Source: Lactarius indigo (Eukaryota > Basidiomycota > Agaricomycetes > Russulales > Russulaceae). From it: 64,000 nucleotides of DNA. The stretch lies in contig JAFKAC010000038.1 in the NCBI GenBank assembly GCA_025766275.1, positions 62,001 to 126,000 of the forward strand, given 5' to 3'. Numbering within the stretch: position 1 is the stretch's first letter; the number at the start of each line of letters is the position of its first letter. Position numbers and translations under genes: made by a program. Of this stretch, positions 1-64,000 are shown piece by piece. The notes beneath the pieces are model-generated. The model was not told the origin of the DNA and did not search any database. It saw nothing but the letters and a program-made list of their open reading frames with translations.

Positions 1-1490
1 TGTGAAGCCTGCAAAGCTGGCAAGATGCATGCAGATCCCTTTCCAACTTCCACCTCCAGAGCCTCACAACCGCTTCAATTGGTCCATAGCGACGTCCATG
101 GCCCTGTCAAGGTGTCTACACACCAAGGGTACCGCTATTGGGTCACATTCATCGACGACTTCTCTCGCTTCAAGGCTGTTTACCTCTCGAAGCGAAAGTC
201 TGAGACATTTTCTGCCTTGAAACAGTTCAAGTCTTGGGCTGAGAATGTCACTGGAGCGAAACTGGGCACTCTGAGGGACGATAAAGGTGGGGAGTACATG
301 TCTGGCGAGTTTGAAGCATTCTGCATTGAGCATGGCATCCAGAGGCAGCACACTGCCAGGAATCGGCCTCAGCAGAATGGAGTGGCTGAGAGGGCCAACA
401 GGACAATAGAGGAAGGTGTCATTCCGATGCTGCATGAGTCTGGGATGCCCACAGCCTTCTGGGGCGAAGCTCTCTGGCCGCTTTCATTCACACTAGCAAC
501 AAACTGGTCACCTCAGTGGTCCCAGGCAGCACACCTCATGAGGCATTCATTGGGAGCAAGCCAGATCTGTCTAGGCTTCGTGTCTGGGGCTGTAATGTTT
601 ATGTGCTGATCCAGAGAGATAAGCGACCACTTGGGAGCCTTGGATCACACATGGAGAAGTGTGTATTCATTGGATACCCTGAGGGATACAAGGGATGGAA
701 GTTCTACAATCCCTTGACTAAGAAGGTGCTCATCTCAGAGAGGGCTGACTTTGATGAATGCTTTTTCATGCTCCAGACTCACTCTGTACCCCACCTGCCT
801 CCCCCTCATCCTGATTCCCTTCTTGACACACCTCCTGCTTCCATTTCGCTCCCAGACTTCTCAGATGACGTTCTGGACGCTCCATTTGAGTCACAGATGC
901 CAGTTCATGGGGGAGATGGGTCCACTGACTCTGATCTGCCCTCTGTTCCTCCCATTTCACCTCCAAGCGTCGCTCCAGCCCCTCTTCACTCACAGACACC
1001 TCAGTCCATTTATCATTCACTTCCTCCTTCATCTCCATCACCTTCAACACCTCCAGCTCGTCTCCCTCATCCTCTTCCTCCTCCCTCTCGTCCCCAGCGG
1101 TCCAGACGTCCTAGAGATGAGTGGCTGCCAGAGCAATGGGCTGTTCCAGATCGCTACAAGCAGCCAAGGGAGCCCACACCAGCAATAGTCTCTTCAGACG
1201 AGGATGATGACTCTGATGATCCCCTTGACATCATCCAGGCTGGTGTAGCATCCACAGCTGAGCTCACATCCTACAGTCAGTCCCAGCGTCGCTGTGATGC
1301 AGATCTGTGGCATAAGGCTTGTGAGGAAGAGATGGAGGCTCACAGACTCAATGGCACTTGGGAGATTGTCAAATTGCCACCTGGGAAGTATGCAATTGGC
1401 TCCAGATGGTTCATGAAGGTGAAGCACAATGCTGATGGCTCCCTGGACCGGTACAAGGCCAGATTTGTGGCCAAGGGCTATACCTTGGAC
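1..1490 (+). pseudogene. Copia-1 integrase core and start of reverse transcriptase
   Basis: The rve integrase core is clear. HSDVHGP (near 80-100) holds the first catalytic Asp, RDDKGGEY (near 275) the second, and QQNGVAERANRT (near 370-400) the Glu. A frameshift near 475 moves the reading frame from that of 25-609 to that of 516-1604. The second frame carries the usual Copia linker: LRVWGC, CVFIGYPEGYKGWKFYNP, then a long Pro/Ser-rich stretch (near 780-1110). RT follows with NGTWEIVKLPPGK and GSRWFMKVK. After KGYT (near 1486) the expected RT fingers are missing and the frame changes, which indicates an internal deletion of roughly 50 codons. The protein would have integrated the element's cDNA; this copy cannot. 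Confidence 0.92.
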
Positions 1491-2048
1491 TTTGCTCCAT
1501 TGACATCTCTCATGCTTCTCTCAATGGCACTCTGGAGGAAGAGATCTACATGCTGCAGCCTGAGGGATTTGGAGTGGGTGGTCCAGATCATGTCTGTAAG
1601 CTGAGAAAGTCATTATATGGCTTGAAGCAAGTAGGCAGGGTGTGGAACAAGACCCTTCACTCTGTGCTCACTTCTATGGGCTTCAATTGCATCCAATCTG
1701 ACCATGGGCTGTACATCTACCTCAGAGATGATGTCAGGATCTTAACGCCTGTGTTTGTCGATGATATCACGCTTGCCTGCAAGGATGGAGCCAAGATTGA
1801 CTCAATTGTCCAAGAGCTCTCCACTCACTTCAAACTTTGAGATCTTGGCCCTACCACCCAGTTACTTGGCCTAGAAATCCACAGAGATTGTCCTAATCAT
1901 TGCCTTTCCATCTCCCAGAGCCAGTACATCTCCAATCTGCTTCAGGAGCATGGTCTGAGCGATTCCAAGCCTGTCTCTACTCCTCTCAACCCTGGGACAC
2001 GTCTTTCCACCTCCATCTGCCCCCAGAATGATGCAGAAGCCTCAGAAA
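1491..2048 (+). pseudogene. Copia-1 reverse transcriptase palm and thumb
   Basis: Reading resumes with SIDISHASLNGTLEEEIYM, then KLRKSLYGLKQ (near 1600-1630). The catalytic box is VFVDDITLACK (near 1750-1775): FVDD instead of the YVDD usual for Copia, with the two Asp kept. A TGA stop at about 1838 ends the 1550-1840 frame, and the similarity continues beyond it (DLGPTTQLLGLEI, then ISQSQYISNLL and the STPL motif near 1976). The inverted LTR at 2049 interrupts it. The family role is synthesis of the element's cDNA in the particle; this copy is inactive. Confidence 0.9.
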
Positions 2049-2304
2049 TGTTAGAATGCGACCTATAGAGGGCCCTTGAGTCACAGAGGACACAAGGGGA
2101 CTGCAGAGGAGGATATAAGACTGTATTGATCAAGGTAAAACTAGTTACTCACCTGCAGAGGAGGATATAAGACTAAAGGCATATTTTCCGTCCTCTGCAA
2201 GATATATCAACCTGACTAAGCATATCTAAATAAGGTAACTCGACTTAGGGCAATGTACAGTCACAGAATAGGTGGAAACAGCGACGCTTTAACCACAAAT
2301 AACA
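2049..2304 (-). repeat. Copia-1 LTR in inverted orientation, splitting RT from RNase H
   Basis: The reverse complement starts TGTTATTTGTGG and ends CATTCTAACA, and aligns along its length to the 3' LTR at 2615-2818. It is about 50 bp longer because a segment containing GCAGAGGAGGATATAAGACT is duplicated. The flanks (AGAAA left, GATGC right) do not match, so I find no TSD. It is either an old solo LTR whose TSD has decayed or the product of an inversion between LTRs. Confidence 0.88.
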
Positions 2305-2583
2305 GATGCACCAATTCATGGGGGAGCTTGGCTACAAGATCTCTGGTCCTCACTGCTGAAGATGGACAATCAATTGGCCATTGCAGTGAGCAAGCACCCA
2401 GAGCATCATAGCAAGATGAAGCATCTTTCTCTTCGCCTATTTTGGCTGAGGGATGCTGTTCAAGATGGTGTAATCAGTCCCAGCTTTGTGACAACACAGC
2501 AGATCGCTGCTGACATCTTCACAAAGGCTCTTAACCAATTCAAGGTTGAGAGGTGTGCTAAGATGCTTGGTTTATTCAGTTAG
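2305..2583 (+). pseudogene. Copia-1 RNase H C-terminal part
   Basis: The reading frame FMGELGYKISGPSLLKMDNQ continues to AIAVSKHPEHHSKMKHLSL, FWLRDAV, then ADIFTKALNQFKVERCAKMLG and a stop at 2583. This is the conserved end of Copia RNase H: the DNQ motif, the KHxxxRSKHI-like block and the ADxxTKAL motif. The upstream half, with the first acidic catalytic residues, is missing beside the inverted LTR. Confidence 0.92.
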
Positions 2584-2614
2584 GAACTTAGAGCCCTGCA
2601 CATTCATGGGGGAG

Positions 2615-2818
2615 TGTTATTTGTGGCTAAAGCGTCACTGCTTTCACCTATTGTGTGACTGTACATTGCTCTAAGTGGAGTTACCTTATTTAGATATGCT
2701 TAGTCAGGTTGATATATCCTGCAGAGGACGGAAAATATCCCTTTATTCTTATATCCTCCTCTGCAGTCCCCTTGTGTCCTCTGTGACTCAAGGGCCTCTC
2801 ATAAGTCACATTCCAACA
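2615..2818 (+). repeat. Copia-1 3' LTR with polypurine tract
   Basis: A purine tract CATGGGGGAG (about 2605-2614) directly precedes TGTTATTTGTGG; the LTR ends at TTCCAACA (2818). The length is 204 bp. It is the forward counterpart of the inverted copy at 2049-2304. Confidence 0.9.
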
Positions 2819-3298
2819 GATTGGAGGCAATATAGATGAGTATTGTACCAATTTTGAGCAACATGTGCAGAAAGCTCAGTATCACCTTGATGACCCCCAA
2901 ATGCTTGACTTGTTTGCAGCAGGAATGCCACAAGAACTCTACGAAAAGGTATACACACTCAACAACCCATGAAACTATCAACAGTGGAAAACAGCAGCAG
3001 CACAACACCAGCAGCAGTGGATGCATCTGAAAGCCAGTCTGCAACACATCCAACCACAAGGACAGGGGCACCCCCACCAACAGCAACAACAATGTCAATG
3101 GTCTGGGCCACCCCACAGCAGCTGGCAGCCACAAAACTTGCAGTACTGCAATCCAAATGCCATGGATACATCCACAGACTGAATCCAAGGGCATCTCACT
3201 GGAGTAGAAGATATACTTGCTCCACACCCCCCATACTGACCTCAAGGAGGATTTATACAGAGAGGAAACAATGGACAACAGGACCCTAGGGGAGTAAT

Positions 3299-3840
3299 TG
3301 TTGATAAGTGACCCATGCACAATTAGTGGCTCAAAGGACTTGCAGATACAGACTGCTATAGATTAGATATATTCGACTTCTGTAGATTCAATTTGATCTG
3401 TACAATCCAGGACTTCTATGACATCACTGTACAATGACATCATATGGACTACTCCAGACTCTTCATTGTACTTCATCCCTTGTTCTCTTTCTAGCATTAT
3501 TTTTATTGTGATGTCACTATGATATCATACTTGTCTAGACTTTCTTTGGTTCTCTATGTCTTGTTCTCCTTATGCACACCCCTTTGTCCAGTTGTAGAAC
3601 AATGCAACCCTTGTATTCTGTGACTCTTAGTTACACCTCTTGCTCTAGTGTCACACCTCTATATAGTATAAGTAGACTGCTTGTACACCCTGGTCCACAT
3701 CAGTTCTCACTGCTCTGTGTGCCAGACTCTCTTGCTTCCCTGCAACTTCCCTGTACACCTCTGCTTCCAGCTTACCCACATATCTCACCACAGTCTACTC
3801 CTGTCACTGTGAGTATGTTATCTATGTATGCTGTTCATCA
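3299..3840 (+). repeat. Solo LTR of Copia-2 family, TSD GTAAT
   Basis: The 542-bp sequence starts TGTTGATAAGTGACCC and ends GCTGTTCATCA. The 5-bp GTAAT is found exactly at both edges (3294-3298 and 3841-3845). The family is identified by the Copia-2 3' LTR, which abuts a Copia RNase H gene at 26584/26585. It has a TATA-like TATAGTATAAG near 3661-3671. This is the expected product of LTR-LTR recombination that removed the internal region. Confidence 0.96.
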
Positions 3841-4103
3841 GTAATCTGTTATAATTGCAACAAACAAGGTCACTTCAGCTGCAAATGTCTGTGCCCCCCT
3901 AGACAACAATGAGGCTATCAAACACCTCAAATATTAAGCAGTCAGTATATTCATACCAACTATCATCAACAGGAGCCAGAAGTTGCTATGCATGCTGTCC
4001 AAGACACACCACTGCAAGAGTGTGCCAATGACTGGCTCAATGGAGTAGCAAGAGAAACAGATAACATAAAGGACATTATCCTCCAACAGTTGTGGAAGAA
4101 GGA

Positions 4104-4110
4104 GGGTTTT
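4104..4110 (+). promoter_or_regulatory. GyB1 gag-pol -1 frameshift heptamer GGGTTTT
   Basis: In the gag frame the bases read G GGT TTT, the canonical X XXY YYZ pattern. A slip of -1 leads into the pol frame (TTT TCA GGA) that runs to the protease. GyB2 has the same heptamer in the same frame at 34698-34704. Downstream, ACCCA and TGGGT can pair around a TTGGCC loop (about 4121-4137). Confidence 0.75.
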
Positions 4111-4217
4111 CAGGAAACCTGTACCCATTGGCCTGGGTGAGGGCAGTTAATTGTAACAATGCAATCATGACATGCTGTTGTTCTATGAGAGTTGCAGTAT
4201 TGATTCACACCAGTTAC

Positions 4218-4842
4218 TGTCATGAACCTATAAACCAGGTTGTGACTCAAGGGCGTCTAAGACCAGTCCGCACTGGCCCAGTCTTATGTCATCAACTTCC
4301 TAAAGCAGAAACCATGGACAGAGGTTCAAAACTCACTCTCAAAAGATGTGAGTCATCATGTGATTACTCTGTCTCTTCAAGGGTCATGTGGTACATGTGA
4401 CTAATCACAAGATTTCTGCAGTAGCCGCAGAATCATGCCATTATGGCACAATATGGCGTCATCAACTGCAGTGCAGTTGACCTATGTTTAAACTCTTTCT
4501 GATTGGACAGTATTAATACTTATCTCTGGAATGTTCCAATCTGCAGTATTGCACAGCACTTGTGGCAGGCCCTAAGCCTGCCCTAAACCTACACACAGAC
4601 CACCCCCTGTAGTATATAAGCTAGTGCAATCTATTAGACAGTCCCTCAGATTGTCCACTTGTGACATCCTCTCTCTTGTCTCTAAGATTCCTTCAAGTGC
4701 CCCACCTCCTGTGTGCCACTACTTCCCTCAAAGAGTCAAGACGCCTCCTCTTTGCCCCCTTTGATGATCCCTCTGTCCACATCTCACCTGCCATTGTCTC
4801 CAACCCTATCCCTTGCTGTTGAGTGACAGTGAGTTCCCCACA
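4218..4842 (+). repeat. Solo LTR of GyA family, TSD GTTAC
   Basis: The 625-bp sequence runs from TGTCATGAACC to GAGTTCCCCACA. GTTAC occurs at both edges (4213-4217 and 4843-4847). It contains the GyA signals: TATATAAG near 4614, the CAGTCCCTCAGATTGTCC palindrome, and a splice-donor-like ACAGTGAGT near its 3' end. CpG content is low, which suggests an old insertion. Confidence 0.96.
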
Positions 4843-4847
4843 GTTAC

Positions 4848-6239
4848 ACAATGGCCAACATATGTGCATTAGTGGACTTGGGAGCAACACATTGCTTCAT
4901 GAGACCCTCTTTTGTCAAAAGAATGGGATTTGGAATGAAACCCCTCAATAATCTGAAGAAAATATGGAACATTGACAACACAGAAAGCAAAGCTGGGTGT
5001 ATCACCCACTACATTGATGTCAATGTTCAAACCAAAGGAAATAACAAGGAAATGCACTTCCTTATCACTGACATCAGCAACAAAGACATTGTCCCTGGAT
5101 ATCTTTGGCTGGCCACATACAACCCCCAGATCAAATGGTTGCAAGCCATTATACATGAAGGGATGCTTCTTATCATTGTCTGGTCCATGAATCCCCATAT
5201 TGAACATATCCAACCTGTCATCACAGCTGCTTCCATACAGGACAATGACTACAAGGTCATACACTCCTGTGTTATCACAGATGAGCAGCAACAAGCATTC
5301 AAAGAGGGATGTCAAATCAGGGCAACTGCCACTGATCTCACCATCACCACCCAACAGTATACTACTAAAGCTGAATTACCACCTGAATACCAAGAATTTA
5401 CCCACCTCTTCAGTGAAGTAGCCTCTGACTGCTTTCCTCCCAGCAGGCCCTGGGACCATGCCATAGAATTTAAACCTGGTACTGCCAACACCATCAACTG
5501 CAAGATATACCCCATGATGAAAGATGAAGACAAAAAGCCATGGGAATGGATCAACAAACAACTAAAGAAGGGGTGTATACACCCCTCAAAGTCCCATACA
5601 CATCTTCCTTCTTCTTTATTAAAAAGAAGGATGGAAAGCAATATCCAGTACAGGATTCCCAGAAAATCAATGCAGTCACCATCCACTACCAATACCCTCT
5701 CCCTCTCATCTCTGACCTCCTCACTGACCTCAGTAATGCTCACATCTACACCAAGCTCAATGTACAATGGGGGTATAACAACATTCACATTAAAGAGGGT
5801 GACAAAGAAAAGGCAGTGTTTAAAATATGCTATGGGCTATTTGAACCAATGGTGATGTTTTTTTGGCCTTCCCAACTCTCTGGCAATGTTCCAGACCATG
5901 ATGAACTTCGTCTTCAGGGATATTGTCACCAAACATGAGGCACGTGGCACTGTTATAAGGGTTTACATGGATGACATTGGCATTGCAACAGGAATACAAC
6001 ACTTCCTACAGGATCATGTTAAGGCAGTCAAAGATGTGCTTTGCATATCTGCTGAACACAACTTATACTACAAACTAGAGAAGTGTCTTTTCCATTTGCC
6101 ACACATGGATTACCTGGGGGTAATCCTTGAAAAGGGGGTGACACAAATGGACCCTGTCAAAATTTCCAGTATCAAAGACTGGCCAACACCAACCAAAGTT
6201 AAGGATGTCTGCTCTTTCCTTGGTTTTTGCAATTTTTAC
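4848..6239 (+). pseudogene. GyB1 pol: protease and reverse transcriptase
   Basis: Reading starts with MANICALVDLGATHCFMRPS: a retropepsin active site with DLGA where the family has DSGA. The RT domain follows the block SDCFPPSRPWDHAIEF: KIYPM, then KKGCIHPSKS, the frame of FFFIKKKDGK after a frameshift near 5592, and KLNVQWGYNNIHI. A further frameshift near 5866 leads to FQTMMNFVFRD and the catalytic box VYMDDIGIAT near 5965-5995. LGFCNFYRPFI closes RT near 6240. The protease would process the polyprotein and RT copy the RNA. Two frameshifts and the altered protease motif make it inactive. Confidence 0.92.
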
Positions 6240-6860
6240 AGACCTTTCATTTGTGGTTTTGCTACCAAAGTGTGCCCCCTCAACAAACCTACACATAAAA
6301 TACCAAATGATTGGGGAAAGAAGAAGAGTGAGCATTCCAAGACCTCAAAACCCTCATCACTAGTGAACCAGTACTCACACACCCCAACCTCACTCAACAA
6401 TTCAAACTTGAAGTTGACACATCAGGCTTTGCAACAGGTACAGTACTATTGCAATGCAGAGAAGACAGCAAATGACACCCTATTGGCTATTATTCCACCA
6501 TGCTCCACAAAGCTGAATGTAATTATGACATTTATGACTTAGAACTCCTTGCCATTGTCAAAGCATTCCAATACTGGAGACCCCTGTTAGTGGGCTCCCC
6601 CCACAAAATCAAAGTCTTTTCCAACCACCTCAACCTGCAATACTGGAAGTCACCACAAAAGATTAGCCAACATGTTGCCAGGGAAGTCCTTGAGCTCTCT
6701 GAGTATGACTTCAAAATTCATCACATCAAAGGAACATCCAGTGGACATTCCAACACCCTTTCTAGAAGACCAGACTATAATCAAGGGGAAAACAACAATA
6801 AGGGTATCACAGTTCTCCCCAAACATGTTTTTGCCCACACAAACACCATTGATGAAGAAC
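6240..6860 (+). pseudogene. GyB1 pol: RNase H and tether
   Basis: Readable blocks are an EVDTSGFATG-like stretch (6410-6440), then after a frameshift the YDIYDLELLAIVKAFQYWRP block (6529-6590). These are followed by KVFSNHLNLQYW, where SNHL stands for the SDHL with a catalytic Asp, and by DFKIHHIKGTSSGHSNTLSRRPDY (near 6705-6780). The RNase H domain would remove the RNA strand during cDNA synthesis. The loss of Asp in SNHL adds to the evidence that this copy is dead. Confidence 0.87.
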
Positions 6861-8010
6861 CGTACCACCTGCATTGGCAACCAGAAATTCTCCCTGCTGA
6901 TATGACACCCAAAAACCCCATCTACACACAGGATAGAGCTAAGTTGCATCACAGGAACATGGTACAAGGATGGACACCACATGGTTACTGGCAGAATCCA
7001 CAATAAATGCACTATCATTACTGCTCATCATGACCCTCCTGTATATGGTCATCCTGGTATCAAGTGCACTTTACAACTTACAGAATGTCACTATTGGTGG
7101 CCTCAAATGAAACAAGACATCATGGACTATGTCAAGGGCTGTGCCAAGTGTCAGTGGCACAAAGTCAACCACCAGCAAATCAAAGCACCCCTACAACCAA
7201 TTGACCCTAAACCAGAAGCCCTGCCATTTGAGACAATAGCAGTGGACTTTATCACAAAACTCCCTGTCTTATGTGGCTACAACTCCATACTAACCATAAC
7301 CAATCACAACTGTACCAAAGCAGCAGTGTTTATCCTGTGTCATGAAGAAATAATGGCCAAAGGGACAGCCACTCTGTATGTTTCCCACATGTTTCCCCAA
7401 TTTGGACTCCCTCCACATGTTATCAGTGACCAAGATCCCACTTTGCATCAAAGTTTATGTGGGAGATATGCAAAATCCTTGGCATCAGCCAAAATATCTC
7501 CACAGTGAGTGTATCACCCTCACACCAATGGCCAATTGGAACACACAAACCAGTGGCTGGAACAATATCTCTGGTTCTGGGTTAATGAGTGGCAAGATGA
7601 TTGGGTCTGTTATCTGCCAATGGCAGAATTCATGCACAACAATTGGCCCAATGAAACCACACAGGAGTCCCCCTTTTTCCTCTTATCAGGGTTCAACCCA
7701 TGTGCTGACTGGATCAATCAACCATCTCCTATCCCACAGGTGTCATTACACCTGGACCAGTTCAAACAGGCATGCAAACACCTTCTCCTGTATGTTCCAC
7801 ACACAAAAGTCATGGGTTAAGCACAAAGATATGCCCAAGTTCAAAGAAGGAGACTTAGTGTGGCTGGAAGGACACCACTTACAAACCCACCAACCAACCA
7901 CAAAACTCACTCCCAAGTGCCATGGACCTTTTAAGGTTGTTCAGGTGATGTCCCCTGTCAACTACCACCTCAAGCTTCCATGCAGTGGAGCATCCATGAT
8001 GTCTTCTATA
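6861..8010 (+). pseudogene. GyB1 pol: integrase
   Basis: The HHCC zinc domain is visible: HHDPPVYGHPG (7023-7060), HYWWPQMKQDIMDYVKGCAKCQWHK (7085-7165). The catalytic core has VDFITKLP (7240), an ISDQDP block (7420) with the second Asp, and QLEHTNQWLEQYLW after a frameshift (7525-7570) with Glu. The GPF/Y-like block KCHGPFKVVQVMSP (7915-7955) follows. The codon after the ISTV block is TGA and the frame changes, so the protein is broken. Confidence 0.9.
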
Positions 8011-9581
8011 TAGACCTTCTCATGCTTTATCATGAGACACCCATGCACAGACCAAACTATCAGCACCCACCACCAGATCTGGTAGATAACCAAGAATATG
8101 AAGTCAAGGAGATTCTGGACTCTCAGCAGTTTGGCAGAAGACATTGACTGCAATACCTCATGAAATGGAAGGGCTACCCAGACTTGGACAATCAGTGGGT
8201 CAATAAGGATGATGTATTCACTGATGATGCCATGCAGGAATTCAAACAATCAAACCCCAACCAAGAAGTGCATATAAGGACCACCCTGTGTCACAATAAG
8301 TTCTCATCCCCCTCTCCCATGTTCTCTTCCACTCATCACAATGAACAGTTTGCTCTCCTCAACACCATTGTCTCCCCAAACTTTATCATTCCCACCACCA
8401 CTGAGCAACAAAGAACTCATCAACAAGCTCAATGACAAACCCAACTGTGACCCCTTGAAGAGCCCCTCCACACCATTGCCATTGATGCTGGAGTCAACCC
8501 CACTGTTGATGAGATTGCTGGACCCACAGAAATGTGGAGTCAACTGCAAGCTAATGACACTGCAGACCTGTCCAAGGCATTGTGGTGATTCCCTATGCCC
8601 ACAGATGGAGTGGCCTCTGATGACCCTTTAACAGTTCAACCAGCACCATCACCATTATACAACATTGTTGACCCTGACACCAGAGCCATCACACACACCA
8701 TCACTGAAGATGAGCTCTTTGGCCTTCAAGTGGCTCTCACAGGAACTGAAGGGTCCCAACATGCTGAAGAGGTACAAGAGGGAGTGGAGAGTGATAGCAC
8801 AGAAGTGGCAGGCTGAGCAATTGCATATTGCTGCCTCACACCACAAGATGATGAAGGACAGGAAAGAGTATTGGACCAAGCTGAGCATGACTACTGTGAT
8901 GATGACTACTACCCACTCTGACACTCATTCCTTGACTATGAGGAGTACCCTGGAGCCCCAGAGGCTACTCACTACCTCATTGACACAAATGGACAACCCA
9001 TGCACTGAGGGTACATCATAGTGCCCCACACTGCTCATTGTATGCCACTTGGTGCCAATGACAGTGCACTTAGCATTATTGTACCAGAAGGGTTCTGGCT
9101 CAATGAATGACCCAATTATGTTCCATTCCCAGTCAAGCTCCCCAACAGACTTGTGGTCCAGGCCTTGCATGTACAGATCATTAAGGCCAGAGACCCCTTC
9201 ATTCTTGGAATAGTTCTGGGATCTCCATACATATATGGTAAGCCACTGTATGCAACTCCACACCTCCCCCACAACAACCATGCAATCATTGCACATGAGG
9301 ACATGTTCATCCTCACTGACCAACACCCCACCAATGCTATGCTTCAGTGCATTGGCAATGTTACACTCATGCAGGAGGTGCATCAATTCCAAGAGGTGGC
9401 TTACATGGAGACCTGCCTGGAGCAACACATTAGGCACCTTCAGGAGGAGAAGGAGCTGGTTAGTATGTGCAAGAAGGACAGTGTTTACCAGTTAGAGTGG
9501 GCCAATGTCATGGCCAGGATTGAGGATAAGATAGAAAAGGTATGCAGAGTTAGCCTCAGTAAAAAAGGCAAAGTCTGCTGA
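8011..9581 (+). pseudogene. GyB1 pol: chromodomain and long C-terminal extension
   Basis: The chromodomain reads VKEILDSQQFGRRH, then a stop (TGA at 8145), YLMKWKGYPDLDNQWVNKDDVF (8155-8220). Chromodomains direct chromovirus integrase to modified histones. An unusually long tail follows: a Pro/Thr/Ser-rich part (8270-8800), a Lys/Glu-rich part (8760-8890), and a final block ending in a predicted coiled coil (QFQEVAYMETCLEQHIRHLQ near 9385-9440, then EKELVSMCKKD). The same tail is present in GyB2. I do not recognise a domain in it. Confidence 0.8.
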
Positions 9582-9588
9582 TGTCAGC

Positions 9589-10414
9589 CAGTAAGGTAGA
9601 AGACATCAGGAACTGACACAGGTTATATAAGCGAAAAGTTGTCCACCATTGCACACCTTGTAAGTTTTTCATAACAAGTTAGAAACACAAAATAAGACCT
9701 GGGAAGGGGGGAGAAGATATGTAATTACAATCCTCAGGTTTTACTTTTTGAAAATACCTTCAATTTATGAAGTTACAAGATAATTTGTACTGTTTAAGTA
9801 CAAGCTCATTTTATCCTCATTTCCTGCCCATCTGCAAATTTTGCTTGGGGCAACTCTGAGAAATTGGCATCAGGAACAGGTCATGTGATCATATGACTAA
9901 GCATGAGGAAATGCCCCATCTGCCACTGGGGGAACTCAAAAACTGAGTTGAAAACATCACTTCATGGTTCATAAAAAAGCCACTGCAAAAGCCCAGATTC
10001 AGAATCTTCAAAGCTCTCATAACAAGTGGAGGAAGATAGGGGGAAGTGACCAGGAATGTGAGTAAATTCCCACCATGTTACAGCACTGGTGACATAAGAT
10101 TGAAGATCACTTCTTAAATCAAGATATTGCCTCACCTGCTTCTGCTGTGGAAATTCCCAGTGATCAAGATTCCAATGCCTCAAGTGATAGCAAAATTGTT
10201 GAGCTATCAGCACTTAATCACTTTTGTAATGTATTCAAACAGGCTCAAGAACTTGCTGTACAGGATCAATATAAGTCTATCCATCCAAAAACATACACTG
10301 GCAGATCAAAAAGAACACAATGGGTGATTCTGCAAAAATGGCATGATTATGTAATCAGAACCCTAGGGTTAGAGCCTTACATAACCATGCTAGTTCCTGA
10401 TGTCTTCTACCTTA
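9589..10414. mobile_element. Element with terminal inverted repeats, about 0.83 kb
   Basis: TAAGGTAGAAGACATCAGGAACT at 9592-9614 is repeated perfectly as its reverse complement at 10392-10414. A further 11-bp block (GGTTATATAAG / GGTTATGTAAG) matches after a 5-bp mismatch, so the inverted repeat is about 40 bp. GTCAGC flanks both ends (9583-9588, 10415-10420) and may be the TSD. The interior shows no transposase motif; this looks like a non-autonomous DNA element. Superfamily unknown. Confidence 0.7.
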
Positions 10415-10425
10415 GTCAGCTATAG
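10147..10425 (+). CDS. Uncertain small ORF inside the TIR element
   Basis: There are 92 codons starting MEIPSDQDSNASSDSKIVEL and including SIHPKTYTGRSKRTQWV. The last codons run through the right inverted repeat (10392-10414), which argues against an independent host gene. It may be the remnant of an exon of a transposon-encoded protein. I do not recognise a family, and I see no clear signal around its start. Confidence 0.25.
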   Translation: MEIPSDQDSNASSDSKIVELSALNHFCNVFKQAQELAVQDQYKSIHPKTYTGRSKRTQWVILQKWHDYVIRTLGLEPYITMLVPDVFYLSQL

Positions 10426-10448
10426 TCCGAAATTGTCACCAGGTAGTC

Positions 10449-11052
10449 TGTTATGACCTCCTGACTATTGGACTCATTCGTTTTTTCTTTGCTTCATTAC
10501 TCCCTTCCTGATACTATATGAGCCCTGTACAATTATGTGGACTATACAATTACCTGGTTCCTATCATGTGCCTTGCTTATCGATGGACTCTTCTGATAAA
10601 GCTTGACATGTGCTAGTTTCCATCTTGCTCCCACTCACACACAAATCCGCATAATTCACCTTTGTTCCCTTTATGATCACTACTTTGTTCCCTTTATGTC
10701 TCATCCTTTGTTTCTGGATCTAGTGATGGTGCCATCTGTTTGTGCGTGCCATATAGAGTCTCCTCTATTTAAACCTAGTTCTATCTAGCTTGTATAGTAG
10801 ACTAGACTTCTTGTGTAATCACTACACTTGTCTAACAAAGGACGCCTTTGTGCTTTCCCTGTCTCACAAACCCCCATGTCTTTGCTAGGTCTTTGTGCCT
10901 TAGCCTTCCCTCTACAGCCCAAGTGACTTTCATCCTTGTGACTCTTGTGCATCATCCTACTGAAGTCAAGCCACTGAGCTTGTACTACCATGTATTGACT
11001 GACTTGGTACAGGTTGTACCTAATGCCTGTAGCAGTATGACTTATCGTGACA
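10449..11052 (+). repeat. Possible LTR-I, unclassified
   Basis: It starts TGTTATGACC and ends TATCGTGACA. It contains TATTTAAA (10766-10773) followed by pyrimidine-rich sequence, as in the other LTRs here. ACTTCTTG at 10806-10813 is complementary to CAAGAAGT at 11064-11071, 12 nt after the proposed end; this is a weaker version of the self-priming match seen in GyA, GyB and LTR-E. No matching TSD was found and no second copy is in the window. Confidence 0.4.
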
Positions 11053-11119
11053 ACTAGACCAAGCAAGAAGTGAGTGAACTGAACCAGTACACACTCAAGC
11101 CTAGTGTGGAGACAAGTCA

Positions 11120-11726
11120 TGTGCCGAATGTACAGTCACAGTGGAGAATAGACACACTTGACACCTTTATGCAAGGTGTAATGTCAGGTGATCACACTGT
11201 GGCACACTGAGTGGAGAACCAAGAGGACAAGTTAACATTGGAAAGGTAAAGGAAGTACAAAGAGAATACACACCTGAGTGGAGAACCAAGAGGACAAGTT
11301 GGTTCCACTTAGGACACTACATGAGGGTTTATATACACTGCTGGGGCTGAGATCGAATTACTACTAAACCTTATTACTAAAGGTATGGGTAATAGTAATG
11401 AGTCAGACGCTGACACATCGTATCTATTAATAGCCTTATCTATTGTGCTGACTGATGCACAGTCATTAAGGCTGACAGAACAATGACGTGTCCTTATCTA
11501 TGAGTCATAACCCTATAACAATGTAGTCTAGAATTATCTAGAACCTTCCTTGCTTATCATCCAATGAGAAACTACTTTACTTATAAGGAAAGTGACCTAG
11601 AAAGGTAGTATCCAATAAGGAAGTTACTATCCCAGGGTCATGTGCCTGTGGGTGCACATGTTGGTGTCACGTGACTAACCATCTTATCATGTCTAATGAT
11701 AAGGACTTGGACATTTGAGCACAACA
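11120..11726 (-). repeat. Possible LTR-J, unclassified, with internal 27-bp direct repeat
   Basis: On the minus strand it starts TGTTGTGCTC and ends TTCGGCACA, with a TATATAAAC box near 11330. CTGAGTGGAGAACCAAGAGG and the following 7 bases occur twice at a period of 67 bp (11207-11233 and 11274-11300). The flanks AGTCA and TTGGA do not match. Neighbouring sequence 11053-11119 has no coding signal. Confidence 0.4.
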
Positions 11727-11799
11727 TTGGAGACTCGTATCTTCACCAAATAAATCTGTAAAAATACAGAAAAATAAGGTAAAAATAGAGTGTCCGTGA

Positions 11800-12058
11800 C
11801 AACGCCCCTGTAGTGATGTTACATAGTCAAATGAAGTCAATTGACAAAATTTGACTATTTGCAAGAATTTTGACTAACATTTGACTATGAAATGACTACA
11901 GACAACTACAGACAACTATGAGATGACTACATTCAGGGGCTTTGCCCAAGTCAATACATGGTCAATTTAAGTCATTTTTTATTAGTCCATAGTCAATTTA
12001 AGTCCAATTTAAGTCATTATAAGACCAATCCAAGTCACCCAAAGTCATTTCTCTAGTC
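11800..12058. repeat. AGTCA/TGACT-rich segment with inverted GCCCCTG / CAGGGGC
   Basis: The AT-rich sequence holds a dense run of AGTCA and TGACT pentamers that continues to 12225 (about 17 in 400 bp). Between about 11854 and 11931 they read TGACT; after CAGGGGC (11934-11940) they read AGTCA. GCCCCTG sits in inverse orientation at 11804-11810. Such oriented subterminal motifs are typical of transposase binding sites near the ends of CACTA-like or KDZ-like DNA transposons; this assignment is inference. No coding potential is visible from 11727 to 12230. Confidence 0.5.
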
Positions 12059-12060
12059 AA

Positions 12061-12224
12061 CTTTTGTCATTTCTTAGTTGTCCCATGTACTTTTTGAGCA
12101 TTGTAGTCAAATTGTAGTCAAATAAAATTCAAAAAATTCATCTTTTGTCATTTCTTAGTTGTCCCATGTACTTTTCAAGTGTTTTGTAGTCGAACATGGT
12201 TAAGTAAAAGTCAGAAAATTCATC
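12061..12224 (+). repeat. Two tandem copies of an 81-83-bp unit
   Basis: CTTTTGTCATTTCTTAGTTG begins at 12061 and again at 12142. The two units are colinear to AAAATTCATC, with substitutions in the middle. Each unit carries AGTCA motifs continuous with the array to the left. Confidence 0.75.
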
Positions 12225-12230
12225 TGGTGG

Positions 12231-15121
12231 TCATGCCAGGTATGGGGGGTACTCTACACCTATGTACATTGACAGTCCAAATGCTAATGATAAAAAGACC
12301 CTCCAAATCTTGTCAAATACAAGTGCAGTGATGCACAATACTATGCTTACACCATGACTTGCTTTGGGGATCCTTTCTTCAGCTTGTACCACTGGCAAGA
12401 CAGGGTCAGCATCTGATACCCTGGACAATGAGAGACTTACTGTCTTGATAATCTCTGTGATGGTCGACTTGAGGACATGTGATAATTCAGGGGCCATAAG
12501 AATGACCACGATAAGATCTGTACAGGGATAATGACTACAAAGGTCTTGTAGAAAGTCAAATGACTCACTGTCGTTGCACTTCCACTTTGGGGCGCTGAGC
12601 TTGTTGTCGATGAACAAGGCCAGGAGCTCTGGCACTTGAAGGAGTTTGAGCAAGGCAGCATCCACATGAGCGCCCTAGAGGTTGCAGGTGAGATAGAACA
12701 AAGCATGAGCAAACACTGACGCACCTCATTTAACCCCACTGAAGGCCCCACAAGTTCTGCACTGGTGGCACACTGCTGGTTGGTAGACTGGGCTCCTGTG
12801 GGAGCCTCTGGGGTTTCACTTGTGATGATGCCAATAGCAGGAACTACCCACTTAAGCTTGATTGTGAGCCCACATGGAGGCAACATTGCGACATTGCAAT
12901 ACAAAGGGGTTGTAGGAATTGGTGGGATGCAAGCTTGGGAAGTGAGGACCTAGAAAATACTAATCAGAAAACTTGGAGGAAAACAATAAAATACATACCC
13001 CCCCATGCTGACCCAGCAGCTCTCAAGACACTCCAGGGTCTTCTTGAGATAGATGTTGCTGATGAATGCACTTGTCTTTGGTGTTCCAGCATTCTTGCAC
13101 ATGAGTCTCACCTCCTGGCATGTTTTGATGGTGGCTGCCACAAGCTTAAAGGCAGTCATGATGTTACCAATGTCCTGCCAACAGGTAAGCAAGGATGACA
13201 GAGTCAACCCACCCACTGTGAACTGTTGTGCCCCCAACCCTGGCACATGTTGTCTTTGTCAATGTCTGGTGAGGATGGGTCTGCAAATTGGACACAATTA
13301 AGGAGCGCCATGACTTGTTCAGACAGCTCACCTTGTTTGAATGAAGACTGCATGTTCATGGATTGAAGGAGCCAGGGAGTGTCAGTCAATGAAGGGAAGT
13401 TGGATGTGATGATGGCTGTGAGGATGTGATCAGTGGGGTCCATGGGACTGTGTGTGAAGGGAAACCCAGGGGGATTGTGACTTACCAACAAGATTGTTGG
13501 CTTAGTCTAGATTAGTACAATATACATATGTGAGTGACAGTCAGATGTACCTGATGGATTAATGTGAAGCATACAAAGACTTGTCAGTGTGGGTTCCACA
13601 TAAACCATCTCCATGCGGCTAAGGAAAGTAGGAGTAATGTTGCGTGCTGCAGGTCTTTGGCCCTCTGTGCATGAATACCATTCCTCAGTAGGAAAAGACA
13701 TTGTTGAGTCAAATACATACCATTTGATCTTGTGCCCATGGCCTTCTGCCTGGAAATCAAAGCACTATCTTTGCTGTGCTTTTGAGTGTGTGATGCTGAG
13801 GGTGATTTGGGCCCAGGGCTCAACTCAAAGGCCCACTTCGCTGCATTCAAGGGTGCTGGTTCCTGGAATTGTGGAATGGACTGAGCTGGGGGAAGGGGGT
13901 AGGGAAGATCGGAGAGGTTAGAGTGTGGGGATGTAGGATGTACAGAACCCATCCTGGTATCCATCTCATTTCGCCACAAGAAAACCTGTGTAATTACAGC
14001 ATCAGCCTTCCAGTGAGCCAAACATAAATGCAGTATTTTCTGCTCCACCTCAAGATCAAGTATGGCTTGATCATACTTGGCCACAAAAAACTTCTTCACA
14101 AGCATCTTGGTCCATGATTTGGAGCCACTGGTATGTAGAGCTGATCAGGGGTCTGACTTGATGAAGTCAATGAGGTTGTGAACAATCATCTCTGCTGAAC
14201 GTCATATGTTTGACAGTTCAAGATTCGAGATTGTATTGCCATTTGGACAGTGGAGAGCAAGACTTAGCTTTGGGCAACTTTGATTGAGTTTTGTGGTGAT
14301 TGGGTGGCCCAACTTGTCCTTTGCACAGTCTTTATAGTCCCAAAGTACCAACTCTGGAAGACATTGTGGATGCACAAGTGGAGCCACAATGCTATCATGG
14401 AGGTCTTCGACAGCCTTCTCTGTTGTGACATCAACTTTGTGGGCTGAGAAGTGGAGTCACTTGGCCTCAATGACAATGCATGAGAGTTTGGGTGTTGGGA
14501 ATCTGTGTGGCAAGAGCTCACACTGCAGGGCACCACTGCTGGGGGATGGGGGTCTATTATGGTGAGTACCTGAACTCCAGAGATAAATTAGTACACACCT
14601 TCACCTTGATACATACTTGAGGCACGGAATCCCACTGCGAGATCTCGCTCTATGTACTTGGTGAGGATGGATGATATGTGGAGGTGGTCTTCACACAGCT
14701 GGGCATAGAGGGGGTTATGAAGAAGCTCTGCATTGGTGAGTGTGGAGATGACATCAGGAGGGATTGAATGAAAAGAAGCCTTGTGAGGAGCTGTTGAACA
14801 GTTGAAACTAGAATGCAAAGTTGAGCCTGACATGAAGGAGCATGAAGGACCAAAGGTGGTCCTGATCCCAGCAAAGTCATACTCATAGTTGGTGTAGACA
14901 TTTGAGTGTTGGCTGGAGAAGTTGATCGGAGGTCTCAACCTCAGCGGAGGTTTTGACATATATTGAGGGATGTGAGGGACATGTGTGAATTCGTCCCCAT
15001 CCTTATCCTCATCAGGGTGGTCAGCTACAAAGTCCAAGTCAAGTGGGAAGCCTGGGGAGGCATGGCTGGTCAGATTGAAGTTGCTGTTGTAGCCCTCCTC
15101 ATAGTTGGACATCATGTACAT
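12231..15121 (-). pseudogene. Decayed multi-exon gene, unknown product (divergent gene pair, left member)
   Basis: Exon 1 starts at 15121 (MYMMSNYEEGYN) and has an acidic stretch (DHPDEDKDGDEF). A textbook intron at 14570-14616 (GTATGT, CTAAT branch, CAG, 47 nt) joins it in frame to exon 2. Exon 2 reads VDVTTEKAVEDLHDSIVAPL, LVLWDYKDCAKDKLGHPI, SAEMIVHNLIDFIKSDP, then KSWTKMLVKKFFVAKYD and ILDLEVEQKILHLCLAHWKAD. It contains three TGA codons where Arg (CGA) fits. Further exons are supported by EWYSCTEGQRPAARNITPTF (about 13640-13700), an intron with a CTAAT branch near 13510-13558, DPTDHILTAII (about 13400-13450), and MDAALLKLLQVPELLALFID (12665 down). I do not recognise the family. It is either host-derived or transposon cargo. 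Confidence 0.6.
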
Positions 15122-15147
15122 TCAAACAGTGAGTAGATATCAAACTG

Positions 15148-15181
15148 AAAAAAAAGAAAAGAAAAGAAAAGAAAAGAAAAG
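15148..15181 (+). repeat. (AAAAG)n microsatellite between the divergent genes
   Basis: An A run is followed by about five AAAAG units. It lies in the spacer (15122-15352) between the start codons of the two divergent genes, a likely shared promoter region. No clear TATA box was seen there. Confidence 0.85.
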
Positions 15182-15352
15182 GAGCTAGGTCAACACAGCA
15201 GGAGAAGTTGGGATTTGACTTCAACACAATGCAAGTGCAACTCAAATGTGCACATGCCTTATGCAAGCTCTGCACCAAAGCCTGCTGCTTGTCTTCACGT
15301 GTTCACCTACCCCCACAGATTCTCATTGGTCCTGCACCAATCGTCCAAAATT

Positions 15353-16218
15353 ATGCCTCAAGTCTCTTCAAAGTATCAATGCAAGTACTCTAAGTGCTCT
15401 GGATCATCGAAAATGGTCTTGAAATGCATGATTGAAGACCATCTGCAACTAGATCAAGCTTACTACAAGACACTGCAACCCAATGGTCTATTGGCTCCAA
15501 TTGTGAAAACCTACATAGAAAATACTATCCAGCTCCTTTCTCAAATCAATGGGGGCCCTTTACTGCCCAAGACAACATCTGATGTTGTAGGATCTCACTC
15601 AGAGGACTCTGAAGGTATGACTTATCAATATTATTATCATTAATATTATTTTTAACCTCAAAGCAGCACAGATCTCCCACTTCAGCTAGTGGACACCCAC
15701 TCTGAGGATTTTGGGCAGCTTGATGGGGAAGGTGTAGAGTCTGGTTAGTATAATATTTTAATTTAAAGTGGTGACTTTGCACTGATGGCTATATAATGTT
15801 AGATGATCTTTTTGGTCCTAACAACATGATGGACATTGATCTAGGCTCCACTGATGCTGATGCTGCTGATCCAACTCTCCTGGGGATGGACCCCAATGTC
15901 TCTGACTCAGAGATGGATCAATTCCCTATGCTTTCTGAGGTTGGCTCTGGCTATGTGGACTATGGCTCTGATGATGATGATGAGATGAATCTCCATCCTG
16001 GTGTATTGCCCCCCTCAATAGGGGATGATCTGGACTCCTTTCCTGAGAGGGAGTCAGATGGTCTTGGTCTTGGTGGTGGCAATGACTCTGGTGCTCATGT
16101 TGCTGACATTCCAGAGGTTGTGAGACAACTCAGGGTGTGGCTTTTTTCTGACTATACCCCACCCAATCACCCACCTGTTGATGACCCTAGGGGTCATATA
16201 CTTACCCCAGATGAAGAG
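15353..16218 (+). pseudogene. Three-exon gene, unknown product, cut off by the Copia-2 LTR (right member)
   Basis: The exons are 15353-15614, 15672-15743 and 15803-16218. Both introns (57 and 59 nt) have GT-AG ends and preserve the frame. The N-terminus MPQVSSKYQCKYSKCSG, then LKCMIEDH, has a C-x4-C...C-x4-H spacing that may bind zinc. The middle and end are strongly acidic (DADAADP, VSDSEMDQF, GSDDDDEMN). The frame ends at TPDEE followed by TGA, and that TGA is the first three bases of the Copia-2 LTR (16219), so the gene is truncated by insertion. Similar layouts (Cys/His N-terminus, acidic linker) occur in basidiomycete transposase-like genes; the product is unproven. Confidence 0.6.
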
Positions 16219-16639
16219 TGATGAACAGCAAAGACAGATCCAGTACTCACAGTGACAAGGGAGACTGTGGTGAGATACTAGATGCAGCTGGTAAGCAGCA
16301 GAGGGGACTGTCAAGCAAGTGAAGCAAAAGATGTTCTGGCACACAGCAGTGAGAGAACTGATGTGGACCAGGAGCATACATGGTACTCTACTTATACTCC
16401 TACAGAGGGTGACAATAGTACAACACTAGTAACACTAGTCACAGAATACAAAGGCAGTATTGTTCTACAAGGGGACAAAGGAGTGGACACTTTGAGAACA
16501 AAGAGAAGGAGAACAAGAAGAGTCCAGAACTAAATGATATCATAGTGACATCACAATAAAGATAACACTGTAAAGAGAACAAGGATGAAAGTACAATGAG
16601 GAGTCCAGAGTAGTCCATATGATGTCATTGTACAGTGAT
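16219..16639 (-). repeat. Copia-2 3' LTR, left piece
   Basis: It is the reverse complement of the end of the Copia-2 LTR (ends TGTTCATCA on the minus strand). It continues exactly at 26444-26584 once GyA1 and its GTGAT duplication are removed. The left flank AAGAG cannot be compared because the 5' end of Copia-2 is lost. Confidence 0.93.
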
Positions 16640-17315
16640 TGTGATGACTCACTGTCACTCGACAGGGGGTCACGACGTAGGCAGAGACTGGGGGCTGAGA
16701 GGGTGTGGAGAAGAGATGCTCGATGACAGAAGAACACAAGATTCGCTCTTGGCTCAGTAGAGAGGTAGTGGCGCGCGATGAGCGGGGCACTCGAGGGAGC
16801 TGTGAGGCAAGAGGGAGGATGTCACAAGTGGACAGTCTGAGGGACTGTCCGTAGAATTGCACCAGCTTATATACTACAGGGGGTGGTCTGTGCATAGGTT
16901 TAGGGTAGGCTTAAGGCCCATCCACGGGTGCTGCGCAGTACTGCGCAAAGGAACATTCTAGAGACATCTAACAATAAAGTCCAATCAGAAGAGGTTTAAA
17001 CATAGAACGACTGCGCCGCAGTCAATGGTGCAATCTTGCGTCAGGATGGCATGATTCCGCAGTCAATGCGGGAAATCCCGAGGGGTGGTGACTTGGTTGA
17101 TTATCTTCGTTGATTGATCAACAATCAACTGTTGATAAGTACACGTGTACACAACACGTGGCTTGAGAGACATGACAGATCACATGATCGTTTTGAGAAC
17201 AGGATTCAAACTCCGATTCGGAATTCCCCTTTAGGAAGGTGATTACATAAGACCGGACCAATGCGGACCGGTCTTAGGCGCCCTTGAGTCACGACCGGGT
17301 TATAGGTTCGTGACA
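16640..17315 (-). repeat. GyA1 3' LTR
   Basis: It starts TGTCACGAACC and ends GAGTCATCACA on the minus strand, preceded by the polypurine tract at 17316-17328. It is identical in length to the 5' LTR (25768-26443). All 11 differences between the two are C/T or G/A at CpG sites. Confidence 0.96.
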
Positions 17316-17326
17316 GTATCCCCTTT

Positions 17327-19147
17327 TTAACGCTGTGCTATTCCACAAGCACTAATGTTCTTTGGTCGAGGGGCAGAGGGGTTGTCCTTGTGGAAATGTT
17401 GGACAAGTTCTTGGGCATGGGACATTTGGGAGGCAGGGAGCCAGGAATTCTCGGAGTCGGGATACCCCTTCCATTTGATCAAGTAAAGTACGCCTTTCTT
17501 GTTGGGCGATACCTTTGACTGCAGGACCCTTTCGACTTCATAGTGTTCATCTTCCCCTTGGACAATTTCGGGGGGTGGTCGGGTGAAGTTAGGGCCATGC
17601 GTGGTGTTTTCTTTGTATGGGGAGATCAGGGAATTATGGAAGACTGGGTGGATTCGCCATGTCTTTGGGAGTTGGAGTTTGCAGTTGACTCCCCAGGAAG
17701 ATAGGACTTTAAAAGGACCATGGCGTCGGGGGGCAAGTTTAGCCTTGGGGTGGGTAGTGTGGATATTAGTCCCTTCCAGCCAGACTAGATCGCCTTCGTT
17801 GAACTTGTGAGAGATCATGGTTGACCTGGAATTTCTCATTACTTCTGCAGCGACTTTGAGGGCTGCGGTGACTTCAGAGCGAATTCGGTTCAACACGTCT
17901 AGTCTTTCTTCGGCTGCGGGTATCTTGCTATTGAAGTGGATGGGGGGAATGAACTCTGGATTGTACCCATACCACACTTCAAAGGGTGACTTGTGAGTTG
18001 CGCTGTGCTGTCGTGCGTTGTGTGCGAATTCCATGAACGGAATTAGATCTACCCAGTTGTCTTGTTGGAAGTTACAGAAGACACGGAGGTACTGTTCAAG
18101 TTCTTGGTTTACGCGTTTGGTTTCTCCATCTGTTTGCGGATGGAAAGCCGTGGACAGGGTAGATTTGACTCCTAATTTACTCCAGATTTCTTGCATTACT
18201 TTTGATGCAAATTGAGGGCCTCTGTCGGAAATAACTTGTCGGGGTAGGCCGGTGCGTCTCCAGACGTTTTCCAGGTAAAGTCGAGCAGTTTCATCTGCTG
18301 TGATGGTCTTGTTACACAGGGAAATGATTACCGCTTTACTGAGTCGGTCAACGACTACGAACAACGAGTCGTAGTTGTGGGAGGAGGGGAGGTCGGTGAT
18401 GAAGTCCATTGTAATGGTTCCCCAGATTTCTTCAGGAATAGCGTTGGGTTGCAGAGGTACTTGGGTTCGTGGTTTGATTTTTGTGGATTGGCAGGTGGCA
18501 CATCCATCGACGTATTCTTTGACAAACGTCGACATCCCTGGCCACCAAAAATCTCGGGAAAGGAGTTCATAAGTCTTCCATCGCCCTGGATGTCCCGTGG
18601 CGATGTGGTTGTGATACTGAGTTACGATGTCTCTTCGTAAGTTGTCATCTTTGGGTACATAGATTTGTCCTCGGAATAAGATGACTCCATCTTCTAAGTT
18701 CCACTCTTCTAGTCCCTTGGTTAAGGAACGGGGGCCATTCTTCAAGAGGGTTTCTAGGGCTGTGCTGACTTCTTTGTCGTAGGTGTGTGTGTCTCGGATG
18801 CGTTGTCGAAGAGTATTATCGCCATGAATGGTAACTGCAGTTCTTTGTACTGCATTAACCAAGAAAAATTTTGTGTCCAGGAGTACTCGTTTTTCATCTT
18901 CATCCGCTATCCCCTTTTTATGGTCTGGACGCCGGGACAGTGCATCAGATTTGTTCTGAATACCAGGCTTGTGGATGATGATGAACTGGAAACGAGACAG
19001 GAAAAGCACCCACCGCGCTTGTCGACGGGAAAGTTTCTGCTTCGTCATGAAGTAGGCCAGGTTATTGTGGTCGGACCAGATTTCGGTGGAATCGCTACGT
19101 CCCTCAAGGTAGTGTCGGAAGGCATGAAGGGCATGAATAATGGCCAA
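17327..19147 (-). CDS. GyA1 pol: RNase H end, integrase and chromodomain (606-codon open frame)
   Basis: It begins inside RNase H (LAIIHALHAFRHYLEG, TEIWSDHNNLAYF) just after a TGA at 19175-19177 that is CGA in GyA4. The integrase zinc domain is HNHIATGHPGRWKTYELL...WWPG...CATC. The core has TMDFITDLP, ISDRGPQFASK and TDGETKRVNQELEQYL, giving D, D and E. RRHGPFKVLSSW is the GPF/Y module. The chromodomain is YEVERVLQSKVSP...LYLIKWKGYPDSENSWLPASQM, followed by a short basic tail. Chromodomain integrases are known to steer insertion into heterochromatin. This is the best preserved integrase in the window; all catalytic residues are present. It is normally made as part of the Gag-Pol polyprotein, so the Met codon at 19147 is not a real start. 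Confidence 0.93.
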   Translation of the reverse strand: MAIIHALHAFRHYLEGRSDSTEIWSDHNNLAYFMTKQKLSRRQARWVLFLSRFQFIIIHKPGIQNKSDALSRRPDHKKGIADEDEKRVLLDTKFFLVNAVQRTAVTIHGDNTLRQRIRDTHTYDKEVSTALETLLKNGPRSLTKGLEEWNLEDGVILFRGQIYVPKDDNLRRDIVTQYHNHIATGHPGRWKTYELLSRDFWWPGMSTFVKEYVDGCATCQSTKIKPRTQVPLQPNAIPEEIWGTITMDFITDLPSSHNYDSLFVVVDRLSKAVIISLCNKTITADETARLYLENVWRRTGLPRQVISDRGPQFASKVMQEIWSKLGVKSTLSTAFHPQTDGETKRVNQELEQYLRVFCNFQQDNWVDLIPFMEFAHNARQHSATHKSPFEVWYGYNPEFIPPIHFNSKIPAAEERLDVLNRIRSEVTAALKVAAEVMRNSRSTMISHKFNEGDLVWLEGTNIHTTHPKAKLAPRRHGPFKVLSSWGVNCKLQLPKTWRIHPVFHNSLISPYKENTTHGPNFTRPPPEIVQGEDEHYEVERVLQSKVSPNKKGVLYLIKWKGYPDSENSWLPASQMSHAQELVQHFHKDNPSAPRPKNISACGIAQR

Positions 19148-20215
19148 AAGTTCCTTATCGCAAATCTCGTAGTGTCATTCTGCAGGGAGGAGAGATTTCA
19201 ATAGGAAGGCGACGGGGTGCCATTGGTGCAGGGCATCGGGTTGTTCAAGGACGGCGCCCGTGGTGAAGTCACTGGCGTCGGTGATGAGTCGGAAGGGCTT
19301 GGAATGGTCGGGAAGGGCCAGGACAGGTGCTTCCGTGAAGCATTTGATCAGAGTGCGGAAAGCGCTTTCCGCCGGGGTACTCCAAGAAAAAGGTACATCT
19401 TTCTTGGTTAGGTTGAAGAGTGGTCGGGCGATGGTAGAGTAATCTTTGATAAATCGCCGGTAAAAGTTGCAGAAGCCTAGGAAGGCTTGGACTTGTTTGA
19501 CTGTTCACGGGGTAGGCCACTCGGTGATCCCAGCAACTTTGGCGGGATCCATGGATACTTGGCCGTTGGAAATGACGATACCAAGGTATTCAACAGAGGT
19601 TTGTGCAAACACGCACTTCTCAGGTTTTAGATAGAGATCATGATGTTCCAGCCATTGGAGCACGTCGTGTGTCAACGCTGTAAGGGAGGAGATATCTTCC
19701 ATGAAGATCAGGATGTCGTCCAGGTAGACTACTACATGTCCACTGTCGATCAGGGACTCAAAAACTTGGTTCATGAACGTTTGGAACGTTGCTGGGGCAT
19801 TGCAGAGACCGAATGTCATTACAGTTGGCTCGAAAAGACCTAAGGAGGTTTTGAAGGCTGCCTTGTGCTCATCGCCTTCTCAGATACAGATATTGTTGTA
19901 CCCCCAACGAATATCTAACTTGATAAAGTAACGCGCATTGTGAAGTTTGTCGATTAACTTGGGAATAAGGGGTAGAGGTGCTGCATTTTTGATTGTAATG
20001 TCGTTCAGGGCCCGGTAGTCTTGTACCGGTCGGAGTTTTCCATCCTTCTTGTCGACAAAGAAGAAGGGGGAGGCCATGGGGGACTTGGATGGTCGGATGT
20101 AACCTTTTCGTAGGTGCTCAGAAATGTACTCCTTGAGTGCGTCGGCTTCTTTAGGCGTAAGTCGGTAGATGCCACAGTTCTTCATAGTGGCTCCAGGTTT
20201 CAGATCAATCACATG
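19148..20215 (-). pseudogene. GyA1 pol: reverse transcriptase and RNase H N-terminus
   Basis: RT blocks in order are [90 protein letters not shown], the catalytic VVYLDDILIF (about 19705-19735) and YLGIVISNGQVSMDPAKV. RNase H begins near 19300. Three TGA stops interrupt it: after NNICI (near 19878), after WPTP (near 19502) and at 19175-19177. Each falls where Arg (CGA) is expected. Apart from these nonsense codons the catalytic residues are intact. Confidence 0.93.
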
Positions 20216-20641
20216 ATCCCAGGGTTGGTGTTCAGGTAAATGGTGAGAGGCGTTCTCACTAAAAACTCGGGTGTATCGTTGGAAATGACTCAGGATGTGC
20301 TCGGAGGAAGGCTTAGGTGTGGTCTTCGCAGCTATCTTGGTACTTGTAGTGATTTTTGCTCGGATTGCAAGGTAATCGTACTTGCAGAAACTGTGACTCC
20401 ACAGCCAGGGTTCATAGGCTTCTTGGGTGAACGCTCGTTCAACAGGTTCTATCTCTTCGATAGTCGGGAGGCAAGCTCTTGGTGCGTCTTCAGGTCCTAA
20501 CTCTAGGATGTTTATCGTAGTATTTCTCGTTTGAGGGACTCGGGAAGAAATAACAACACTCGTTGTTGAGAGGGTACAGGTTTTCGGGCATCTTGTAAAT
20601 GCTATCTTGGGTTGATGCCAATCGATTTCCGGGTTATGTGC

Positions 20642-20950
20642 TCAGAGCCAATCCGTTCCCAGGATTATATCGTGCTCCCCAAGGGTGGTGGCGTATAGCT
20701 CCACCATTTTGTCGTGATAAGCATCTTCCGCTGTTCTGATCCGTAACTTCTGGATCGTGGTGTACTTGACCGAACCCATCTTATTGGGTGACCCGTCCAC
20801 GTTTCTAACTGGTAAAGGTCGGATTAGTGTTCTCATTGTGAGCCCGTTTGCACGCGCAAACCCATCATTCACGATGATGCCCTCCGCGCCACTGTCCAAC
20901 AGGGCACGGGCACTGATTTCTCTGCCAGACTTCTTTCCTACTAGTGTCAC
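20642..20950 (-). CDS. GyA1 protease core (open stretch)
   Basis: This is the uninterrupted part of the protease: it starts at the Met of MTLVGKKSGREISARA and ends after ILGTDWL. DSGAEG is the catalytic loop. The length (about 100 residues) fits a retropepsin monomer, which dimerises to form the active site. The Met is internal to the polyprotein. Confidence 0.85.
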   Translation of the reverse strand: MTLVGKKSGREISARALLDSGAEGIIVNDGFARANGLTMRTLIRPLPVRNVDGSPNKMGSVKYTTIQKLRIRTAEDAYHDKMVELYATTLGEHDIILGTDWL

Positions 20951-21062
20951 CTTGAGAACGATTGAAGGAGCTCTCCTATTCTGAATCGTTTCTACAGGTA
21001 CAGGCTCGGCTCCGAGCGTCTCTAGTAGGGAAAGGCCGTGTACAACGCTACTGGCACGAATA

Positions 21063-21103
21063 CTTCCAGTCGACAGTGCTGCGATGGAAGAGCCTAAAAA
21101 TCC
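21063..21103 (-). promoter_or_regulatory. GyA1 gag-pol -1 frameshift signal: GGATTTT plus hairpin
   Basis: On the minus strand G GAT TTT TAG lies in the gag-side frame, with the heptamer at 21103-21097 followed at once by the in-frame TAG. A 6-nt spacer (TAGGCT) leads to a hairpin at 21090-21063: CTTCCATCG pairs with CGA(C)TGGAAG, 9 bp with one bulge. The heptamer is kept in all four GyA copies (41904-41910, 49178-49184, 58986-58992). A TGA about 57 nt upstream (21157-21159) in the gag frame is a complication. Confidence 0.72.
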
Positions 21104-21156
21104 TCATTAATAGGCACCGAACGCGGACGTACGTCCGGGTCAAAAGGGAGTATCTC

Positions 21157-22644
21157 TCAATATACTGCTCTGATGTTTGCTGGGTGGTCAGCAGGTTCTT
21201 CCTCCTGACTTGGTTCGTCAGCAAAAGCGCCGCACGCCCTAGCGTTGTTGCCGGATTGGCTTCCTTTGGCCTTCATGGCTGCCGTCTTGGCGTGACATTC
21301 TTTAAGTACGTGGCCTGGCTTGCCACAGTACAGGCAGAGTTTATTCTTGAAGCGATACTCTCGCTCTTCTTTGGTAAGCTTGGCTTTTGGTTTGGTAGTA
21401 TGTGATGAGGAGGCGTTGACATTTACGCCATCATCCTCGGCTAGGACGGCTCGTCCTGTGGTGGGCTTATGGGTCTTATTAAACTGGTTAATGGCATGAC
21501 CAGCGTAAATTCGATATGCGCGATCGAATTCTCTTGCTTTCTCAACAAGGGTGTCAAAGGTGGTAGGAATGGGGGAGATGCCGAGTAGCTTCATGTTTAG
21601 GGCCATTGGAATAGCTTGGCGGAAGGCATACATCTTGGTTTGCTCGTTTGCACCACTTCACGTAGCATGGGTGGACCATTCTTGGAACCATTCGTTGAAA
21701 GGTCGGGTACCCATTTTTAGGGAATACATTTTGTTGGTAGATTCCATGGTGGTATGGCCAGGGACGAAGTGCGTGTCGAAGTCGGTTTTAAATTGTGCCC
21801 AGGTGCCAAAGGATATTGCCGCTCCTCCCGTTGGGTTCAAAGCTTTCTTTTGTCTGTCTTGAGCCCATTCCCCAGCTGGGGTTCCAACCTTAAAATAGGT
21901 AAGGGCAGTGGATATCTTTTTATCTTCGGTGTTAAAGATATCCTGGTTTAGATGGAAGTAGTTGGCCAGGTTGTTCCAAAAGGCCTCAGCATTATTGGGC
22001 TTGCCATCAAAGGGCTCAGGTGCTGCGCCTAAAATTTTTGTGGGTGCAGGGGCTGCCATTGCAGTGGGTACAGGAGGAATGGATAAGGGTGGTGCTGAGG
22101 AAGAGGCTTGAACGGTCAGGGATGGTGACGGGAGTCGATGTGGGGGAACTGTTGCAGGCAAGCGGCTTGGGCCGGAGGTACTAGGGGAGATCTGAGGTGT
22201 CGAGGGTCGGGAGGTTACTTGGGAGAGTAGACTGGAGAGTTTCTTGGTAGTAGTATCTAGGATTTGTGATACTTCTTCTGTATCACTTGTTGAATCGTCA
22301 GATTCACTGGGTGTGTTGAAGTGGACTGGTTTGTTGTTTAGGTAGATCCACTGTTCGTTTACAAAGTTCCAACGAACATTCTTTCCCTTGAAGGTGGTGT
22401 GTAGGGCGTTGTAGTTTATATTTTCAACTTTGTCAATACCCGGAAAGGCTTCCTTGAGGTCTTGAAAAACAAGTTGGTGTTGGGTGGCAACAACTGTCCA
22501 CGGGTGTTTTCCAGTAGGGCTGGAGATGTCCTCCTCTTTCCACTTGGCGTAGTAAAGGTTATCGGTGAGGGAAAAATAAGGGTCGAAGAAGTATACTGGG
22601 ACGTGGGCTTTTTCTTCGGCTGTGAGAGGTCGCTGTGTATTCAT
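21157..22644 (-). pseudogene. GyA1 gag
   Basis: The start is ATG at 22644 (MNTQRPLTAEEKAHVPVYFF). N-terminal domain: DPYFSLTDNLYYAKWKEED, then WNFVNEQWIYLNNKPVHF. A Ser/Pro linker precedes the capsid: PEPFDGKPNNAEAFWNNLAN, YFKVGTPAGEWAQD, FGTWAQFKTDFDTHFVPG, MYSLKMGTRPFNEWFQEW. Next comes a TGA (near 21655; AAACGA is the likely ancestral form, CAA in GyA3), then MYAFRQAIPMALNMKLLG and the CCHC knuckle LCLYCGKPGHVLKECHAK. Stop TGA at 21157-21159. Gag packages the RNA and builds the particle. The ATG overlaps the ORF3 stop as ATGA. Confidence 0.92.
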
Positions 22645-23327
22645 TCACCTCTTCTGGTGAGATGGGTGACAGTCCAACTGTCCAGATTCCAGGGGTAGTA
22701 GACTTTGTACGCGGGGAGTAGGATAGCTCTATCCGGACGATGGGGTCTTTGTGAACGACGGATCCAATGGTATTCTTCCCAAATACCAAAGTGGGTCAGG
22801 GTTGTTTTACTTCTCCACAAGAAGTCTTGGAAATATAAAGGGCTTGTCGAGACCTCGCTAATGCGCGTAAGCAGCTGGGAAAAGTACAGGGTTTCAAGAT
22901 TGTGCCGGTTTTGGTACAACAGAGAACAGTGTCTTCTGAACACATTGAGTTCTCGGGGGGTTCGGGTTGGTAGGCTTTTGGTTACTAGGATAGCCTTGGG
23001 GAGATGACAATGGATTTCTCGGGGTTGGGTCTCGAGATACTGAGCTTCGTCGCTGCTCGTGGAATGCTGCCTTGCAGTTGGAGTTGCTTGGATACTGGGG
23101 TACACCGGTTCACTTGGTCCGGCTTGGTTAATACTTGGAAGGGGAATCTGGGTGTTGGTAGCTCGACGAGCTCTGGGGGCCCTTCTTGGGGTAACAGGGG
23201 TACTAGGGGTAGAGGCTATGGGTCGATCGTCCACTTGGAAGCGACGATGAGTTCTTCTTTGGGCGACGTGTGAGGATGCCAGGTTAATTGCCCAATGAAT
23301 TGGATCCAGGGTTTGACTTGAAAGTTG
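22641..23327 (-). CDS. GyA1 ORF3, accessory protein of unknown function upstream of gag
   Basis: The frame is open from just after a TGA (23328-23330) to TGA at 22641-22643. No ATG is present near its start. Conserved with GyA3 and GyA4: TRTPRELNVFRRHCSLLYQN, PLYFQDFLWRSKTTLTHFGI, WEEYHWIRR, RAILLPAYKVYYPWN and SWTVTHL. The N-terminal part is Pro/Ser/Arg-rich. AAG|TGGACG at 23234 would yield an AUG if used as a splice acceptor joined to an exon ending in A, but coding similarity extends further upstream. The aromatic, Trp-rich C-terminus recalls the N-terminal domain of Gag. Not a domain I recognise. Confidence 0.65.
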   Translation of the reverse strand, partial: QLSSQTLDPIHWAINLASSHVAQRRTHRRFQVDDRPIASTPSTPVTPRRAPRARRATNTQIPLPSINQAGPSEPVYPSIQATPTARQHSTSSDEAQYLETQPREIHCHLPKAILVTKSLPTRTPRELNVFRRHCSLLYQNRHNLETLYFSQLLTRISEVSTSPLYFQDFLWRSKTTLTHFGIWEEYHWIRRSQRPHRPDRAILLPAYKVYYPWNLDSWTVTHLTRRGE

Positions 23328-23361
23328 TCAAATTTTACACTCGTAAAATTTATCTCGACAA
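23325..23361 (-). other. Hairpin with CGAGTG loop between ORF2 and ORF3
   Basis: On the minus strand AAATTTTA-CGAGTG-TAAAATTT is a perfect 8-bp stem, extended by TTGTC/GACAA with a 5-nt bulge. The loop is identical to the two hairpins in the ORF1-ORF2 spacer. GyA4 has a different, weaker hairpin at this place. Confidence 0.6.
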
Positions 23362-23371
23362 TCTATACTAT

Positions 23372-24354
23372 CTAGGCCTTTTCTCTATAAGGTAGATAGT
23401 TAATTCCAGGAGACCACAACACTACGTTGGGGGGTGTTGGGGGGGTGTTGGGACGATAACCACCAGTGCAAACTTCTTGAGAGCACCAACAGGGGCTGGA
23501 GGTCAGAGTTGGTCCCCAACCGTCATTTGGACTAGGTGGCTGGTTAGTGTCTCCGTTGTGAAGGGAGATGTCGGAGTCTGAAGATTCGTCTTCAGTTTCA
23601 GGGGAACTAGGGGGAAGCCGGTCTGTAATTCGGCGGAGTAGGGGCGGGGTCCGGAAAGTTTCTCTGGCGTTGAGAATTGACACTAGTTCAGGGTCGTCAG
23701 AGGTCGAAGGGGGATAGTGCCAGATGCTAGGGTTGATAAGGTTCTGGTCAGGGTTTGACAAGGTAGTTTCCCACACAGAGGTGGTGAAGGAGTAAGTGAG
23801 CTCCGAACTATCGGAGATGACTAGACAGGGGGCGGAGTCGGGGTGAATGATTACTCGGATTTCTTGGAAGGAAATTTGTATTTCCTGATATGTGAGGCGG
23901 AGTCGGTCGACAAAGTGAAGAGAGAAGCCCTCCTCAAGTTGCTGGATGTAGTGGTCTCGACGAGGGGGAACGTGGACAAACCAAAGATAATCGCTCTTGG
24001 CCCACACTAGGAGTTGGTCTGTTGGATGGTTGGTGGAGGAGACGGAGTTCGAAAGGTGCCAATAAAGGAGTTGCTTGTCGGCAGCCTTGACAACTTCGGA
24101 AAGGTCGTCAATAAACTTGTGGTAAACCCTTTCAGGGATGACTTCTCCAAAGTCAAAGAGGTCGATAAGGGTACGTAAGGCGGTGGGTGGTTCTGTCCAA
24201 CAGTCAAGATGGGGGTTATCGATGAGGTCGTAAGTGGAAGTGACGGGGTAGTAGCGGTCAAGTTGCCGCTGCCTGTGGGACTCGAAGTTAACTCGGGCTC
24301 GCGCGAGCCTTTGTTCTTCAGATAAGTTGAAGGTAAATGGAGTAGAAGGAGGCA
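23372..24354 (-). CDS. GyA1 ORF2, accessory protein with C-terminal Cys motif
   Basis: The frame has no ATG: a TAA directly precedes TAAG|TGCCTCC. Removing the predicted intron 24355-24406 joins ...GCAAA to TGCCTCC and creates ATG CCT CCT. About 327 residues: NLSEEQRLARARVNFESHRQ, RYYP, CWTEPPTALRTL, LLYWHLSNSVSS, DYLWFVHVPPRRDHYI, FQEI, VWETTL, an acidic Ser/Asp stretch, then SPCWCSQEVCTGGYRP and NVVLWSPGINYLPY. The C-x-C-x5-C motif could bind metal. GyA4 ORF2 keeps the same blocks but at roughly half identity by eye, far below gag and pol, yet remains largely open. Function unknown. Confidence 0.7.
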
Positions 24355-24375
24355 CTTAAATCACTCGATTTAAGT
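24354..24375 (-). other. Hairpin with CGAGTG loop at the ORF2 3' splice site
   Basis: ACTTAAAT-CGAGTG-ATTTAAGT is a perfect 8-bp stem. The predicted acceptor AAG| of ORF2 lies in its 3' arm, so folding could hide the splice site. GyA2 keeps the stem with a TGAGTG loop. Confidence 0.6.
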
Positions 24376-24406
24376 CCCAAACCCAAATAAGTAAACACTT
24401 ACTTAC
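24355..24406 (-). other. Predicted 52-nt intron that creates the ORF2 start codon
   Basis: The donor GTAAGT (first G at 24406) and acceptor TTTAAG (last G at 24355) lie in the ORF1-ORF2 spacer. Splicing gives GCAA-ATG-CCTCC. Equivalent sites are present in GyA2 (45207-45253) and GyA4 (62317-62363), both 47 nt, and both also create ATG. Confidence 0.6.
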
Positions 24407-24417
24407 TTTGCGTTGTA

Positions 24418-24437
24418 CTTAAAACACTCGTTTCAAG
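24418..24437 (-). other. Hairpin with CGAGTG loop in the ORF1-ORF2 spacer
   Basis: CTTGAAA-CGAGTG-TTTTAAG forms a 7-bp stem with one G-U pair. GyA4 has the same stem as CTTAAAA-TGAGTG-TTTTAAG, perfect. It lies between the ORF1 stop (24463) and the predicted intron. Confidence 0.55.
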
Positions 24438-24462
24438 ACAAGGCAAATATATAACCACTTAT

Positions 24463-25724
24463 CTAAAGTGGCTGGTCGTCTGGAAAGGTGGAGATGAAAC
24501 TAAATGGGTCAGTAGGAATACGAGGGGAAAGACAATAAGCAAGAAGATGGGGGGCAGCGCAAACTAAGTCCTCGAAGAAGTAAGCCTGCTGATGAGCGTA
24601 AATTTGTCCGTCAAAAGAAAAACGTAAGTGTCTGTAAGTGGTCACAATCCTTCCGTCCAAAAAGTCCTGGATCTCTAGGGTTACTAGAGAGTCGATATAC
24701 CCTGCCCTGTGGACATTAGCAAGGGGGGTGAAGGCGCGTCTCAGGCCTTCCCTGAAATCGTAGCGGGTGGTCCCAAAGGGGGTGTTGGGGGAGGGAAGGT
24801 CGTAGATGGCCTTGGAACAGATGTACAAGGGCGGGAAGTTGGGGTGTTGAGCGGGGTCAACAATGCGCGGGAAAAGGGTGTAGACGTGAGGGGGAAGGAG
24901 GCGGAAAGGGGTGACGGAAGGAAAGATCGGGGGGAAATTAATGAGGGAGGTGGCGAGGGGAATCTTAGTGATAAGTTCCCGGAGCGTCGTGGAGGCGGGC
25001 CGCCAAGATTCTCCTTGGGGGGTGACGACGGTGATGTACTGGTGGGGGTGTTCTCCTTGGTGAAGGAGGCAAGGGGGTGCCTGGTAGGCAGTGGGGCCGA
25101 GGGGGGGAAGGTTCTCCTGGTCGGGGTGAGGGGCCGGAGGGAAGACGGGGCCTTGTTCGGCTACTCGCTCGTAGTTAATCGGTGAGTCGGGGGTTGCAAG
25201 GCGGGAGGGGACCGGAACAGGAGACGGAGAGCGACGAGGAGTCGGAGGAAGAACAGGAGGTGGCAAAGGAGAGCCACGAAGGGAAACAGGAGGGCGGGGG
25301 GTCGGGACTCGGAGGGGAGGCGCAGACTCGGCACGGGGTTCAGGGGACAAGGGGACAACGTTCCCGTTGAGGTCGATGATCTCGAGGACCTCTTTGTAGA
25401 ACTGGGCGGTGCTGGGGGACAGGGGACGAGGGGAAGGACGAGGGGTGGCTTCTTCAGCCGGAGCGTAGGGATAGACTAGTTCGGGGGTTGCGTCCCGAAC
25501 AAGGGCGACAGGGGCGGGGGGCTCGTTACCACCGAAGGTGGCAGGGGTGTAGGGGGTGGCGAAGCGGAGGCTGTCAAGACGGACAGCAGAGGAGGAGGGG
25601 ACAGGGGAAGCGCGGGAAAAGTCGAGGGGGCTACCTTGGTTGTTGAACTCCGACTGGTAGCTGGCAGAATCTCCGTCCCACTGACCGTACTGCGAGAAGT
25701 CGTACTCGTAGTTGTAGTCAGCCA
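24463..25724 (-). CDS. GyA1 ORF1, first accessory protein, start codon created by splicing
   Basis: About 420 residues. The first codon is A (25781, in the LTR) joined to TG (25724-25723) after removal of the predicted intron 25725-25780. Reads MADYNYEYDFSQYGQWDGDS, a long Pro/Ser/Arg-rich low-complexity half, then a conserved half: QAPPCLLHQGEHPHQYITVV, TPQGESWRPASTTLRELI, LLPPHVYTLFPRIVDP, NFPPLYICSKAIYDLP, YDFREGLRRAF, LVTLEIQDFLDGRIVTTYRH, LLAYCLSPRIPTDPFSFI. GyA4 (418 residues) keeps the C-terminal half closely while the N-terminal half diverges, a sign of selection on the former. No transmembrane segment or signal peptide is evident, so it does not look like an envelope protein. Unknown function. 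Confidence 0.75.
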
Positions 25725-25780
25725 CTGGAGCAGCCTGGAGTCAGTCTATTGGGTAAGACTGTCCAAGTGTGATGACTCAC
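25725..25780 (-). other. Predicted 56-nt intron spanning the 5' LTR edge and primer-binding site
   Basis: Donor ACA|GTGAGT (25780 down) lies in the last 13 nt of the LTR. The branch CTGAC is at 25744-25740 and the acceptor CAG ends at 25725. Splicing gives ACA+TGG, an ATG with G at +4. The intron contains the primer-binding site (25756-25765). GyA2 (46597-46652) and GyA4 (63710-63765) have the same donor, branch and acceptor, and the same length of 56 nt. Confidence 0.75.
25756..25765 (-). promoter_or_regulatory. GyA1 primer-binding site, candidate self-priming
   Basis: TGGACAGTCT (minus strand), 2 nt inside the 5' LTR edge, is the exact complement of AGACTGTCCA in the LTR (plus coordinates 25957-25966). 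That segment lies 33 nt after the TATAAG box (25999-25994), where the mRNA should begin. Because it also starts TGG, pairing with a tRNA CCA end is an alternative. Confidence 0.7.
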
Positions 25781-26443
25781 TGTCACTCGACAGGGGGTCA
25801 CGACGTAGGCAGAGACTGGGGGCTGAGAGGGTGTGGAGAAGAGATGCTCGATGACAGAAGAACACAAGATTCGCTCTTGGCTCAGTAGAGAGGTAGTGGC
25901 GTGCGATGAGCGGGGCACTCGAGGGAGCCGTGAGGCAAGAGGGAGGATGTCACAAGTGGACAGTCTGAGGGACTGTCCATAGAATTGCACCAGCTTATAT
26001 ACTACAGGGGGTGGTCTGTGCGTAGGTTTAGGGTAGGCTTAAGGCCCATCCACGGGTGCTGCGCAGTACTGCGCAAAGGAACATTCTAGAGACATCTAAC
26101 AATAAAGTCCAATCAGAAGAGGTTTAAACATAGAACGACTGCGCCGCAGTCAATGGCGCAATCTTGCGTCAGGATGGCGTGATTCCGCAGTCAATGCGGG
26201 AAATCCCAAGGGGTGGTGACTTGGTTGATTATCTTCATTGATTGATCAACAATCAACTGTTGATAAGTACACATGTACACAACACGTGGCTTGAGAGACG
26301 TGACAGATCACGTGATCGTTTTGAGAACAGGATTCAAACTCCGATTCGGAATTCCCCTTTAGGAAGGTGATTACATAAGACCGGACCAATGCGGACCGGT
26401 CTTAGGCGCCCTTGAGTCACGACCGGGTTATAGGTTCGTGACA
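25768..26443 (-). repeat. GyA1 5' LTR (promoter and splice donor)
   Basis: 676 bp. The promoter TATATAAG is at about 26001-25994. A 7-bp palindrome GGACAGT...ACTGTCC sits at the predicted RNA 5' end. The splice donor is ACA|GTGAGT at the 3' edge. The right flank GTGAT (26444-26448) matches the left flank of the element. Confidence 0.96.
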
Positions 26444-26584
26444 GTGATGTCATAGATAGGTAAAATAGTCTGAGATTGTACAGATCAAATCTAATCTATA
26501 GAAGTCCAATTAATCTTATCTAAAGCAGTCCATATCTGCAAGTCCTTCTAGAGCTGCTAAGTATGCAAGGGTCACTTATCAACA
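26444..26584 (-). repeat. Copia-2 3' LTR, right piece
   Basis: It continues the LTR from 16639 (GTGATGTCATAG...) and ends, on the minus strand, with the LTR start TGTTGATAAGTGACCC. The adjoining 26585-26594 gives the purine tract CATGGGGAGA on the minus strand. Confidence 0.95.
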
Positions 26585-26678
26585 TCTCCCCATGATCTAC
26601 AATCTAAGAACACATTATGCCAAAATATCATCAATGATGGTGTGCAATTCACCACAAGTACAAGCGAGCTATGATGTC

Positions 26679-27233
26679 TCACAACTTGTTTGCAACACTT
26701 AGACCCATGTCTTCATTGTGCTGCTGCAGCAGGACATGCAGTAGTGACTTGGTAAAGCCAAACGCAACCATTTCCACAGTAGGAGTTCTAATCAGGGTAA
26801 TGGCCCCCTTTTCAATGTACTCCCTGATGACATGATGCCATATGGCAATGTGCTTAGACTGCCTCCCAGTGACAGGGTTCAAGGCCAAGTCAATGGCACC
26901 CTTGTTGTCACCATGCAGTGGGATGGGGTTGTCAACCTCGTACCCAAGTTCCATGAGGAAGCTCTGATACCACACAGCCTGGTTAGCCATGTTGGTCATG
27001 GCCATGTATTCCACTTCCATTGTGTTTTGAGCTACAGCCTTTTGCTTGCATGAAGACCAGCTTATTGCACTGTTAGCTAGTAGGAACATATAACCAGAGG
27101 TGGAGTGGTGGTCATCAGTCTGATCAGCTAGACTGGAATCAGTGTAGCCATGAAGGCCATCACCACTGGCGCCATTGTAGGCAATATGCATATCAGTAGT
27201 TCCTACTAGGTAGGACAGGACATACTGCACAAG
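26679..27233 (-). pseudogene. Copia-2 RNase H
   Basis: VLSYLVGTTDMHIAYNG, HGYTDSSLADQTDDHHSTSG (Asp of the catalytic set), GYMFLLANSAISWSSCKQKA, then EVEYMAMTNMANQAVWYQSF, PIPLHGDNKGAIDLALNP, RSKHI-like RQSKHIAIWHHVIREY and VAFGFTKSLLH. Nearly complete Copia RNase H. A TGA separates it from RT at 27231-27233. The C-terminus ends in SVANKL near 26679. Confidence 0.93.
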
Positions 27234-27871
27234 TCACAGATGTTGTGGTGAGGGATTCGCTGCATACTGTGCCAGATGTGACACAGTGAAGGAGATATCT
27301 GGCCTGGTGCCAATCTGCACATAGAGCAGACTCCCAATCAGAGACTGATAGTGGGAAATATCTGAGGCAGTTGCCTGTGACATATATTTAACCAGGTGCT
27401 TGTCAGCACCAGTGGGCAAGGGTGTGCAGTGTGGTGTGGCATCAGACATGCCAAAGCATTCAAGGACATCCTTGATGTAGCCAGACTGATCTATTTCAAT
27501 GCATCTGAGGGAGTGGTTGTGCACAATGTGCATACCAAGATAAGACTCTATCTCCCCAAGATCTGTCATCTTATAGTGTTCAGACAAGTCTGACTTAAGA
27601 TGCTTGATTCCACTTAATGAGGGACCCAGTATAGTGATGTCATCAATGTAGACAATAACAAAGAGTGGATCATACCCCTCTTGTTGAGGCATTACATATA
27701 TGCCAGCATCAGCAAATGTCCACTTAAAGCTGAGTGAAGTGAGCACTCCATGGAATTGCAAGTTCCATGTGTGGGAGGCCTGCTTGAGACCATATATTGC
27801 CTTAACTAGGTGGCACACCTTCATCTCAGAGCCAGTGACAGTGAAACCTTGTGGCTGCTCCATGTATATCT
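27234..27871 (-). pseudogene. Copia-2 reverse transcriptase, C-terminal part
   Basis: It starts at KIYMEQPQGFTVTG and includes KAIYGLKQASHTWN, the catalytic box FVIVYIDDITILGP (YIDD), DLGEIESYLGMHIV, QSGYIKDVLECFGM and the end LIGSLLYVQIGTRPDISFTV. The upstream part was removed or displaced by LTR-E, which begins at 27872. Confidence 0.93.
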
Positions 27872-28579
27872 TGTTATGGACTGGACTTGTTTTTGACTTT
27901 ACTTTGATTTCTTACTTACACTTGTGTTCGCAGGAAAGTCTTTCCCTTCTTGGCTTTCCCTTTCTTGGACTTGCTGCGCACTAGGAGCCTTAAGATTCTC
28001 TCCTAGTGCAAAGTGAGACAATGAGACACTCATTGTCCTTATAAGTCTTTATTACTACTATACTTGGGCTAAATGCACCCTTTTATGGCAGGTGTCTCAC
28101 TTTTGTTATAACTGAGACATGTCTCATTTGCCTTTTATATCCTTGTTTCTTCTCACACTTACTGTGGATAGCTGTGCACATCTTCTTTTTCCTGTGCCTG
28201 CTGTGGATTGCTGTACTTTCTTCTCACACTTGCTGCAGATTGCTGTGTTACTTCTCACACTTGCTGCGGATTGCGCCATTTGTTTGATCCACACAAACAA
28301 ACCTTTTTCTATATAAGTCGTGGCCCTTAGTAGCTTGTATCCTTAGACTTGACTTCTTTACCATCACAGTATACATTGTTTTCCCAATCCCTTGGGGTAA
28401 CTCTTTGCTGAACCATCAAACCTCTTGAACCCCTGAACTCCACTCACATCTTGAGTATTGTGTCATACTCTGAGATCCTTGTTAACCACTTAAACCTTGC
28501 CACTACCAGCTGAACCCTCACTCATTGACATAGAAAGACCAGACTTGCTCATGCTGAGCTGAATGATCCTACTGTAACA
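27872..28579 (+). repeat. LTR-E, 5' LTR of an otherwise absent element
   Basis: 708 bp, TGTTATGGACTGG to CTACTGTAACA. TATATAAG is at 28310-28317. AGACTTGACTT at 28345-28355 is the exact complement of AAGTCAAGTCT at 28587-28597, 7 nt beyond the LTR. Its insertion cut Copia-2 RT at 27871. TTCTCACACTTGCTG-type motifs recur near 28150-28265. Confidence 0.82.
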
Positions 28580-28838
28580 TTACATTAAGTCAAGTCTCTC
28601 TACCCTGGCTTCAAAACTAGGAAGCAGGAGCCACTCACAGTTCAAACCAGAATTCATCACCAGAAGAACAGAAGATGATCTCTCTGACAATATCAAGGGA
28701 GTAGCCATCTGGAAAACCTATGATGAAACTGAAGGATATTACATTTGGAACAAAGAAGACAACAGATATATTCCTATTGAATACATAGAAGACAAAAGAC
28801 TTTGGGTAGTCATGGCACAATCATCCAAAGACCACAAG
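28580..28838 (+). pseudogene. LTR-E element: leader and start of a gag-like ORF
   Basis: After the primer-binding region, an open frame reads KLGSRSHSQFKPEFITRRTE, AIWKTYDETEGYYIWNKEDN, RYIPIEYIEDKRLWVVMAQS. Its aromatic-rich character resembles the N-terminal gag domains of GyA (SLTDNLYYAKW) and GyB (EDTGYFVEFNGPN), so a Gypsy affiliation is likely. GyA2 cuts it at 28839 and no continuation is found in the window. Confidence 0.6.
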
Positions 28839-29518
28839 TGTGGGGAACTCACTGTCACTTGACAGTGAGGGATATGGTTGGAGGCAACCGTGGGCAAGAT
28901 AGAGATGGAGAGAACATCAGAGGGGGTGAAGAGGAGGCATCTTGGCTCAAAGGAAGTAGTGGGGCACTCAAAGGAACTAGGAGGCAAGAGGAAGATGTCA
29001 CAAGTGGACAGTCTGAGGGACTGTCCAATAGATTGAGCTAGCTTATATACTACAAGGGGTGGTCTGTGTGTAGGTTTAGGGCAGGCTTAGGGCCCGTCCA
29101 CAAGTGCTGCATAATACTGCAGATTGGAACATTCCAGAGGTAACTATTAATATTGTCCAATCAGAATAAAGGATAAGCATGGTACAACTGTGCTGCAGTC
29201 AAAGACACCATATTGTGTCATAGTGGTGTGATTCTGCAGCAGCTGCGGAACTCGTGACCAATACACATGTTTCTTCATGACTTGGTTGACTATCTTTGTT
29301 GATCAATAAATGATCAACTGTTGATTGGTACATGTGCTCATACACATGTGACTTGGAAAGACAGAGTAATCATGTGATGCATCACATGATCATTGGAGAG
29401 TGAAATTCAAACTCCGATTCCGGATTTCCCCTTTTAGGAAGTTGATGACATAAGGCCAGTCCAGTCCAGTCTGGTCCTAAGTGCCTTGAGTCACAACCAG
29501 GTTTATAGGTTCATGACA
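28839..29518 (-). repeat. GyA2 3' LTR
   Basis: 680 bp, from TGTCATGAACC to GAGTTCCCCACA on the minus strand, followed on its internal side (29519 and up) by the polypurine tract. The palindrome has the usual loop order (GGACAGT-CCCTCAG-ACTGTCC on the minus strand). Confidence 0.95.
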
Positions 29519-32236
29519 GTATCCCCTTTTTATCATTGTGCTATTCCACTAGCACTAGTTTGTTTGAGCTTAGAGGCACTGGGGTTGGCCTTGTGAAATT
29601 GGTGGACAAGGTCTTGCATGTGGGTCATTTGGGAGGCAGGGATCCAGGAGTTTTCTGAGTCAGGATACCCTTTCCATTTGATCAAGTAAAGTATGCCTTT
29701 CTTGTTAGGTGATACCTTGGATTGCAGGACCCTTTTGACTTCATAATGTTCATCTTCCCCTTGGATGACTTCAGGGGGTGGTCGGGTGAAGGGCCATGTG
29801 TGGTGTTTTCTTTGTATGGAGAGATCAAGGAGTTATGGAAGACTGGGTGAATTCACCACATGTTTGGGAGTTGGAGTTTGCAGTTAACTCCCCAAGTGGA
29901 AAGGACTTTAAAGGTACTGTGGGCATTGTGGGGTGAGTTTAGCTTTGGGGTGAGTCATATGGATGTTGGTTCCTTCCAGCCAGACTAGATTGCCTACTTT
30001 GAACTTGTGAGATGGGGTAGGTGTTTGTGACCCTCTCATTACTTCTGCTGCTACTTTAAGGGCTGCAGTGACTTCAGAGCAAATCTGGTTTAGTGCATTT
30101 AGTCTCTCCTTGGCTGCAGGTATTTTGGTGGTGAAGTGGGTAGGGGGGATGAACTCTGGTTTGTACTTATACCAAACTTCAAAGGGTGATTTATGGGTTG
30201 TGCTGTGTTGTTGGGCATTGTGCACAAATTCCATGAATGGAATTAGGTCCACCCAGTTATCTTGTTGGAAGTTGCAGAAGGCACAAAGGTATTGTTCAAG
30301 TTCTTGATTAACTTGTTCAGTTTCTCCATCGGTTTGTGGGTGGAAAGCTGTTGATAGGGTGGATTTGACTCCAAGTTTGTTCCAGATTTCTTGCATGACC
30401 TTTGATGCAAACTGAGGGCCTCTGTCAGATATGACTTGTCGAGGTAGGCCAGTATGTCTCCAGACATTTTTGAGGTAGAGTTGGGCTGTTTCATCTGCAG
30501 TGATGGTTTTGTTGCAAGGGGAAATAACTATTGCTTTGCTGAGTTGGTCAACCACTACAAATAGTGAATTGTAGTTGTGGGATAGAGGAAGGTTGGTGAT
30601 AAAATCCATTGTGATGGTTCCCCATATTTCTTCAGGTATTGCATTTGGTTGTAGGGGTACTTGAGTATGTGGCTTGATTTTAGTGGCTTGACATGTGGCG
30701 CATCCATCAACATAGGTCTTAACAAATGTTGATATTCCTGGCCACCAGAAGTCTCAAGATATTAACTCATAGGTCTTCCATCGTCCTGGGTGCCCAGTGG
30801 TGATGTGATTGTGATATGTTTTAACAATGTCCCTTCATAGGTCATCATCTTTGGGAATGTAGACTTGGCCTTTGAACAGAATGATGCCATCTTCCAAGTT
30901 CCACTCTTCCAGGCCTTTAGCTAGGGATTGAGGGCCATTCTTTAAGAGGGATTCTAAGGCCATACTGACTTCCTTGTCATATGTTTGGGTGTCCCTGATG
31001 CATTGTTGGAGGGTGGTGCTTCTGTGAATGGTTACTGCCATTCTTTGTACTGCATTGATGGAAAAATATTTTGTGTCCAGGAGTACTCGCTTTTCATCTT
31101 CATCTGCTATCCCCTTTTTATGATCTGGACACTGAGACAGTGCATCAGACTTATTTTGTGTGCCAGGCTTGTGGATGATGATGAACTGGAAATGAGAGAG
31201 GAATAAGGCCCATTGGGCCTGACAACAAGAGAGTGTTTTGTGGTGAAATAGACAAGGCTGCTGTGGTCCAACCAGATTTCTGTGATATCATCCTGCCCTT
31301 CCAGGTAGTGTTGAAAGGTGTGTAGGGCATGGATGATGGCAAAAAGTTCCTTGTCACAGATTTCATAGTGTCATTCAGCAGGCAGAAGGGACTTTGACAG
31401 GAAAGCCATGGGGTGCCAGTGTTGTAAGGCATCAGGTTGTTCAAGGATGGCTCCAGTGGCAAAGTTGCTCACATCAGTAATGAGGTGGAAGGGCTTGCAG
31501 TGGTCAGGGAGAGCAAGAACAGGAGCTTCAGTGAAGCATTTGATCAGGGTGTGGAAAGCAGTTTCTGCTGTGGTACCCCAAGAAAAGGGAACATCTTTCT
31601 TGGTCAGGTTGAAGAGGGGCTGGGCAATAGTGGAATAGTCCTTGATAAAGTGTCAGTAGAAATTGCAGAAGCCTAAGAAGGCCTGCACTTGTTTAACAGT
31701 GTGTGGGGTGGGCCATTGGGTAATGCCTGCAACTTTTGCAGGGTCCATAGAAACTTGGCTATTGGAAATGACAATTCCAAGATATTCAACTGAGGTTTGA
31801 GCAAAGGTACACTTTTCTGGTTTCAGGTAGAGGTTGTGGTGTTCCAGTCATTGAAGCACCTCATGTGTCAATTCTGTAAGAGAGGAAAGATCTTCCATAA
31901 AGATCAAGATGTCATTGAGGTAGACCACTACATGTCCACCATCAATTAAGGATTCAAAGATTTGGTTCATGAAGGTCTGGAAGGTTGCTGGGGCATTGCA
32001 GAGGCCAAATGTCATTATGGTTGGTTCGAAAAGGCCTAGGGAAGTCTTGAATGCTGCCTTGTACTCATCTCCTTCTCAAATGCAGATATTGTTGTACCCC
32101 CAACGAATATCCAGCTTGGTGAAATATCGTGCTCTGTGAAGTTTGTTGATAAGTTCGGGGATGAGGGGAAGAGGTGCTGCGTTTTTGACTGTTATATTGT
32201 TAAGGGCACGGTAGTCTTGTACCAGTCGAAGTTTAC
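29519..32236 (-). pseudogene. GyA2 pol, 3' part: RT end, RNase H, integrase, chromodomain
   Basis: RT blocks run from [13 protein letters not shown] (32080-32130) back through the YLDD region (near 31920), with stops where Arg is expected. RNase H: ITDVSNFATGAILEQPDALQ region (31400-31480). Integrase: MDFITNLPLSHNYNSLFVVV, ISDRGPQFASK, TDGETEQVNQELEQYL (30300-30610) keep D, D, E. The GPF/Y and chromodomain region (29560-29950) is broken by a small deletion near 29788 and by stops. The copy is interrupted at 32236 by GyB2 and resumes at 40852. Confidence 0.9.
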
Positions 32237-32740
32237 TGTTACGGTATGGACTGATTACACGTTGCGAATGACTCATGACAGGTTATGACTACGGTCTGAT
32301 AGTAGTATTAGTCATGGACTCTTACACCGCATCAGTCAGCATAGTAGTTCACATGCAATTGTGACTCATGTATGACTCATTCCTAGGATAGCTGTACTAG
32401 GGTTTGAGCTAGTTACACTATTCGTCACTTACTATTCTAGCGGTGCTTTAAAGCCCACGCATATCTGTATAAGTAGTCATCTTGAAAGACCAAGGATCTC
32501 CATCTTGGTCTTCTTCAATCCACCCTCTTGACTTGTCTCTTGCCTTAGTCTCAAACTAAGAGTGCTCCCACTTCTATCTGCCAAGGGATAGTCTCTTCTT
32601 GTCTTTGCTGCAGCGTGTGCCCGTTGTGCCCCTGTTTAGCACATGTTGGGTTGACACGTGATCCCCATTTGCCTGACTTTTACTAAGTTGATTACGCCTT
32701 TCCCAAGTCCAAGTCGGACTAACGCTGGTGGAGCGTAACA
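32237..32740 (+). repeat. GyB2 5' LTR
   Basis: TGTTACGG to GAGCGTAACA. TATAAG at 32468-32473; ATCTTGGTCT at 32502-32511, 34 nt later, marks the likely RNA 5' end. Confidence 0.96.
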
Positions 32741-32743
32741 TTG

Positions 32744-32753
32744 AGACCAAGAT
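32744..32753 (+). promoter_or_regulatory. GyB2 candidate self-priming primer-binding site
   Basis: AGACCAAGAT, 3 nt inside the 5' LTR, is the exact complement of ATCTTGGTCT at 32502-32511 in the LTR. The site does not begin with TGG, so a classical tRNA CCA primer fits poorly. Confidence 0.68.
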
Positions 32754-32788
32754 CATTCAAAGTGGCATACTCGACCAGAGAACAGTGG

Positions 32789-34716
32789 ATGTCTTTCCAT
32801 CCTTATCATCTTGAACAATGAGGAGACCGAAACGTACCAACAAGATTTCTAGGAGCAGCTCAGTGGAGAGAACAAGGAGAAGACACTGGATACTTTGTAG
32901 AGTTTAACGGTCCCAACTGTTTCCAACCTGTTGAGTTCAATTTCGATCACCTCTGTTGGACTGAGGTTACTTGGAACCCCATAGATCATCATTGGGACAT
33001 TGTAAGACCAGCAGGAAGAAACTACAACTGCGACATCGACTTGCGTGAACTAAATAGTTGTGCAGACTACAGTCCTATTGATGGACAAGCACAAGAACAC
33101 ACCGACGAGGGAGTTAGTGGAGAAGAAGCCTCTGATAGCCAACCCTCTCCCAGCAGGGGAAACATGCCTGCAGAAGAAGATGCCAGCTTAGGAGCTATTG
33201 GCGACCATATCATACAGCGAACTGAGTCGCTTACTATTTATCACAATGAATTAGAAGTAATCCACATCCACAGCCCAGCGGTCGCAATGGCTATGGCCAC
33301 TATCACGCAAGAAGTGCAGCTAGCCGCTGACACATTAGATCAACTAGCTTGAGAAGAACAAAACCGCATTGCACAAGAAGCATGTGCTATACTGGCACCC
33401 ATCAATCCCCACATGGCTCATAGGATGACAGACAACGATGTAGCGATTCACCGAGCTATCAGACCTGACATACCCAATCCACCCAGCGGAGGAGGTGGAC
33501 CCCTGGTGAATTACCAGGAGGAGGGCCACCACCACAAGGAGGGGGATTTGGAGGATTCCCTGGGGGATACCCAGGAGGACCACCAGGAGGAGGACATCCT
33601 GGAGGAGGATTACCAGGTGCAGGTCCTATTGTTCCTCCCCAAAATAACAAATTAGCTGGTGAAGCACCCACAGTATTTGACAGAGAACATGCGAAAGTCA
33701 AAGCATTCCTCACACAATGGCATGTTTACTGGGGCATGAATGCCGACAAAGGCATCATGGCCACACCATATCGCAGAGCCCTACTCTTCCTCTCTTACAT
33801 CAAGGGTGTCAATGTCAGCGAATGGGTACTAGCAATGCTTACCTGGCTCAATGGTCAGATATAAGCAGGAATACCTTGCACCAGCGAAGGACTATGGAAT
33901 GAAGTCACGTGCAGCTTCATGCAGCGTTTCAGGAATATGATGAAACAAGAACAAGCTCAATATGAGCTGAAGAAGGGGCTTAAAATGACCAGGGGCAACT
34001 TAGATGAGTATTGCACTCAATTTGAACAACTAGTGCGACACGCTCAATACCAACTTGACAATCCCCAAACACTCAACTTATTCACAAGCAGGCTACCCAC
34101 TGATCTCTATTCAAAAGTATACACTCTTGACTCCCCATGAAATTATTGTGAGTGGAAAGAAGCAGCCACCACTCGTCAGCAACAATACATGCATCTCAAA
34201 GCTATGCTCAACAAAGGAGCACCACAAAAACAAGAACGACCGCAGCGTCAATGTCCATGGCAAGGACCACCAAGAAGTTCTTGGCAGCCAAGAAACCTTC
34301 CTAGAGATCCAAATGCGATGGACACTTCGGCCAATCGAATCTGAGGGTGTTTGACAGGAGCCAAAGATATACTTGCTCCTTGACCCCCATACCGACCACG
34401 AGGAGGATTCTTACAAAGGGGAGGAGGGCACAATAATCAAAGGCCAGTCACTTGCTACAATTGTGGGAAGGACGGACACATGGCTTGCGATTGTAGACAA
34501 CCACAAGGGGGATACCAACCCCAAGCCTTGACTAGTTGGTATATTGGCACCAACTACCATCAACAAGAACCCAAAGTCGCTACTAGGGTGGTTCAAGAAG
34601 TACCCCCTCAACAGCACACCAGTGATTGGCTTAACGGAGTAGCAGGAGAATCAGATGACGTGAAAGACATCATCCTCCAACAGTTGTGGAAGAAGGAGGG
34701 TTTTCAGGATGCCTGA
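32789..34716 (+). pseudogene. GyB2 gag
   Basis: A plausible start is ATG at 32789 (MSFHPYHLEQ), then a TGA that fits CGA, then the aromatic-rich block EDTGYFVEFNGPN and WNPIDHHWDIVRP. An acidic linker and a Gly/Pro-rich repeat follow (33480-33650). The capsid has LAGEAPTVFDREHAKVKAFL, FMQRFRNMMKQEQAQYELKK, NLDEYCTQFEQLVRHAQYQL, LFTSRLPTDLYSKVY. The CCHC knuckle is CYNCGKDGHMACDC (34457-34500). Stop TGA after EGFQDA at 34714-34716. Several TGA codons and one TAA (33861-33863) interrupt it. Gag would form the particle around the element RNA. Confidence 0.88.
34698..34704 (+). promoter_or_regulatory. GyB2 gag-pol -1 frameshift heptamer GGGTTTT
   Basis: Gag frame G GGT TTT CAG; the pol frame after -1 slippage is GGG TTT TCA GGA. 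The gag stop TGA follows 9 nt later (34714-34716). CCCA and TGGG can pair around TCAGCC downstream (34718-34731). The heptamer and its frame are conserved in GyB1. Confidence 0.75.
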
Positions 34717-36202
34717 TCCCATCAGCCTGGGTGAGGGCAGTCAATTGTAACAGTGTAATCATGACTCACTATCGTTCTATGAGAGTTCCAGTATCAATTT
34801 GCACCAGTCATGCAATGGCTGACATATGAGCATTAGTCGACTCAGGAGCAACCCACTGCTTCATGAGACCATCCTTCATAAAAAGGATGGGACTTGGGAC
34901 TAAACCGCTCAACATCCCAAAGAAAATATGGAGCATTGATAATACAGAAAATAAGTCGGGGTGCATCACTCATCATACCGATGTCAATGTCCAAACTAAA
35001 GGAATTCATAAGGAAATATGCTTCCTTATTACAGACATCAGCAACGAGGACATCGTATTAGGATACCCATGGCTTGCAATATACGACCCACATATCAAAT
35101 GGTCGCAAGCCACCATACACAAAGATATGCTCCCCATCATCATTCAATCAACAAACCCCTATATCAAGACAATGCCAACAGTAGCAACAGCCACTGTTCG
35201 AAATGACAACTACAAGATAATACACTTGTGCATCATCACTGATGAACAGCAACAACAATTCAAAGAAGGCTGTTGGATTAGAGCCACCACCACCGACCTC
35301 ACCATCGCCGCCCAACAATATGTCACCAAAGCTGAGTTACCTCCTGAATACCGCAAATTTGAATGCCTCTTCAGCGAAGAAGCGTCAGACAGGTTTCCAC
35401 CCAGCAGGCCCTGGGATCACGCTATTGAATTCAAGCCAGGAACAGCCGATGCAATTGACTGTAAGATATACCCCATGACTCAAGAGGAAGACAAAAAGTT
35501 ATGCAAATGGATAGATGAGCAACTGAAGAAGGGGTACATACAACCCTCTAAATCCCCATATGCCTCATCCTTCTTCTTCATCAAGAAAAAGGATGGAAAG
35601 TTACAACCTGTCCAAGACTACCAGAAAATCAATGTGGTCACCATTCGCAACCAGTACCTGCTCCCTCTCATCTCTGACCTTATCACCGATCTCAGTAACA
35701 CTCACATCTACACTAAACTCAATGTTAGATGGGGGTATAACAATGTACACATCAAAGAGGGAGACGAGGAAAAGGCTGTGTTCAAAATGTGATACAGATT
35801 ATTCAAACCAACAGTGATGTTTTTCAGCTTAACCAACTCCCCAGCGACATTCCAGACCATGATGAACTTCATCTTTAGGGATGTCATCATTAAACACGAA
35901 AAATGGGGAGCCATCATCAGGGTCTACATGGATGATATCGGCATAGCTACAGGACTCGATCATTTGTTGAAAGATCACATTGAAGCAGTCAAGGACGTGC
36001 TCCACGTATCTGCAGAGCATGATCTATACTACAAACTCAAGAAATGCCTCTTCCACTCCCCATGTATGGATTACCTGGGGGTAATCCTTGAAAAGGGGGT
36101 GACACGTATGGACCCTGTCAAAATTTCTGGCATCAAGGACTGGCCCATGCCAACCAAAGTTAAGGACATCCACTCTTTCCTTGGCTTCTGCAATTTTTAC
36201 TG
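34717..36202 (+). pseudogene. GyB2 pol: protease and reverse transcriptase
   Basis: The protease has ALVDSGATHCFMRPSF (34830-34880), preceded by a TGA. RT: KIYPMTQEEDKKLCKWIDEQ, KKGYIQPSKSPYASSFFFIK, KDGKLQPVQDYQKIN, KLNVRWGYNNVHIKEGDEEK. A TGA at 35791-35793 follows FKM. Then FSLTNSPATFQTMMNFIFRD, VYMDDIGIATG (YMDD, about 35925-35955), YLGVILEKGVTRMDPVKISG, LGFCNFY and TGA (36201-36203). Apart from stops in place of CGA the motifs are complete. Confidence 0.93.
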
Positions 36203-36860
36203 ACCCTTCATACAAGGATTTGCAACTAAAACATGACCACTTAACAAACTTACATGAAAAGGCATCGAATGGCACTGGGGAATAGATGAAGAGAAGGCAT
36301 TCCAAGACCTCAAAACCCTAGTTATGAGCGAACCCGTATTAGCACACCTGGACCTCACACAGCAATTTGAGCTAGAAGTTGACACATTGGGTTTTGCTAC
36401 TGGCACAGTCCTCCTTCAGCAGAAAGCAGACAGAAAATGACATCCTATCAGCTACTACTCATCTACCCTTAACGAAGCCGAACAAAACTATGACGTCTAC
36501 AACCTCGAACTCCTAGCCATCATTAAAGCATTCCAACATTGGAGACCCCTTTTAGTGGGCTCACCCCACAAAATCAAAGTCTTCTCTGATCATCTCAACC
36601 TCCAATATTGGAAGTCACCACAGAAGATTAGTAGGTGCGTTGCCAGGGAAGTACTTGAACTCTCAGAATATGACTTTGAGATTCATCACATCAAAGGAAC
36701 ATCCAATGGACGTGCTGACACACTGTTGTGAAGACCAGACTATGATCAAGGAGAAAATGACAATGAAGGCATCACAGTACTACCAGAAGGTGTCTTTGCA
36801 CATGCAACCACGTTCGAGGAACTTCCGCGTCAACACTGGAAACCAGAGATCCTACCGGTG
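36203..36860 (+). pseudogene. GyB2 pol: RNase H
   Basis: KAFQDLKTLVMSEPVLAHLD, EVDTLGFATGTVLLQ (the first acidic position; Thr-Leu-Gly replaces the common Ala-Ser), YDVYNLELLAIIKAFQHWRP, KVFSDHLNLQYW (catalytic Asp kept), FEIHHIKGTSNGRADTLL then TGA at 36729. Three TGA codons break the frame. Confidence 0.88.
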
Positions 36861-37960
36861 GATATGACTCCAAAACACCCCATTTATGAACAAGACCCAG
36901 CTCAGTTGAAACCCTGGGTTGATGCTCACAAACTAAAAGACATAGAAGGAACATGGTACAAGGATGGACATCGAGTGGTCACTGGCGGTATCCACGACAA
37001 GCATACCATTATTGCCACTCATCATGATTCTCCCATCTATGGTCACCCAGGTATCAAGCGCACCCTCCAACTTACAGAACAACATTACTGGTGGCCACAA
37101 ATGAAAAATGACATCACGGATTACATCAAAGGTTGCACAGAATGTCAGCGACACAAAGTTAATCTCTGTCCCATTCGAGTGCCTTTGCAACCCATCTACC
37201 CCAAACCAGAGGCCCTACCATTCGAAACCATCACAGTGGATTTCATTACTAAACTTCCTGTCTCCTGAGGTTACAATTCCATCCTGACAGTAACGGATCA
37301 CGACTGTACCAAGGCCGCTGTTTTCATCCCTTGTAATGAGGAGATAACTGCCAAAGGAACAGCTGCCCTGTACATCTCCCATGTTTTTTCACGATTCGGA
37401 CTCCCCTTGCATGTTATCAGTGATCGAGATCCTCACTTTGCATCCAAATTCATGCGAGAGATATGCAAAATCCTTGGCATCAGCCAAAACATCTCAACCG
37501 CTTATCACCCTAGGACCGATGGCCAATCAGAACAAACAAACCAGTGGTTGGAACAATACCTCTGCTTTTGGGTAAATGAATGGCAAGACAATTGGGTTCG
37601 ATATCTGCCTATGGCAGAATTCATGCATAACAACTGGCCAAATGAAACCATGCGGGAGTCCCCCTTCTTCCTCTTATCAGGATTCAATCCTTGTGCTGAT
37701 TGGACCGATAGGCCCTCTCCTATTCCACAAGTATTGCTGAGACTAGACCAATTCAAACAAGCGCGGCAATGTGCCTTCTCATGCATGTTCAGGGCACAGA
37801 AGTCATGGGTCAAGCATAAAGATACGCCCAAGTTCAAAAAAGGAGACCTCATGTGGCTCGAAGGATGCCACCTATGTACACACCAGCCAACTGCAAAATT
37901 AGCCGCAAAATGACACGGACCATTTAAGGACATCCAGGTGATGTCCCCTGTCAATTATCG
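36861..37960 (+). pseudogene. GyB2 pol: integrase
   Basis: The zinc domain has HHDSPIYGHPGIKRTLQLTE...YWWPQMKNDI...CTECQRHK (37020-37160). The core has VDFITKLP (37236-37260), VISDRDPHFASKFM (37411-37455), YHPRTDGQSEQTNQWLEQYL (37503-37560), so D, D and E are present. A TGA at 37266-37268 separates the first Asp from the rest. The GPF/Y-type block HGPFKDIQVMSPVNY follows a TGA at 37911-37913. Confidence 0.92.
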
Positions 37961-39032
37961 CCTTGAACTTCCCACGCAGTGGAACATCCATGATGTCTTC
38001 CACATAGATCTTCTCACACCTTATCGTGAGACACCCATGCACAGACCAAACTATCAGCGCCCACCACCTGATTTGGTCAACAACGAAGAAGAAAATGAAG
38101 TTGAGAAGATTCTGGACTCTCAGCGATTCAGCAGAAGACATCGACTCCAATACCTTGTGAAATGGAAGGGCTATCCTGACTCAGATAACCAATGGATAGA
38201 TAAGGATGATGTATTTGCCAATGAAGCTGTTTGGGAGTTCAAACATTCCAACCCCAACAGGGAAATGCATATAAGGATGACCTCTCATCACGATGAGTCC
38301 CCATCACCCATTCCTCCCATGTCCTCTGCCCAACACAATGACCAGCTTGCACTCCTCTCCACCCTTGTCAACGACTCCTCCGCCACCCTTGTTGACCCCA
38401 ACTCTGCCAACGACACCACAGCCGATGGAACTGCAACCATCCACCATACTGCCATGCAGCATGAGAACGATGGGCCTATTACTGCTGAAGAACTGCACCA
38501 GACACTGCAACGATTCCCTATGCCCATACAGGGAGCTCTCAATGATGATCCAGCAGCAACTCAACCAGCACCTCCACCAATGTACACCCTCACAAACCCC
38601 AGCACCAGTGAGCCCGAAACCTTCATCACTGAAGATGAACTCTTTCGGCTTCAAGCAGCTGTCTCGTGTGGTGAAACCGCTGAACGCCATGCAGAAGTAC
38701 AAGCAAGAATGGAAAGAGACAGTGGCGCGGTGGCAGCAGGAGCAACTGCATATTGCCACATGCCAACGATGAATGAGGCAGGAGCGGAAGGAGTACTGGA
38801 CCAAGTTGAGGATGAAGACAAGCTTAGAGACCACTACCCCATCAGGCACGCGTTCCTTACACATGAATTCTACACTGAAGATCCAGCAGCCACTCCCTAC
38901 CTCATCGATGCAGCGGGGAACCCTCTACACCGAGGACAAGTCACCGTGGCACAAGCAGCTCATTATACACCAATGGGTGAATGAGACCCAGCAACCAGAG
39001 CAGTTGTCCCTGAAGGGTTCCGGGTCAATCGA
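37961..39032 (+). CDS. GyB2 pol: chromodomain and C-terminal extension
   Basis: The 348-codon open frame from 37938 includes WNIHDVFHIDLLTPY, the chromodomain EVEKILDSQRFSRRHRLQYL, VKWKGYPDSDNQWIDKDDVF (38095-38225), then an extension with Ser/Pro/Thr-rich stretches, AEELHQTLQRFPMPIQGAL and FITEDELFRLQAAV, and HAFLTHEFYTEDPAATPYLI. A TGA at 38982-38984 fits CGA, because the frame continues DPATRAVVPEGFRVNR up to solo LTR-H. Chromodomains bind modified histone tails; the extension is unrecognised and is shared with GyB1. Confidence 0.85.
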
Positions 39033-39848
39033 TGTTATGGTTTTGCCCCCTTGACCTCAACAAATGGCAATACGAAGGACGCAATCACGTGAAGAAAAGG
39101 AGGATGATGATGAAAAAGCTGAGATAAGCCACAAACCAAGAGATAAGTGCCCCAGCCCGTGATATCACTGGACCTTCTGCAATGATGCACAGAATTGTAG
39201 GTTCCACCAGCCCGGATAAAGCAAATATCAAAAGTTGCCCGTCATGTGACCCTGGCATGTGACCTGGCTAGAATGCACCAGAAGAGTCCAGATGAGCTTG
39301 TGCCTGGCTGACTGATGTTTGGTGCCTGATGACCGATGCTGATTGCAGATTACTCATAGATGATTACACTGTTACGATAAGGATGACTGATACTATGTTC
39401 TGATTGGTTGACTGACTGTATGCTGACTGATACTTACACATTCCCGCTGACACTCTCACTGTATGACTATTCACCCTAGGATCGTTGTATTAGGGTTTCT
39501 GAGTCTGAACTTTATGATAGTTAGAGTATAAGTAGGGTAGCATGTATCCCCCTGTTCTCTAGCTTGAGATCTTGTGGAATTGTACCAGTTGTGCACCGTC
39601 TTCCCCTCTATCTTTTGAGCTGGGCTGTTTGCCACCCCTTTGGCTGTCTGCCAATTCCCCTTTCCTCTCTTACCTGCTATTCTCTGCCTCTCAGTACTTC
39701 TGTCTGATAGAAGGCTGCTAGTATCTTTGTCAACTAGGGGATGCCTTGGCTGTATTTGCCCTTCCCCATAAGTTAGCTGATGATTTGGGGCATGGTGTTC
39801 CCACAGAACCATCCAAGTCGGACACTATGCCCGTACAAGTGTAACAAT
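39033..39848 (+). repeat. Solo LTR-H, TSD ATCGA/ATTGA
   Basis: 816 bp, TGTTATGGTTTTG to CAAGTGTAACA. The left flank ATCGA (39028-39032) and right flank ATTGA (39849-39853) differ only by a CpG transition. Removing it restores colinearity with GyB1 (near 9095-9105). No other copy is in the window. Confidence 0.9.
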
Positions 39849-40310
39849 TGAGGACCCGATTACGTTCCGTTCCCGATCAAACTCCCCAACAGACCGACGA
39901 TACAAGCATCCCATGTACAGGTTATCTGAGGAGGAGACCCCTTTGTACTCAGATTAGTTCCAGGGTTGGGTTTCCTTTACGGCAAACCCCTTTACACCAT
40001 GCCTCATCTCCCGAGTAACAACTGTGCCTTTATCCCCCACGAAGAGTATTTCATGCTCTGTGACCGTCACCCCACTGACCTCTTACTGACACATATTGGG
40101 GACGTCACCCTCATTCAAGAACTACACCGATTCCGGCAGTTTGCCTTTGCCAAGGAACAGTTGGAGAGGCAACTTCAGCAACTGCAAGAAGAGAAGTACA
40201 TGGTGGTGGAGGATAAAAAGGACAGTCTCTATCGTCTCAAGAGGGCTAACCTGCTGGCACGTATGGAAGATGAAGCGGAGCGAATGAGGCAAGAATCGAA
40301 GGCGGATTAG
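39849..40310 (+). pseudogene. GyB2 C-terminal extension, last part (coiled coil)
   Basis: It continues the protein after LTR-H: YVPFPIKLPNRPTIQASHVQ, a TGA, then LYGKPLYTMPHLPSNNCAFI, HIGDVTLIQELHRFRQFAFA, EQLERQLQQLQEEKYMVVED and ARMEDEAERMRQESKAD, stop at 40308-40310. The last 60 residues are heptad-like Leu/Glu/Gln-rich and likely a coiled coil. The same tail ends GyB1 at 9581. Confidence 0.8.
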
Positions 40311-40342
40311 TGAGGTGGGCCTCACTCCTGAAAAGGGGGTGA

Positions 40343-40846
40343 TGTTACGGTATGGACTGATTACACATTACGAATGACTCATGACCGGTTATGACTACAG
40401 TCCGATAGTAGTATTAGTCATGAACTCTTACACCACATCAGTCAGCATAGTAGTTCACATGCGATTGTGACTCATGTATGACTCATTCCTAGGATAGCTG
40501 TACTAGGGTTCGAGCTAGTTACGCTATTCATCACTTACTATTCTAGCAGTGCTTTAAAGCCCGCGCATATCTGTATAAGTAGTCATCTTGAAAGACCAAG
40601 GATCTCCATCTTGGTCTTCTTCAATCCACCCTCTTGACTTGTCTCTTGCCTTAGTCTCAAACTAAGAGTGCTCCCACTTCTATCCGCCAAGGGATAGTCT
40701 CTTCTTGTCTTTGCTGCAGCATGTGCCCATTGTGCCCCTGTTCAGCATGCATTGGGTTGACACATGATCCCCATTTGCCTGACTTTTGCTTAGTTGATTA
40801 CGCCTTTCCCGAGTCCAAGTCGGACTAACGCTGGTGGAGCATAACA
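40343..40846 (+). repeat. GyB2 3' LTR
   Basis: Preceded by the polypurine tract AAAAGGGGGTGA (40331-40342). 504 bp, ending AGCATAACA, then the second TTTAC (40847-40851). Confidence 0.96.
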
Positions 40847-40851
40847 TTTAC

Positions 40852-41910
40852 CATCCTTCTTATCAATGAAGAAGAAGGTGGAGGCCATGGGTGACTTGGA
40901 TGGGCGAATGTAACCTTTTTGCAGGTGTTCAGAGATATACTCTTTGAGGGCATCAGATTCTTTAGGTGTAAGTTGATAAATGCCACAATTCTTCATAGTG
41001 GCTCCTGGTTTGAGATCAATTGTGTGATCCCAGGGTTGGTGTTTGGGTAGTCAATGGGAGGCAGTTTCACTGAAGACTCTAGTGTAATGTTGGAAGTGAC
41101 TCGGGATGTGGTCGGTAGAGGGCTTTGGTGCAGTTTGTGCTGCTATCTTGGTGCTTGTAGTAACTTTGGCTTAAATTGAAAGGTGGTCATATTTGCTAAA
41201 GCTGTGGCTCCACAGCCATGGTTCATAGGCATCTTGGGTAAATGTTTGTTCTGTGGGTTCAATTTCTTCAGTCAGGGGAAGGCAAGGTTCATTAGCTTGG
41301 CTTGATCCAATGTCGAGGATATTGATAGTTGTATGTCATGTCTGTGGTGTCTTTGAAGAAATGACAATAGCTGAAGAAGACAGGGTGCAGGTTTTCAGGC
41401 ATCTGGTAAAGGCTATTTTCAGTTGATGCCAATCAATTTCCAGGTTATGTGCTTGGAGCCAATCTGTTCCAAGGATGATATTGTGCTCCCCTAGAGTAGT
41501 TGTGTAAAGCTCCACTGTTTCATCATGGTAGTTGTTGTCTGAAGTCCTGATCTGCAGCCTTTGGATCATTGTATACCTAACAGATCCCATCTTGTTGGGA
41601 GACCCATGTTTCTAATTGGTAAGGGTTTAATTAATGTTCTCATTGTTAGGTTGTTTGCTTGCACAAACCTATCATCCACAATGATGCCCTCCATGCCACT
41701 GTCCAACAGGGCATGGGCACTGATTTCCTTGCCAGACTTCTTTCCTACTAGTGTAACTCTGAGAACAATTGAAGGAGCTCTCCTATTCCAAATTGTTTCT
41801 ACAGGTACATGCTTGGCTCCAAGCGTCTCTAGTAGGGAAAGGCCATGTACAACGCTACTGGCATGAATACTTCCAATTGACAGTGCTTCAATGGAAGAGC
41901 CTAAAAATCC
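40852..41910 (-). pseudogene. GyA2 pol, 5' part: protease and start of RT, with frameshift site
   Basis: RT start: MKNCGIYQLTPKESDALKEY, LQKGYIRPSKSPMASTFFFI (40860-40996). Protease region: MGSVRYTMIQRLQIRTSDNN, EHNIILGTDWLQAHNLEIDW (41336-41590), upstream ALLDSGMEGI (near 41690-41720), where the Ala of DSGA is kept in register only partly. The heptamer GGATTTT (41904-41910, minus strand) is followed by TAG and by the same CTTCCA/TGGAAG stem. Confidence 0.86.
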
Positions 41911-43451
41911 TCATTAATAGGCACCAAATGTGGGCATGCATCCAGGTCAAAAGGGAGTATCTCTCAATATACTGCTCTGATGTTTGCTGGGCGGTCAGCA
42001 GGTGCTTCCTCCTGACTAGCTTCATCAACAAAGGCGCTGCATGCCCTAGCGTTGTTGTTGGATTGGCCTCCTTTGGCCTTCATAGCTGCTGTTTTGGCAT
42101 GACATTCTTTGAGGACATGGCCTGGCTTGCCACAGTACAGACAGAGTTTATTCTTGAAGCAATACTCTTGCTCTTCTCTGGTAAGCTTGGCTCTTGGTTT
42201 GGTGGTATGTGATGAGGAAGTGTTGACATTTATGCTATCATCCTCAGCTAGGACTGCTCATCTTGAAGTGGGCTTATGGGTTTTGTTGAACTAGTTGATG
42301 ACATGGCTAGCATAAATTTGATATGCACGATTGAATTCTCTTGCTTTCTCAACAAGGGTGTCGAAGGTGGTAGGTATAGGGGATATGCCAAATAGTTTCA
42401 TGTTCAGTGCTGGCAGAATAGCCTGTTGGAAAGCATACATCTGGGTTTGTTCATTTGCACCACTTCATTTAGCATGGGTTGACCATTCTTGAAACCATTC
42501 ATTGAAAGGTTGGGTGCCCATCTTTAGGGAATACATTTTGTTGGAAGATTCCATGGTGGTATGGCCAGGGACAAAGTGGGCATCAAAGTCAGTTTTGAAT
42601 TGTGCCCATGTGCCAAAGGTGATTGCTGCACCACCGTTTGGGTTCAAGGCTTTCTTTTGCCTGTCTTGAGCCCATTCACTGGCAGAGGTCCTGATCTTAA
42701 AGTAAGTGAGCGCTGTAGATATCTTTTTATCATCAGTGTTAAAGATATCTTGGTTTAGGTGGAAATAGTTGGCCAGGTTATTCCAGAAGGCTTTGGCATT
42801 GTTGGGCTTCCCATCAAAGGGTTCAGGTGCAGTGCCTAAGATTTTTGTGGGTGTGGGTGCTGCCATTGTGGTACTTGCAGGTGGGGCAGAAATGGGAGGT
42901 ACTGAGGATGATGCTTGAACTGTCAGGGGTGGTGATGGGAGTTGGTGTGGGGGAACTACTGCAGGGAAATGGCTTGAACCAGAGGTACTAGGGGAAATCT
43001 GGGGTGTTGAGGGTCAGGAGGTTACTTGGGAGAGTAGGCCAGAGAGTTTCCAGGCAGTGGTGTCTAGGATTTGTGATACTTCTTCTGTATCGCTACCAGA
43101 AGTGTCAGGTTTCTCAGGTGTTTTGAAGTGGACTGGTTTGTTATTCAGGTAAACCCACTGTTCATTCACAAAGTGCCAACAGACTTTCTTTCCTTTGAAG
43201 GTGGCATTTAGAGAGTTGTAGTTTAGATTGTTGACTCTGTTGATACCAGGGAAGGCTTCTTTTAGGTCCTGGAATTTGATTTGGTGTTCAGTGCCAACTA
43301 TTGTCCATGGGTGTTGTCCTGTAGGACTGGTGATGTCGTCTCCATTCCACTTGGCATAGTAACAATTGTCGGTGAGAGAAAAGTAGGGGTCAAAGAAGTA
43401 TACTGGGATGTGTGTTTTCTCTTGTTCTGTGAGTGGTTGTTGTGTATTCAT
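41911..43451 (-). pseudogene. GyA2 gag
   Basis: ATG at 43451 (MNTQQPLTEQEKTHIPVYFF). N-terminal domain SLTDNCYYAKWNGDD, capsid EPFDGKPNNAKAFWNNLANY, FGTWAQFKTDFDAHFVPGHT, MYSLKMGTQPFNEWFQEW. A TGA follows HAK as in GyA1. The CCHC knuckle is at about 42105-42155 (CLYCGKPGHVLKECHAK type). Upstream of the ATG the sequence reads TAG TGT ATG, so ORF3 and gag are in one frame separated by a single stop and one codon. Confidence 0.88.
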
Positions 43452-44110
43452 ACACTAAGTTTGTAGGTGGGTGACAGTCCAACTGTCTATGTTCCAGGGG
43501 TAATAGACCTTATAGGCAGGGAGCAGAATGGCTCAATCTGGATGATTGGTTCATTGTTGTCGACGGATCCAGTGGTATTCTTCCCAAATACCAAAGTGAG
43601 TTAGGATGGTTTTACTTCTCCACAAGAAGTCTTGGAAATACAATGGACTAGTGGTGATCTCAGTTGCTCAGGTAAGAGGTTGGGCAAAGAATAAAGTTTC
43701 ATGGGTGGGTGTGTCAGTTTTGATATAGGAGGGTACAGTGGTGTTTGAAGACATCAAGTTCTCAAGGGGTTCATGTGGGTAGACTTTGGGTTACTAGGAT
43801 TGCTTCAGGGAGGTGGCAGTAGATTTCTCTCAGTTGGGTTTCTAGGTATTGTGCTTCGTCACTGCTGGTAGTATGTTGTCTAGGGGTGTCTTGGATACTA
43901 GGGAAAACAGGTTTGTTTGGGCTGGATTGGTTAATGCTAGGAATTTGACTAGGGGTTCATCAATGGGTTTGTGCTGCTTGTCTTGGGATTACTGGAGTAG
44001 TGTTTGTGGAGGTGAGGGGACAAGTGTTCACTTGAGGACGGTGGTGACATCTTCTTGAGGTACATTGAGAGGAGGCCAGAGTGATTGCCCAGTTTGTGAT
44101 GGGTTCCAGG
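43452..44110 (-). pseudogene. GyA2 ORF3 remnant
   Basis: Matches GyA1 ORF3 (PLYFQDFLWRSKTILTHFGI and WEEYHWIRRQQ on the minus strand, 43550-43650) but has a stop or frameshift near 43670 and around 43800. AAG|TGAACAC near 44030 keeps the acceptor-like AG|TG seen in GyA1. Confidence 0.7.
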
Positions 44111-44199
44111 TTGATGTTTTACAGGTGCAATTTTCTCAGGTTTTTCGCTTAAAGTTGTGACTTAACACTTTTCAGCAAAAGTAGGTCCTGACAAATTTT

Positions 44200-45206
44200 C
44201 TAAAAATTGTCTATGCTTCCACAGTATGGTAAGTGATTAAGTCCAGGAGCCCACAATATGACATTAGGAGGGGTAGGGGGGGTAGCTGGTCTAAATCTGC
44301 AAGTGCAAACTTCATGTGAACACCAACAGGGGTTAGTGCCAATTGGGTTGTTCCAGGTGTCAACTACTGTTGCACCTTCTTCGTCTGTGTCTCCATTATG
44401 AAGAGAAACATCGCTATTTTGTGGGGAAACTTCCTCGTCTGGAGGTGGAGGGGAGTATTCAGGACTGGAGGCCCAATCCTGTTCTGTGATTCTGGTGAGT
44501 AGGGAAGGCCATCGAGGGGACCTTTGTCCTCTTGCTAGTATGAGTTCTACTAGTTCTGGGTCTTCAGGTTCTCTGGGGGGTTCGAGAAAGGTTCACAGGT
44601 TAACTGAGGGTTGATCCAGATTGGTAAAGGTTGTTTCCCAGACTCCGGTGCTGAAGGTGTAGGAGAGTTCCTTTCCTTCTACTATAACGAGGCAAGGTGG
44701 GGAGTTACCAACTCTGACTACCCATAGTTCTTGAAAGTTTATTTGTAATTCTCTATAATTGAGGAGGACTCGGTTGATGTATCTTCATGTATGCCCTTCT
44801 TCTATTCTTTGAATAAGTTGTTCTCTTCTAGGGGGAATGTGGATGAACCAGAGATAATCGCTCTTAGTCCAGACTAGATATTGGTTGGTTGGTCTATTGG
44901 TGGTGGTAATGGCGCCTGAGAGATGCCAATAAAGGAGTTGTTTGTGTGCGTTGTCTACCAAGATAGGGAGGCAGTCGACAAGGGTTTTGTAGGCTTCTCT
45001 TCCTAGTATTCTTCCAAAGTCAAAGTTGTAGTGAAACTTGTTAAGGACAGTTGGGGGGTCAGTCCAACAGTCAACATTGTTTAATGCTGATAGGTCAACA
45101 AGGGTGGTGGAAGGGTAGTAGCATTCAAGTTGTCATTGCCTGTGATTTTCAAAGTTGGCTTGGGCTAGCGCTAGCCTTTGTCCTTCAGTAAGTAGTTCTG
45201 GGGGCA
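44200..45206 (-). pseudogene. GyA2 ORF2 remnant
   Basis: After the predicted intron (45207-45253) it would start ATG CCC CCA GAA. Reads LTEGQRLALAQANFENHRQ then TGA, CWTDPPTVLNKFHYNF, LLYWHLSGAITT, DYLWFIHIPPRREQLI. The Cys motif region SPCWCSHEVCTCRFRP-like is near 44300-44340. It ends at TAG 44200-44202. The remnant resembles GyA4 ORF2 more than GyA1 ORF2. Confidence 0.72.
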
Positions 45207-45253
45207 CTTAAAACCACTCAGTTTAAGTTCTTAGGATAATAATTGTTACTTAC
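45207..45253 (-). other. GyA2 predicted intron before ORF2 (47 nt)
   Basis: Donor GTAAGT, acceptor TTTTAAG. Joining gives AAAT-ATG-CCCCC. A hairpin ACTTAAA.C/GTTTTAAGT with TGAGTG loop overlaps the acceptor. Confidence 0.55.
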
Positions 45254-45335
45254 TATTTGCGTTGAGACCCAAAACACTCATTTTAAGTAGTCAAGGCAAT
45301 TCTTATTGATAAAAGATATGTCCCCTTACTAGCTT

Positions 45336-46596
45336 CTAGAGGGGATGGGAGTTGGGGTAGGTAGTAATAAAAGAGAAGGGGTCAGCAGGGATACAAGGGG
45401 TAAGACAATAAGCAAGTAAGTGGGGGGAGGTGTGAACTAAGTCCTCAAAGAAGTAGCTCTGATGGTAAGCATAAATTTGTCCATTAATGGCGAAGCGCAA
45501 GTGTCCATAGGTAGTAACAATCCTCCCGTCCAAAAAGTCCTGGATCTCTAGCGTCACTAGAGAGTCAATGTACCCTGCTCTGTGAATGTTAGTGAGGGGG
45601 GTGAAAACACACTGCAAGCCTTCCCTAAAGTCATAGTGAATGGTCCCAAAGGGGGTGTCTGGAGAGGGAAGGTCAAAGATGGCCTTGGAGCAGATGTAAA
45701 GGGGGGGGAAGTTGGGGTGTTGAGTAGGATCAATGATGTGGGGGAAGAGGGTGTAAACATGAGGGGGAAGAAGACAGAAGGGGGTGACTGAAGGGAATAC
45801 AGGGGGGTAGTTTGCAAGAGAGGTAGCAAGGGGAACTTTAGTGAACGGTTCCTGGAGCGTGGTAGAGGCAGGTTGCCAAGATTCTCCTTGAGGAGTGATG
45901 ATGGCGATGTATAGGTGGGGGTGTTCTCCTTGGTGAAGGAGACAAGAGGGGGCTTGGTAAGCGGTGGCAGCAGGAGGAGGGATATTCTCCTGGTTGGGGT
46001 GTGGGACAGGAGGGGCTTGTTCAGCTACCCTTTTGTAGTTAATAGTTAGGGGAGTCTGGGGTGGGGGGTCACAAGGCAGCTGGAGGAGGCGAGGGAGAAG
46101 GAGGGCACAGAGGAGTATCAACAGGTAGTGAAGGAGAGGCACAAGGGGTAGTGGCCATGTGGGAAGGGAGAGGGGGACATGGGGTGGGAAGACAAATGGG
46201 AGGTGCAGACTCGGTGCATGGTTCAGGGGAAGGAGTGCAAGAGAGCTCAACTATGTTTCCATTGAGGTCTACTATCTCAAGCACTTCTTCATAGAATTGT
46301 GCAGTACTGGGGGATGTGGGACAAGGGGAGGGGTGAGGAGTGACTTTGGGGTTGGGGTAATACCAGTTCTGGAGTGACTTCCTGGCTTTCTAAGATGGGT
46401 GAAGGGATGACCAGAGGGGAGAAACTTGGAGTGGGGAGAGGAATGTAAGGAGGGTCTGGGAGGTGAGAAGTGGAAGCAACAGGAGAGCAAGTAAAAATGG
46501 AATCGAGGGGGCTACCCTGGGAATAATTGTATTCCTGGTAGCTGCAGGAATCTCTGTCCCAATGTCCAAACTGTGAAAAGTTGTAGTCTGAGTCCA
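45336..46596 (-). pseudogene. GyA2 ORF1, frameshifted
   Basis: The start region DSDYNFSQFGHWDRDS (46597 down) and the conserved half YQAPSCLLHQGEHPHLYIAI to IPADPFSFITTYP (45960-45340) are both readable, but in different frames; the Pro-rich middle near 46250-46380 contains the frameshift. The predicted intron 46597-46652 (56 nt, GTGAGT...GCTGAC...CAG) would create its ATG. Confidence 0.78.
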
Positions 46597-46652
46597 CTGG
46601 AAGAACCCAAGGTCAGCCTGTTAAAGAGACTGTCCAAGTGTGGGGAACTCAC
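46597..46652 (-). other. GyA2 predicted LTR/PBS-spanning intron (56 nt)
   Basis: Same donor ACA|GTGAGT, branch GCTGAC and CAG acceptor as in GyA1 and GyA4, and the same length. It contains the primer-binding site AGACTGTCCA complement at about 46627-46636. Confidence 0.7.
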
Positions 46653-47297
46653 TGTCACTTGACAGCAAGGGATACAGTTGGAGGTGATGGTGGGCAAGAT
46701 AGAGACAGAGAGAATGTCAGAGGGGGCGAAGAGGAGGCATCTTGGCTCGAAGGAAGTAGGAGGCAAGAGGAAGATGTCACAAGTGGACAGTCCCTCAGAC
46801 TGTCCAATAGATTGAGCTAGCTTATATACTACAAGGGGTGGTCTGTGTGTAGGTTTAGGGCAGGCTTAGGGCCCGTTCACAAGTGCTGCATAATACTGCA
46901 GATTGGAACATTCCAGAGGTAACTATTAATATTGTCCAATCAGAATAAAGGATAAGCATGGTACAACTGCGCTGGAGTTGATGACACCATATTGTGTCAT
47001 AGTGGTGTGATTCCACAGCAACTGCAGAACTTGTAACCAATACATGTGTTTCTTCATGACTTGGTTGACTATTTTCATTGATCAATAAGTGATCAACTGT
47101 TGATTGGTACACGTGCTTGTACACATGTGACTTGGAAAGACAGAGTAATCACATGACACATCACGTGATTGTTGGAGAGTGAAATTCAAACTCCGATTCC
47201 GGATTTCCCCTTTTAGGAAGTTGATGACATAAGGCTGGTCCGGTCCAGTCTGGTCCTAAGCACCTTGAGTCATGACCAGGTTTATAGGTTTGTGACA
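46639..47297 (-). repeat. GyA2 5' LTR with inverted palindrome loop
   Basis: 659 bp. Plus-strand sequence at the palindrome is GGACAGT-CCCTCAG-ACTGTCC; in the other LTRs here the 7-nt loop reads CTGAGGG on the plus strand. The loop has flipped relative to the 3' LTR at 28839-29518. Confidence 0.94.
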
Positions 47298-47624
47298 TTA
47301 CCCACAAGAACTCCCAGAGAACTTGATGTCTTCAAATGTCACTGTACTCTCTTATACCAAAACCAACACACCCACAAGACTTTATTCTTCACCCAGCCAC
47401 TTATTAGGGCAACTGAAATCACCACTAACACCCTGTATTTTCAAGACTTCTTGTGGAGAAGTAAAACAATCCTAACCCACTTTGGTGTTTGGGAAGAATA
47501 TCATTGGATCTGCCAACAACAATGAACAAATCACCCAGATTGTGCCATTTTGCTCCCTGCCCATAAGGTTTACTATCCTTGAAACATAGACAGTTGGACT
47601 GTCACCCGCCTGCAAAACTAGTGC
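47298..47624 (+). pseudogene. GyA3 ORF3 C-terminal part
   Basis: TRTPRELDVFKCHCTLLYQN, FFTQPLIRATEITTNTLYFQ, DFLWRSKTILTHFGVWEEYH, then TGA after QQQ (47523-47525), further DSWTVTRLQN and TAG TGC ATG into gag. It lines up with ORF3 of GyA1 and GyA4. Confidence 0.82.
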
Positions 47625-49124
47625 ATGAATACACAACACCCACTCACAGAACAAGAAAAGACACACATCCCAGTATATTTCTTCGATCCCTATTTTTCCC
47701 TCACTGACAACCTTTACTATGCCAAGTGGAAGGAGGAGGATATCACTAGCCCTACAGGACAACACCTGTGGACAAAGGTCACTACTCAACAACAAATCAA
47801 ATTTCAGGACCTAAAAGAAGCCTTCCCTGGTATTGATAAAGTCAACGATTCAAGTTACAATTCTCTACATGCCACTTTCAAAGGAAAGAAAGTTTGCTGG
47901 AATTTTGTAAGTGAACAGTGGATCTATCTGAACAACAAGCCTGTCCACTTCAACACACCTGAAGAATCTGAAACCTCAGATAACGATGTAGAAGAAGTAT
48001 CACAAATCCTAGAAACTACTACCAAAAAACTCTCAGGTCTACTATCCCAAGTAACTTCTCAACCTTCAACACCCCAGATCTCCCCTAGTACCCTGGGTCC
48101 AAGCTGCTTCCCACCAACTCTTCCCCCCCACTGACTTCCATCACCACCCCTAACTGTTTAAGCAACAGCATCCCCACAACCCCCAGTACCTCCCATATCA
48201 ATCCCACCTACCAGTGTAGCAATGGCAGCACCTCCACCTGCTAAAATCCTTGGAGCAGCACCCAAACCCTTTGATGGAAAGTCCAACAATGCAGAAGCTT
48301 TCTGGAATAACCTAGCCAACTACTTCCATTTGAACCAGTCCATCTTCAACACTGACAATAAGAAGATATTAACTGTGCTTACCTACTTTAAAGTAGAAAC
48401 CCCAGCTGGTGAATGGGCCAAAGATAGGCAAAAGAAAGCCTTAAACCTGATGGCAGGGACCACTGTCACATTTGGAACATGGGCAACATTCAAAACAGAT
48501 TGTGAAGCACACTTTGTTCCTGCACACTCTGCCATGGAAGCAACCAATAAGATGTACACCCTAAAGATGGGTACTCAACCATTCAATGAGTGGTTCCAAG
48601 AATGGTCCACTCATGCCAAACAAAGTGGAGCAAACAAACAAACCCAGATGTATGCATTTCAACAGGCCATTCCAACAGCCTTAAAGATGAAACTTCTTGG
48701 AGTTTCTCCCATACCCAACACCTTTGAAACCCTTGTAGACAAGGCATGAGAATTTGACTGCATATATCAAGTCTACACAGGCCATGCCATCAACCAGTAC
48801 AACAAAACCCATAAACCCACCTCAGGGCACACAGTCCTAGCTGAGGATGACAGTGTAAATGTGAACACCTCCTCATCACACACCACTAAACCTAGAGGGA
48901 AGCTTACAAAAGAAGAACAAGAGCATCATTTCAAGAATAAGCTTTGCCTATACTGTGGCAAACCAGGCCATATCCTCAAAGAATGTCATGCCAAGACAGC
49001 AGCTATGAAGGCAAAGGGAGGCCAACCAAACCACAATGCTAGGGCACATGGCACCTTTGTTGATGAAGCTAGCCAAGAGGAAGCACTTGCTGACCACCCA
49101 GCAAACATAGGAGCAGTATATTGA
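47625..49124 (+). pseudogene. GyA3 gag
   Basis: MNTQHPLTEQEKTHIPVYFF start. A TGA at 48132-48134 follows the PTLPPH linker. Capsid from 48222 (PPPAKILGAAPKPFDGKSNN). WSTHAKQSGANKQ shows that the stop present in three other copies is CAA here. Another TGA after DKA (48747-48749). CCHC knuckle LCLYCGKPGHILKECHAK (48943-48996). Stop TGA at 49122-49124. Confidence 0.9.
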
Positions 49125-49177
49125 GAGATACTCCCATTTGACCCAGATGCACATCCACATTTGGTACCTATTAATGA

Positions 49178-50120
49178 GGATTTTAAGGCTCTTCCATCAT
49201 AGCACTGTCGATTGGAAGTATTAGTGCCAGTAGCATTGTATATGGCCTTTCCTTACTAGATATGCTCAGAGCCAAGCCTGTACCTGTAGAAACAATTTGG
49301 AATAGGAGAGCTCCTTCAATTGTTCTCAGAGTTACACTGGTAGGAAAGAAGACTGGCAAAGAAATCAGTGCCTGTGCCCTGTTGGACAGTGGCACAGAGG
49401 GCATTATCATGGATGATGGGTTTGTGCAAGCAAACAACCTAATAATGAGGACACTAATCAAACCCCTACCAGTTAGAAATGTGGATGGGTCACCTAACAA
49501 GACAGGCTCCATTAAGTATACAATGATCCAAAAACTATGGATCAGAACAACAGACAACAATTACCATGATGAAACAGTAGAACTCTATGCCACCACCTTA
49601 GGGGAGCACAACATAATCCTAGGAACAGATTGGCTCCAAGCACATAACCTGGAAATTGATTGGCATCAACCAAGAATAGCCTTTACAAGATGCCCAAAAA
49701 CCTGCACCTTGTCTTCTTCAGCTGTTGTCATCTCTTCACAAATACCACAGACATGAAACACAACTATTAATATCCTTGAATTGGGACCAAATCAAGCAAA
49801 TGAAGCCTACCTCCCCATAATTGAAGAGATTGAACCTATGGAACAAACATTTACCCAAGATGCCTATAAACCTTGGCTGTGGAGCCACAGCTTTAACAAG
49901 TACAATCACCTTGCAATTCAAGCAAAAATAACTACAAGTACCAAAATAGCAGCACAAACTGCACCAAAGCCTTCCACTGACCACATCCCAAGTCACTTTC
50001 AATGTTACACTAAAGTATTCAGTGAAACTGCTTCCCACCAACTCCTCAAACACCAGCCTTGGGATCATGCAATTGATCTCAAACCAGGAGCCACTATGAA
50101 AAATTGTGGCATTTATTGAC
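49178..50120 (+). pseudogene. GyA3 pol: protease region
   Basis: The heptamer GGATTTT is at 49178-49184; the 0-frame TAG seen in other copies is AAG here. Protease: TLVGKKTGKEISACALLDSG, TEGIIMDDGF (DSGT, an allowed active-site variant, about 49380-49400), EHNIILGTDWLQAHNLEIDW. A TGA follows IPQT (49754-49756). The next block VVIEEIEP... to AIDLKPGATMKNCGIY ends in TGA at 50117-50119. Confidence 0.85.
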
Positions 50121-51000
50121 TTACGCCCAAAGAATCTGAAGCCCTTAATGAATATGTCAACAAATATGTCTCTAAACACCTGCAAAAAGGCTACATTCAC
50201 CAATCCAAATCCCCCATGGCCTCCCCCTTTTTCTTTGTTGATAAAAAAGATGGTAAACTCCGACCAGTACAAGACTACTGTGCCCTTAACAATATTACCA
50301 TCAAGAATGCAGTGCCTCTTCCCCTCATCCCTGAGCTTATCAACAAACTTCATGGGGCACACTACTTTACCAAACTAGATATTCATTGGGGATATAATAA
50401 TATCTGCATCTGCAAAGGTGATGAATACAAGGCAGCCTTCAAAATATCCTTAGGCCTTTTCAAACCTACAGTAATGACATTTGGCCTCTGCAATGCCCCT
50501 GCAACCTTCCAAACATTCATGAACCAGATCTTTAAGTCCTTGATTAATGGAGGACATGTAGTGGTCTACCTCAATGACATCTTGATCTTTACAGAAGATA
50601 TCTCCTCCCTTACAGCATTGATGCACAACATGCTTCAATGACTAGAACACCATGACCTCTACCTAAAACCAGAGAAATGTACCTTTGCACAAACCTCAGT
50701 CAAATACCTTGGAATTGTCATTTCTGATGGTCAAGTTTCTATGGACCCTGCAAAGGTTGCAGGCATTACCCAATGGCCCACCCCATGCACTGTTAAACAG
50801 GTGCAAGCCTTCCTAGGCTTCTGCAACTTCTATCAATGTTTTATCAAGGACTATTCCACTATTGCCCACCCCCTATTTGACCTAACCAAGAAGGATGTTC
50901 CCTTTTCCTGGGATACTATGGCAGAACATGCCTTCCACACCTTGATCCAATGCTTCACAGAAGCTCCTGTTCTGGCCCTGCCCAACCATTCCAAGCCCTT
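50121..51000 (+). pseudogene. GyA3 pol: reverse transcriptase with mutated active site
   Basis: [60 protein letters not shown]. The catalytic box reads VVYLNDILIF near 50565-50595: YLND instead of YLDD, a GAT-to-AAT change that removes a metal-binding Asp. TGA after MLQ (50639-50641). YLGIVISDGQVSMDPAKVAG and FLGFCNFYQCFIKDYS follow. RT activity would be abolished. Confidence 0.9.
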
Positions 51001-51640
51001 CTGACTCATTACCAACACAAGTGACTTTGCCACTGGCACCATCCTCAAACAACCTGATGCATTACAACTTTGGCACCCTGTTGCCTTCCTATCAAAATCC
51101 CTCCTTTTTGCTGAACATCACTATGAAATCTGTGACAAGGAGCTCCTCGCCATCATCCATGCCCTTTATGCCTTCCATCACTACCCAGAGGGACAGGATG
51201 ACATCACAGAAATCTGGTCTGACCATGGCAACCTTGTCTATTTCACCACAAAACAAAAGCTCTCTCATCATCAGGCCTGATGGGCCCTATTCCTCTCTCA
51301 CTTCCAGTTCATCATCATCCACAAGCCTGGCACACAGAATAAATCCAATGTGCTGTCTTGGCATCCAGACCATAAAAAGGGGATAGCAGATGAAGATAAA
51401 AAACAAGTACTCCTGGATACAAAATATTTTTCCATCAATGCAGTACAAAGAACTGCAGTAACCATTCAAGGGAACACCACCCTCTGACAACGCATCAGGG
51501 ACACACAAACATACAACAAGTCAGTATGGCCTTAAAATCCCTCTTAAAGAATGGCCCTCAATCCCTAGCTAAGGGCCTAGAAGAGTGGAACTTAGAAGAT
51601 GGCATTATCTTGTTCAAAGGTCAAGTTTACATTCCAAAAG
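51001..51640 (+). pseudogene. GyA3 pol: RNase H and tether
   Basis: After TGA at 51002-51004 the sequence reads LITNTSDFATGTILKQPDAL, where TNTSDFA replaces the family TDASDFA (first catalytic Asp lost). YEICDKELLAIIHALYAFHH, TEIWSDHGNLVYFTTKQKLS and FQFIIIHKPGTQNKSN follow. A frameshift lies near 51520 and several TGA codons are present. Confidence 0.85.
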
Positions 51641-52068
51641 ATGACAACCTATGAAGAGATATTGTCAAAACATATCACAATCACATTGCCACAGGACACC
51701 CAGGATGATGGAAGACCTATGAGTTGATATCTCAGGACTTCTGGTGGCCAGGAATATCAACATTTGTTGAGACCTACATTGATGGATGCACCACATGTCA
51801 AGCCACTAAAATCAAACCATGTACCCAAGTACCTTTACAACCAAATGCAATACCTGAAGAAATATGGGGAACCATCACAATGGACTTTATCACTGACCTT
51901 CCCCTATCTCACAACTATGATTCACTATTTGTAGTGGTTGATCGACTCAGCAAAGCAGTAGTCATTTCCCTTTGCAACAAAACTATTACTGCAGATGAAA
52001 CAGCCCAACTTTACCTTGAAAATGTCTGGAGATGTACTGGCCTACCCCAACAAGTCATATCCAACAGA
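51641..52068 (+). pseudogene. GyA3 pol: integrase, first part
   Basis: HNHIATGHPG, then TGA, WKTYELISQDFWWPGISTFV, DGCTTCQATK zinc block; TMDFITDLPLSHNYDSLFVV, ADETAQLYLENVWRCTGLPQ, QVISNR where the family has ISDRGPQ (Asp to Asn). Interrupted at 52068 by solo LTR-G. Confidence 0.9.
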
Positions 52069-52407
52069 TGTTATGATCCAACACTTCAGACCTCAGTTAC
52101 AGTATGTTTCCACCTTGCTCTTCCCCTTTTGTACTATACCTTGTTACCAAAGGAGCTACTGCTACTAGCGGTGCTGTTTCCTTGATCTGAATATCTCCTT
52201 ATCCCACTTGGTCTCTTTGATATTGTGTGGACTTGTGTTCATGTTGTTTGGAACCTCATCTTATATAAACCTGCACTATAGACTGTAGGAAGCCAGACTT
52301 GGCTTTGTTTGCAATCTAGCAACCTTGCCTCCATACTTTGGTGTGACCTTGCTCTATCCCCTCTTCTTGTGCATCCCCTACTTCAGTCCTGAACCAGGAC
52401 ACCTCAA

Positions 52408-53021
52408 TGATGAACAGCACACAAGGAGGACATACTCACAGTGACAAGAAGACTGTGGTGAGATAAGTCAGGGTGGCTGGAAGCAGCAACAGGGAAGTCT
52501 AGCAGAGTGAAGCAGAGGTGAAGTCTGGCACACAAGCGGTGAGAACTGATGTTATACATTGAAGAGTGGGGAACATACCTGGCACACAAGCAGTGAGAAC
52601 TGATGTGGACCAGGAGCGTACATGGTACACTACTTATACTGTTTACAGGAGTGACACTACTACAAGGGTTGTAACATAAAGTCACATAGTACAAGAGACA
52701 TTGTTCTACATGTGGACAAAAGGAATGTACAAATGGAGAGCAAGGAGCGTAAGAACAAGGAAAGTCCAGACTAAGATGATATCATAGTGACATCACAATA
52801 AGGATATATCTAAAGAGAGAACAAAGGTGTAGTACAATGACAGTTCTAGAGGAGTCTGCATGATGTCATGGTACAGTGATGTCATAGATAAGAAAATACA
52901 AGGTGTCCAAGATTGTACAGATCAAATCTAATCTAAAGCGGTCCTAATTAATCTACAGCAGTCCATATCTGTAAGTCCGGTCCGTTAGAGCCGCTAAGTG
53001 CGCAAGGGTCACTTATCAACA
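52408..53021 (-). repeat. Copia-2 solo LTR (minus), TSD CTCAA/CTCGA
   Basis: 614 bp, TGATGAACAG to CACTTATCAACA on the plus strand. Left flank CTCAA (52403-52407), right flank CTCGA (53022-53026): one CpG transition apart. It contains a duplicated segment (CTGGCACACAAGCGGTGAGAACTGATG-like twice, near 52515-52600). Confidence 0.9.
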
Positions 53022-53129
53022 CTCGAAGTCTTTGCAGTTGAACTATATCAATGTGTCACACCTGTTAGACTCTGTGCACTAGCAAGATCAAGTGTAGAGA
53101 AGTGTTACACACTTTGGGTGAGGAGCACT

Positions 53130-53692
53130 TGTTGATAAGTGACCCTTGCACACTTAGCAGCTCATACGGACCGGACTTGCAGCATGGACTGCTTTAGATT
53201 AGATATACAGGACTTGTAGATTAAATATTGATCTATACAATCTCAGACACCTTGTATTTACTTATCTATGACATCACTATACCATGACATCATGCAGACT
53301 CCTCTAGAACTGTCATTGTACTATGCCTTTGTTCTTTCTTTAGCTTTATCTTTATTGTGATGTCATTATGATATCATTTCAGTCTGGACTTTCTTTGTTT
53401 TCATGCTCCTTGTTCTCCATCTGTACATTCCTTTTGTCTACATGTAGAACAATGTCCCTTATACTATGTGACTCTATGTTACCTCCTTGTACTAGTGTCA
53501 CACTTGTAAACAGTATAAGTAGTGTACCATGTATGCTCCTGGTCCACATCAGTTCTCACTGCTTGTGTGCTAGACTATCATCTTGCTTTACACTGCTTGA
53601 CTTCCCTGTTGCTGCTTCCAGCCACTCCTCATATCTCACCACAGAACACTTTGTCCCTCTGTGAGTATGTCCTTTTAGTGTGCTGTTCATCA
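53130..53692 (+). repeat. Copia-2 solo LTR (plus), TSD GCACT/GCCCT
   Basis: 563 bp, TGTTGATAAGTGACCC to GCTGTTCATCA. Left flank GCACT (53125-53129), right flank GCCCT (53693-53697), one mismatch. Only 108 bp separate it from the inverted copy at 52408-53021. Confidence 0.88.
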
Positions 53693-53833
53693 GCCCTATC
53701 TTACAGAGTAGTGCTGCACCTTGTGCCACACCCTTGCCACTTGTATTTCATAGCAATAAGACAACAGACATCTTTGCTTGATACTTGTGTGATCCAGAAC
53801 TTTCAGAACCCACACCCATGCTAGGGCATAACA

Positions 53834-54293
53834 ACAGAGGCCCTCAGTTCACATCAAAAGTTATGAAAGAAGTCTGGAGCAAACTGGGAGTTAAATCCAC
53901 TATGTCCACAGCCTTCCACCCACAAACCAATGGAGAAACTAAATGTGTCAATCAAGAACTTGAACAATATCTCTGCATCTTCTGCAACTTTCAACAAGAT
54001 AATTGGGTAGACCTGATTCCATTCATGGAGTTTGCACATAATGCCTGACAACATAGCATGACTCACAAGTCACCCTTTGAGGTGTGGTATGGGTACAAAC
54101 CCAAGTTCATTCCCCCCATCCACTTCACCACCAAAATACCCACAGCCAAGGAAAGACTAGACACACTAAACCAAATCCACTCAGAAGTTACCGCAGCTCT
54201 TAAAGTAGCAGCAGAAGTAATGAGGAGTTCAAAGACATCTACCCCCTCTCATGAATTCAAAGCAGGTGACCTAGTCTGGCTGGAAGGAACCAA
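53834..54293 (+). pseudogene. GyA3 pol: integrase, second part
   Basis: NNRGPQFTSKVMKEVWSKLG, FHPQTNGETKCVNQELEQYL (catalytic Glu kept), FQQDNWVDLIPFMEFAHNA, TGA at 54046-54048, SPFEVWYGYKPKFIPPIHFT, HEFKAGDLVWLEGTN. Similarity stops there; the GPF/Y module and chromodomain are missing. Confidence 0.9.
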
Positions 54294-54527
54294 TGTCATG
54301 ATTAGCCATCCAGCTGTGTCTTTCAGGGGTTTACAGTCTGACTCAAGTTAAGAGTGGAGGATTAGATACTTGGTGAGCAAGTGAGAGGAAGTCAACTATG
54401 GCTGAAATTCAGACTAAGAGTAGAAAAGCTTTGGACAACTCTACTACACTTGTTAAGTACTTGTACAAACTGTTATTTTTGTGACTATTTTCTGGGAGAT
54501 CATAAGACAAACAATGAGTTGGCATAG
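54294..54527. other. Unclassified 234-bp segment, possible LTR start
   Basis: The GyA3 match ends at GAACCAA and the next bases are TGTCATGATTAGCC, which could open an LTR. The segment runs to the GyA4 LTR at 54528. No coding potential or repeat copy is visible in the window. Confidence 0.35.
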
Positions 54528-55210
54528 TGTGGTGAACTCACTGTCACTTGACAGTGAGGGATATGGCTGAAGACGATGGCAGGCAAGGTAGAGATGGAGA
54601 GAGTGTCGAAGGGGGTGAAGAGGAGGCATCTTGGCTCAAAGGAAGTAGTGGCACACAGGAGTGGGGCACTCGGAGGAACTAAGAGGCAAGAGGGAAGATG
54701 TCACAAGTGGACAGTCTGAGGGACTGTCTGATAGATTGCGCTAGCTTATATACTACAGGGGGTGGTCTGTGCGTAGATTTAGGGCAGGCATAGGGCCTGT
54801 CCACAAGTGCTGCACAATACTGCAGATTGGAACATTCCAGAGACTAGTTATTAATACTGTCCAATCAGAATAAAGGATAAGCATGGTACAACTGCGCCAC
54901 AGTCGATGATGCCATATTGTGCCATAGTGGCGTGATTCCACAGCAGCTGCAGAACCTGTGATAAGAACACGTGTTCCTTGTGACTTGGTTGATTATCTTT
55001 GTAAATTGATAAATGATCAACTGTTGATTGATACATGTGCAGGTATGCATGTGACTTGGAAAGATAGGGTAATCATGTGACACATCACGTGACTGTTGGA
55101 GAGCGAAATTCAAACTCCGATTTCGGATTTCCCCTTTAGGAAGCTGATGACATAAGCCCAGTCCGGTCCTAAGCGCCTTGAGTCACAACCAGGTTTATAG
55201 GTTCATGACA
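54528..55210 (-). repeat. GyA4 3' LTR
   Basis: 683 bp, TGTCATGAACC to GTTCACCACA on the minus strand, next to the polypurine tract (55211-55223). Confidence 0.95.
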
Positions 55211-55227
55211 GTATCCCCTTTTTAACG

Positions 55228-55734
55228 TCATGCTATTCCACTAGCACTAGTTGACTTTGGTTTAGGGGCACTGGGGTTGGCCTTGTGAAATTGACTAACA
55301 AGGTCTTGTGCATGGGTCATTTGGGAGGAGGGGAGCCAGGAGTTTTCAGAGTCAGGATACCCCTTCCACTTGATCAAGTAGAGTATGCCCTTCTTGTTAG
55401 GCGATACCTTGGATTGCAAGACCCTTTCAACTTTGTAGTGTTCATCTTCCCCTTGGATGATTTCAGGGGGTGGTCTGGTGAAGTTGGGGCCATGCGTAGT
55501 GTTTTCTTTGTATGGAGAGATCAAGGAGTTGTGGAAGACTGGGTGAATGCACCATGTCTTTGGGAGTTGAAGTTTGCAATTGACTCCCCAGGTGGAAATA
55601 ACTTTAAAGGGGCCATGGTGTCGTGGGGCAAGCTTAGCTTTAGGGTGGGTAGTATGGATGTTGGTCCCTTCCAGCCAGACTAGATCGCCTATCTTGAATT
55701 CATGAGAGGGGGTAGGTGTTTTTGACTCTCTCAT
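55228..55734 (-). CDS. GyA4 pol: integrase C-terminus and chromodomain (open part)
   Basis: HEFKIGDLVWLEGTNIHTTH, RHHGPFKVISTWGVNCKLQL (GPF/Y), WCIHPVFHNSLISPYKENTT, chromodomain YKVERVLQSKVSPNKKGILY, LIKWKGYPDSENSWLPSSQM, tail ending SASGIA and a stop. Intact relative to GyA1. The internal Met is not a real start. Confidence 0.9.
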   Translation of the reverse strand: MRESKTPTPSHEFKIGDLVWLEGTNIHTTHPKAKLAPRHHGPFKVISTWGVNCKLQLPKTWCIHPVFHNSLISPYKENTTHGPNFTRPPPEIIQGEDEHYKVERVLQSKVSPNKKGILYLIKWKGYPDSENSWLPSSQMTHAQDLVSQFHKANPSAPKPKSTSASGIA

Positions 55735-57348
55735 TACTTCTGCTGCTACCTTAAGGGCTGCGGTAACTTCAGAGTGGATTTGGTTTAGTGTGTTTAGTCT
55801 TTCTTCAGCTGCGGGTATTTTGGTGGTGAAATGGGTAGGGGGAATGAACTCTGGTTGGTATCCATACCAAACCTCGAAGGGTGATTTGTGGGTTGTGCTA
55901 TGTTGTCAGGCATTGTGTGCAAATTCCATGAATGGGATTAGGTCCACCCAATTGTCTTGTTGGAAATTGCAGAAGACGCGAAGGTATTGTTCAAGTTCTT
56001 GGTTGACATGCTCAGTTTCTCCATCAGTTTGTGGGTGGAAAGCGGTGGATAGTGTGGATTTGACTCCGAGTTTGTTCCAGATTTCTTGCATGACTTTTGA
56101 TGCAAATTGAGGGCCTCTGTCAGATATGACTTGTCGAGGTAGGCTGGTACGTCTCCAGACATTCTCTAAGTAGAGTTGGGCTGTTTCGTCTGCAGTGATG
56201 GTTTTGTTGCAAGGGGAAATGACTATAGCTTTGCTGAGTTGATCAACCACTACAAATAGTGAATCGTAGTTGTGGGATAGGGGAAGGTCAGTGATAAAGT
56301 CCATTGTGATGGTTCCCCATATTTCTTCAGGTATAGCGTTTGGTTGTAGGGGTACTCGGGTACATGGTTTGATTTTAGTGGCTTGGCATATGGCACAACC
56401 ATCAACATAGGTTTTAACAAAGGTTGATATGCCTGGCCACCAGAAGTCTCGGGATATTAACTCATAGGTCTTCCATTGTCCAGGGTGTCCTGTGGTGATG
56501 TGGTCGTGGTATGTTTTAACAATGTCTCTTCATAGGTTGTCATCTTTTGGAACGTAGACTTGTCCTTTGAACAAGATAATGCCATCTTCTAAGTTCCACT
56601 CTTCTAGACCTCTAGCTAAGGATCGAGGGCCATTTTTTAGAAGGGATTCTAGGGCCATGCTGACTTCCTTGTTGTAGGTCTGGGTGTTTTTGATACGCTG
56701 CCAGAGGGTGGTATCTCCTTGAATGGTTACTGCAGTTCTTTGTACTGCGTTGATGGAAAAATATTTGGTGTCCAGGAGTACTCGCTTTTCATCTTCATCT
56801 GCTATCCCCTGTTTATGATCTGGACGCCGAGACAGGGCATCAGATTTATTCTGTGTTCCAGGTTTGTGGATGATGATGAATTGGAAGCAAGAAAGGAATA
56901 AGGCCCATCGGGCCTGACGACAAGAGAGCTTTTGCTTCGTGGTGAAATAGACAAGGTTGCTGTGGTCAGACCAGATTTCGGTAACGTCATCGCGGCCCTC
57001 CAGGTAGTGTCGAAAGGTGTGAAGGGCATGGATAATGGCAAGCAGCTCCTTGTTGCAGATTTCGTAATGTCGCTCAGCAGGAAGGAGGGATTTTGAAAGA
57101 AAGGCAACAGGGTGCCAACGTTGCAAGGCATCGGGTTGCTCAAGAATGGCACTGGTAGCAAAATCACTTGCATCGGTGATGAGGTGGAAAGGTTTGGAGT
57201 GGTCAGGCAGGGCAAGGACAGGAGCCTCAGTGAAGCAGTGGATCAAGGTGTGGAAAGCACTTTCTGCTGTGGTATCCCAAGAAAAGGGGACATCCTTCTT
57301 GGTTAAGTTAAACAGCAGGCAGGCAATAGTCGAGTAGTCTTTAATGAA
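55735..57348 (-). pseudogene. GyA4 pol: RNase H and integrase core
   Basis: RNase H: FHLITDASDFATSAILEQPD, AERHYEICNKELLAIIHALH (CGA intact at 57070-57072), TEIWSDHSNLVYFTTKQKLS. Integrase zinc domain near 56400-56530 with a TGA; core MDFITDLPLSHNYDSLFVVV, ISDRGPQFASKV, TDGETEHVNQELEQYL (D, D, E kept), then TGA after FAHNA (55903-55905). Confidence 0.9.
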
Positions 57349-58992
57349 GCGTCAGTAGAAGTTGCAAAAGCCTAGGAAGGCTTGTACTTGTTTAATAGTG
57401 TGTGGGGTGGGCCATTGGGTAATCCCTGCAACTTTAGCAGGGTCCATAGAAACTTGGCCATTGGAAATGACGATTCCGAGGTACTCAATGGAGGTTTGTG
57501 TGAAGGTGCACTTTTCAGGTTTTAGGTAGAGGTCATGGCATTCTAGTCGTTGAAGCACATCGTGTGTCAATACCATAAGGGAGGAGATATCTTCTGTGAA
57601 GATCAAAATGTCATCAAGGTAGACCACAATGTGTCCACCATTGATCAAGGATTCGAAGATTTGGTTCATGAATGTCTGGAAGGTGGCAGGGGCATTGCAG
57701 AGGCCGAAGGTCATTACTGTGGGTTCAAAAAGTCCAAAAGATGTTTTGAAGGCTGCCTTGTATTCATTGCCTTCACAGATGCGGATATTGTTGTAACCCC
57801 AACAAATATCCAGTTTGGTGAAGTAACAAGCACCATGAAGTTTGTCAATGAGTTCAGGGATAAGGGGGAGGGGTGCTGCATTTTTGATGGTTATATCATT
57901 GAGGGCACGGTAGTCTTGCACAGGTTGGAGTTTGCCATCCTTCTTGTCGATGAAAAAGAAGGGGGAAGCCATGGGTGACTTAGATGGTCAAATGTAACCT
58001 TTCTTTAGGTGTTCAGAAATATACTCTTTGAGGGCATCAGATTCTTTTGGTGTAAGTCAATAAATGCCACAATTCTTCATAGTGGCTCCTGGTTTGAGAT
58101 CAATTGCGTGATCCCAAGGTTGGTGTTGGGGTAGTCGGTGGGACACAGTTTCACTAAATACTTTAGTGTATCATTGGAAATGACTGGGGATGTGGTCAGT
58201 GGAAGGCTTGGGTGCAGTATGTGCTGCTATCTTGGTGCTTGTAGTTATTTTTGCTCGAATTGCCAGGTGATCATACTTGGCAAAGCTGTGGATCCACAGC
58301 CAGGGTTCGCAGGCATCTTGGATGAAGGCAGGTTCTAGAGGTTCATTTTCCTCATTTGTGGGGAGACAGGTTTCTTGGTTATGGTCAAGTTCCAGGATGT
58401 TAATAGTTGTGTGTCGCGTTTGTGGCATCCTTGAAGAGATGATGACTGCAGAGGAGGATAAGGTGCAGGTTTTCGGGCATCTGGTGAAGGCTATTCTTGG
58501 TTGAAGCCAATCAATTTCTGGGTTATGTGCTTGGAGCCAATCTGTTCCTAAGATTATATTATGCTCTCCTAGAGTAGTTGTGTAAAGTTCCACAGTTTCA
58601 TCATGGTAGTTATTGTCAGAAGTTCTGATCTGTAGCCTTTGGATCGTTGTATACCTAACAGATCCCATCTTGTTGGGAGACCCATCCATGTTTCTAACTG
58701 GTAAGGGTTTAATTAGTGTCCTCATTGTTAGGTTGTTTGCTCGTGCAAACCCATCATCCACGATGATGCCCTCCGCACTGCTGTCCAACAGGGCATGGGC
58801 ACTGATTTCCTTGCCAGACTTCTTTCCTACTAGTGTAACTCTGAGAACAATTGAAGGAGCTCTCCTATTCCAAATTGTTTCTACAGGTACATGCTCGGCT
58901 CCAAGTGTCTCTAGTAAGGAAAGGCCATGTACAATGCTACTGGCATGAATACTTCCAATCGACAGTGCTACGATGGAAGAGCCTAAAAATCC
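57349..58992 (-). pseudogene. GyA4 pol: protease and reverse transcriptase
   Basis: RT: MASPFFFIDKKDGKLQPVQD, KLDICWGYNNIRICEGNEYK, TFGLCNAPATFQTFMNQIFE, VVYLDDILIF (YLDD), VSMDPAKVAGITQWPTPHTI, LGFCNFY then TGA. A TGA at 57988-57990 stands where GyA1 has CGA (20093-20095) in YI-R-PSK. Protease: DSSAEGIIVDDGFARANNLT (the second residue of DSGA changed to Ser), EHNIILGTDWLQAHNPEIDW. The heptamer is at 58986-58992 with the stem downstream. Confidence 0.9.
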
Positions 58993-59045
58993 TCATTTAT
59001 AGGCACCGAACGTGGATGTGTGTCCGGGTCAAAAGGGAGTAAATC

Positions 59046-60533
59046 TCAATATATCGCTCCGATGTTTGCTGGGTGGTCAGCAGGTGCTTCCTCCTGACTT
59101 GGTTCATCAACAAAGGCGCCGCGTGCTCTGGCGTTGTTGTTGGATTGGCCTCCTTTGGCCTTCATGGCTGCTGTTTTGGCGTGATATTCTTTAAGTATGT
59201 GGCCTGGCTTGCCACAGTACAGGCAAAGCTTATTCTTGAAGCGATACTCTCGCTCTTCCTTAGTAAGCTTGGCTCTTGGCTTGGTGGTGTGTGATGAGGA
59301 GGTGTTGACGTTTACGCCATTGTCCTCAGCTAGGATAGCTTGCCCTGCAGTGGGCTTATGGGTCTTATTAAACTGGTTAATGGTGTGGCCAGCGTAAATT
59401 CGATATGCACGATTGAATTCTCTTGCTTTCTCAACAAGGGTGTCGAAGGTGGTAGGGATGGGGGATATTCCAAGCAGCTTCATGTTTAGGGCTGGTGGAA
59501 TAGCTTGCTGGAAGGCATACATCTGGGTCTGCTCGTTTGCACCACTTCATTTAGCATGGGTAGACCATTCTTGGAACCATTCATTGAAAGGTTGGGTTCC
59601 CATCTTTAGGGAATACATTTTGTTGGTGGATTCCATGGCAGTGTGTCTAGGGACAAAGTGTGCATCAAAGTCGGTTTTGAACTGTGCCCAGGTGCCAAAG
59701 GTGATTGCCGCACCGCCGGTTGGGTTTAAGGCTTTCTTTTGCCTATCCTGAGCCCATTCTCCGGCCGAAGTTCCAACCTTGAAGTAGGTGAGGGCAGTAG
59801 ATATCTTTTTATCATCAGTGTTAAAGATATCCTGGTTTAGGTGGAAGTAGTTGGCAAGGTTGTTCCAAAAGGCCTCAGCATTGTTGGGCTTCCCATCAAA
59901 GGGTTCAGGCACTGCACCTAAGATTTTTGCAGGTGCGGGTGCCACCATTGCAGTGCTTGCAGGGGGAACAGATAAAGGGGGTGCTGAGGAAGAGGCTTGA
60001 ACCATTAAGGGTGGTGATGGGAGTCAGTGTGGGGGAACTACTGTAGGAAGACGGCTTGGGCCGGAGGTACTAGGGGAAATCTGGGGTGTTGAGGGTTGGG
60101 AGGTTACTTGGGAGAGTAGACCAGAGAGTTTCTTGGTAGTAGTATCTAGAATTTGTGACACTTCTTCTGTGTCACTGTCTGAATCTTCAGATTTGTTAGG
60201 TGTGTTGAAGTGGACTGGTTTGTTGTTTAGGTAGATCCACTGTTCGTTCACAAAGTTCCAACGAACATTCTTTCCCTTGAAGGTGGCGTGTAGAGAATTG
60301 TAACTTAGGTTCTCAACTTTGTCAATACCGGGAAAGGCTTCTTTTAGGTCTTGAAAAACGATTTGGTGCTGGGTGGCAACTATTGTCCACGGGTGTTTTC
60401 CTGTGGGACTAGAGATATCCTCTTCTTTCCACTTGGCCTAGTAAAGGTTGTCGGTGAGAGAGAAATAGGGGTCGAAGAAGTATACTGGAACATGGGCCTT
60501 TTCTTGTTCCGTGAGAGGTCATTGTGTATTCAT
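59046..60533 (-). pseudogene. GyA4 gag
   Basis: ATG at 60533-60531 (MNTQ). A TAG replaces the second Tyr codon of LYYAKW near 60440, by a transversion. Capsid EPFDGKPNNAEAFWNNLANY to NEWFQEWSTHAK, TGA, then MYAFQQAIPPALNMKLLG, FDTLVEKAREFNRAYRIYAG and knuckle LCLYCGKPGHILKEYHAK, in which the last Cys is now Tyr. Stop TGA at 59046-59048. Confidence 0.9.
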
Positions 60534-60536
60534 ACA

Positions 60537-61190
60537 CTAGGACTGCAGATGGGTGACAGTCCAACTGTCTATGTTCCAAGGGTAATAAACCTTATAGGCA
60601 GGGAGTAAGATGGCACGGTCTGGGTGGTTGGTCCTTTGTTGTCGACGGATCCAATGGTATTCTTCCCAAATACTGAAATGGGTTAGGATGGTTTTACTTC
60701 TCCACAAGAAGTCTTGAAAGTATAAGGGGCTGGTGGTGATTTCAGTTGCCCTAGTGAGCGGTTGAGCAAAGAACAAGGTTTCGTTGGTGTGTCAGTTTTG
60801 GTAAAGGAGGGTGCAATGGCGCTTGAAGACGTCGAGTTCCCTGGGGGTTCGTGTTGGTAAACTTTTGGTTACTAGGATTGCCTCAGGGAGGTGACAGTAA
60901 ATTTCCCTGGGTTGGGTTTCTAGGTATTGTGCTTCGTCACTACTAGTGGTATGTTGTCTAGGGGTTTCTTGGATACTAGGGAACACTGGTTCGTCTTGAC
61001 TGGATTGGTTAATGCTAGGGAACTGTCTAGGGGTTCATTGATGGGTGCATGCCACTTGTTTGGGGATTACTGGGGTAGTGTTTGTGGAGGTAAGGGGATG
61101 GGTGTCTACTTGGGGACGGTGATGATGCCTTCTTGTAGTGCATTGAGAGGATGCCAGGGTGACTGCCCAATTTGTGATGGGTTCCAGGTT
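60537..61190 (-). pseudogene. GyA4 ORF3
   Basis: N-terminal region INLEPITNWAVTLASSQCTT (about 61185-61130), a TGA near 61038, then PVFPSIQETPRQHTTSSDEA, LPTRTPRELDVFKRHCTLLY, a frameshift near 60790, PLYFQDFLWRSKTILTHFSI, DSWTVTHLQS. TAG at 60537-60539 is followed by TGT ATG of gag in the same frame. No ATG is seen near the upstream end. Confidence 0.72.
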
Positions 61191-61276
61191 GATGTTTTAT
61201 GGGTATAATTTTCTCGGGTTTTCGCTTAAAGTTGTGACTTAACACTTTTCAGCAAAAGTAGGTCCTGACAAAATTT

Positions 61277-62316
61277 CTAAAAATCGTCTACACTTCCTTG
61301 GTATGGTAAGTAATTAAGTCCAGGAGCCCACAATACAACGTTAGGAGGGGTAGGGGGAGTAGCTGGTCTAAATCCACAAGTGCAGACTTTGTTTGAACAC
61401 CAACATGGGCTGATGTTGACTGGGTTATTTCAAGTGTCCACTGCTGTTGCACCTTCTTCGTCAGTGTCTCCGTTATGGAGAGAGATGTTGCTGCTTTGTG
61501 GAGAGGGTACTTTGTCTGGAGGTGGGGGGGAATATTCAGGGCTGGGGGTTGAAGGAACTAGGGGTTCAAAGCTTGGTCCTGCTTCTGCGATTCGAGCGAG
61601 TAGAGCAATGGACCGTGGTCGTTCAGAAGCTCTTCCTCCTCTGGCCTGTATGAGTTCTACTAGTTCTGGGTTGTCGGGTTCTCTGGGGGGTTCGAGGAAT
61701 GTTTGTGGGTTTACTGGTGGTTGGTCTGGGTTGGGGAATGTTGTTTCCCAAACTCTGGTGTTGAAGATGTAGGAAAACTCTTTTCCTTCAACAATAACAA
61801 GTTGAGGTGGGGAGTCACCGACTCTAACCACCTGGAGTTCTTGAAAGTTGATTTGTAGTTCTCTGTAGTTGAGGAGAACCCGGTTGAAGTACCGTTTGGT
61901 ATGCCCTGCTTCTATGCTTCTAATAAGTCGTTCTCTTCGGGGCGGAATGTGAATAAACCAGAGGAAGTCGCTCTTGGTCCAAGCTAGGTATTGATCTGCT
62001 GGTCTGTTGTTGGTGGTAATGGCGCCTGAAAGGTGCCAGTAGAGAAGTTGCTCGTGGGTGTCGTCTACTAGGATAGGGAGACAGTCGATAAGGGTTTCGT
62101 AGCCTTCCTCACTTAGTATTCTTCCAAAGTTGAAGCTATAGTGAAATTTGTTAAGGACAGTGGGGGGGTCGGTCCAGCAGTCGATGTTATTTAAGCTTGT
62201 TAGGTTGACGAGGGCAGTAGAGGGGTAGTAACGTTCTAGTTGTTGTTGTCTGTGGGACTCGAAGTTGGCCTGGGTTAGCGCTAGCCTCTGAGCTTCAGTA
62301 AGTTGTTCTGGGGGCA
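61277..62316 (-). pseudogene. GyA4 ORF2
   Basis: Spliced start AT-A|TG CCC CCA (MPPEQLTEAQ). Reads QANFESHRQQQLERYYP, DCWTDPPTVLNKFHYSFNFG, LLYWHLSGAITT, KSDFLWFIHIPPRRERLI, VWETTFPNPDQPPVNPQTFL, an acidic NISLHNGDTDEEG, TGA (61427-61429), then SPCWCSNKVCTCGFRPATPP, NVVLWAPGLNYLPYQGSVDD and TAG. The Cys motif C-x-C-x5-C is shared with GyA1 ORF2 although the proteins are only about half identical by eye. Confidence 0.75.
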
Positions 62317-62363
62317 CTTAAACCACTTGGTTTGGGACCTTTAGATAGTAACGATTTACTTAC
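62317..62363 (-). other. GyA4 predicted intron before ORF2 (47 nt)
   Basis: Donor GTAAGT (62363 down), acceptor TTTAAG (62317). Joining gives CAAAT-ATG-CCC. Beside it, at about 62379-62398, lies the CTTAAAA-TGAGTG-TTTTAAG hairpin. Confidence 0.58.
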
Positions 62364-62453
62364 TATTTGCATTGAGACTTAAAACACTCATTTTAAGCAG
62401 TCAAGCCAAAATATTTTTTTTTGTGTTGAAAAGTACATTCCCCCTACTAACTT

Positions 62454-63709
62454 CTAAAGGGGTTGGGAGTCGGGATAAGCAGTAATGAAGGAGAAGGGGT
62501 CGGCAGGGATACGAGGGGTGAGACAATAAGCAAGTAAATGGGGGGAGGCGCGAACTAAGTCCTCAAAGAAGTATCCCTGATGGTAAGCATAGATTTGTCT
62601 GTTAATAGCAAAACGCAGATGTCTGTAGGTAGTAACAATTCTCCCGTCCAAGAAATCCTGGATCTCTAGGGTTACTAGAGAGTCAATGTACCTGGCCCTA
62701 TGGATGTTAGTGAGGGGGGCAAAGACACATTGCAGGCCTTCCCTGAAGTCGTAGCGAACTGTTCCGAAGGGGGTGTCAGGGGAGGGGAGGTCATAAATGG
62801 CCTTGGAACAGATGTACAAGGGGGGGAAATTGGGGTGTTGAGTGGGATCAACAATACGGGGGAAGAGAGTGTAGACATGAGGGGGAAGAAGATGAAAGGG
62901 GTTGACGGAAGGGAAAACTGGGGGGTAATTGGCGAGGGTGGTTGCGAGGGGAACTTTAGTGGTCAGTTCCCAAAGTGTGGTAGAGGTGGGCCACCAAGAC
63001 TCTCCTTGAGGGGTGATGACAGCAATATAGAGGTGGGGATGTTCTCCCTGGTGGAGAAGGCAAGGGGGGGCTTGATAGGCAGCGGCGGCGGCAGGAGGGA
63101 TATTCTCCTGGTTGGGGTGTGGGACAGGAGGGGCCTGTTCTGCTACCCTCTCATAGTTAATAGGGGAGTCAGGGGTGGGGGGGCACAAGGCAACTGGAGG
63201 AGGCAAGGGAGAAGGAGGGTGCAGAGGAGTATTAACAGGTAGTGAAGGAGAGGCATGAGGGGTAGTTGCCGCATGGGAAGGGAGAGGGGGACGAGGTGTG
63301 GGAAGACGAATGGGGGGTGCAGACTCGGCGCGTGGTTCAGGGGAAGGAGTGCGAGAGAGCTCAACTATGTTTCCATTGAGGTCTACTATCTCAAGCACTT
63401 CTTCATAAAATTGTGCGGTACTGGGTGAGACAGAATGAGGGGAGGGATGAGGGGTGGCTTCAGGGTCAGGGTAAACTAACTCTGGGGTGACTTCCCAACT
63501 TTCTAGGATGGGTGAAGGAATGACAGGGGGGGAGAAGCTTGGAGTAGGAAGAGGAATGTAAGGGGGATCTGGGAGACGAGAGGTGGATGCAACAGGAGAG
63601 CGAGTAAAGATGGAATCGAGGGGGCTACCCTGGAAATGATTGTATTCCTGGTAGCTGCAGGAATCTCTGTCCCAATGTCCAAACTGTGAAAAGTTGTAGT
63701 CTGAATCCA
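62454..63709 (-). CDS. GyA4 ORF1, open, start codon created by splicing
   Basis: 418 residues. After removal of the intron 63710-63765 the start is A|TG GAT TCA (MDSDYNFSQFGHWDRDSCSY). The Pro/Ser-rich N-terminal half differs from GyA1 (deletions, substitutions). The C-terminal half is close: QAPPCLLHQGEHPHLYIAVI, LLPPHVYTLFPRIVDPTQHP, NFPPLYICSKAIYDLPSPDT, LVTLEIQDFLDGRIVTTYRH, LLAYCLTPRIPADPFSFI. It has survived without a stop while pol and gag of the same copy collected several, so it is either lucky or less rich in CGA. Confidence 0.75.
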
Positions 63710-63765
63710 CTGGAAAAGCCCGAGGTCAGTCTATTAAAGAGACTGTCCAAGTGTGGTGAACTCAC
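63710..63765 (-). other. GyA4 predicted LTR/PBS-spanning intron (56 nt)
   Basis: ACA|GTGAGT donor at 63765, branch CTGAC near 63725-63730, acceptor CAG at 63712-63710. It contains the primer-binding site (63740-63749, complement of AGACTGTCCA). Confidence 0.72.
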
Positions 63766-64000
63766 TGTCACTCGACAGCGAGGGATGAGGTTGAAGATGA
63801 TGGCAGGCAAGATAGAGACAGAGAGAACATCGAAGGGGGCAAAGAGGAGGCATCTTGGCTCGGAGGAGGTAGTGGTGCACAGGGAGTGGGGCACTCGGAG
63901 GAACTAAGAGGCAAGAGGGAAGATGTCACAAGTGGACAGTCTGAGGGACTGTCCGATAGATTGCGCTAGCTTATATACTACAGGGGATGGTCTGTGTGTA
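63752..64000 (-). repeat. GyA4 5' LTR, truncated by the window
   Basis: It begins on the plus strand with TGTGGTGAACTCACTGTCAC and continues to the last base of the window, past the CTTATATACT promoter box (about 63970-63980). Confidence 0.95.

What the first reader, a model, noticed from the sequence alone, without database searches (positions are those of the whole stretch)
25725..25780. An intron across the LTR/primer-binding-site junction appears to create the ORF1 start codon and remove the primer-binding site
Seen: GyA ORF1 has no ATG. In GyA1, GyA2 and GyA4 a segment of exactly 56 nt has donor ACA|GTGAGT inside the LTR, a CTGAC branch, and acceptor CAG|TGG. Joining gives ACATGG, which starts ORF1. 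The segment contains the primer-binding site. Known: fungal introns are commonly 50-60 nt with this consensus. Inference: spliced RNA would be translated for ORF1 but could not prime reverse transcription, while unspliced RNA could serve as genome and gag-pol template. That would be a simple switch between messenger and genome, and I know of no description of it in a fungal LTR element.
Basis: partly seen in the sequence, partly recalled or inferred. Interest (0 to 1): 0.9.

Follow-up and report, generated by a model that had tools for sequence, protein, structure and literature searches.

The report
Start-codon introns in fungal retrotransposon
A mushroom-fungus retrotransposon appears to keep 3.3 kilobases of its RNA free of start codons and to make the start codon of each of two extra genes by cutting out a tiny intron, so that splicing may decide which protein is made and whether the RNA can still be copied into DNA.

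Summary
The 56-nt segment is real and exact. In the fetched loci 73 genuine copies were found; all keep donor GTGAGT, branch CTGAC and acceptor AG|TG (one acceptor read by eye). Length varies 50-57 nt, and joining gives ATG. The segment holds the primer-binding site.

Three findings go further. (1) A second, 47-53-nt intron makes ORF2's ATG the same way (62 of 74 copies examined). (2) From the predicted RNA start to the gag ATG, 3.3 kb with three conserved ORFs, four intact copies have no ATG in any frame (17.7-20.5 expected each), while CAT is normal. (3) ORF1 relatives down to 25% identity are almost methionine-free (36 of 28,187 residues), and 15 Lactarius gene models seem to use the same junction.

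Best reading: each intron is a start-codon switch. Intron 1 out gives ORF1; intron 2 alone out gives ORF2; both kept gives gag from the first AUG, plus a reverse-transcribable genome. Priming is probably by the RNA's own 5' end rather than a tRNA. No RNA evidence was available. EBV EBNA-LP and RTBV are partial precedents.

The parts
25768..26443 (-). 5' LTR of GyA1 (676 nt, TGTCACG...CATCACA)
   Evidence: matches 3' LTR 16640-17315 (98-99% over the repeats reported); ATCAC repeat on both sides
25957..25966 (-). predicted RNA 5' end AGACTGTCCA, likely self-primer
   Evidence: about 35 nt downstream of the first T of TATATAA; perfectly complementary to the PBS in 70 of 71 copies. Start site inferred, not mapped
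25780..25793 (-). hairpin CTGTC-GAGT-GACAG spanning the donor of intron 1
   Evidence: 66 of 75 copies identical
25725..25780 (-). intron 1 (56 nt), makes ORF1 ATG, contains PBS
25756..25766 (-). primer-binding site TTGGACAGTCT
25740..25744 (-). branch-like CTGAC, 20 nt from the acceptor
   Evidence: in all 75 copies of the scored set, which had been selected for GTGAGT and AGTG; distance
24463..25724 (-). ORF1 (420 codons with the spliced A of 25781)
   Evidence: dN/dS 0.11-0.15, no internal Met in the four copies compared; no Pfam match
24418..24437 (-). hairpin with GAGT loop, 11 nt upstream of donor 2
   Evidence: present in both subfamilies
24355..24406 (-). intron 2 (52 nt), A|GTAAGT...TTTAAG|TG, makes ORF2 ATG
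   Evidence: six Lactarius models
24354..24375 (-). hairpin ACTTAAATC-GAGT-GATTTAAGT at acceptor 2
   Evidence: in subfamily B copies the pairing is largely kept with a T-A to C-G change
23372..24354 (-). ORF2 (327 codons)
   Evidence: dN/dS 0.08-0.26, no internal Met in the four copies compared
23330..23351 (-). hairpin AAATTTTAC-GAGT-GTAAAATTT before ORF3
   Evidence: 4 of the 6 copies scanned (GyA1, L102, L103, L105; not L104 or GyA4)
22641..23309 (-). ORF3, probable CUG start (A at -3, G at +4)
   Evidence: dN/dS 0.05-0.07 from CTG, no Met in the four copies compared; start codon inferred
22645..25966 (-). AUG desert: GyA1 itself has 3 ATGs; four intact copies have none
17327..22644 (-). 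gag (ATG at 22644) and pol with PR, RT, RH, IN, Tf2-1 SH3 and chromodomain; frames broken by stops in this copy
   Evidence: Pfam; frames
46597..46652 (-). intron 1 of GyA2
63710..63765 (-). intron 1 of GyA4
62317..62363 (-). intron 2 of GyA4 (47 nt)

Best explanation
GyA is a fungal chromodomain Ty3/gypsy retrotransposon with three extra ORFs before gag, on an RNA purged of AUG codons. Two short spliceosomal introns, one before ORF1 and one before ORF2, each end in AG|TG after an exon ending in A, so removing the intron creates the ORF's AUG. Intron 1 out: the first AUG is ORF1's, and the RNA has lost its primer-binding site. Intron 1 kept and intron 2 out: the first AUG is ORF2's. Both kept: scanning ribosomes meet no AUG for 3.3 kb and start at gag, and the RNA keeps the PBS that pairs with its own 5' end. 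ORF3 is probably read from a CUG in good context. Shown: the sequence features, their conservation, purifying selection on ORF1-3 and the absence of AUG. Inferred: actual splicing, RNA start site, scanning, self-priming, and hairpins with a GAGU loop as handles that regulate retention.
For: Donor, branch and acceptor are kept in all 73 genuine copies found while the intron changes length by non-multiples of three. A scan of four deserts for A|GTRNGT ... AG|TG at 45-75 nt finds only the two ORF starts, each with CTNAN 20-21 nt before the acceptor; 0 of 400 shuffles per copy reach two. ATG is 0 against 17.7-20.5 expected, while CAT, CTG, GTG, TTG and ACG are not depleted, so the selection is on the RNA strand and on AUG. 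ORF1-3 are under purifying selection. Distant relatives: Met 36 of 28,187 residues in 89 ORF1 relatives, 67 of them with none; 7 of 5,311 in ORF2 (some being models' own start Mets) and 0 of 1,001 in ORF3. Of 47 JGI-called ORF1 relatives 39 start with V, 35 of them as VS or VA, as AG|TG read unspliced would give; a few of the 47 are fragments starting elsewhere. 15 Lactarius models read SSD|MSD or LSD|MSD and six read NAT|MP or NTT|MP, which fit the same two junctions (judged from protein, no DNA seen). P0005, P0028 and P0050 read through what looks like donor, PBS (TWTV) and a 55-nt intron (for the first two, for all three).
Against: No RNA or protein data could be examined. The Lactarius models are predictions of unknown support and not unanimous: P0080 and P0093 read V across the junction unspliced, P0002 and P0061 read L there. 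No genomic copy with either intron cleanly removed was found, so there is no fossil of splicing; this also fits selective packaging of unspliced RNA. Acceptor 2 (AAG, no pyrimidine tract, inside a hairpin, with a GAG decoy in the loop) is not a strong acceptor. Scanning 3.3 kb is long. The gag AUG has T at -3. The four whole deserts come from copies chosen for an intact, ATG-free ORF1; unselected GyA1 has 3 ATGs.
Confidence: 0.68

Rival explanations
1. No splicing: ORF1 and ORF2 start at GUG (and ORF3 at CUG) on one unspliced RNA, with leaky scanning through AUG-free ORFs to gag, as in rice tungro bacilliform virus (RTBV).
For: GTG stands exactly at both ORF starts and V in many distant relatives; AUG-free ORFs are the known signature of leaky scanning (PMC5902531 passages); no splice option was found for ORF3.
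Against: Does not explain conserved donors with A at -1, branch sites or the spacing at both ORFs; both GTGs lack a purine at -3; most Lactarius models with this N-terminus place Met as splicing would.
Confidence: 0.14
2. The introns are real but spliced constitutively; ORF1 is simply translated from mature mRNA and the genome is the minor unspliced fraction, without a regulated choice.
For: Intron 1 has strong consensus sites; partial splicing of LTR-element RNA is known in Ogre and BARE (PMC6317226 and PMC3735527 passages).
Against: If intron 1 were nearly always removed, ORF2 and gag would rarely have the first AUG and a selected AUG-free 3.3 kb would be pointless; hairpin over donor 1 in most copies.
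Confidence: 0.13
3. ORF1, ORF2, ORF3 and gag are translated in series by termination-reinitiation or internal entry guided by the GAGU hairpins; the introns are minor.
For: ORF3 stop overlaps or adjoins gag ATG (GAATGA; TAGTGTATG); hairpins stand in the ORF1-ORF2 gap and in part in the ORF2-ORF3 gap.
Against: In intact copies ORF1 and ORF2 have no AUG to reinitiate at without splicing.
Confidence: 0.04
4. Copies look alike only because they are young, and the features are shared by descent without function.
For: The 39 other matches to GyA1 listed are 86-97% identical over the query.
Against: Subfamilies A and B differ at dS about 1-2.3 in ORF1-3 yet keep both introns and zero ATG; relatives at 25-50% identity keep a nearly Met-free ORF and often a V start.
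Confidence: 0.01

Closest known systems
Epstein-Barr virus EBNA-LP start codon made by splicing C2 or W0 to W1' (PMC12451641, passages)
   Same: A splice junction creates an AUG; [quoted passage not shown]
   Different: Alternative acceptors in a herpesvirus; one AUG; not a retroelement; no PBS removed; no 3.3-kb AUG desert with two serial introns
RTBV and badnavirus leaky scanning through AUG-free ORFs (PMC5902531, passages)
   Same: Retroelement RNA with accessory ORFs cleared of AUGs so that ribosomes reach a downstream ORF
   Different: About 900 nt in RTBV, with AUU or moderate-context AUG starts; not splice-made AUGs; plant pararetroviruses
BARE distinct RNA pools (PMC3735527, passages)
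   Same: Splicing and transcript class divide an LTR element's RNA between messenger and genome
   Different: 104-nt intron at the end of gag leads to a stop codon; PBS not in the intron; separate TATA boxes
Tf1/Tj1 self-primed LTR retrotransposons (PMC4600332, passages; PMC6317226, passages)
   Same: PBS complementary to the element's own RNA 5' end; Tf2-1-like SH3 domain in integrase
   Different: No start-codon introns or AUG-free pre-gag ORFs mentioned in the passages seen
Ogre and other plant Ty3/gypsy elements with extra ORFs and partial splicing (PMC6317226, passages)
   Same: Extra ORFs; [quoted passage not shown]
   Different: Ogre's intron lies between the gag-protease and RT-RH-integrase ORFs; it does not create a start codon

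Membership tests
Ty3/gypsy chromovirus | gag, PR, RT, RH, IN plus chromodomain between LTRs | tested here: met
   Pfam hits Retrotrans_gag, gag-asp_proteas, RVT_1 (just below its cut-off), RT_RNaseH, rve, Chromo; LTR pair and target-site repeat
Tf1/sushi self-primed group | PBS complementary to the 5' end of the element's RNA | tested here: met
   10-nt perfect match in 70 of 71 copies; RNA start inferred from the TATA box only
Tf1/sushi self-primed group | placement in the Tf1/sushi clade by RT phylogeny | not tested
   no tree built; only the Tf2-1 SH3 domain match
tRNA-primed LTR element | PBS complementary to a host tRNA 3' end | tested here: inconclusive
   pattern for such a tRNA gave 83 places against 20 in the control; 5 were tried, ARAGORN found no tRNA; the other 78 places not checked
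Spliceosomal intron | donor, branch and acceptor at fungal spacing, length free of reading frame | tested here: met
   the fungal consensus itself is recalled
Spliceosomal intron | spliced RNA exists | not testable with these tools
   no RNA data; no precise intron-less genomic copy
RTBV-type leaky scanning | ORFs before the main ORF free of internal AUG | tested here: met
   four copies chosen for an intact ORF1
RTBV-type leaky scanning | ribosome shunt over a structured leader with short AUG-started uORFs | tested here: not met
   leader plus intron free of ATG in 44 of 46 copies
EBNA-LP-type splice-made AUG | AUG formed across a splice junction | tested here: met
   at sequence level, ORF1 and ORF2; not shown in RNA

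The most novel reading that the evidence does not exclude
A combinatorial start-codon code: on a 3.3-kb AUG-free polycistronic retrotransposon RNA, the retention pattern of two tiny introns selects ORF1, ORF2 or gag-pol, and the first intron also carries the PBS, so choosing ORF1 irreversibly takes that RNA out of the genome pool. Hairpins with a GAGU loop at the donors would let an element protein hold splicing off, giving feedback from messenger to genome. The system would be old and widespread among mushroom fungi.
Probability: 0.45. Interest if true: 0.95.

Novelty: new variant of a known kind. Interest (0 to 1): 0.86.

Why it matters
How one RNA serves both as messenger and as genome is an old question for retroelements. 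Here splicing alone could settle it, and the same trick would choose among ORFs. The predictions are exact (two junctions, one RNA start, initiator peptides), so RNA-seq of Lactarius or related mushrooms could test them at once. ORF1-3 define protein families without a recognised domain that gene callers mis-start, because intact copies contain no ATG for ORF1 or ORF2.

Tried and rejected
ORF1 as gag: rejected; gag begins at 22644 with its own ATG. In-frame upstream ATG as the real ORF1 start (GyA4 and a few others): rejected as general; leader plus intron has no ATG in 44 of 46 full-length-ORF1 copies, and ATGs inside ORF1 of older copies usually stand where ATG-free copies read ACG (34 of 52 sites). 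AUG loss by DNA-level mutation such as RIP: rejected, since CAT and the other triplets counted are not depleted in the same way. A third start-codon intron for ORF3: none found (no consistent AG|TG). Intron-less genomic copies: none. Divergent families in the same genome: none evident; three protein queries returned lists dominated by the GyA places already seen, though not every listed place was checked. Relatives in IMG/VR: none with one protein and one DNA pattern. Known domains or solved structures: no Pfam or NCBIfam match for ORF1-3 of GyA1, chance-level Pfam matches to three families, one member each, among 20 ORF2 sequences, no PDB match for the ORF1 profile and one at E 0.85 for ORF2; ORF3 was not compared with PDB. 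AlphaFold: switched off.

Full report
What is there. The window carries several copies of a Ty3/gypsy element on the minus strand. GyA1 runs from a 676-nt LTR at 25768-26443 to its partner at 16640-17315, flanked by the target-site repeat ATCAC. Pfam finds gag, protease, RT (just below its cut-off), RNase H, integrase, a Tf2-1-type SH3 domain and a chromodomain. Gag begins at an ATG at 22644. Between the LTR and gag lie three further ORFs of 420, 327 and about 222 codons that match no Pfam or NCBIfam family.

The reported segment. At 25725-25780 the sequence reads GACA|GTGAGT ... CTGAC ... CCAG|TGGCTGAC, 56 nt; GyA2 and GyA4 match. The genome is an unnamed 90.3-Mb assembly, presumably of a mushroom fungus since the named relatives are Lactarius. 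The PBS pattern occurs 440 times with up to two mismatches against 34 for the reversed control; in the fetched loci about half of such matches are the antisense of the related hairpin at the RNA start. In the set of 75 scored for detail, which had been selected for GTGAGT and AGTG, intron length is 56 (37), 55 (35), 57, 54 or 50 (one each), so it is free of the reading frame; the base before the donor is A and the exon after AG begins TG in all 75.

A second such intron. Four copies with an intact, ATG-free ORF1 were read through to gag. A scan for A|GTRNGT followed within 45-75 nt by AG|TG finds exactly two acceptors in each: intron 1 and a site before ORF2 (A|GTAAGT ... TAAG|TGCC). Both have a CTNAN branch-like site 20-21 nt from the acceptor. 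Dinucleotide shuffles give 0.01-0.03 per copy and never two (0 of 400 for each copy). Of 74 copies with enough sequence, 62 have this second pair, 47-53 nt long, with A before the donor in all 62. In 11 of the other 12 the expected stretch holds other sequence (rearranged, truncated or shifted); the twelfth, L052, has a GTAAGTGT variant that the scan did not count.

The AUG desert. In these four copies the first ATG in any frame downstream of the predicted RNA start is that of gag, 3,319-3,387 nt away. A Markov expectation is 17.7-20.5 ATGs; CAT, the reverse complement, occurs 32-37 times against 29-34 expected, and CTG, GTG, TTG and ACG are not depleted. GyA1, not chosen for this, has 3 ATGs where base composition alone would give about 31. 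Among 47 copies with a full-length ORF1, 31 have no ATG in ORF1; of 46 with a recognisable start, 44 have none in leader plus intron and 30 none in the whole stretch to the end of ORF1. Where older copies do have ATG in ORF1, the ATG-free copies mostly read ACG (34 of 52 sites), as decay after insertion would give.

The ORFs are real. Between copies of subfamily A dN/dS is 0.05-0.13 for ORF1-3, and between subfamilies A and B 0.07-0.26; the copies compared have no internal Met in ORF1-3. Searches found 89 relatives of ORF1, 15 of ORF2 and 5 of ORF3; those with a species name are all Lactarius. In the 89 ORF1 relatives, down to 25% identity, Met is 36 of 28,187 residues and 67 have none; for ORF2, 7 of 5,311 in 22 proteins, some being the start Met of gene models; for ORF3, 0 of 1,001 in 5. 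As a control, pieces of gag and pol of GyA1 hold 22 Met in 1,515 residues. Of 47 JGI-called ORF1 relatives 39 start with V (31 VS, 4 VA), 7 with L and 1 with M, as expected if the genomic codon is GTG, the unspliced reading of AG|TG; a few of these are fragments that start elsewhere. Fifteen Lactarius models read SSD|MSD (14) or LSD|MSD (1), as exon CTG TCG AGT GAC A joined to TG would give, and six read NAT|MP or NTT|MP at ORF2; against that, P0080 and P0093 read V at the ORF1 junction and P0002 and P0061 read L. These are protein sequences of predicted genes; their DNA and RNA support were not seen.

Priming. The PBS TTGGACAGTCT is complementary to AGACTGTCCA, a predicted RNA 5' end about 35 nt after the start of TATATAA, perfectly in 70 of 71 copies. 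This is the Tf1/Tj1 kind of self-priming (PMC4600332 passages). The tRNA alternative was only lightly tested: 5 of 83 pattern matches were examined and none is a tRNA by ARAGORN. The PBS can also pair with AGACTG at the branch site (predicted folds), so priming and splicing may exclude each other; this is inference.

How it most likely works. Removal of intron 1 gives ORF1 the first AUG and deletes the PBS. Retention of intron 1 with removal of intron 2 would give ORF2 the first AUG. Retention of both leaves gag first and keeps the PBS. ORF3 probably starts at a CUG with A at -3 and G at +4; its stop overlaps or adjoins the gag ATG. Hairpins with a GAGT loop stand at donor 1, beside donor 2 and at acceptor 2; one more lies before ORF3 in 4 of 6 copies. 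They may control retention, but that is a guess. No precise intron-less copy was found in the genome with four junction patterns, two per intron, up to three mismatches; this fits packaging of unspliced RNA only but gives no direct proof of splicing.

What is known. EBV makes the EBNA-LP AUG by splicing C2 or W0 to W1', other junctions serving downstream proteins (PMC12451641, passages). RTBV scans through AUG-free ORFs over about 900 nt, and badnaviruses are predicted to do the same (PMC5902531, passages). BARE and Ogre splice part of their RNA (PMC3735527 and PMC6317226, passages). Nine answered literature searches listed no title or abstract start describing a start-codon intron or an AUG-free pre-gag region in an LTR retrotransposon; the library holds only openly licensed papers. 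The combination is therefore a new variant of known principles in a new place, with a strikingly strong sequence signature.

Noticed in passing
window 46785-46805 (GyA2 5' LTR) compared with its 3' LTR near 29000: The 21-nt hairpin at the predicted RNA start is inverted (GGACAGTCTGAGGGACTGTCC against GGACAGTCCCTCAGACTGTCC) in this one LTR; the other 69 of 70 copies with a recognised start have the usual orientation.
   Followed up: partly
L102 (copy L007) compared with L103 and L105: ORF1-3 are 93-98% identical at the protein level between these copies, but the first 140 codons of gag only 52-62%: mosaic elements with a swap near the ORF3/gag border.
   Followed up: no
window 24418-24437, 24354-24375, 23330-23351, 25780-25793: Hairpins with the same GAGT loop at or near donors, acceptor 2 and the ORF2-ORF3 gap; Lactarius protein models (SSDM, NRVIQ) are compatible with CGAGTG at the corresponding places. 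Function unknown.
   Followed up: partly
GyA4, 87 nt upstream of the junction, and a few other subfamily B copies: An ATG in the LTR is in frame with ORF1 through the splice and would add 29 residues.
   Followed up: partly
G000, 83 places of pattern GTTCRANYCNNNNNAGACTGT: A dispersed repeat (GTTCGAGTCGATAAAGACTGT and variants) resembles a tRNA 3' half but gave no tRNA in the 5 places checked.
   Followed up: partly
window 17327-22644: GyA1 gag-pol is interrupted by several stops although its LTRs are about 99% identical over the compared stretch.
   Followed up: no
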